The notes under the pieces: generated by a model | What the model saw: the letters and a program-made list of their open reading frames with translations, nothing else | Database searches by the model: none | Told to the model about the DNA's origin: nothing | Virus record (IMG/VR): IMGVR_UViG_3300004770_000057 | Coordinates: 1 to 32,370 of that record | DNA from: a virus | Length of the DNA: 32,370 bases | Strand: one strand, 5' to 3' | Position numbers and translations under genes: made by a program | Shown: piece after piece, positions 1-32,370 of the stretch | How the letters are laid out: every line of letters starts with the position of its first letter | Position numbering within the stretch: the stretch's first letter is position 1

Positions 1-108
1 TCAGGGCTGCTAGTCGGCTCAGGGCTGCTAGTCGGCTCAGGGCTGCTAGTCGGCTCAGGGCTGCTAGTCGGCTCAGGGCTTCCAGTCGGCTCAGGGCTGC
101 TAGTCGGC
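1..108 (-). repeat. 18-bp tandem repeat coding PEPTSS units
   Basis: Six full head-to-tail 18-bp units (1-18, 19-36, 37-54, 55-72, 73-90, 91-108) continue past the window edge. Five are identical. The unit at 73-90 differs at two adjacent bases, which changes PEPTSS to PEPTGS. The unit is in frame with the coding region, so changes in copy number only lengthen or shorten a Pro/Glu/Ser/Thr linker. Confidence 0.95.
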
Positions 109-1835
109 TCAGGCGTAGTCTCAGGTGTGGGATTTCCTGAAAATTGATTCTTTTTATTATCAAAATTTGGAGGCGTTTGACTTACTACTGTAGTTGCGCC
201 ATTACTGGTTATGTAGCTATATTCATAATGTGTTTTTCCAGTTTCTGGATCGTATACAATATCATATCCTGTAACATTTCCGTCAGCATCAGTTAAAGCT
301 ACCCTAGTTGAAAAAGTTGGAACATCCAAAGACCCATCTTTGTTATAATTAATTTTAATACCAACATTTGAAACATCAGCCCCTTCTGGAACTCCATTTT
401 TTAATATTGCAGAGTTAATTTTATCTGCTGCTGTTTGGAATCTGCTGTCAGTTTGATCATTAATTCCTATTTGGGAAAATCTTGCATTTGGCCCGCCGGA
501 ACTGCCTCTTCCTCCACCAGCATCTGTAACCACACCATTGTCTGTAGACGCGGTTTGGGTCGAATCAGAACCAGTCATAGTTGTAACTGACGGCTTCAAA
601 GTGGCTAATGTTTTATTAGCATCATCCAAAGCTGTAGTTTCTAATTTGCTGGTTAAAGCACCAGCGTTCTGCGCCGCTGCGATTTCATACCGATCAACAT
701 TTTTGCTTACATCATCCACATAGCCTTGCAGCTTGGTTCCCGTATCGTTAACTTGAGAGGCAAGTTGATTTGCTTTTTCATACATTGAATTGTAAGTTGC
801 AGAATCAGCAGTATAACTTTGCGTCAAAGAATCAATTTGTTGCTTTAAATCTGGTAAATTTTTAGCTTTTTCAGATGCATCTGTTAAAGTGGCAGCTTTC
901 TGCTCAAGCAATTTTTCGTAATCTGCAGGTTGAGCATCATTCCAATGCGTAACTCCAGAAGTATTATTTAAAGAATTCTGATATGCTTGATAAGTGTTAT
1001 TATAATCAGACACTGCATTATTAACATAATCTTCAACTCCCTTAGCCTGAGTGGTTAAAGAAGATATTTGATCATATTTAGATTTAATATTTGTTTGATA
1101 AAAGGAATTTAAATTATCTTTAGCAGTGTTAAATTCAGATTGCAGGTTTTGGTAGGTAGATGAAGTTTGTTTAATGTTATCTACGCCTGATTTAATTGCA
1201 AACGTCAATGAGGTTTGCAACACTGAATTAGTAATTGCAGATCCAAAGTCTTTACCGTTTAGGATTGCATTTGTTGCAGATGCAATAGAGTTTTGGACCA
1301 ATTGTGCTGGAAGTTTGCTGGTATCAGTGAATCCCATTTGCTTGGCCAAAGAGGTAGACACATAGCTGCTGATTCCAGCGTTAGCTGCGGAAGCCAGAAC
1401 ATCAGTAAAGTTCTTACCCTGCAGCGCAGCCACGGCCGCATTGCCTGAAGCGCTGGTCACAACTTGCGTCAGAGTTTGCTTGAGGGCTGGGCTCAAGTTG
1501 GCAGCAAAGTCAGAAGACTGAAATGTTGTTCCTGCCTTGCTACCAATTTCGCTACTTAAATAGGAGGTTGCCATGCTTGTGGCGATTTGCTGAATGTTGC
1601 CTCCATTCAATGCCGATACGGCGGCGCTGGACACCATAGGCGGAACTCCGGCTGCCGTCAGGGCAATCGTTTCAATCGTAGGCAATGGATTTTTGGCAAT
1701 TGCCGTCAATGTGGAACTGATGCCCAAGCCGCTGTCAAGCTTGGCCAGCGCTGCATTGACGTCATGGTTCAGGTCAGCAAGGCCAGCACTAGCTTGACCA
1801 ACAATATCATACTGGGGGTCTTTTGCAAAACACAT
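1..1835 (-). CDS. Large coiled-coil virion protein candidate with PEPTSS repeats (3' end off window)
   Basis: The frame opens with ATG at 1835, which overlaps the upstream stop as TAATG, and stays open for 611 codons to the left edge, so the C-terminus is missing. Residues 1-230 or so are Ala/Ser/Thr-rich and helical in character. Residues 230-440 are polar, Gln/Asn/Lys-rich and probably coiled coil. A Gly/Ser-rich hinge follows, then a mixed region with two NKDGS/DADGN-like turns, and then (PEPTSS)n at the edge. I do not recognise the family. Its place after the nozzle-like and GNAT-like genes is where T7/SU10-type podoviruses often carry internal (ejected) virion proteins, so that is my inference. 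It could also be a fibre or tail needle. The codons are clearly richer in A/T than in the head genes. Confidence 0.75.
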   Translation of the reverse strand, partial: MCFAKDPQYDIVGQASAGLADLNHDVNAALAKLDSGLGISSTLTAIAKNPLPTIETIALTAAGVPPMVSSAAVSALNGGNIQQIATSMATSYLSSEIGSKAGTTFQSSDFAANLSPALKQTLTQVVTSASGNAAVAALQGKNFTDVLASAANAGISSYVSTSLAKQMGFTDTSKLPAQLVQNSIASATNAILNGKDFGSAITNSVLQTSLTFAIKSGVDNIKQTSSTYQNLQSEFNTAKDNLNSFYQTNIKSKYDQISSLTTQAKGVEDYVNNAVSDYNNTYQAYQNSLNNTSGVTHWNDAQPADYEKLLEQKAATLTDASEKAKNLPDLKQQIDSLTQSYTADSATYNSMYEKANQLASQVNDTGTKLQGYVDDVSKNVDRYEIAAAQNAGALTSKLETTALDDANKTLATLKPSVTTMTGSDSTQTASTDNGVVTDAGGGRGSSGGPNARFSQIGINDQTDSRFQTAADKINSAILKNGVPEGADVSNVGIKINYNKDGSLDVPTFSTRVALTDADGNVTGYDIVYDPETGKTHYEYSYITSNGATTVVSQTPPNFDNKKNQFSGNPTPETTPEPTSSPEPTGSPEPTSSPEPTSSPEPTSSPEPTSSP

Positions 1836-2215
1836 TACAGCAGCACCTCTATTACTGAACCGGAAGAGGATGGAAACACTTTATGTTTCCATCCTGCTCG
1901 ATCTACTAGGCGAATTAATGCGGGGCGTTTTGTTGTAAAAAATAATTTAGTAAAGCCAGATTTTTGCATGGCTTGTCCAAACTCTTTCATGCTATCTATT
2001 AATTTTTCAACAGAATCTACGGTATGCATCCCAACCATAGCTGTATGGTCTTGATTGTTAATAATTATAAACAAACTATTATTAGCCCTAAGAAGTCGGC
2101 AATTAGGGTTTTGCAACATAATGTTAAGTTTTGCATACATGTATTTCCAATTTACATTGGGGTTTGTGCGCTCAACATCAGTTTTTAATATATATTGAGG
2201 AGTCATACGTTGCAT
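1835..2215 (-). CDS. GNAT-fold-like small phage protein
   Basis: The protein has 126 residues. I start it at the ATG at 2215: AAGGGG lies about 5 nt upstream, and the previous stop is 2 nt away, whereas the longer frame to 2263 would run into the preceding gene. The middle and C-terminal half (beta strand with FIIINNQ, a long helix with EKLIDSMKEFGQAMQKSGF, then a LVDRAGWK-like end) looks like the second half of a GNAT acetyltransferase fold. T7-type podoviruses carry a comparable small protein (gp13-like) beside the tail nozzle gene, and I infer a related role. I see no convincing acetyl-CoA pyrophosphate loop, so enzymatic activity is doubtful. Its stop overlaps the next start as TAATG. Confidence 0.75.
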   Translation of the reverse strand: MQRMTPQYILKTDVERTNPNVNWKYMYAKLNIMLQNPNCRLLRANNSLFIIINNQDHTAMVGMHTVDSVEKLIDSMKEFGQAMQKSGFTKLFFTTKRPALIRLVDRAGWKHKVFPSSSGSVIEVLL

Positions 2216-2217
2216 AT

Positions 2218-2442
2218 TTACCCCTTGAATGCATTGTTGAAAGCAAAAGCCCAATCCTGCCACTCGCTAAAGTAACGGCTGTCAGGAATTCCGGGAAAAC
2301 GCCCAATGCCAGACATTGCATCAACCCAGCTTTGCCATTGTGCCTCTGGAACGGTTCCTAGCTGGTTGGCCGCATAGGTTTCGGACATAAAGGCGCACCA
2401 TTGGTCCCAAGTCATGCCACGTGGATCGAAGATGGCCGTCAT
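2218..2442 (-). CDS. Small Trp-rich hypothetical protein
   Basis: The protein has 74 residues and five tryptophans (WDQW, W in [11 protein letters not shown] in EWQDW). Its ATG overlaps the stop of the nozzle-like gene as ATGA, and it ends 2 nt before the next start, so it is translationally coupled on both sides. I do not recognise the family. The lack of a signal peptide or TM segment and the position between two tail genes suggest a small tail or assembly protein, which is inference only. Confidence 0.75.
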
Positions 2443-4643
2443 GGATTGCCTGTCGAGCGAGAATCGCCGGTGGTCACCGAGAGCAGGACTTTGCCCAGCT
2501 CATAATTGCCACCGAACGTGTTGGACTCAAAGTGCAGGCGCATTTCGCGCCTCTGTTCCCGCATGTCAACCTTCAAGGTGCTTGGGACAAACGAGTATGG
2601 ATCAGACGGCTGATCCGTATCGTCAGCATAGCCTTTTCCGTTGATGGTCAAGGTCATGGTGCCGCTTTGAATAAAATCAGGCTCCATGCGTTCAAGGCGG
2701 GTCCACACATTTGCTCCGGGCTGAGTGTTGGATCCAACCAATCCTCCTAGCGGTCCAATGGATGAGGTTTCAAAATAGCTTTGGATTGCGTCCACAGTTG
2801 TCAGGTATACCTGATCGGTGCCGGACTCATGTTGCCAAATGGTGTACGTTGTGACCGTCATCACTTCTGAAGAAACACTCAAAGCCGTGCTAATGGTATA
2901 GGTGCCAAGCTGCCCTGAGGACAATGTCCCAACGGCGGTAATATATGTGTTGGCTGGAATATTTTTTCCATTGATAAGTTGGCCAACAGCCAAGGTTCCA
3001 TATTGAACGGCAGTCACCGTCATGGTCGTGCTGCTGATGCTGGCAGTAAAGGAAACGGTAGTCAATGGCGTGTTGTCTGCCCACAAAGGCTTTGGAAACA
3101 CTTCAGAGAACACGCCTGAACTTCTACGAGCACCTAATGCTTGACCAGCGTCATACCATGTTTTTTCACGTACGTTGTAGATGATTGCATCATTGCACTC
3201 AGTGGAGCTACCTCGCGGATAAAACCACCAAATTTCACCCCACCGGGGAACTTTAGTGACCCAAACTTTTTGACGTTGAACAAAGTTGATGTTGTCAAAA
3301 AAATAATTTTGGTTCAGCGTGTTTGGTATTTCTTGCACAGCGCCGTTGTAGAACATGAATCGATCTACTCCGCACCAGTAATAAAGGCCATCGTACTCAA
3401 TAACGCAAGATGAAGACATGATGGACGTTTGGCTGCTGATCAGGTCATAATTCCAATAGAACGTAATTCCGCTTACCACTGATGGTGCATAGGATACGCG
3501 GACCAGTGCATCAAGGGACCAAAATAAGCCGCTGGGCGACGATGAGCCTCCGCGCAACGGTAAACCCTTGACGATCTTGCTAGTAGCCACATTGCTGGCA
3601 TTTGCAATGGGTGAAGTCCAATCTTGGAAGTTGGCCGACCCGGTGTTCTGAATCAGTCCATTGTTTCCGTACACAAACAGGTATGGGTGAATCATTACAC
3701 AACCGCCGCTAACGGCAATGTTGTTGTCAAACGTGACCGTAATGTTTGACCCGGTCGTCATGGTCAGAGAAGAAACGACCGCCGTGGTAGCGCCTCCTCC
3801 CATCGATACAGGAGAGCCAGAGGTACCAACGGTCTGAGAAAGGTTGACGGTATAGGTGCCCACGCCGCCAATGCCCGAACCGTAGGCGGTTATGCTCGTT
3901 CCGACCGTTACCGTAACGCCAGATCCTCCAATGATGCTTTGGCCAATTGCAATGGCTCCAACGGTTACGGCGGTCACGGTCAATGTAGTGCCAGAAATGT
4001 ATCCGGTAAAGCTGGCGCTGGCCACTACATTCACAGACGCAACGGTTGTGCCAGAAGTGATGCCAGTACCACTCATGGTCTGGCCGGGATAGATCAATGA
4101 ATTGGCTCCGTTAATGATCGCCGAAAAACCATTGAGTTGCGCCACAGCGGTAAAGACGCCAACCTTGGACATTGACAATGATCCAGAAGAGCCCGGAAAT
4201 GCCCCATACAGAACAGGGGTGTTGGTGATCGAGTCAATTGCCGACAGGTTTTGTCCGGGATGTGCCACCAATGTGTTGGACCCGCTGCCGCTGGTGTTGT
4301 AGCCAATGTCAAACTGCCACAGGTTGTTGGTGCTGGCGGTAAAGTTACTCAAAGAATAACGATATGGACCAGCGCCTACTCCGTCGTCATTGTCAGTAAC
4401 CCATTGCTCCAATCCATTGGCGTTTCCTGAAACTACATAGTTCAGGCCATCAGATGATGTCATCTGCATGCCACGTGAAATTCCAGTGGCATTCAAAAAT
4501 ACTCCCTTGTAGCCGCCAATTTTTCTTGGCCGGTTGCGTTGAAAGCGCACCCATTTTCCATCCACACAGACGTTGGAGTCAAAAGCTGTACCGTCCCGCT
4601 GGATTCCACCGGGAAAGTTAAGGGCCAGTACTTTGCTGGTCAA
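2439..4643 (-). CDS. Tail nozzle / P22 gp10-like protein with inserted beta modules
   Basis: The protein has 734 residues. The start is TTG, overlapping the previous stop as TTGA, with a G-rich stretch about 8 nt upstream; no in-frame ATG lies near. Residues 1-160 and 310-525 carry short W/Y/F-rich strand repeats ([39 protein letters not shown]), and residues 600-734 resume the same style ([34 protein letters not shown]). That pattern matches the beta-propeller-like packaged-DNA stabilisation / nozzle proteins of P22 gp10 and SU10-type podoviruses. Two Thr/Val/Gly-rich modules interrupt it at about 210-283 and 529-600, and a shorter degenerate one lies at about 172-206. The neighbours (adaptor at 5898, fibre at 4640) fit a tail role. 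The family call rests on pattern and context. Confidence 0.75.
2844..3059 (-). repeat. Beta-sandwich-like module, copy in nozzle (second)
   Basis: Residues 529-600 of the nozzle-like protein. Landmarks in order are [37 protein letters not shown] and GTYTIS. It interrupts the host protein between PLWADN and IWQHE. Confidence 0.7.
3795..4016 (-). repeat. Beta-sandwich-like module, copy in nozzle (first)
   Basis: Residues 210-283 of the nozzle-like protein. Landmarks are [39 protein letters not shown] and [11 protein letters not shown], in the same order as the copy at 2844..3059. A shorter degenerate copy ([17 protein letters not shown]) precedes it near 4026..4130. Confidence 0.7.
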
Positions 4644-5896
4644 AATGCACCCCCGCCGATGCCTTGTAATACCACCAGCCCAGTTGGGCCTAAAGATCCA
4701 GCAGTTGCACCGTTCACCGCAAGGCCAATCGTGTTGGTTCCACCAGAGTAAAAACCAGTTGTTGTGTTGCCGGTAAAGTTAATGGAAGGATTTGCTGCTG
4801 ATCCTGCCGATGCAGTAAAAATACCGGAACTTGCCGTGTTGCTGGTGGTACTAAACACATTAGTTCCGTCGCAAATGCAAAATGCTGTAGCTCCGTTTGC
4901 CACCGCCACTGTGCTTGCGCTACCTCCAGCGGCAGTTTTAAAAGTCAGCGTATACGCGTTCGTCGACGTATTGTTCTGAAAAGAATAAAGTTGGACCGTT
5001 GATGGAACTGTAACAGTGGTGTTTTGAGTGATGGTCCCAGTGTATTCTTGAATGGTGTTAGCGCCTTCAGCGGACGTCAACGTAATATTGGCGGACGCTC
5101 CAGTCACACTTTTTACCAATTGGGTGTAGGGAAACGCATTTGATCTTCCATATGCATAGGTGTTGTAACCAGCGGTTCCAACTGTGCTAGAACCATTTGC
5201 AACCAGTACCAAAGATTCAGTCAACTGCAACTGCTGCTGACTGTTTCCGTCAATGACGTCTGTGCCTGACGGGTTGATCGTTAAAATTCCGGTTCCATTG
5301 TTTCGAACAATGATGAACCAATTGTTTCCTACCGTCGAAGAAGATGGCAAGGTAAAAGTTCCAACACCACCTGACCATACAAAAAATTTAGCACGATCAT
5401 TAACTTGAACACTGTATGGTGAAGATGTCAGAATATTGATGTTGTATGCCTGATTTAACGTCAATCCTTGCGCTACCAAACCTGATCCAGCCAAAGCCGA
5501 AGCATTGGCAGACGAAGTGCCAGCGCCAAAGACAAAAGAAGACCATGTACCATTGGTTGTGGTGTTATCAGTCAGAAAAATATATTCCGCTATGCCGGAT
5601 GCAATCGTGACGATCGTATTGCCGGAGTTATCGGATACAGTAAATGGATTGAATCCAATATTGCGAATCAGAACAGATTGGCCAGTAGATACCTGAAATG
5701 CTGGAGGAAGCTCAAGCAACCATCCGGTAGTTCCATTTGCTGTTGCCGTAACATCAATGATGCCGCTGACTGGCGTAGAGGTGTTACCGTTAATTGGCCA
5801 TTGCAGCGCGGTATTTGCGGTTAAGTTTAAAGCCTCATAACTTACGGTACTCGGGTAAATTGTTTGGCCGGTAAACGGGTTGGTATAGGTCGTCAT
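4640..5896 (-). CDS. Tail fibre / short-tail appendage protein
   Basis: The protein has 418 residues from the ATG at 5896. I chose this over the longer frame to 5950 because AGGA lies just upstream and the preceding stop is 1 nt away (TAACATG), while the longer start overlaps the adaptor gene. The N-terminus ([18 protein letters not shown], then LQWPINGN) and the stretch [19 protein letters not shown] are of the kind seen at the virion-binding end of podoviral fibres. The C-terminal part carries [18 protein letters not shown] and [10 protein letters not shown], a motif that recurs across phage fibres near the tip. No enzymatic motif is visible. It lies between the adaptor and nozzle-like genes and is probably mounted on the tail, unlike the three fibre genes on the far side of the lysis cassette. 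Confidence 0.8.
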
Positions 5897-5897
5897 G

Positions 5898-6536
5898 TTA
5901 AGAGTCCTGTGCAACAGTAGAGCGGTCACCCATGCGCAATGTATCTTCAACTTTCAGGGCATTCAAAGCCTCGGTAAAGAGTTGGGCCCAAACAGCAATC
6001 CGGCTGTCGTCCTTTAGAAACGATGCGGTTTGCTTCAATGTCCCGAACAGCATGGCATTGGGAGCGTTTTGTGTCAACCAATTGGTTTGGTTGTCGGATG
6101 CCAATGGTTGCAACCGGGTGTAGACCAACACTTCAAATGGGTATGCTTGATCTGGGGTGGGGGCAAAGTACCAATGCTCGTAATCGTAATCGGCGTAATA
6201 TAGAGGGATGCCCGTGTCGGTGGCGCTGGCGGCATACGTGTTCAAATATTCCAGCTTACGCAAGAACACAGGTTGCTTGACGCCATTGACCGCAATGGTC
6301 ATGGAGACCGTCTTGCGCCAGCGTGAAGGTTTGGCCACTACGGCGTTGCCTGCAGTTAAGGTTGAATCCACCACTTGCAACTGGCCCAGAGTCTTGATCT
6401 CTTGCGCAATCTCAAATTCCGCCAGCATGATTGCCGTTGGGATGAAATTCACCACAGCGGTATCGCTGCGCTCCAAGTACTGGAGCACCGTTGTAGTAAG
6501 ACTGTCGTAAGTAAGGACGGCGGCGGGTGTGGTCAT
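5898..6536 (-). CDS. SU10-type head-tail adaptor protein
   Basis: The protein has 212 residues. Its ATG overlaps the upstream stop as ATGA. It opens with LTYDSLTTTVLQYLERSD, followed by FIPTAIMLAEFEIAQEIKTL, a beta region (PSRWRKTVSMTI, PLYYADYDYEHWYFAPTP) and C-terminal helices (MLFGTLKQTASFLKDD, WAQLFTEALNALKVEDTLR). This helix-beta-helix layout is that of the phage adaptor family that joins portal to nozzle in SU10-like podoviruses (functionally like T7 gp11 and P22 gp4). The length is normal for the family. A fibre gene follows 1 nt downstream and then the nozzle-like gene, which supports the call. A second adaptor-like protein lies at 14907..15980. Confidence 0.8.
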   Translation of the reverse strand: MTTPAAVLTYDSLTTTVLQYLERSDTAVVNFIPTAIMLAEFEIAQEIKTLGQLQVVDSTLTAGNAVVAKPSRWRKTVSMTIAVNGVKQPVFLRKLEYLNTYAASATDTGIPLYYADYDYEHWYFAPTPDQAYPFEVLVYTRLQPLASDNQTNWLTQNAPNAMLFGTLKQTASFLKDDSRIAVWAQLFTEALNALKVEDTLRMGDRSTVAQDS

Positions 6537-6754
6537 TTGTCAGCCTTTGCATCGAGCTTGTCAAAGATCTGCTTACAGATTGACTTCAGCTCATCGATGT
6601 CACGGTGGTAGTCGTTCTTGGTGACGTATTCTTTCTGCATGTTGCGTATTTCAACATCCAGTCGGTCAAGGGATCGGGTAATGCTGTTAAGTACCCACCC
6701 ACCAAAGAATGCCACCAGCCCGACAGCAATGTTAAAAAGTTGCTGCATTTCCAT
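6533..6754 (-). CDS. Small membrane protein with coiled coil, holin-like candidate
   Basis: The protein has 73 residues from the ATG at 6754, with GAGGAAAA just upstream. Residues 5-23 (LFNIAVGLVAFFGGWVLN) form one hydrophobic membrane segment. The rest is charged and helical (LDRLDVEIRNMQKEYV, DIDELKSICKQIFDKL), likely a coiled coil on one side of the membrane. It lies directly downstream of the endolysin gene, a position often used by holins or antiholins, but small one-TM proteins with this layout occur widely in phages without proven function. Its stop overlaps the adaptor start. Confidence 0.75.
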   Translation of the reverse strand: MEMQQLFNIAVGLVAFFGGWVLNSITRSLDRLDVEIRNMQKEYVTKNDYHRDIDELKSICKQIFDKLDAKADK

Positions 6755-6793
6755 GATTTTCCTCGGATTTTTGCTGTGGACATTGTACTTGGA

Positions 6794-7390
6794 TCAGCCC
6801 AAAACGCGAAGCACGCTTTGGATTTTGGCAATGCGTTCTTCCAAGCCAATGGTTCCGCCATTGATGCGCTTGGTCATCGTCGTGTAGTCCTGAGAGTCAG
6901 CAAATTGGTTCAAACCATGAGTAGACCAAAACCATCCTGCGGTCATTGCCGCATATTGGGGCGTGGCGACCAGATCAGGTTGCATAACAAAATCCATGCC
7001 GCAAGCCCCGCCTGCATGAAAATAATTAGCATGACCAGTAAGCTGAATGCAGCCCCTGCCGCGAAAACGATAACCGTCGCCAGAGGCTTCATCACGATTG
7101 CCCATACGATCAGCATAAACTTTGTTAGCAATTTTTTGAGGATTTTTAGCATACTGATTGGCAATCTCAATGGTGGGGAAGCGCTTTGACCATAGACGCA
7201 TGAGCGCCTCAGCCTTGTAGTTTAGGTTTTCTTCAAGGGTTCGGAAGTTGTTGCATTCGTGGCTGCACTGCCCAATGAAGCTGGCCTGACGCGCAGGGGT
7301 ATCAATGCCAAACTTGTCAAACGTGGCATTTAGGGCGGTATCCCATCCTTGTGGGATGCCCATGGCTTGGCATTGTTCAGGGCTTAGCAT
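6794..7390 (-). CDS. GH19-family endolysin (lysozyme/chitinase-like)
   Basis: The protein has 198 residues from the ATG at 7390, overlapping the 3' end of Rz by 14 nt. It should cleave the glycan backbone of peptidoglycan in the periplasm. The GH19 signature is clear: SFIGQCSHECNNFRTLEENLNY at about 37-58, with H44-E45 as the likely catalytic acid and E53/E54 nearby, then GDGYRFRGRGCIQLTGHANY at about 104-123 and the RINGG motif at 175-179. The length is typical of single-domain phage GH19 endolysins. There is no signal peptide and no SAR-type N-terminal membrane segment, so release to the periplasm should need a holin, for which two candidates flank it. Confidence 0.93.
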   Translation of the reverse strand: MLSPEQCQAMGIPQGWDTALNATFDKFGIDTPARQASFIGQCSHECNNFRTLEENLNYKAEALMRLWSKRFPTIEIANQYAKNPQKIANKVYADRMGNRDEASGDGYRFRGRGCIQLTGHANYFHAGGACGMDFVMQPDLVATPQYAAMTAGWFWSTHGLNQFADSQDYTTMTKRINGGTIGLEERIAKIQSVLRVLG

Positions 7391-7850
7391 TGAGTTGCTC
7401 CCTCACTTGGTTGTAGGCATCAACGCAGGCTGCGTGCTTTCGGATGGCTGCGTCTCCGTCGGCTGTGATGGAGACAAGATCTTGAGCAGTCGATTTGTCA
7501 AGTTCGGCTCGGACTTGTCCGCTATCTCCGCTGGCAGAGGCGGAACTTGCGGGGGCTTGTACACAACTTTCGGTGGTAACAGGGATTGACAGCCGCAAAG
7601 AGCCAGAGCTAAGAGCAGACTTGAGCTTTTCAATTTTTTTGTCAGCATGTTTTTGCGCCTTTCGTAGTTCAGTTGCTTGATCGTTTAATTTTCCAGTCAG
7701 AATAGATTCGGTTTGACGAGACTTTTCATTTGCCTTTGCCACTTCCATTTCCATTTCCAATTTCGCTTGCTCATATCCCACATGGTGTTCGTACCATCCA
7801 AACAAACCAGCTAAACCAAACGCCGCTAAGATAATCCAAGGGTTAATCAT
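7377..7850 (-). CDS. Rz: Rz-like inner-membrane spanin
   Basis: The protein has 157 residues from the ATG at 7850, with GGAGG about 7 nt upstream. The start overlaps the preceding stop by 8 nt. The much longer frame to 8120 would run through the preceding gene and has no support. Residues 4-18 (PWIILAAFGLAGLFG) are an N-terminal membrane anchor. The next 80 or so residues are charged helix (EMEMEVAKANEKSRQTES, ELRKAQKHADKKIEKLKSAL), then a variable Ser-rich stretch and a C-terminal amphipathic helix. This is the usual i-spanin design, spanning the periplasm to meet the outer-membrane subunit. An Rz1-like lipoprotein is fully nested in another frame, which makes the call secure. Confidence 0.92.
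   Translation of the reverse strand: MINPWIILAAFGLAGLFGWYEHHVGYEQAKLEMEMEVAKANEKSRQTESILTGKLNDQATELRKAQKHADKKIEKLKSALSSGSLRLSIPVTTESCVQAPASSASASGDSGQVRAELDKSTAQDLVSITADGDAAIRKHAACVDAYNQVREQLNAKP
7403..7648 (-). CDS. Rz1: Rz1-like outer-membrane spanin lipoprotein, nested in Rz
   Basis: The protein has 81 residues and is coded entirely inside Rz in the +1 frame relative to it. The signal peptide has a basic start (MLTKK), a hydrophobic core (SLLLALAL) and a lipobox LCGC ending at Cys20, with Gln21-Ser22 next, so lipid attachment and outer-membrane sorting are expected. The mature chain is Pro-rich (LLPPKVVYKPPQVPPLP), typical of o-spanins. Together with Rz it would fuse the inner and outer membranes in the last step of lysis of a Gram-negative host. 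Confidence 0.92.
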   Translation of the reverse strand: MLTKKLKSSSLLLALALCGCQSLLPPKVVYKPPQVPPLPAEIADKSEPNLTNRLLKILSPSQPTETQPSESTQPALMPTTK

Positions 7851-8349
7851 CTTTTGCCTCCGCACGAGCCATAGCCAAGATTTCACGCTCCTCGTCCGAC
7901 TCCAGATGATGAGGAGGGGTTGTGGGTGGTGGGGGTGGCGTCCAAGACTGATCCAAAGGCGGATTGTTGAACACAGGCATACCGCCAAAGGGCGCAGGGG
8001 CCATATTTTGGGGCTGGAATCCATAGGGTGATGGGTAGGGTGCCTGTGGGTAAGATGCCTGTGGATAGCACGGTGGCATGGGAGGTGGTGCCATACGCTG
8101 TGCGGCTTGACTGACGGCACGCTTGCCTACCACCCCACCAATGCCGCCCACAATGAGCAAAACGATGTCATTGAGCATCTTGGTGTAGGCTTGGTCAATG
8201 GGAGCCATGCTCTTGATTGGCTGCACCACAAAGGTGACCGAGTACAACAGCGACGCCACGATCCCGAACAGGATCAGCGTGATAGCAAAGACCGTGACCG
8301 CCCAGACACGGACTTCAATCTCTTCAGCGGTCAGTTTTTGGTTGTCCAA
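7843..8349 (-). CDS. Two-TM membrane protein with Pro-rich tail, holin candidate
   Basis: The protein has 168 residues. The start is TTG at 8349, preceded by GGAG about 8 nt upstream, and lies inside the end of the lipoprotein gene. Two hydrophobic segments are visible at about 17-42 (VTVFAITLILFGIVASLLYSV) and 61-76 (DIVLLIVGGIGGVVG). After RAVSQAAQRM the chain becomes a Pro/Tyr/Gln-rich tail (YPQASYPQAPYPSPYG, then PPPPPTTPPH) ending in an acidic helix. Two TM segments next to the spanins fit a class II holin, but the long Pro-rich tail is atypical. The alternative is an accessory membrane protein. Confidence 0.7.
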   Translation of the reverse strand: MDNQKLTAEEIEVRVWAVTVFAITLILFGIVASLLYSVTFVVQPIKSMAPIDQAYTKMLNDIVLLIVGGIGGVVGKRAVSQAAQRMAPPPMPPCYPQASYPQAPYPSPYGFQPQNMAPAPFGGMPVFNNPPLDQSWTPPPPPTTPPHHLESDEEREILAMARAEAKDD

Positions 8350-8527
8350 TTTTTTTCTCCAAAACAGGTGCTACCAAATAATCGGGACATGTTTGATCAA
8401 ACTCACATCTAGGTCTTGAGCATGAAGGTGTCTCAAAATTATCTGGGTTTTGGCACTGGTAGCGATAGCTGTCCTTGCAGCTCACTACACCCAATGCAAC
8501 AAACAAGACAAGGAGCGCGGCTTTCAT
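8324..8527 (-). CDS. Small Cys-rich lipoprotein
   Basis: The protein has 67 residues from the ATG at 8527. Residues 1-17 are a signal peptide with lipobox VVSC (Cys17), followed by KDSYRYQCQ. The mature part contains further cysteines at regular spacing (CQNPDNFETPSCSRPRCEF, then C in QTCPDY), which suggests disulfides in the periplasm. It lies upstream of the spanins. Possible roles are lysis control or exclusion of other phages at the envelope; neither can be shown from the sequence. Its 3' end overlaps the TTG start of the next gene. Confidence 0.8.
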   Translation of the reverse strand: MKAALLVLFVALGVVSCKDSYRYQCQNPDNFETPSCSRPRCEFDQTCPDYLVAPVLEKKIGQPKTDR

Positions 8528-8528
8528 G

Positions 8529-8999
8529 TCATGCCTTCATAAATGCAACGTATTCCATGGTACCCCATGCGACTACAGTAATTAAAAGCGCAGCCAAAGC
8601 AATTAGGGCAACCAACTCAACAGCTTCTTGGATCTCTTTTTTGCGTTTAGCCTTGATCTTTTTTTCGGCAATTTCTTTGGCTTGGTTATCCGCGATGATG
8701 CGGTTGCGTTCACGCAAAAAGTCCATCCACAAGTTGGTCTTGCCGCGACGGATGAAGGACATCTTGATCTCATCCTCCACCTGCTGCATTTCTTCAGCAA
8801 GCTGAATAAACTGCATGGCTTGGGAGTTAACAGATTGAAAAGGCTTCTTTGTGGGATTGGCCTTTTCCTTCATGACAGCGTCCTTGACATCAAAAAATTG
8901 ATGCCAAAGATCGGATGCATCTTTGCCTAACGCAATGGCTTGTTTGACCCCGGCTATTGTGGCCTTGGCGGTCGCAATGAGTGTGATGGGATCAATCAT
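8529..8999 (-). CDS. Coiled-coil protein with C-terminal TM segment
   Basis: The protein has 156 residues from the ATG at 8999, with AAGGG upstream. The N-terminus (IDPITLIATAKATIAGVKQAI) is amphipathic. The middle is charged and helical (QLAEEMQQVEDEIKMSFI, EKKIKAKRKKEIQEAVEL). Residues 128-150 (LVALIALAALLITVVAWG) are one membrane segment close to the C-terminus. It is the first gene after the fibres and heads the run of envelope proteins, so a lysis-related role is plausible. I do not recognise a named family. Confidence 0.75.
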   Translation of the reverse strand: MIDPITLIATAKATIAGVKQAIALGKDASDLWHQFFDVKDAVMKEKANPTKKPFQSVNSQAMQFIQLAEEMQQVEDEIKMSFIRRGKTNLWMDFLRERNRIIADNQAKEIAEKKIKAKRKKEIQEAVELVALIALAALLITVVAWGTMEYVAFMKA

Positions 9000-9008
9000 G
9001 GTTAGCCC

Positions 9009-10868
9009 TTAGGAAATGCGGTACATAATGAAAGTGTTAGCGGCGGTGCGACGAATCCGAAAACGAGCTGAAGAACCCGTGGCAATAGTCAATGAACCTA
9101 AACTTGTTACGCCCGTGTTAACTGCCATCGTAATGGTGCCAGAGGCCGTGTTAATCACCGAAAAGTCAAACCCAATATCAACCTTTGACCATCCAATCAA
9201 CGTCTCCAAAGTGGTGCCCAACGGCATTGTTAACGTATAGGTGGTACCCGTTGTGTTGATAATTTGTGCCTGCAAGTTGGCATTAGTCAACGTAGAGGCC
9301 GCGCTGATTGCTGCAGGCGCTGGTGCATAAACCACCATAGCACCAGTTTGGGACTGGACGTTACCTGAAGAGTCAATAACCTGACGAACTACGCCAGCGC
9401 CATCGCTTATAACGATCCAATTACTTCCAGTAGCGGATATTGGGGCAAGATTTCCGCTATAACCCCCGATAACTACATTGTTAGATCCAGTAGTGATAGC
9501 CGAACCAGCATTGTATCCTAAAACAACATTGGTACTTCCGCTGGTGTATGTGTTGAGAGCGTTGTATCCTATGGCTGTATTATTACTTCCACTGCTACCT
9601 GTGGCACCATTTGCTGAACCTGTACCTACGGCAGTGTTGTTATCACCTGAGGAGCAAAGCTGCATCGACCCACTACCGATCGCAACATTATTTGCCCCAG
9701 CTGCATTATTGTACAAAGAATTTGTACCTAAAGCAGAGTTATCTGTCCCAGTGTCACACCCTTGCATCGAACTGGCACCAACAGAGACGTTGTTGGAGGC
9801 AGTTGAGTAAGTTAGCAAAGCCTGATACCCTACAGCAACATTACTTTCTCCTGTTGTGGTTGGAAGCGAACCATTTGCGGCAGCATAACCAACAGCGGTG
9901 TTGTAATCTCCGCCATCGTTGTACTCTAAAGCAGAATCACCTATCGCGGTGTTGTAACTATCATGCTGACTATAAAGTAATGTTGAATTTCCACATGCGG
10001 TATTATTTGTACCATTGATCGTGGACTCTAAAGCATTTATTCCAACAGCTGTATTGTAATTTCCATTTACGTTGTTACTTAAAGCGCTATAGCCAATAGC
10101 CGAATTACTAAATCCAGTAGTATTTGAATAAAGTGCAGCATCTCCTACAGCCGTATTGCCAGATACAGATCCACTGCCAAGGCCAATAGTCAAATAATTA
10201 ATAGACGCATCGTTGGTAGAACTTAGTGTAGTAAACGCACCTGATTTGGGCGTTGTGGCACCCACAGTACCGTTGATATTGAAGTTGGTAGCCGTTCCAG
10301 TAATGTTTGTACCGACGAGTGCAGAAGGGGTGCCCAATGCAGGGGTTACCAGCGTAGGAGATGTTGAAAGTACAACAGAACCAGTTCCCACACTTGTCGT
10401 TGTTCCTGTACCTCCGTTAGCGACAGGCAGCGTACCCGTCACACCGGTGGTTAAAGGCAGTCCTGTGGCGTTTGTAAGCGTTGCAGAGGACGGTGTACCT
10501 AGCGCAGGGGTTACCAGCGTGGGAGATGTAGACAATACGGTATTTCCTGTACCCGTACTTGTTGTTGTACCCGTACCGCCATTGGCGACTGCCAATTTCC
10601 CCGCAAGTGTGATTGCACCTGTTGTCGTGGTGCTTGGCGTTAATCCTGTTGTTCCTCCGCTGAACGACGTAACGCCGCCTCCTATAGCGGCGCTTGAGGC
10701 AAGCAGGGTGACCACACCGCTGCTGTTTTTGAAGTACAGCTTGCCGTCGGCATAGTTCAATGCCAACTCAGCGCCTGCTGTACTACTAGTCAGGTTTGTA
10801 GCATTTGGCACATTTGATGCCGTGCCGCTGGCGTAGATCAGTATGGGGGTAAAACCGCTTTGTGCCAT
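9009..10868 (-). CDS. Tail fibre with about 14 left-handed-roll-type repeats
   Basis: The protein has 619 residues from the ATG at 10868, with AGGAG 6 nt upstream. Residues 1-65 resemble the start of many phage fibres (SGFTPILIYASGTASN, ELALNYADGKLYFKN). Residues 95-190 hold VANGGTG and LVTPALGTP blocks. Residues 238-470 hold about 14 units of roughly 17 residues with the pattern N-x-[AV]-[IVL]-G-x-x-[AS], as in NTAIGYNALNTYTSGS, resembling the beta-roll repeats of trimeric YadA-type adhesins. Residues 500-619 form a Thr-rich C-terminal domain of the kind seen at fibre ends. It probably forms a trimeric receptor-binding or decoration fibre. No catalytic motif is visible. Confidence 0.85.
   Translation of the reverse strand: MAQSGFTPILIYASGTASNVPNATNLTSSTAGAELALNYADGKLYFKNSSGVVTLLASSAAIGGGVTSFSGGTTGLTPSTTTTGAITLAGKLAVANGGTGTTTSTGTGNTVLSTSPTLVTPALGTPSSATLTNATGLPLTTGVTGTLPVANGGTGTTTSVGTGSVVLSTSPTLVTPALGTPSALVGTNITGTATNFNINGTVGATTPKSGAFTTLSSTNDASINYLTIGLGSGSVSGNTAVGDAALYSNTTGFSNSAIGYSALSNNVNGNYNTAVGINALESTINGTNNTACGNSTLLYSQHDSYNTAIGDSALEYNDGGDYNTAVGYAAANGSLPTTTGESNVAVGYQALLTYSTASNNVSVGASSMQGCDTGTDNSALGTNSLYNNAAGANNVAIGSGSMQLCSSGDNNTAVGTGSANGATGSSGSNNTAIGYNALNTYTSGSTNVVLGYNAGSAITTGSNNVVIGGYSGNLAPISATGSNWIVISDGAGVVRQVIDSSGNVQSQTGAMVVYAPAPAAISAASTLTNANLQAQIINTTGTTYTLTMPLGTTLETLIGWSKVDIGFDFSVINTASGTITMAVNTGVTSLGSLTIATGSSARFRIRRTAANTFIMYRIS
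9459..10157 (-). repeat. Array of about 14 units of ~17 aa (51 bp)
   Basis: Residues 238-470 of the fibre above. Each unit begins N-[TSV]-[AVS]-[VIL]-G. Most are 17 residues, and a few carry 2-3 extra (for example after NTAVGYAAA). The DNA copies have diverged, so this is an old protein-level repeat and not a slippage tract. Confidence 0.85.
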
Positions 10869-10877
10869 TCTTGGCTC

Positions 10878-12605
10878 CTAAAACAATAAAAAGAAGTTGC
10901 CGGTTGATGTTGCAACATTGGTCACAGTGTAAGTGAGGACAACAAGACCTTGGCCCCCAAAAGCATAGTATGGATTGTATGCAGCACCACCACCACCGCC
11001 ATAAGCCCCACCATTACCGCCAGTGCCAGCTACTGATGATGTACATCCAGCACCACCACCACCGCCGCCTGTTCCGTATGTTGTGCTAGTTCCAGAGTCA
11101 GTCCAAATTACGGATGAACCACCAGCAGCGCCCGCGATATAGGCAAGGGTAGCAGAACCACCACCGCCGCCGCCTCCAACGGTTCCAGCAGTTGCTAAAG
11201 TTGTGGTAGTACCTCCGCTTCCACTTCCAGAGCCGCTTGTTCCATTACCACCCGCACCGCCAGTTGTTGCTGCTCCAGCAGAACCAACCGATGATGTACC
11301 TCCGTTAGAGCCGCCACCGCCACCGCCGCCACCCGCGCCTGTTCCAGTGTTATATGCAGCGCCACCAGCCTTACCTGCACCAGATGGCCCTGCCGCGCCT
11401 CCTCCGCCACCTCCGCGAAGTTTTGTTCCAGTTGAAGTGGTGTTACTTTGACCTCCAGCGCCACCGGCATTTTTGGTATCACCAACGGCTGATGTTGTTG
11501 CGCCACCTGTTCCGTTTAACCCACCATAAGCTAAAACGCCTGTGGTTGTGGATGTAGGTACGGTGTTTGAGTTGTAATTAGCCCAAGCATTGTTTTGTGA
11601 GCCGTAATTAGGACTTATAGGAACATTTATATAGACGGGGTATCCTGTTGAAACAGTAATTGCGTTGGTTGCAGAATATCCACCGCCGCCACCGCCAAAA
11701 CCACTAATTGATCCAGAACCAGCGGAACCCGCTCCAATTGCCTCAGCTTTTACTGAAGAAACACCAAGCGGTGTACGCCATGTTGTCAGGCCGGTTGCGC
11801 TAATTACTTCGGTATACGTTCCAGCAGTAGTTACTGGGGTATAGGTAATGATAATTAGACCATTGGTTCCATAATTAGTACCTCCAGCACCATAACCGTT
11901 TGTTCCATCATTGGTAACAGTTCCTGCACCACCAGCACCACCGCTTGGGCCATAATTATTTCCAAGCCAATCCGTCCAAGCTGCAATATTTACTTGAGTA
12001 CCATTGCCAGCATTTGCACTAGGCGTACCCCCTATGCCGCCTCCGGGACTTCCAGCGGTTCCACCTACATTAACTCCTCCTGCGCCTCCGGCAGTCCCAT
12101 TGCCAGTTGCGCCAGCGCCACCGCCGCCGCCACCCGAACTGCTAGATGCTGCACCACCATTACCACCATTTCCACCCGGCCCCGCAGAACCACCATACCC
12201 GCCATTAGGTTGACCTGTGCCATTAAAAGTAGCTCCACCAGAACCGCCACTAAATTTAGTGTTACCAATAGAAGATGTAGATTGACCGCCTGTTATTCCA
12301 ATTGCTCCGGCAGCAAGACAACCCTGACTTGTGCCTGATGGATAATTATTTACAGTAGAGAGATAAGTATCTGCACCGCTTCCGGTGTAATTTCCTGCAA
12401 AATTAAAATAAAGATACGTTAAAGGAGTAACGGTTAACGTATTTGTTTTGGAATATGCACCGCCACCGCCGCCATTTCCAGAGCCGTCATTTGTAGCTCC
12501 TGCGCCAAGGGCTTCAATTTGTATTGAGGTGCAATCCGCAGGGACGCGCCATTTTCCAGAAACGCCATTGGCGGTTGCGGTTAATGCTATTACAACTTGG
12601 GTCAT
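10878..12605 (-). CDS. Glycine-rich fibre protein with two tandem domains
   Basis: The protein has 575 residues. ATG follows the previous stop by 1 nt (TAATATG). Two copies of one domain lie in tandem. Copy 1 (about 5-258) begins with KWRVPADCTSIQIEALGAG and ends with GLIIITYTP. Copy 2 (about 265-562) begins with TTWRTPLGVSSVKAEAIGAG and ends with GLVVLTYT. Each is a short beta entry, a long Gly-rich core with runs such as GGGGGGAG, and a beta exit. Gly-rich cores of this kind are known from phage fibre tips and adhesins and may pack as polyglycine-II helices. Host binding is the likely role. The tail FFLLF at the C-terminus is unusually hydrophobic. Confidence 0.85.
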   Translation of the reverse strand: MTQVVIALTATANGVSGKWRVPADCTSIQIEALGAGATNDGSGNGGGGGAYSKTNTLTVTPLTYLYFNFAGNYTGSGADTYLSTVNNYPSGTSQGCLAAGAIGITGGQSTSSIGNTKFSGGSGGATFNGTGQPNGGYGGSAGPGGNGGNGGAASSSSGGGGGGAGATGNGTAGGAGGVNVGGTAGSPGGGIGGTPSANAGNGTQVNIAAWTDWLGNNYGPSGGAGGAGTVTNDGTNGYGAGGTNYGTNGLIIITYTPVTTAGTYTEVISATGLTTWRTPLGVSSVKAEAIGAGSAGSGSISGFGGGGGGYSATNAITVSTGYPVYINVPISPNYGSQNNAWANYNSNTVPTSTTTGVLAYGGLNGTGGATTSAVGDTKNAGGAGGQSNTTSTGTKLRGGGGGGAAGPSGAGKAGGAAYNTGTGAGGGGGGGGSNGGTSSVGSAGAATTGGAGGNGTSGSGSGSGGTTTTLATAGTVGGGGGGGSATLAYIAGAAGGSSVIWTDSGTSTTYGTGGGGGGAGCTSSVAGTGGNGGAYGGGGGAAYNPYYAFGGQGLVVLTYTVTNVATSTGNFFLLF

Positions 12606-12606
12606 A

Positions 12607-14556
12607 TTAAGCCGATGCTACGCAACGCCATTTGCTTGTGGCTACGTTCCAAATAAAACCAACGTCAAGACGCACGCCTGATGTCACTGTTGTAGGCAAA
12701 GTAACAGTACCAGATGATTCAAAGTTTGTTGCTGAGAATGTAATTGATGTGTTGGTGCTAGTGATAGACACAATAAATTTTTGACCATTTACTGGTGTTC
12801 CTGTCGTGGCAATAGAAGTAATTGCAACAGACTGACCAGTAATGATGAGCATATCGTAACTGTCAGTACTGACAGAATACGTTGCGGTGTTTGCGGTTGT
12901 GGCATTGACACGAGGCTGGATCCACTTATTGGTCAGCGTCTGGGTATCGCTTGTTCCTACTACAGTACCGCTTGGTGCAGTCACCGTGGTCATGGCGCTT
13001 GTGCCATTGCCAACTACAAGACCTGTTAGCGTGGTGGCTCCAGTACCACCGTATGATACTGAAATAGCAGAACCATTCCAAGTTGCGCCAGTAATTGAGC
13101 CAACGTAATTGAGTGTATTTGTTGACCAAGATACATTTGATGGCGCATAAGAATGCGTATCCCATGAACCAGCGGCGGTAGAATTTGATAACAGAATTAC
13201 ATCAACAAAACCACCTGATTGGATAGTAGTTAATGTGGTTCCAGAATTATTTTTAACAATAATTGTTCCGCTGGATTGATTATTATTAAAAGTAAAATCC
13301 ATGCCATTTGGCAGGGTAGTTGCATCTGGAAGTTGATACGTTTGCCCTCCAGATCCTGTAACAACATAATTTGGAGAAGATGAAACTGTTAAAACTGTTG
13401 TTGTTCCAGCGGCAGCAACATTGGAATAACTTTCAGAAATTGAATTTACAGAAATATTTTGATTTGCATCACGCAAAACAACAGAGTTTGCACCGCTAGA
13501 AGCAGTAACACCAGTTCCACCATTAGCAACAGGTAATGCAGTGCCGGAATAAGTGATTGCCAACGTGCCGCTGGTCGTAATCGGGCTTCCAGATACAGAC
13601 AAAAATGATGGGACTGTTGCAGCAACAGAAGTTACTGTTCCACCACCCCCGCCAGTTCCATTTGCAGCAGCTGTTAAACGTCCATAAGCATCAACGGTAA
13701 TGTTGGCTGCGGTATACGTCCCTGCTGTAACGGCAGTAGTTGCCAAATCAATTACTGGAGTTGTTCCGCCGGTAGAAGTGATTCTTCCAGTTGTTCCAGA
13801 TACGCTTGTAACACCACCCCCACCACTACCACTTGCGCTGATTGTTTGGTTAGGCCAAGTTCCTGTGATGGTGACGTTTGTACCCTGCACCAATGAAGGA
13901 GTTGATGTTCCTGTTCCACCATTGGCAACAGGAAGAATTCCCGTCACGCCAGTTGTCAAGGGCAAGCCATTGGCATTTGTCAAAGTTACAGACGTAGGAG
14001 TACCAAGAACAGGAGTAACAAGCGTAGGCGAGATTGACAGCACATTGCTTCCAGATCCAACGCTTGTGGTAACGCCTGTACCCCCATTAACTACTGGAAG
14101 GGCAGTCCCAGAGTAGCTAATTGCCAATGTGCCGCTGGTGGTAATTGGGCTTCCAGATACAGACAAAAATGATGGGACTGTTGCAGCAACAGACGTGACA
14201 GTCCCTGTCCCACTACTGCTGCCACTTGATGCCGCAGTGACTCGACCATAACTGTCCACTGTGATGTTAGCCACTGTGTAGCTGCCAGCCGTCACGCCAG
14301 AGGTTTTAAGCGCTACCGTTATGTTTCCTTGGGGGGCGCTGCTTGTAACATTGATACCAGTGCCTGCTGTCAGCACTTGGCTATTGGCAAGGCTTGATTC
14401 TTGATTGACGGTTACATAGGTTTGCGTCTGCGAATACGCATTAGCAATTGCGCCTACCGTGGTCTGAACCGTAACCCCATTTTGAACAACGGGTACGGAC
14501 TCTGTACCAGCCAGAGTGGTGGCATTTGGAAGTTGGGTGATCGTTACGTTTGCCAT
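12607..14556 (-). CDS. Repeat-rich tail fibre protein
   Basis: The protein has 649 residues; the ATG overlaps the previous stop (TAATG). The N-terminus (ANVTITQLPNATTLAGTESV) is of a type often seen at the virion-attached end of fibres. Residues 86-165 and 275-352 are a duplicated block of about 80 residues holding AGSYTVANITVDSYGRVTAA, VAATVPSFLSVSGSP and ALPVVNGGTGVT. A LVTPVLGTP block at about 176-219 is also found in the 9009..10868 fibre. The C-terminus (about 550-649) is a Thr/Ser-rich beta domain ending WNVATSKWRCVASA. The first of three fibre genes in a row, it is probably the most proximal. Confidence 0.85.
   Translation of the reverse strand: MANVTITQLPNATTLAGTESVPVVQNGVTVQTTVGAIANAYSQTQTYVTVNQESSLANSQVLTAGTGINVTSSAPQGNITVALKTSGVTAGSYTVANITVDSYGRVTAASSGSSSGTGTVTSVAATVPSFLSVSGSPITTSGTLAISYSGTALPVVNGGTGVTTSVGSGSNVLSISPTLVTPVLGTPTSVTLTNANGLPLTTGVTGILPVANGGTGTSTPSLVQGTNVTITGTWPNQTISASGSGGGGVTSVSGTTGRITSTGGTTPVIDLATTAVTAGTYTAANITVDAYGRLTAAANGTGGGGGTVTSVAATVPSFLSVSGSPITTSGTLAITYSGTALPVANGGTGVTASSGANSVVLRDANQNISVNSISESYSNVAAAGTTTVLTVSSSPNYVVTGSGGQTYQLPDATTLPNGMDFTFNNNQSSGTIIVKNNSGTTLTTIQSGGFVDVILLSNSTAAGSWDTHSYAPSNVSWSTNTLNYVGSITGATWNGSAISVSYGGTGATTLTGLVVGNGTSAMTTVTAPSGTVVGTSDTQTLTNKWIQPRVNATTANTATYSVSTDSYDMLIITGQSVAITSIATTGTPVNGQKFIVSITSTNTSITFSATNFESSGTVTLPTTVTSGVRLDVGFIWNVATSKWRCVASA
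13583..13629 (-). repeat. 47-bp direct repeat, copy 1
   Basis: Identical over 47 bases to 14147..14193 in the same orientation, inside the duplicated block of the 12607..14556 fibre (SFLSVSGSPITT region). Confidence 0.9.
14147..14193 (-). repeat. 47-bp direct repeat, copy 2
   Basis: Partner of 13583..13629. Both copies are in the same reading frame, so unequal crossing over would delete or add 564 bp without breaking the frame. Confidence 0.9.
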
Positions 14557-14903
14557 TATTGCCCCGGTGATGGACTAAGAGTATCAAGGTTCCCGTTATT
14601 TTCAGGTGTCTGGGTATTTTGTTCAGGAGAAATAAGAAATGGTTCAGATCCACCAATGGAAATTCCATTTGGATTTACCGCAATACTTTCGTCAGGACGA
14701 GGAAAGCGCAAATTGATGCGCTCAGTCTGCCGTGCTGGAAGACGGTATGGGTCAAATTGATCTTTGCATCCTTGATTGCAAACACGCAACCCCGGAAAGT
14801 TTGGGTCCGGACTCATAACCGAAATGGCACGCTTCATCTTGCAACGATCGCAAATTGCGATTGCCAACGATGCCATGCCTTCAGTGTTCAGAAAACGTGG
14901 CAT
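14556..14903 (-). CDS. Small four-Cys (zinc-ribbon-like) protein
   Basis: The protein has 115 residues from the ATG at 14903. Cys18-x2-Cys21 (CDRCK) and Cys42-x3-Cys46 (CNQGC) are spaced like a zinc ribbon. Between them is the RAISVMSPDPNFPGLRV stretch, and a DPYRLP motif follows. The second half is Pro/Asn-rich and probably disordered. The gene lies between the adaptor-like gene and the first fibre and overlaps the fibre start, so it is made with the virion proteins. Its role is not known to me; a small neck or assembly factor is a guess. Confidence 0.8.
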   Translation of the reverse strand: MPRFLNTEGMASLAIAICDRCKMKRAISVMSPDPNFPGLRVCNQGCKDQFDPYRLPARQTERINLRFPRPDESIAVNPNGISIGGSEPFLISPEQNTQTPENNGNLDTLSPSPGQ

Positions 14904-14906
14904 GAA

Positions 14907-15980
14907 TTACCTCGTATAAACTGATATGTTTGGAGCGAGATAAATTGGTGACTTGTCTCGCTCTTCTTGCTGAGCGTCGTTCAAGTACTGCATAGACATT
15001 TTTTCTAGCAGCAAAATTCGGTCTAGACTGATACCCGGCAACTCCATTGCCATCCTGTGCGCCAAGTTCATTAAAACCGCTTCATACCACCGCTGAGGAA
15101 TTTCAAGCTGACCAGACAGGGATCCAACGTCTTGTACTTGGCGTGAATACCAAACAGTCATCTGCACATAGCTGGTCGATGGCACTGGCCATAAGTACAT
15201 AGTGGGCTGCGGGATCGTGCGGTCAAACCAGTACTGGAAGGGCTGGTTGGCCGTAAAGTTCTTGTTTGGCAGATTGGTGTAGTCGTCACGGTTTAAGCGT
15301 GACATTTCAATCTCTCGGCTGTTGTTTCCCAAGTACCATTCGCGAATGGCCAGCGTGGTATTGCCTGATGCCAAAATACGGTAGTAAATGACGTTTGCGC
15401 CGGGATCAATGTCTTGCCAGATCCACTGGCCATCTGTCACCGTCACGCTAGTTGCCGTGTACAAAGTAGTCCAGTTGGTTCCGTCAGAGGATGCTTGGTA
15501 TGAATAACTCCAAGTGGCAGAACCTCCGCCAGACACATATGGCATCAAGCCAATAGAGCCAATGTATTGGGGATTGTTGGTGCCGTAATTAACTGTAATG
15601 CTGCCGTTGGCCGATGTTTGTTGGCAATAGGTGGTGATGTTGTCGTCTGCAACATATGCGGCAGTTCCTCCTGCAGACGAACTGTAGCTTCCAATTGGCT
15701 GAGCCATGGTGCGGTACAGCACGTTTAGGGCGTCAATAGACCCCACCGGTAAGCTGTAAATTGCTTGGTTGGGGTTCAGACCGATGACGGTCTTGTTGAT
15801 TGCCCAGTAGTTGATGCCAAGGTTGGCAAGGTTGGACAAGAAAAAGTACAGGGACTCTTTGGCTGAAAGAATTTGCTCAGATGTCAACTCCTCGGCCAGC
15901 TTCCCAGCACGGCGTGCGCCGTGATCAATGAGTTGCTGGACCGTAATAACGGTCTGACCGACGGTGCCAGAGTAAGCCAT
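14907..15980 (-). CDS. Adaptor-like (P22 gp4-type) protein with discoidin-like insert
   Basis: The protein has 357 residues from the ATG at 15980. Residues 10-92 (VQQLIDHGARRAGKLAEELT, YFFLSNLANLGINYWAINK, AIYSLPVGSIDALNVLYR) and 220-357 (SREIEMSRLNRDDYTNLPNK, MYLWPVPSTSYVQMTVWY, IPQRWYEAVLMNLAHRMA) read as one adaptor/tail-completion type protein: N-terminal helices, a beta part and C-terminal helices. Between them, residues 94-219 look like a complete F5/8-type-C (discoidin) beta-sandwich: AYVADDNITTYC at the front, then NPQYIGSIGLM, YSYQASSDGTNWTTLYTA and YYRILASGN at the back. The core probably binds below the portal, while the insert would face outward and could bind glycans. Confidence 0.78.
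   Translation of the reverse strand: MAYSGTVGQTVITVQQLIDHGARRAGKLAEELTSEQILSAKESLYFFLSNLANLGINYWAINKTVIGLNPNQAIYSLPVGSIDALNVLYRTMAQPIGSYSSSAGGTAAYVADDNITTYCQQTSANGSITVNYGTNNPQYIGSIGLMPYVSGGGSATWSYSYQASSDGTNWTTLYTATSVTVTDGQWIWQDIDPGANVIYYRILASGNTTLAIREWYLGNNSREIEMSRLNRDDYTNLPNKNFTANQPFQYWFDRTIPQPTMYLWPVPSTSYVQMTVWYSRQVQDVGSLSGQLEIPQRWYEAVLMNLAHRMAMELPGISLDRILLLEKMSMQYLNDAQQEERDKSPIYLAPNISVYTR
15324..15701 (-). other. Discoidin-like domain inserted in adaptor-like gene
   Basis: Residues 94-219 of the 14907..15980 product. The order of landmarks (D-x-x-x-T-T-Y/W at the start, a YQASSDGTNW core, an xYYRI-like late strand) is that of F5/8-type-C domains. Flanks ALNVLYR and SREIEMSRLN appear continuous without it. 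Confidence 0.65.
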
Positions 15981-15989
15981 GCATTCCCC

Positions 15990-16790
15990 TTACCATTTGG
16001 GTTGTTTTTTGCTCGGAATGTGAGTCGTAATTTTACAGTTGGAGAGGTTGATTGCACCACCTGTAGCATGAGACTTAACGGCCTTTACATGGCCTCCCTT
16101 GGCATACTTCTTCACACCTCCACCGCGTTTCATGGCCAAACCATTCTCGTCCAATGTGTCAGCTTTAGAGCGCATTTCACGTCCAGCTTTGCCCAAAGGT
16201 CCTTGAGGTCCAGCAGCCCAATCGGATTGAGATTTGGTTGGGTTGTTGACCGGGCGTGGCGCGCCGCCGGGTCCTAATTTTTTCTGTGCGGCTTTCAAAC
16301 CAGCATTGATCTCATCCATTACGTCAGAATCGGCAGCAGGCTTAGTAATACGCACGCGTGCCACCTTAACCACCGGTTCGGCTTTTTCAGCGGCAGCAGC
16401 GGCTTCTGGAGCCGCTTCTGCTGCCTCTACAGCATTACCTATTGCTTTACCAACCTTGCCAATCCTACCAAGGCTTGCAATCGGTCCAGCAAGCGCATTT
16501 GCAGCGTTGGACAAGTTGCGGCCCAGTTCGCTGCTGTCAATGGTATCTTTCCCGGGGGCGCTAGGGCTTCCTGTAGCACCCGGAATGCCAAACTTGTCAC
16601 GTGGTCCGGTGTAATCTGTGGAATACCGTGGGGCACCAGTCGTTGGCATGCGCGGCTTGTCGGAAGTTTGGCTAAATTGAACGTCGGCATCAGGTTTGCG
16701 AGTCAAACCTTGTAACTTGTTCATATAGTCGCGCAGGCTGAGACCGGAATCTTCCAATTCTTTCTTGCTGATAATGCGATTGATGGCCAT
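15990..16790 (-). CDS. Virion-locus protein with basic KGG-type tail
   Basis: The protein has 266 residues from the ATG at 16790. The N-terminus (INRIISKKELEDSGLSLRDY) is helical. The middle is Ala/Pro/Gly-rich and low in complexity (AVEAAEAAPEAAAAAEKAEP). The C-terminal 50 residues are strongly basic (MKRGGGVKKYAKGGHVKAV, then a Cys-containing tail ending KKQPKW). The KKYAKGG motif is shared with the protein at 19981..21261. I know no function; the flanking genes suggest a small virion or assembly protein. Confidence 0.75.
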   Translation of the reverse strand: MAINRIISKKELEDSGLSLRDYMNKLQGLTRKPDADVQFSQTSDKPRMPTTGAPRYSTDYTGPRDKFGIPGATGSPSAPGKDTIDSSELGRNLSNAANALAGPIASLGRIGKVGKAIGNAVEAAEAAPEAAAAAEKAEPVVKVARVRITKPAADSDVMDEINAGLKAAQKKLGPGGAPRPVNNPTKSQSDWAAGPQGPLGKAGREMRSKADTLDENGLAMKRGGGVKKYAKGGHVKAVKSHATGGAINLSNCKITTHIPSKKQPKW

Positions 16791-16800
16791 GATTTTTCCT

Positions 16801-17310
16801 TTACCAGCCGGGGCAGTCCCAGCGTTTTAATGAAGCTTTGGCGCGCGGAGCATCACCTTTGGAATGCTTCACAACGCCCGACATTCTCGCGCAAAAACTG
16901 TTTTTCCGAGACCCTCCTTGAGGCTGTGGTGCCTTCAAATGAGATCCAGTCTCTCGATTGTATTTCGCACGCCCTTTGGCGGTTAAACCAGCACCTTTTT
17001 CCACCGACAATTTTTCTCCCCGGCCAACGGCAAGGCTTGGACCGCCATCTTTCATTTTGGCCGTTTTTGCAGACTCTTTGAAGGCCTGAGCCGTCGGCGC
17101 ACCTTTGCTACCAACCTTACGCATCTTTTCACCAGAGCCATGAGCGATGCGCTCTTGTTTTGCGTGGATGTTGGCATAGAGACCACCTTCTTTCATATTG
17201 TCGGCCTTGACAAACTCTTTGCCTACTTTTTGGGGAACGCCGCCATACCCACCCTTGGTGTGGGCAGCGGCTTCCATAAGACGGTGCTGGGCAGGGGACT
17301 TGCTGGGCAT
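16801..17310 (-). CDS. DUF3008/DUF6321-like basic protein
   Basis: The protein has 169 residues. I start it at the ATG at 17310, one base after the previous stop (TAATATG); the longer frame to 17481 lies inside the 873-aa gene. Residues 1-36 (MPSKSPAQHRLMEAAAH, VPQKVGKEFVKAD) match the short DUF3008 type found widely in phages and bacteria. Residues 40-90 are rich in Lys/Gly/Ala (KEGGLYANIHAKQERIAHGS). Residues 110-169 (GRAKYNRETGSHLKAPQP, SFCARMSGVVKH, APRAKASLKRWDC) have the layout I associate with DUF6321. The function of both is unknown. The high charge suggests nucleic-acid contact, which is inference. Family names come from memory of the patterns. Confidence 0.85.
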   Translation of the reverse strand: MPSKSPAQHRLMEAAAHTKGGYGGVPQKVGKEFVKADNMKEGGLYANIHAKQERIAHGSGEKMRKVGSKGAPTAQAFKESAKTAKMKDGGPSLAVGRGEKLSVEKGAGLTAKGRAKYNRETGSHLKAPQPQGGSRKNSFCARMSGVVKHSKGDAPRAKASLKRWDCPGW

Positions 17311-17311
17311 A

Positions 17312-19933
17312 TTAAGCCTGCGATTCTTGCCAAGACAGACGCGCAAACGCCGTGCCGTTGCTACCAATCTGGCTGACCGTAACATACAAAATATCAGGGC
17401 CATCAGGGTAAAAGTTTGCCTGAGATGTTGGAACTGTATTAGATGTTCCACCGCCCAAAGCTGCATTACCAAATGGTGCAACCGCAGTTAAATCCAAAGT
17501 GGTTTGACCAGCGGTATTGGTAAAGAAGGCTGCAATCGACTCGCCACCAGTAATGGTGGTCGCCGTGTTGGTGTTGGTAGCCACCTGCACAATCGACGTG
17601 GTATTGGTGTTGTTTTGCGTAGGGGAGGCAAACGCAGTAAAACCACTAGTACCACCAATGACACCATTCAAAATGAATTGCACCAAGTAGCTGGTGGTGG
17701 TCAACATGGCAATCTCGCGCATCTGCAATTGCAGACGGTTGATAACTTCTTTTACGCCCAAAGTACCAACGGTTCCATTGTCAGACGATGGTGCCACACG
17801 GATAGCCATGATTGGCACCGCGGTAGAACTGCTAGTGGATACCGAAGAGGTCATACCGTAGTTGTAAATCAAGGAAACGTCGTTGGTAAAACCGCCGTCC
17901 ATGATCACAGAAGAACCCCAGTGAGACAACTGAGCAGCAGAGTCGGGCGATGCATACTCAACCGCCACAGGTGCTGTGGCGGAATAGGTAAACGCCGTGG
18001 CAGCAGAACCACCAGTTGCGCCCCGTGTCACTCCAGTCAAGGAAGTTGAGGTCAAACCAGTATAGGTGAAATACTCAATCACGCCAGAGGTGCCGCTACC
18101 AATCAAGCGTGCAGTTCCGCCAGCAGGGTTGAATTGGTTGGTGCTTAACACATTGATGGTGGTATCACTAACCCCAACGCTCGACGTGATCGTGGTGATC
18201 GGCGTGATGTTGTTTTGCTCATAGTGCGAAGGCAAGTTGCCCGAACGCATATAGGCTTGGTACTGGACATTGTTGTTCTGGAAGCCATAGATGTAGATGA
18301 TTGCACCACCCGTGGCGCGGAAGCCCAAACGAGCCACACCAGCTCCATACCATGAGTAATCCAAATAGAACATTTGGATTTTGGTCAAGTCCAAGTTGTA
18401 CCCAGATGGGCCAGTGCCATCGCATGGATCCCACCACTGAGACTGAGGAATCAAGGTATCAATGGTGCGCGACAGAAGCGCATTGGCGATGGTTGTACCA
18501 CGGTACTCATTGCTGATATACAACTGAGTATCGCTGGTGATGGACAACACACGATACGACTGACCGCGAATAACCACAAAGTCACCCACAACCAATTGCG
18601 TACTAAACTGTGTGCCACTTCCAGTCACCAAACAGCTTCCATTGGTGGCTGTCACCGTACCCGTAATTTGGTTCACACTGGTACGCAGGCAAGCATAGAT
18701 GGTTTGGCCATCAAAATAGAAAAAGATGCCATTTTGCGAGTCGCAGAAACCAATTTTGTTGCCTCCGCCATACCAAGAAGATGGGCTGACGTGAGGAATC
18801 AAAGGCACCGTAGACGTTGCAGTAGTTGCCGATGGCGTGGTCAACGCAGTGTAAGTAAATGTCAATGCCGATGGAACCGTCTGGATCTTAAAAGTTCCGT
18901 TGTAAGCAGACTGATCAAAGCCAGACACCAACACATAAGTGTTTTTGGTAAGGTTGTGTGGTTGCTTGCAAGTTACCGTCACCGTTGTTCCCGATGAGGT
19001 CAAAGTGGTGAACAAAAGCTGTGGCTTCAGAATAGTTCCAGTAGAGAACTGAATGCCCTTGCCTGATTGGTAACGGAAGTAACGACGGGTCTGGCGGAAC
19101 AGCACCTGATTGGGCACAGAAGCGCCAGCAGAGAAGTTGACAGAGCCATCATAGGCATGGGTATCAACCGAACCAGCAGGACGCGCAAATAGGTTTGCCT
19201 GATCAGCCGTGTTCACAATTGTGGTGGATGGTGTTCCTGCAACTGCCGTAAAGGTAAAGGTGGTCGCCGTGGGTGTGGTGGCAACAATTTGAGGGCCGTT
19301 GATCGATGTTGCGGTCGTTGGGCCAGTGGTGCCAGTAATGTAAATGTACGAGCCAGCAGACAGGCCGTGTGGGAACGACGTGGTTACTGAGATGGTTGAT
19401 CCACTAAAAGTAAACGCGCTGGTGCTTGGCAATTTGATGCCAGCGCCAGAGTAGGTGTAGCCCACATAGCAGTAGGTGGTGGCAGCGGAATAGCAAGTGG
19501 CGGTGGTGATGGATTGAGCCATCTGCACCGTGATGCTGGTGCCTGCACTGACGCCAGCGTAAACATAACCCCAACCATTGGCATTGGGATCAAGCGTGTC
19601 TTCAATAAAAAATGGGGTTCCAGTTGCAATTGTCACATTGGAACTGAACGTGATCACCAACTGATAAGCATTGGATTGGTTTCCTGCAATTGCCGACACC
19701 GGCAGGGCAGCAGATCCAATGTAATACAACGAAGGACGATTGTTTTGCAGGGAAACTTGTTCCCACTTGGTGGGTTGTTGACCGTACTCAAAGTCGGTAT
19801 CAATTAGCGACTGAGGTGTAGAAACACGCAGCTTGTCTACTGGATCATAAGCAGCAGAGCGTTGTGCTTGCTGGATGCGCAACTGGTTATCAGTCTGCGA
19901 TGTTGGGCCGGTATAAACGGAAATTTGGGACAT
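17312..19933 (-). CDS. Large virion structural protein with Ig-like modules
   Basis: The protein has 873 residues from the ATG at 19933. The N-terminal part holds KLRVSTPQSLIDTDFEYGQQ and PTKWEQVSLQNNRPSLYY, a conserved opening I associate with a structural protein family of cyanophage-type and other environmental phages. Two modules with the HG/HN-L...ITG pattern lie at about 176-232 (FPHGLSAGSYIYITG) and 307-366 (QPHNLTKNTYVLVSG, SAYNGTFKI). Between and after them come TRRYFRYQSGKGIQFSTG and WYGGGNKIGFCDSQNGIFF. The C-terminal 300 residues are beta-rich. It probably forms a capsid- or neck-attached appendage. No enzyme motif is visible. Confidence 0.82.
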   Translation of the reverse strand: MSQISVYTGPTSQTDNQLRIQQAQRSAAYDPVDKLRVSTPQSLIDTDFEYGQQPTKWEQVSLQNNRPSLYYIGSAALPVSAIAGNQSNAYQLVITFSSNVTIATGTPFFIEDTLDPNANGWGYVYAGVSAGTSITVQMAQSITTATCYSAATTYCYVGYTYSGAGIKLPSTSAFTFSGSTISVTTSFPHGLSAGSYIYITGTTGPTTATSINGPQIVATTPTATTFTFTAVAGTPSTTIVNTADQANLFARPAGSVDTHAYDGSVNFSAGASVPNQVLFRQTRRYFRYQSGKGIQFSTGTILKPQLLFTTLTSSGTTVTVTCKQPHNLTKNTYVLVSGFDQSAYNGTFKIQTVPSALTFTYTALTTPSATTATSTVPLIPHVSPSSWYGGGNKIGFCDSQNGIFFYFDGQTIYACLRTSVNQITGTVTATNGSCLVTGSGTQFSTQLVVGDFVVIRGQSYRVLSITSDTQLYISNEYRGTTIANALLSRTIDTLIPQSQWWDPCDGTGPSGYNLDLTKIQMFYLDYSWYGAGVARLGFRATGGAIIYIYGFQNNNVQYQAYMRSGNLPSHYEQNNITPITTITSSVGVSDTTINVLSTNQFNPAGGTARLIGSGTSGVIEYFTYTGLTSTSLTGVTRGATGGSAATAFTYSATAPVAVEYASPDSAAQLSHWGSSVIMDGGFTNDVSLIYNYGMTSSVSTSSSTAVPIMAIRVAPSSDNGTVGTLGVKEVINRLQLQMREIAMLTTTSYLVQFILNGVIGGTSGFTAFASPTQNNTNTTSIVQVATNTNTATTITGGESIAAFFTNTAGQTTLDLTAVAPFGNAALGGGTSNTVPTSQANFYPDGPDILYVTVSQIGSNGTAFARLSWQESQA
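18836..19015 (-). repeat. HGL/HNL beta module, second copy
   Basis: Residues 307-366 of the 873-aa protein: QPHNLTKNTYVLVSG, then SAYNGTFKIQTV and LTFTYT. Same order of landmarks as 19238..19408. Confidence 0.65.
19238..19408 (-). repeat. HGL/HNL beta module, first copy
   Basis: Residues 176-232 of the 873-aa protein: FPHGLSAGSYIYITG, then INGPQIVATTP and FTFTAV. The protein copies align but the DNA has diverged. Confidence 0.65.
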
Positions 19934-19954
19934 GTTGGCACCTATGATTGAAGA

Positions 19955-19974
19955 GTGGGGGCATAAGCCCCCAC
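19955..19974 (-). terminator. GC-rich hairpin after the Lys/Gly/His-rich gene
   Basis: A perfect 8-bp stem, 19955..19962 against 19967..19974, with a 4-base loop, lies in the 47-bp gap between the stop at 19981 and the next start at 19933. On the transcribed strand it is followed by TCTTCAATC, so the U-tract is poor. It may be a weak terminator or an RNA-stabilising or processing hairpin. Confidence 0.6.
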
Positions 19975-19980
19975 ACTATT

Positions 19981-21261
19981 TTAGAAGCGGACGTGTCCAC
20001 CTTTTTTAAACGTACCAGAAAGCTTGGTAATGCTAACCGGCTCAGAGGGTGCCTTGCGTGGCATCTTTTCTGCCCGGCCGGAATCAACCATGCCACCCTT
20101 GGCATATTTGTGAACTTTCCCACCATGTTTATAACCTCCAGCATTGGCTTCTTTTACAGAGCCAGTAGTGCCATTGGTTTTCCCTGCGGGAGTTCCGCTT
20201 GCTGGTCGATTTTCCCACTCGCTGTGCATGCTGGGGGAATTTTCAACAGCGCCACCTTTAGCATACTTGTGATGTACTTTGCCACCATGCTTGTAACCGC
20301 CAGCATTGCTTTCTTTTATGCCCTTGGTGCCGCTTGCAGTATCACGACGGTCTGCACTCATCACCATGGTGTTTTCAAACTTCTTAGCAACGCTGTCGGA
20401 AACGGTGCCGCCGACAGCATACTTCTTCATGGATCCGCCGCCGCAAAGCTTGGCCATCTCTTTGTGATGCTCGTGCATCTTGCGATGATGAGCAGAGCCA
20501 CCTTCTTTGTGCATGGACATGTGATGTTTAGCCATGTGCTTATGATGCTCTGCACTGCCTTCAGGATGACCACTGACTCGGTGCACCTTTCCGCCATGCT
20601 TGTAACCTCCCGCATTGGCTTCTTTAATGCCTTTGGTGCCGCTGGCACGGTCCGCAGAAGCTCCTACCATCTTGGTTTGCAAGAACTTGCCCTCGTTGCC
20701 CTTAATAGCATCACGAGATTCGTAACGATCTTCTTCTCCACCCAAGTCCATAGATCCGCCCTTGGCCTTGTGGTGCACTTTGCCGCCATGCTTTAGACCA
20801 TGATGGGCCTTGCTGGCCTTTTCATGCTCATGGTGCTTTAATTCGCGTTTAAGTGAGTTCAATTCACGTTTTTCTGAACGCTCTTCGCTTGCAGACTCCA
20901 TATGGCCACCCTTGGCCTTGTGATGCACTTTTCCGCCCTTACGCATGGCAGGAGCATTCATTTGAGGGGCAGGCATAGCTCCACCCATTTGAGGTGCAGG
21001 AGGAGGGGGAATCATAGGCTTGCGAGGAGCCATTCCTGCGCCAACCATAGGACGACGTGCGCCCATGACGCGCGCCATAGCGTTTCCACCCATTTGAGGC
21101 GGCATGGGAGGCATAGGTCCGCCCATGGCCATGTGAGTCATGGAACGATGGCCATGCTCTTCTTTATGCCCTTTAGAACTAACGTGGCCACCTTTTTTGA
21201 GCTTCAGAATAACTGAAGGCTCGTCGGTTTCCATCTTGATCATTGGTTTAAATTCAGCCAT
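19981..21261 (-). CDS. Lys/Gly/His-rich repeat protein
   Basis: The protein has 426 residues from the ATG at 21261, with AGGAGG 5 nt upstream. It is very basic and low in complexity. It starts with LKLKKGGHV (19-27) and ends with TFKKGGHVRF. Three copies of a block with GIKEANAGGYKHGGKVH lie at about 207-227, 310-337 and 363-390, and two GGKVHHKAKGG units at 109-119 and 159-169. Residues 236-270 are His-rich (EHHKHMAKHHMSMHKEGG). A Pro/Met-rich stretch (46-105) separates head and body. There is no signal peptide or TM segment. I do not recognise a function. Binding to the packaged DNA, to metal ions or to a polyanionic surface would fit the composition; all are inference. Confidence 0.8.
   Translation of the reverse strand: MAEFKPMIKMETDEPSVILKLKKGGHVSSKGHKEEHGHRSMTHMAMGGPMPPMPPQMGGNAMARVMGARRPMVGAGMAPRKPMIPPPPAPQMGGAMPAPQMNAPAMRKGGKVHHKAKGGHMESASEERSEKRELNSLKRELKHHEHEKASKAHHGLKHGGKVHHKAKGGSMDLGGEEDRYESRDAIKGNEGKFLQTKMVGASADRASGTKGIKEANAGGYKHGGKVHRVSGHPEGSAEHHKHMAKHHMSMHKEGGSAHHRKMHEHHKEMAKLCGGGSMKKYAVGGTVSDSVAKKFENTMVMSADRRDTASGTKGIKESNAGGYKHGGKVHHKYAKGGAVENSPSMHSEWENRPASGTPAGKTNGTTGSVKEANAGGYKHGGKVHKYAKGGMVDSGRAEKMPRKAPSEPVSITKLSGTFKKGGHVRF
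20092..20643 (-). repeat. Three KEANAGGYKHGGKVH-type repeats
   Basis: Copies at 20581..20643, 20251..20334 and 20092..20175, in frame in the 426-aa protein. The last two also carry the KYAKGG extension. Spacer regions differ in length and sequence. Confidence 0.85.
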
Positions 21262-21273
21262 GATGCCCTCCTA

Positions 21274-22251
21274 TTAGGCTTGAGTTACGCCAAGAGCACC
21301 AGTGCGGGTTGCATTGGGGCCGACTGCGATACCGGGCACTGCAATAGACATAACCAAGCGTTTGGTTCCGTCAGAAGCAGATGTTGGAGTGAATGTACCG
21401 CGCACGTCACCAGTGCTGGTGGTAGCGGTTGCAGTCATATCGGCAGCAACAAAAGTACCTGCGTTTTGCAACAAGGTATTGTTCCAGCCCACTTTGATCA
21501 CATAGCCTGCATCAGTCACGCGAATAGGCAAACCAATCACGTCGGTCGTTCCAACAACAGCAGCAGTTGCAGATCCCGCAATAGTCGCGCTTGAAATTTG
21601 ATAGAACGCTTTTTTACCGCTAACAGCAGTACCTGCGGTTGCCACGGTAATCAATTCAGACATGGATTGACCGTAGTAGTCATAGCCAGAAACAGTGAAA
21701 GCGCGAGCGGTGGTGGAGCAATTGACCTGCACTGCACGAGGTACATCCAACTGAATCACTGTAGTACCGTCAGTGCGAGTTACCGATTTAGCAGAAGTAC
21801 CAGCAGTCAATGTCAATGCACCAGCAGCAGATGCAGTTTGAGAAGCAGCAATGTTGGCTGTTTGCAGAGTCTGAGGCACAGTGTCAAACACATAGATGCG
21901 ACCCAATGGGCCAACACCCAAAGACATTGGAGAAGGATCACCCAACAATGCATTGCCAGAAGCCGTCATGGTCGTGTTGGAAGACACGGTGGACGACTGG
22001 GACAAGGTGTAGGTGTTTTGACCGCTAGAGTTTTGACCTGTTGCAGCAGTAATGTAGCTATTTGCGGTAACGCTTGAGCCAGTAATGTACTGACCAACAA
22101 CCAAAGGATCACCCGTCTGGGTAGACACTACGGTCAGTGTGGTGGTGGCAATGGTGCCAGTGAATACGGATACGGTGGGCGCGTTGCCGGTACCCATGTA
22201 AGTCTGGCCGTTATTACCGCCCAGAAAAATGTCATCTGCGAATTGAGGCAT
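21274..22251 (-). CDS. Capsid-adjacent beta-rich structural protein
   Basis: The protein has 325 residues from the ATG at 22251, with AAGGAG upstream. It follows the capsid gene by 79 bp. It begins MPQFADDIFLGGNNG. Residues 27-99 are the same type of inserted module as in the nozzle-like protein (VFTGTIATTTLTVV, LVVGQYITGSSV, NSYITAATG, NTYTLSQ). The body (residues 100-325) is Ala/Thr/Val-rich beta protein with DVPRAVQVNC, FTVSGYDYYGQSMSELITV and GYVIKVGWNNTL. Position and composition suggest a capsid decoration or head-fibre protein. I do not recognise the family by name. Confidence 0.75.
   Translation of the reverse strand: MPQFADDIFLGGNNGQTYMGTGNAPTVSVFTGTIATTTLTVVSTQTGDPLVVGQYITGSSVTANSYITAATGQNSSGQNTYTLSQSSTVSSNTTMTASGNALLGDPSPMSLGVGPLGRIYVFDTVPQTLQTANIAASQTASAAGALTLTAGTSAKSVTRTDGTTVIQLDVPRAVQVNCSTTARAFTVSGYDYYGQSMSELITVATAGTAVSGKKAFYQISSATIAGSATAAVVGTTDVIGLPIRVTDAGYVIKVGWNNTLLQNAGTFVAADMTATATTSTGDVRGTFTPTSASDGTKRLVMSIAVPGIAVGPNATRTGALGVTQA
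21955..22173 (-). repeat. Beta-sandwich-like module, copy in the 325-aa protein
   Basis: Residues 27-99. It shares the order F-T-G-x-I-x-x-T-T-L-T-V, V-G-Q-x-I-x-G, Y-I-T-A, T-Y-T with the copies at 2844..3059 and 3795..4016, which lie some 18 kb away. Confidence 0.7.
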
Positions 22252-22292
22252 GGTCTGCTCCTTGAAAAGTTTGACCGATGTGAATAATGATA

Positions 22293-22315
22293 GCAGGGGA
22301 TTGCGGCTCCCCTGC
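22293..22315 (-). terminator. Hairpin after the major capsid gene
   Basis: A perfect 8-bp stem, 22293..22300 against 22308..22315, with a 7-base loop, begins 16 bp after the capsid stop. On the transcribed strand it is followed by TATCATTATT, a moderate T-rich stretch. Partial termination or protection of the abundant capsid mRNA are both possible. Confidence 0.65.
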
Positions 22316-22330
22316 CAAAGCCGTCAGCGA

Positions 22331-23245
22331 TTAAACGCCAGCAGTACCGTACATTGCACGGGGATCAGTGAAGCCAACTTGGTAACGCTCGGTGGCCTTA
22401 TAGCGCATCGAGTCAGTTTCAAAGTCGCCTTCCATGGTTTTCTCCAACTCGCGACGCATCAAGAGCTTCATGCCCTCGGGAGCATCAGTCTGGACCCACC
22501 ATGCATTGGCGCTGGTCAAGCGGCTCAACACCACTGCACCTTCGTCCAGCAAACCGATGGATTTTACCGGGTTGATGTCGTTGTTTGCAGTGCCGGTGCG
22601 CAGGACCGACTTCAACAGCACTTCAGCTTGGAAAATATTGCCGGGGGCAACCACCAGTTGGCGGGGCACCAGACGGATCTTCTTGCCGTTGTTATCCACA
22701 GCTTGTCGAATCTGGATCAACATCTGCTCAAGAGATGTCTGGGACAGGTTGGCCGAGGTGGACAGTTGGTTGCTGAAAGTACCGTTCACGATGGGGTGAG
22801 CGGTGCTGATCAGAGACACGCCATCGCCGCCGACATAGGACGAGTTGAACGCACGGTTCATCACGTTCGCAGCCAGAGTTTCTTTGGTCTCAATCAGCGA
22901 CTGAGCCAAGTGCTTTGCGTAGACCTGACCGATACGGATGTGGTCACCGTCCTCAACCAAAACTTTGGTCAGAGCAAATGCCAAACCAAAGACTTGGTAG
23001 ACATAGCGTTGGAGGAACAGTACACCACCTTGTTGGTACGAGACCGGAGTGCCGTCAGGCAACTGAGGTGCCGCGCCGAAACCGTACAGGACGGGCTCTT
23101 CGTGGTAGTTACGTGGAATACCATTTTCCTCGCGGAAAACACGAGACCACTCGTCTTTGCGTTGATCGTAAACGCCGTCGAAGCATTCGTTCAAAATCGG
23201 TTCGACGATTGAACGAAAGTCCGTACTTCTCATTGGTGCAGCCAT
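22331..23245 (-). CDS. Major capsid protein (HK97-fold type)
   Basis: The protein has 304 residues from the ATG at 23245, with AAAGGAG upstream, a strong site fitting high expression. It should form the icosahedral shell. Helical N-terminus (FRSIVEPILNECFDGVYDQ), then a YVYQVFGLAFALTKVLVEDG spine region, the LISTAHPIVNGTFSNQLS motif at about 145-162 (a His-Pro pattern shared with gpT/Mu-type and other HK97-fold capsid proteins), RLVPRQLVVAPG, and a C-terminal ERYQVGFTDPRAMYG. The position, two genes after the scaffold candidate, is canonical. I see no protease gene nearby and no sign of a cleaved N-terminal delta domain. Confidence 0.9.
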   Translation of the reverse strand: MAAPMRSTDFRSIVEPILNECFDGVYDQRKDEWSRVFREENGIPRNYHEEPVLYGFGAAPQLPDGTPVSYQQGGVLFLQRYVYQVFGLAFALTKVLVEDGDHIRIGQVYAKHLAQSLIETKETLAANVMNRAFNSSYVGGDGVSLISTAHPIVNGTFSNQLSTSANLSQTSLEQMLIQIRQAVDNNGKKIRLVPRQLVVAPGNIFQAEVLLKSVLRTGTANNDINPVKSIGLLDEGAVVLSRLTSANAWWVQTDAPEGMKLLMRRELEKTMEGDFETDSMRYKATERYQVGFTDPRAMYGTAGV

Positions 23246-23261
23246 TATTTATTCTCCTTTA

Positions 23262-23861
23262 TTAGATAGAAACAACGCTACCGAAGAATTGCGACTGCGC
23301 GTTCACAACTTGAACAATCGTATAGGAATCACCCCATGCGTTGTCCACCGATTGACCCAAATTTACAACGCGCATTTGGCCTTGACCAGATCCTGCGGTT
23401 GCTACGGTTCCAGAGCCAAGAGTACATTGCGACAAACCAGTGGTGGAAGATCCAGAAGTGGTATTGGTGAAGTTGTACTCATAGCCGATGGTGGTCTGAG
23501 CCATAGAGCCGTCTGCTTGGATTTCGTACACGATGTTGGGGTCGTTGTAGAAATAAGCCACGCAGGAACCAGTTTGATATGCGGTATTTGCAGGCCAATA
23601 GTTCGAAACGCGACGACGACCGGTGGTATCAGTCCACTCGACGCCAACAAAAGCGCCAGACCAAGCTACAGCCGAACCAGCGGCGGGAGCAGTAGTCAGA
23701 GGAATGATGACACCAGCGCCTGCGCTATAAGCGACAGGCTGGCCCTTGAGGATTTGTGTGGCGTAAGCCGAGGTAATTCCGCCAGCCAGCGCCTGTGCGC
23801 GATCCAGCCCGGAAGGGTGGAACGCAGGGCGCAAGCCAAACGGAGCAGAGGTAGCTGACAT
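23262..23861 (-). CDS. Head-region structural protein, possible decoration protein
   Basis: The protein has 199 residues from the ATG at 23861, with GGAG upstream. It starts MSATSAPFGLRPAFHPSG, followed by AYATQILKGQPVAYSAGAGV, VAWSGAFVGVEWTDTTGRRRVSN as short pieces, and a C-terminal strand region NAWGDSYTIVQVVN. This is beta-rich, with no signal peptide or TM. A gene of this kind directly before the capsid gene is common in environmental podoviruses and is usually left unnamed. A capsid decoration or minor head role is inferred from position. Confidence 0.75.
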   Translation of the reverse strand: MSATSAPFGLRPAFHPSGLDRAQALAGGITSAYATQILKGQPVAYSAGAGVIIPLTTAPAAGSAVAWSGAFVGVEWTDTTGRRRVSNYWPANTAYQTGSCVAYFYNDPNIVYEIQADGSMAQTTIGYEYNFTNTTSGSSTTGLSQCTLGSGTVATAGSGQGQMRVVNLGQSVDNAWGDSYTIVQVVNAQSQFFGSVVSI

Positions 23862-23891
23862 ATTTTTACTCCAAATTGGTTAACAAGTCCG

Positions 23892-24434
23892 TTAGGAAAA
23901 TACCGGAACGGGCATAGGTTTATCAAGTTCAGCAATGCCTTCGCCTTCCAACCGACCCAAACGCTTACCGCTACTGTCGCGCCCCACTTGCTGCTCAGCT
24001 TGAATGCGGATCTTGTCCGCTTCATCCTGAGGTGCATAGTGGTGAAGCTCTTCCATGATTTGCTGATAGATGTCCTGAGGAATCTTGTGCAAAATCATTT
24101 CATTGCATGCGACCAAACCAGAGTGCTCACCTGCTTTAACTTTAAAGTTTTCAAAGCCCGGAACCTCATCAAGGGTAACTGGTGTGTATCCCATCCGCTG
24201 ACGCTTATGGATAGGGTCATACCCGTTTGTGGAAGAAAGCCAAATGACATGAAACCCCGGTATAGGTGGGGGTGTCGGTAGGGATTCTTGAACCCACTCG
24301 TTGCGGAACATTCTGCGACGTTCCTGTTGACTTGCCAACTCATCTGAAGCTGGTCCACGTTCACTGTCTTGCTTTGCGCGAGACTCGCGGCCACCCAATG
24401 AGAGGTCTTTTTTCAATCGATCATCTTGTTGCAT
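23892..24434 (-). CDS. Hypothetical head-assembly protein
   Basis: The protein has 180 residues from the ATG at 24434, one base after the scaffold-candidate stop (TAATATG), with AGGAG inside the end of that gene. The N-terminal 45 residues are charged and helical (LKKDLSLGGRESRAKQDS). The middle holds PPIPGFHVIWLSSTNGYDP and GYTPVTLDEVPGFENFK. A helix follows (IPQDIYQQIMEELHHYAP), then a charged tail. I do not recognise a named family. Being coupled to the scaffold candidate and placed before the capsid genes, it most likely takes part in head assembly. Confidence 0.75.
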   Translation of the reverse strand: MQQDDRLKKDLSLGGRESRAKQDSERGPASDELASQQERRRMFRNEWVQESLPTPPPIPGFHVIWLSSTNGYDPIHKRQRMGYTPVTLDEVPGFENFKVKAGEHSGLVACNEMILHKIPQDIYQQIMEELHHYAPQDEADKIRIQAEQQVGRDSSGKRLGRLEGEGIAELDKPMPVPVFS

Positions 24435-24435
24435 A

Positions 24436-25353
24436 TTAGCTCCTGTTCATGCGGTCATATTCAGCGTACTTGCGAATCATTTTTTCGCGCTCAGTTGGGT
24501 TTTCCCAACGTCCTGCTTCTTTGATCGCACGGACTCGTTCTGGGGACAAACGAAACTCGTTGCCTCCTGCGCTTCTTGACGATTCACGACCAGAACTTGT
24601 AACCACTGAACGGGGCCTCCGACTAGATGATCTCTCACCACCATTATAGTGGTGCGGAAGATATTTTTGCAAACGATTATCAAGTTCATCCCAATAATCA
24701 GGGTCGGTGGGGTCCCAACCGTCTTTAAGCATGGATTCATCGACCTTAATGGCAATTTGAGAGTCGGTGTCGTTGCCGTTGGGGTCGTACCAGTTATTGC
24801 GAGAAATCCACTCTTCAGCGTTTTTCTTGAGCCGGGGATCTGGAGCGCGCTGTGTATTTACAGGCGCAGCTTCAGACGCCACCTTCTTTTTCAGATTGTG
24901 CAAATTTTCAATCTGGTTGCGGGTTTCATACCAGATTTCTTGCGCATTGGCCAAAGCATTACCGTCAGCAAGCTCGGTGGCCTGCTTAATTTGATTTTTG
25001 GCATATTGCAGCTTGTACTCTGCTTCTTCAATGGCCTTGTCCACTCGGGCAACGTCCGCGCCTGCGGATCGCTTCTCCAAAGCGGCCAAACGCTCAGCCA
25101 ACTGATCATTTTGGCGACGCAATGAGGTGATGAGATGATTGGACTCGGTGGCCTTGGCCTTGTGCAGACGTTTTTTGAGCGTACGCTCTTCGCGACGGGC
25201 CTCGCGGATCGCTTCACGGTCTGGATCTACATCGTTTCTTTCGGAAGAGGTTTCCATGTCATCCGGGGACTCCATGTGGTCCGGCAACGATACAGTTGCA
25301 GAGCCGTCACTTTCTTCATCCACTTGCATTTCAAGTTTTTCTGTTGAGTTCAT
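24436..25353 (-). CDS. Scaffold protein candidate
   Basis: The protein has 305 residues; the ATG overlaps the previous stop as ATGA. The N-terminal 45 residues are acidic (MQVDEESDGSATVSLPDHM). Residues 48-150 are a long charged coiled coil (EAIREARREERTLKKRLHK, LRRQNDQLAERLAALEKRS). Residues 175-240 have a compact W/Y/D-rich part (NAEEWISRNNWYDPNG, DPDYWDELDNRLQKYL). The C-terminal 70 residues are Arg/Ser-rich and basic. An acidic and helical front with a small basic C-terminus is the usual build of podoviral scaffolds (as in P22 gp8), and the location between portal and capsid genes agrees. No protease motif is visible. Confidence 0.8.
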   Translation of the reverse strand: MNSTEKLEMQVDEESDGSATVSLPDHMESPDDMETSSERNDVDPDREAIREARREERTLKKRLHKAKATESNHLITSLRRQNDQLAERLAALEKRSAGADVARVDKAIEEAEYKLQYAKNQIKQATELADGNALANAQEIWYETRNQIENLHNLKKKVASEAAPVNTQRAPDPRLKKNAEEWISRNNWYDPNGNDTDSQIAIKVDESMLKDGWDPTDPDYWDELDNRLQKYLPHHYNGGERSSSRRPRSVVTSSGRESSRSAGGNEFRLSPERVRAIKEAGRWENPTEREKMIRKYAEYDRMNRS

Positions 25354-25784
25354 AGGAATGCCTTTACTTTCAATGGGTCACCAGTGACTTTTGCAATCAC
25401 TTCGTGGTCGTTAAAAATGCTGAACAATGCTTGGCCCTTGGATGTTTCGGTTTCAAAAGGAACTTCCCAACGATCTCCGCCCCATTTAGGCATCCGAACA
25501 TAGTCACCAACCTGAACCCAATTGCCTTCCGGCCACGGTTCCAAGCTGTCGCGCTTTTTGAAAGCAAGTGGACCCATCGAAATGACTTTTGCCACTTGGG
25601 TATTCCACTTTTCGGTTTCTTTGGTCTCTTCAGGTATGTAAATCCCACTGGCGGTGTATTTTTCTTTAACAGCTCTCCACTGCACAAGAATTCGACCGCC
25701 AACCGCTACCGCACCCGGATCAACTGCTGGAAATGCTTCCTGCAACTCGGCTTCATACGAAGCTCCCGGTTCAATTTCACTCAT
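25350..25784 (-). CDS. GroES-like (Cpn10) co-chaperonin
   Basis: The protein has 144 residues from the third of three consecutive ATG codons (25784), which gives GAGG a 6-nt spacing; 25787 and 25790 are alternatives. It looks like a Cpn10 fold: AVGGRILVQWRAVKEKYT as first strands, a mobile-loop-like SGIYIPEE (GroES has an Ile-Val-Leu at this place), VAKVISMGPLAF, WVQVGDYVRMPKWGG, and a C-terminal ALFSIFNDHEVIAKVTGD that matches the end of GroES. It should cap the host GroEL and help fold a phage protein, most likely the capsid protein. T4 gp31 is the classic precedent. It sits between portal and scaffold-candidate genes, overlapping both neighbours. Confidence 0.88.
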   Translation of the reverse strand: MSEIEPGASYEAELQEAFPAVDPGAVAVGGRILVQWRAVKEKYTASGIYIPEETKETEKWNTQVAKVISMGPLAFKKRDSLEPWPEGNWVQVGDYVRMPKWGGDRWEVPFETETSKGQALFSIFNDHEVIAKVTGDPLKVKAFL

Positions 25785-25959
25785 CATCATCCTCTTTTAA
25801 AAGGCTATTTAAGATATCCAGAGCTTTTACAAGCCCTTGGTGCTGTCCTACCAAAAACTGGTAGGTTTCGTAGTCCTTGGCATTGCCAATGACCAACGAT
25901 TGGGCGATATTTCTTTGCTCAGCTTCAATAGCACCGATAAAGTCGCTGATGTATCGCAT
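25777..25959 (-). CDS. Small helical hypothetical protein
   Basis: The protein has 60 residues. Its ATG overlaps the stop of the 49-aa gene as TAATG, and its 3' end overlaps the GroES-like start. It is helical throughout (MRYISDFIGAIEAEQRNIAQ, then QGLVKALDILNSLLKEDDDE in two pieces) with an acidic end. I know no function. Tight coupling on both sides argues that it is a real gene made with the head proteins. Confidence 0.75.
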   Translation of the reverse strand: MRYISDFIGAIEAEQRNIAQSLVIGNAKDYETYQFLVGQHQGLVKALDILNSLLKEDDDE

Positions 25960-26108
25960 TACTTTTTACGCAAAGCAGCCAAGCCGCCTTCTTTTTTGGG
26001 TTTTTCCATGGGCATAGCAGATTTGGCTTCGCTCTTGCTTCCCAAGTTGGTGCCATCAAGCTTCTCACCCATGGCAAGACGCTTGTGCATAGGCACTTCG
26101 TTACTCAT
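25959..26108 (-). CDS. 49-aa basic hypothetical protein
   Basis: The protein has 49 residues; its ATG overlaps the end of the portal gene by 8 nt. It starts MSNEVPMHKRLAMGEKLDG and ends KKEGGLAALRKK, so it is Lys-rich with 11 Lys or Arg in the second half and start combined. The stop overlaps the next start as TAATG. It fills what would otherwise be the only sizeable gap in this stretch. The function is unknown; the GGLAALRKK end resembles small basic tails of other proteins in this locus. Confidence 0.75.
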   Translation of the reverse strand: MSNEVPMHKRLAMGEKLDGTNLGSKSEAKSAMPMEKPKKEGGLAALRKK

Positions 26109-28695
26109 TTGACCCAGTTCCTGTTGTGCCATGTTGGCCTCCTAAAGTATGTTCAGCGCCTTGCAGCGCGGTAAGTGCAGTTTTTTGCTGCTCATGTTGC
26201 AAAACTTCAGCGTCATGCGTCAGTTCCGCAGATTTAATGCGTTCTTCAGTCAAATTGTTATTTGCATTCAAAGCAATTTCAATTTGTTGGGCACGATTCT
26301 TTTCAAGAGCCTGTGATTGCAACCGGTTTGATTCTAATTCTTGTTTTTTGTCAATTTTATGCGCTTCCAATGTAGAAGTAACTTGCAATTTTTGTTGCGC
26401 CAACTGTTGATCTGCTTGGTCTTTTGCAGTTTTGCGTTGCGTTTCTGCCATAGATGTTTGTAATAGCACCTGATCGTCCGCGCTCATTGGAGGCTTGGGC
26501 GAGTTTTGTTGCATGATTTGCTGTAGCTGCGCAATTGCGGGGCCGACTTTGGCAAATGCTTGTTGTACGTCAAGCTTGGTGTGCTGGGACGCCACGGCAT
26601 ACAGCTTGTCAATCTCACCAGTCAACGGCGTGTCGGCGTACTGGCCAATTGGTTTGCCCAAAGAATGTTGGACATAGCCGTCCATTTGCTGGATGTACCA
26701 CAAAGTAATGTGTTGCTTGATATGGTCCAACTCTTTGGGCAAGCAATCGGACGCCATCATGGGATTGGATCCAAGCATGGGATCCAAAGCAAAGTCCAAA
26801 TGCGATTGAATGTGCGCCAAATGGTTTTGGTTAGGATATGCAAATGCATTGCGGCCCAGAGCCATGGCGGCGTTTTCAGCCGCGGCATTGATTTCCTGAG
26901 GCTCGGTTGCCGCGGGCATAAGCTCATTCAAGTTTGGAATCTTCATTTGGCGCAAAGTGCGCTCAATCACAGCCCGCTTGTCAAAATTGTCCGGGTACTT
27001 ATCCATCAACGCAATAACCGCTTGGGTCTGGGCCATGCGTTGCGTCTCACTGAAAATGTGAGGATCGCTAACAGGAATGACGTCGTCATTCTTGGTGAAG
27101 TCTTCCCGGTGAATTTCTAGATCGGACACTGCATCATGAATGTGCATGTCATCTAAATACCAGCGGTTGATGCGACTCAACACTTTCAACACGCGCTTTT
27201 GAGAATCATGCAGGCGTGCGTGGATGGCGCTGAACACAGCAGCACCTTGCTCAATCAACGCCTGAGTAGTGCCCACAGGGGCATTGCTGTTGACATCGGC
27301 AATTTTTTCTTCCGATGTGGTCACTACGCCCTTAGCCGCGTCGGTCAGCCAGCCAAGTAACTGGAACAGGACCGGGTTAGGCGGGTTGAACGGCATGGGC
27401 ATGGCCACCTTGCGGATGTCATCTACGCCCGGCGCGGCCTCCACCTCCGTGACCTGAGTTACCTCAATGTTCTGGCTCTGGCCACTGAACTTGGCTCCTT
27501 TGAGCTTAATCATGGTGGCGCTGTTGTTGATATGCGCCGTGTCCAGCAAGGCGCGCAACGCGCCCGTCAAGGCCGCGCTCAGGCCGCCAATCAGGTGTGG
27601 GAAGCCAATGGCATATGCGCCGCGCCATGGAATGAACTTGAACTCGACCAGCCAGTCCAGCTTGGTCATTGTCTTGTCGCCTTCTTCCCAATTGCGGTAC
27701 AGGCCCAGCACTTCGCTGGAATTTTCGTCCACCATCAAGATGTATGGGGCAACTTCGCCGCCCGAATACTTGTCGCTCTCTTGGGCCATGTCCACATAGA
27801 TGTGATACACGCGGCGCAGGCCGTCTTCGTTGTCCTGCCACCGGCGGCCTTCAATTTTGTCGTTGGCTTTGCTGGGTCCGGTTGTTTCCGGTTCCATGCT
27901 GGCAAACCCAATGTCAACGTCTCGGTACATGCCAGCCTTGACGCGGCTTTCAAACTCTTGCTGCGTGATGTAGTGAACCTCGGTGACACGCTGAGCGGTG
28001 TAGAAGTTCCCAGCAGAAAACGGCAAGATCACATTGTCAATAGGAACAAATTCTGCGCACGGGCGCTTCTTGCGTTCGTCATACCAAAGCTTCAAATACT
28101 GCGAGCCGCCCAAGGGCAACTGCGTCAGCATTTGTTCTTCTTCGTCGCGGAACTCTACGATCTGGTCCGTCAACTGCCAGTTCATAAAGTCGCGCTTTCG
28201 GTCCGCGCGTGCCGTTGCTTCTTCGTCTGCCTCGCCTTTGACGTTGGTGCGCACCGGGCCGTCTGGCGGAAACAATTCTTTGATGGCGCGCGACTCAAAG
28301 TCAATGCATGCTTCGGCCATGATGGGGTGCACCACCTTGCTTGCGCCTTGAAACATTGCCCCGCCGGGTGCATCATGGCCGAGTCCGGTGCGCTTCAAAC
28401 CTTCTTCGTATTGCTTGTCTCGGTCTTCGCGCGCTTGCTTGTCCTTGTCAATCAAGTCAAGATATTGCATTCCCAACGAGCCCAGCTCAAAATCGCGGAT
28501 CTGGTTAGTTAAGTTTCCATAGAAGTCTTCTTCCTCCATGGGTCCAGCAATGTCTTCCATGCGGACAATGGCTGAGCCGTCTGACTGCTCTTCAACGTCA
28601 GATATTTCATCTGGACCCAAGTCAAACATCATGCCGTCCTCGTCCTCGGGACCGGCCGTGAAATCTTGCTGTGAAGGTGGAAGTTGGGTTGCCAT
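26101..28695 (-). CDS. Portal protein
   Basis: The protein has 864 residues from the ATG at 28695. The acidic N-terminal leader (to about 60) is followed by the portal core: LGSLGMQYLDLIDKDKQARE, HPIMAEACIDFESRAIKEL at about 123-141, LFPPDGPV, LPLGGSQYLKLWYDERK, FVPIDNVILPFSAGNFYTAQ, and later LLDTAHINNSATMIKL. These are the landmarks of P22/SU10-type podoviral portals. The ring it forms is the entry and exit gate for DNA and the seat of the adaptor. Residues from about 720 on form a very long Gln/Lys/Glu/Ala-rich coiled coil (KTAKDQADQQLAQQKLQV, ESNRLQSQALEKNRAQQIEI), comparable to the barrel helix of P22 portal. The length exceeds P22's by over 100 residues. Confidence 0.9.
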   Translation of the reverse strand: MATQLPPSQQDFTAGPEDEDGMMFDLGPDEISDVEEQSDGSAIVRMEDIAGPMEEEDFYGNLTNQIRDFELGSLGMQYLDLIDKDKQAREDRDKQYEEGLKRTGLGHDAPGGAMFQGASKVVHPIMAEACIDFESRAIKELFPPDGPVRTNVKGEADEEATARADRKRDFMNWQLTDQIVEFRDEEEQMLTQLPLGGSQYLKLWYDERKKRPCAEFVPIDNVILPFSAGNFYTAQRVTEVHYITQQEFESRVKAGMYRDVDIGFASMEPETTGPSKANDKIEGRRWQDNEDGLRRVYHIYVDMAQESDKYSGGEVAPYILMVDENSSEVLGLYRNWEEGDKTMTKLDWLVEFKFIPWRGAYAIGFPHLIGGLSAALTGALRALLDTAHINNSATMIKLKGAKFSGQSQNIEVTQVTEVEAAPGVDDIRKVAMPMPFNPPNPVLFQLLGWLTDAAKGVVTTSEEKIADVNSNAPVGTTQALIEQGAAVFSAIHARLHDSQKRVLKVLSRINRWYLDDMHIHDAVSDLEIHREDFTKNDDVIPVSDPHIFSETQRMAQTQAVIALMDKYPDNFDKRAVIERTLRQMKIPNLNELMPAATEPQEINAAAENAAMALGRNAFAYPNQNHLAHIQSHLDFALDPMLGSNPMMASDCLPKELDHIKQHITLWYIQQMDGYVQHSLGKPIGQYADTPLTGEIDKLYAVASQHTKLDVQQAFAKVGPAIAQLQQIMQQNSPKPPMSADDQVLLQTSMAETQRKTAKDQADQQLAQQKLQVTSTLEAHKIDKKQELESNRLQSQALEKNRAQQIEIALNANNNLTEERIKSAELTHDAEVLQHEQQKTALTALQGAEHTLGGQHGTTGTGSNE

Positions 28696-28703
28696 GTAAC
28701 GCC

Positions 28704-31268
28704 TTATTTAGTTTTTTCTCCTGCCATCGAGCTGGCAGAGTATCCCAGTGCAGCCAATGCGGCAGCAGGTGTCATTCCTTCGCGCACCAACTTGACGGCC
28801 TTTGGCCAGTCCGCTTCGGCAAAGAAACGACGCGTCTCTTGAATGTCTCCGCGCGCGCCCGGCAAAGCTGCATCACGTGCAATTTTTTGCTTGATGGCTT
28901 TGCGCACGCTTTCAGACTCTCCAATGCGAGAAGAAATTTCTTGAGGGGCTTCGGCAGCAGCTTGCAAGAAATTGGTCGTAGCTTCGCCACTGTACGGAGT
29001 TGTTGGATCAATTCCTTTCTCGCCCCACTTGCCAATACCGGGTATGTAACCAGAACTATTGATGGACTTCTGAACAAAAGATGGGTAGATGGATTGAATT
29101 TCTGGACCTGCTTTTTTCAGCAACTTGTCCACAGAACGCCATGATTCATCAGGATCATACGGGAAAATTGTTATGCCACGAGAGGTTGGAGTAACTCCAA
29201 ATTTTTTACTCAAGCCATGTCGGTCAATTAAGTCAATCAATTTGGCCAACTCATCTTGTGTTGGCAAAACACCCATAGATGGGTCATTTGTTTTGTTGGT
29301 ATTGCGGTGACGAGTGTCCAAAACCAAAGCATTTTTCCCCGGCGCTGCTTTTTTGGTGTTTGGTAAATTGAAAGCGCCCGCTTCTTGCGCATCATTGATG
29401 GCTCGAAATTTTTCAGATATTTCCATGGCTTTTTGCGTCAATGGATCAATCCTTCCTTCCCCTCCGCCAGTGGGGAAATCAAGCAAAGGACGCGCAATCG
29501 TCAGCGGATTGTGTTCCATAACGTCTTGAGAATTTTTGTATGCACCAATGCCCAACTCAGACGGCATCTGGCGCAGCCCAAGCGCAGAATAGATGGCATC
29601 ACGACGGCCAGCGCCAACCGATGGGGCCTCTGCCAATGAATACGCAGATGGAACGTCCCAGCGCCCTTGCTGGCCATATGCCAATTTTTCCTCAGGGGAT
29701 GCCTCCAGCATATGCGGTACGTGGCCAGTTGACACACCGGGAACAGCTTCATGCGTTGCCGACCCGGCATGCTTGTAAATGTAATCACGTGCCGTGTTGT
29801 TGGCTTCACGCAATGCTTTGGAAATTCCCTCAACACCTTCACCGGCAAAACGGCTGTTCTCACCGCGAGTGTGAATGTCTTGGCCTTTGCCATACACCCA
29901 TGGCAGTTCTTGGATGTGGGCTCCGTTCCAATCTGTGCGTCCGCCAATGCCACGGTTGTTTGCACGGTCTACCTGCAATGCAGTCTCGGCATCCATAAAG
30001 GGGTGCATGGTATCGGAAACGCCAGCTTTCCATGGATTCCCCTGAGGATCTGTGTAACCCATGCCTTGAGCGCGGCGGAAATCATTGACGCCAAACAAAC
30101 CAGCATTTGGAATGCGTGGATCGTTCATGTCACGGTACTTGTTGGTTTTAAACGCCAGCTCAATCGGCCTGCCTTCAGCCTCGGCCTCATCCAGCTTGCG
30201 CATTACCGCGCCACGGTAGGCCATGCCCGGCTCGCCCAATGCGCGTGAGTTGTGGTGTTTCAAAGAAAAGCCAAGCTCGCTTTCTGGAGACACGCCTGCG
30301 CTGTATGCAGCGTGCTGCCCCAACACCGGGTCCAGTTGGTGCGGTTCAGTACTTTGCGCCATTCCAGACTTGGCGCGGTCGTACCATGTTCCCAAACGCT
30401 CTGGGTCGGCCATGCGAATAGCGTCCACCGAATTAGAAAAATCGGTGTCAATGTCCTTGCGCATCTTGCCCAAACCCTGTGGGCTCGTAACAGTCCTTGG
30501 CCCCCCGATATACCCACCATTGCCGTCAGGGCGCAAATGCTTACCTGCACGGACCCCAGCCAAGACTTTTGCATCTCCTTCAGTCTCAGCCAGCTTGCGC
30601 CAGTAATCGGGAGGAACGGCCGCAGTGGATCCTTTGGCACGCACATTTTTTTCCGGGCTGGCACCGGCAGATTCGTTGGCCAATTGTTCTGCTTCATCTT
30701 CTTCAACGCGTTGCTTCAGCTTGGCTTCACGCTCATGCTTGCTGCCCCAGTTTTTCAAAACTTCTTGTTGCGCGGGCGTCAACTCAACAGGAGGAGTTGC
30801 TGGCGCTGCTTCCTCAGCAGCTTTCACAACTTTTGTTCCACGTGGAGCAGCATGCAAAATCATGCCCTGCTTGGCCATCATGTCTTCCAGCTTGCCTGCA
30901 GCCATGGGACCAAGCTCTCGGGCAGCCATTTTTCCAGCAGCCAAAGCAGGGTCCACAAGCATGGGCGCAACATTGGCAGCCATTTCTAACACTGGGCGGC
31001 GTGTACCGGACACCATGCCATATTTCTGCATCAAGTCGCCAATGTGCTCACTGCCCAGCATGGGTCGCTCACTGCCCAAACCAAACGGAGTCAAAACGGT
31101 GTTGACCATGTCCACTGGAGCGCCAACAGTACCGGCAACCAATCCACGGTTCAGTAAATCCGTGGCGGCACGGGGCTGGTCCATGGTGGCCACGTCTTGC
31201 TTGTATTGGTCCTTGACACCACCAACAAAATTTTTGGCCTGATTAATCAACTCTTCTATGCTTGCCAT
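28704..31268 (-). CDS. Large protein of unknown function between terminase and portal
   Basis: The protein has 854 residues from the ATG at 31268, with AGGAG upstream. The N-terminus is helical, with two hydrophobic stretches at about 40-63 (RGLVAGTVGAPVDMVNTVL) and 93-113 (VLEMAANVAPMLVDPALAA). Residues 155-215 are charged and probably disordered. The core (about 285-640) has WYDRAK, AYSAGVSPESE, NAGLFGVNDFRRAQGMGY, SDTMHPFMDAETALQVDRA and HIQELPWVYGKGQD. Residues 640-800 are mixed, and the C-terminus is helical (KAVKLVREGMTPAAALAAL). The WY/SP/FGVNDF/HPF order faintly recalls a predicted domain of phage polyvalent proteins, but I would not name it. An internal or ejected virion protein is the best guess. 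Confidence 0.8.
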   Translation of the reverse strand: MASIEELINQAKNFVGGVKDQYKQDVATMDQPRAATDLLNRGLVAGTVGAPVDMVNTVLTPFGLGSERPMLGSEHIGDLMQKYGMVSGTRRPVLEMAANVAPMLVDPALAAGKMAARELGPMAAGKLEDMMAKQGMILHAAPRGTKVVKAAEEAAPATPPVELTPAQQEVLKNWGSKHEREAKLKQRVEEDEAEQLANESAGASPEKNVRAKGSTAAVPPDYWRKLAETEGDAKVLAGVRAGKHLRPDGNGGYIGGPRTVTSPQGLGKMRKDIDTDFSNSVDAIRMADPERLGTWYDRAKSGMAQSTEPHQLDPVLGQHAAYSAGVSPESELGFSLKHHNSRALGEPGMAYRGAVMRKLDEAEAEGRPIELAFKTNKYRDMNDPRIPNAGLFGVNDFRRAQGMGYTDPQGNPWKAGVSDTMHPFMDAETALQVDRANNRGIGGRTDWNGAHIQELPWVYGKGQDIHTRGENSRFAGEGVEGISKALREANNTARDYIYKHAGSATHEAVPGVSTGHVPHMLEASPEEKLAYGQQGRWDVPSAYSLAEAPSVGAGRRDAIYSALGLRQMPSELGIGAYKNSQDVMEHNPLTIARPLLDFPTGGGEGRIDPLTQKAMEISEKFRAINDAQEAGAFNLPNTKKAAPGKNALVLDTRHRNTNKTNDPSMGVLPTQDELAKLIDLIDRHGLSKKFGVTPTSRGITIFPYDPDESWRSVDKLLKKAGPEIQSIYPSFVQKSINSSGYIPGIGKWGEKGIDPTTPYSGEATTNFLQAAAEAPQEISSRIGESESVRKAIKQKIARDAALPGARGDIQETRRFFAEADWPKAVKLVREGMTPAAALAALGYSASSMAGEKTK

Positions 31269-31278
31269 GCCAGTGCTC

Positions 31279-32370
31279 CTATTGGGCGTATGGGTTGACG
31301 CGGAACTTATGGTCGTCCGCGTACTCGTCGTATGTGTCGAGTGGGTCTATGCGAATTATCCCAGCATCTTTGAGGTATCGCAAAGCTTGCGTCAAGGCAT
31401 CTACGTAGTCGTCATGCCGCGTTTCAGGGAATGATGTCCATTGCGATATGGCGTCCTTCAACCACGACCGAAACGTGCCGGGGTTCTTGTCGCTCTCAGG
31501 CAAGTACAGCAAGCCGCGCTCAATGATGGGGGCCACCAAGTTGGCACGCATAATTTTGTCTGCCCTGCCCGGGTTGTACGAACGCACCGGCAGACCGGCA
31601 CGCTGCATGTCTTGGATTAATTGGATTCCGGCACTCTTGTCTTCGATCAAAATCACATCAGTTTTTTTGCCTTGGCCAAATTCATCCGGGTCACCATAGA
31701 CCACTTGGTAATCTTCAATTGCCTTGGCGCGCAAGTCAGGGTATTCCATGCGCTCTGACCATGCGTCAATTACCATCACGCTGGTGGGCCGATCTTCTGG
31801 TTTAAATACCCCCAAAACAATGCAGGCGGTACTGTCGTTATGAGTTTTTGCGCTGGTGGCGCAGTCGTATGACTGAATCACCATAGTAAATTTTGGCAAA
31901 GCACGATCCGTATACCATAAGCGAAACCAGTCGCGTTTAATGATTCCATGATCGCTGGGATCTAAAAGTACCGCGTTAATTTCCTGATCACCAAGCGCAG
32001 TATTTTCGTACTGCAAAATTTGCGCCTTAAAAGTTGGTGCTAAATTTTCTAGGTTGTCGTATGTTGTTGCGCTTACATAGCAAACGTCGTGGCCATCTCG
32101 TTCTACCAAATCAAAAATTAATGGCTTGGGTCGAGGTGTTGTGGTGCACATTAAACGGGGATGCTTACCAAGTCTTAAACCAAATTGGATTTGGTTCCAA
32201 GCTTCATCTAAATCTTCCCATGCTGCAAGTTCATCTAACCAGCCTCCGTGGAATTGGGGCCCCCTGAAGCGCTCAGGCTCAGACGCCGGTATGCCCTTGA
32301 TAATACTGCCATTTATGAAAACGATTTCGGACGTTGTAATCATGTAGCTTTTTATGATCTCCTTGGGGCA
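31279..32370 (-). CDS. terL: Terminase large subunit, 5' end off window
   Basis: The frame is open from the right edge. ATG at 32343 is internal, since codons before it continue without a stop. The Walker A part lies outside the window. Visible are Walker B with the catalytic Glu (GGWLDELAAW, 32224..32247 region), the coupling motif CTTTPRPKP and, in the nuclease half, SYDCATSAKTHNDST (first Asp), VILIEDKSAGIQLIQ (second acidic site) and ETRHDDYVDALTQALRYL (third acidic site). It is the motor that packages DNA through the portal and the nuclease that cuts it. The C-terminal sequence is complete. No small-subunit gene is in the window; it is expected to the right. Confidence 0.93.
   Translation of the reverse strand, partial: CPKEIIKSYMITTSEIVFINGSIIKGIPASEPERFRGPQFHGGWLDELAAWEDLDEAWNQIQFGLRLGKHPRLMCTTTPRPKPLIFDLVERDGHDVCYVSATTYDNLENLAPTFKAQILQYENTALGDQEINAVLLDPSDHGIIKRDWFRLWYTDRALPKFTMVIQSYDCATSAKTHNDSTACIVLGVFKPEDRPTSVMVIDAWSERMEYPDLRAKAIEDYQVVYGDPDEFGQGKKTDVILIEDKSAGIQLIQDMQRAGLPVRSYNPGRADKIMRANLVAPIIERGLLYLPESDKNPGTFRSWLKDAISQWTSFPETRHDDYVDALTQALRYLKDAGIIRIDPLDTYDEYADDHKFRVNPYAQ

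Follow-up and report, generated by a model that had tools for sequence, protein, structure and literature searches.

Small beta modules at three permissive loops of a propeller-type phage tail nozzle

The 734-aa protein encoded near the beginning of the freshwater phage DNA analysed here (the whole of IMG/VR record IMGVR_UViG_3300004770_000057, 32,370 nucleotides, hereafter the window) is a beta-propeller tail nozzle of the SU10 gp17/T7 gp12/P22 gp10/VP1 gp16 type, and two of its segments are homologous all-beta modules of ~72 aa (module A). The favoured reading, to which a probability of about 60% is given, is that cassettes are exchanged at permissive loops of this nozzle, that the modules are most likely exposed and variable contact surfaces, and that the module at one loop (site 2) extends the loop to which fibres dock. 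Under such an arrangement, the two segments would belong to a small promiscuous beta family (A) and occupy, without breaking the reading frame, two of the three loops of the propeller nozzle that tolerate inserts. Four or more sequence families of modules (A, B, C, and D among them) would be added, removed or replaced at the same loops by recombination between phages, which would leave the propeller and the platform untouched. Such recombination could act either within the flanks, which are conserved, or between dispersed copies of a module. Modules at site 1, the presumptive tip, may contact the host envelope, and those at site 2, the presumptive dock, may tune fibre docking in addition to contacting the envelope, a binding role being likewise presumptive.

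The nozzle gene and its two module A copies

A tail nozzle containing a propeller had been proposed in the initial annotation, and this identity was borne out by Foldseek matches, a profile match, and a structural model. The AlphaFold2 model, for which 42 natural relatives served as input, was all-beta with a mean pLDDT of 69; the modules mostly reached 74-93, and values below 50 occurred at backbone residues 10-50, 500-524, and 601-622, the latter two being the flanks of the site 2 module, whose modelled position is therefore of low confidence. Phage tail chains made up all of the first 16 Foldseek matches of the model (lowest E 3e-16), with the nozzles of Pa223, SU10, and VP1 at the top and those of P22 and T7 lower, and the matches also included tail or nozzle proteins of PhiM1, Carin1, and P-SCSP1u. 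Alignments of 390-417 residues with the tail chains of VP1, P22, and Pa223 gave VIA Z scores of ~18 (rmsd ~7 Å), scores that WD40 propellers equal over the propeller alone. In addition, the protein matched PHROG 3287 (virion structural protein, E 4e-22), and its profile matched the solved VP1 nozzle gp16 over 90 residues (E 1e-9). The gene is encoded beside an adaptor gene and a fibre-like gene (Table 1).

The homology of the two segments is evident from the local alignment of residues 210-283 with residues 529-600, which scored 120 compared with 42 ± 7 (maximum 79) for 5000 shuffles. These residues map to positions 3795-4016 and 2844-3059, so the span 2844-4016 originally assigned to the pair was correct. 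The shared, ordered landmarks described for the two copies also largely held: FT-x-x-I-S-x-T-T-[LM]-TVTAV, ITA, and GTYT are present in both, but copy 1 reads IGQSI rather than VGQ-x-I.

Table 1. Coordinates of the nozzle gene, its module sites, and related features in the window.
Feature	Position	Strand	Basis or remark
Second site 2 flank, Trp603 codon	2835..2837	minus	W in 117/130 nozzles; placed at SU10 LVWRKD (Trp857) in the backbone hhalign alignment
Tail nozzle gene	2439..4643	minus	ORF, 734 aa; TTG start overlapping the stop codon of the upstream gene
Module A at site 2	2844..3068	minus	Residues 526-600; HMM E 2e-21; pLDDT 74-93
First site 2 flank, Trp521 codon	3081..3083	minus	W in 109/130 nozzles; on SU10 W839 in two separate hhalign alignments
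Module C, C-terminal strands, site 1	3723..3791	minus	Residues 285-307; aligned to relatives in which nothing is nested
Module A at site 1, nested inside module C	3792..4019	minus	Residues 209-284; HMM E 1e-23; pLDDT 81-93
Module C, N-terminal half, site 1	4020..4172	minus	Residues 158-208; HMM E 4e-13
Site 0, third permissive loop, empty in the window phage	4329..4391	minus	Residues ~85-105; filled by B-type modules in 8/130 nozzles
Fibre-like tail gene upstream of the nozzle gene	4640..5905	minus	PHROG 12796 tail fiber protein, E 2e-10
SU10-type adaptor gene	5898..6536	minus	Pfam SU10_adaptor, E 1e-24; supports tail-gene synteny
Third, weaker module A copy	21964..22188	minus	51% identity, E 5e-8; module HMM E 2e-10

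No model of module A was found in Pfam or NCBIfam, and none of the modules gave a Pfam Ig match at E 0.1 or better, whereas the same search of SU10 gp17 returned Big_2 at 1.6e-22. Sequence searches for a solved homologue of module A yielded none, the best matches being short antibody segments with E above 0.4. A stand-alone model of the site 1 module was too poor for a fold assignment (pLDDT 52), and its weak matches serve as no more than leads, to the Bridgette decoration protein, the E1 FCCH domain, and the phi92 endosialidase. Moreover, no match among isolated phages was returned when module A alone was used as a tblastn query, probably because the low-complexity filter of BLAST hides the module, and this blank does not imply its absence there.

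States of the three loops among relatives

A first scan yielded 80 loci and led to an alignment of 57 distinct in-frame proteins, and a second scan raised the set to 130 unique full-length nozzles; since the scans return the nearest relatives, the counts of states given below are not population frequencies. All insertions of at least 12 aa in the 130 nozzles fell in three loops (sites 0, 1, and 2) of a backbone of 503 alignment columns, and 17 distinct combinations of site states were found once HMM label variants had been merged. Site 0 was filled by B-type modules in 8 of the 130 nozzles (e.g., MW202545).

Site 1 proved to be composite, as copy 1 of module A sits within module C, a distantly similar second beta module (residues ~160-208 and 285-307). 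Module C was present in all 57 nozzles of the smaller set, where one of its loops held module A (20), module D (4), or nothing (33); among the 130, C alone was found in 79, D in 25, A in 21, and B in one, and four were empty. Module A is missing at site 1 from most relatives, and module C, present in 126 of the 130 nozzles, is entirely absent from Caulobacter phage GB2A, whose 510-aa nozzle has neither A nor C, and from three others. At site 2, the 57 nozzles comprised 14 empty, 20 A, 22 B, and one C state between the constant flanks PIW.. and ..LWQHE, and the 130 nozzles comprised 47 B, 32 A, five B-prime, four C, and 42 empty states, modules other than A accounting for 56.

The two segments had been described as insertions, the second lying between PLWADN and IWQHE as if between adjacent propeller strands. 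Uninterrupted relatives do exist for both segments, some lacking A and some lacking A and C, and they keep an intact backbone; neither a broken fold in their absence nor a propeller core formed by the segments was found. The insertion view requires amendment at site 1, however, where A lies inside C, and at site 2 the empty, A, B, and C states do alternate at one junction, but its flanks are probably not two ordinary propeller strands. That the segments are instead integral parts of the propeller, looking like insertions owing to divergent loops, is very improbable: the near-universal presence of module C in close relatives would fit such an origin, but relatives with empty sites and otherwise continuous backbones contradict it, and the same modules recur in unrelated proteins. 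Separately, relatives with matches of ~3.3 kb and frame breaks were considered as candidates for interrupted nozzle genes and rejected, for their nozzles were intact and the match had run into module A of the upstream gene.

Repeated turnover was apparent on trees built without the module columns, on which the change counts pool gains and losses: at least 7 (site 1) and 9 (site 2) state changes were needed on the tree of 57 proteins, and at least 5 (site 0), 18 (site 1), and 17 (site 2) on that of 130. The loci L022 and L028 represent a recent swap at site 2. In windows of 120 columns their nozzle regions were mostly 93-100% identical in nucleotides, dropping to 62-84% across the site 2 module and returning to 97% behind it; the 3' end of their upstream gene was also only 84-89% identical. 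The modules had been called mobile, which agrees with this repeated swapping and loss but suggests more than was seen, namely exchange by recombination and no mobile-element machinery. No inverted repeats were found at the site 2 module, and at site 1 only a 12-nt imperfect pair lying inside the site was found. An insertion sequence, intron, or intein was rejected as an explanation, as terminal inverted repeats and an added ORF were lacking and both modules were in frame. For close pairs with the same module, the median dN/dS was 0.057-0.077 in the modules and 0.042-0.052 in the backbone, and these low values indicate that the modules are under constraint through purifying selection.

Positions of the loops relative to the SU10 and T7 nozzles

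SU10 gp17 (Kuravirus) and T7 gp12 are, like the window protein, beta-propeller nozzles with extra beta domains: in SU10, four Ig-like domains enter between blades 2 and 3, while the loop with Trp839, Trp847, and Trp857 on the edge of blade 1 docks the short fibre (PMC9509320), and in T7 the nozzle-tip domain leaves from a loop of blade 3 and a fibre dock lies on the outer surface between propeller and platform (PMC6702177). The gene order of adaptor, fibre, and nozzle is shared with the window, and a fibre dock near the junction of propeller and platform (PMC9509320, PMC6702177) may be. There are also differences: the inserted domains of SU10 match the Pfam Big_2 Ig-like family, whereas the window modules have no detected match, and the window-type modules, unlike the inserts of SU10 and T7, show nesting as well as exchange between different sequence families. 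For SU10, the consulted passages of PMC9509320 describe no dock-loop insert of ~75-90 aa.

Site 1 lies behind the N-terminal propeller segments and ahead of a 10-residue segment, and it would correspond to the junction of blades 2 and 3. Its order along the chain suggests that it may be the entry point of the nozzle-tip domains of SU10 and T7, and for the site 1 module the distal tip is therefore a likelier location than the tail's outer wall. The earlier placement of both modules on the outer wall, where they could make new surface contacts, hence needs revision for site 1, but the exposure of the modules at the virion surface, which the topology of the chain would suggest, could be retained.

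With regard to site 2, hhalign of the window nozzle against SU10 gp17 placed KPLWAD on GPIWSD (W839), and a module-free profile placed PVWADY...TLWQHE on PIWSDF...ELVWRKD, with W603 meeting W857, so that the alignment gap falls at site 2. The alignment weakly suggests that site 2 may be the loop that holds the short fibres of the tail, immediately ahead of the C-terminal platform. Its score was marginal (E 0.014, compared with 0.05 for the reversed control), with partners for two of the three SU10 tryptophans and no general partner for the middle one, so the dock-loop match depends mainly on the shared fold and order. The most likely effect of the site 2 module is to extend the loop to which the short tail fibres dock.

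A dock at site 2 raises the question of the fibre-like gene immediately upstream. This gene carries an inserted module A in L014, L019, L029, L037, and others, and is uninterrupted in the window. Each cassette type at site 2 might be an adaptor that fits a matching base of the short fibre encoded there, so that a change of cassette would allow a different short fibre to be accepted, an explanation considered rather unlikely. In its favour, the nozzle region that aligns with the dock loop of SU10 contains site 2, and site 2 type covaried with upstream-gene similarity after removal of backbone similarity (partial r 0.11, p 0.002, exploratory), with no such co-variation beyond the backbone for site 1 or for the nozzle platform. 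Furthermore, between L024 (4841-5920) and L028, most of the upstream gene (54-79% identity) and the site 2 module have been replaced jointly, the rest being 88-100% identical. The effect is small, however, in Mantel tests that are liberal with related sequences, and it peaked in the upstream gene's C-terminal third (0.125) rather than in the N-terminal third (0.048), which would be expected to dock and which is similar across site 2 types. The association could reflect co-transfer of neighbouring genes, which adjacency alone would yield.

The nozzle is usually viewed as a conserved gate or channel for DNA. The presence of different cassettes, or none, at the same loops of related phages suggests that it varies at parts that possibly contact the host or hold the fibres, and if the loops are indeed the fibre dock and the distal tip, the nozzle would be a second axis of host interaction besides the fibres. 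It is possible, if doubtful, that site 2 acts as an evolvable socket in which the cassettes of the dock loop set the fibre or host surface engaged, whereby nozzles would join the fibres in host-range evolution. It is already established that virions carry promiscuous beta domains and that the structural proteins of phages undergo continuing domain shuffling. Smug et al. (2023, PMC10684548), who cite Fraser et al. (2006), reported domain mosaicism in phage neck-passage and receptor-binding proteins, and ongoing domain exchange in otherwise near-identical proteins, neck passage structure proteins included, is common to their study and the present one. Their example is the exchange of a C-terminal domain, in contrast to the internal cassettes at three loops of one protein in the window family, and the word "nozzle" does not occur in PMC10684548. 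A limited search of open-access text found no report of cassette exchange at multiple sites of a nozzle, which appears to be new.

Module A in other proteins

Module A was identified in at least 106 ORFs on at least 84 loci by a DNA motif scan and HMMs. With the modules masked, the carriers fell into about 30 groups without detectable similarity among the matches listed, some singleton groups of which may be fragments of larger families; as most of the sample was chosen by the A motif, these numbers show the spread of the module and not its frequency. The carriers included an adaptor-like family, Hc3/P22-gp10-type nozzles, a tail sheath, a neck terminator, a hub protein, and fibres. The third copy in the window lies near the N-terminus of a 325-aa protein (21274-22251) that had no match in PHROG, Pfam, or NCBIfam; the adjoining gene (22331-23245) matches major head proteins, and the 325-aa product is possibly a head decoration protein.

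The occurrence of modules in sheath, terminator, adaptor, and head-side genes argues against a nozzle-specific function. The modules could even be beta decorations that are close to neutral, which recombination has spread among coding DNA of low complexity rich in Ser, Thr, and Gly and which loops tolerate, kept only because they fold, as the range of some 30 unrelated protein groups among the matches listed, the repeated loss and gain, and the common empty sites would allow. Such neutrality nevertheless seems unlikely given that purifying selection on the modules approaches in strength that on the propeller and that the insertions are confined to three loops of the backbone, observations of which a need to fold could explain part. 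Exposed contact surfaces exchanged as cassettes remain the preferred interpretation of the nozzle modules.

Promiscuous Ig-like domains were reportedly described on phage structural proteins by Fraser et al. in 2006. Like the modules of this study, those domains are small beta modules on unrelated virion proteins, present in some and absent from other close relatives, and contact with the cell surface is presumed for them. The window modules differ in that module A has no Pfam Ig match and in their internal position at three fixed nozzle loops, and in the alternation of several families at a single site.

In the head closure Hc3/P22 gp10-type nozzles (PHROG 578), tandem A modules, in some cases with D or B, occupy a single internal position beyond the first quarter of the chain. 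No sequence relation between the window nozzle and this family was detected by hhalign, whose E of 0.47 did not improve on that of the reversed control; going by relative position alone, their module site would be equivalent to one in the window nozzle. In another phage group (L183-L262), module A, frequently as tandem copies, is present at one conserved site each in an SU10-adaptor-like protein and in the Hc3/P22 gp10-type nozzle next to it (e.g., L249 4450-5718 and L258 3083-5875, the module string of the latter being read as ADDDDA).

PHROG 38233 ("tail fiber protein") and PHROG 21413 appear to match many unrelated virion proteins via module A alone, and the label "tail fiber protein" can consequently mislead. 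A single short module thus explains the confusing annotations under which nozzles, adaptors, and fibres all match these two PHROGs. Lastly, at positions 3-157 of the window, a gene with a tandem repeat encoding PEPTSS-like units is cut off by the end of the contig, and the repeat may account for the stop of the assembly at this point.
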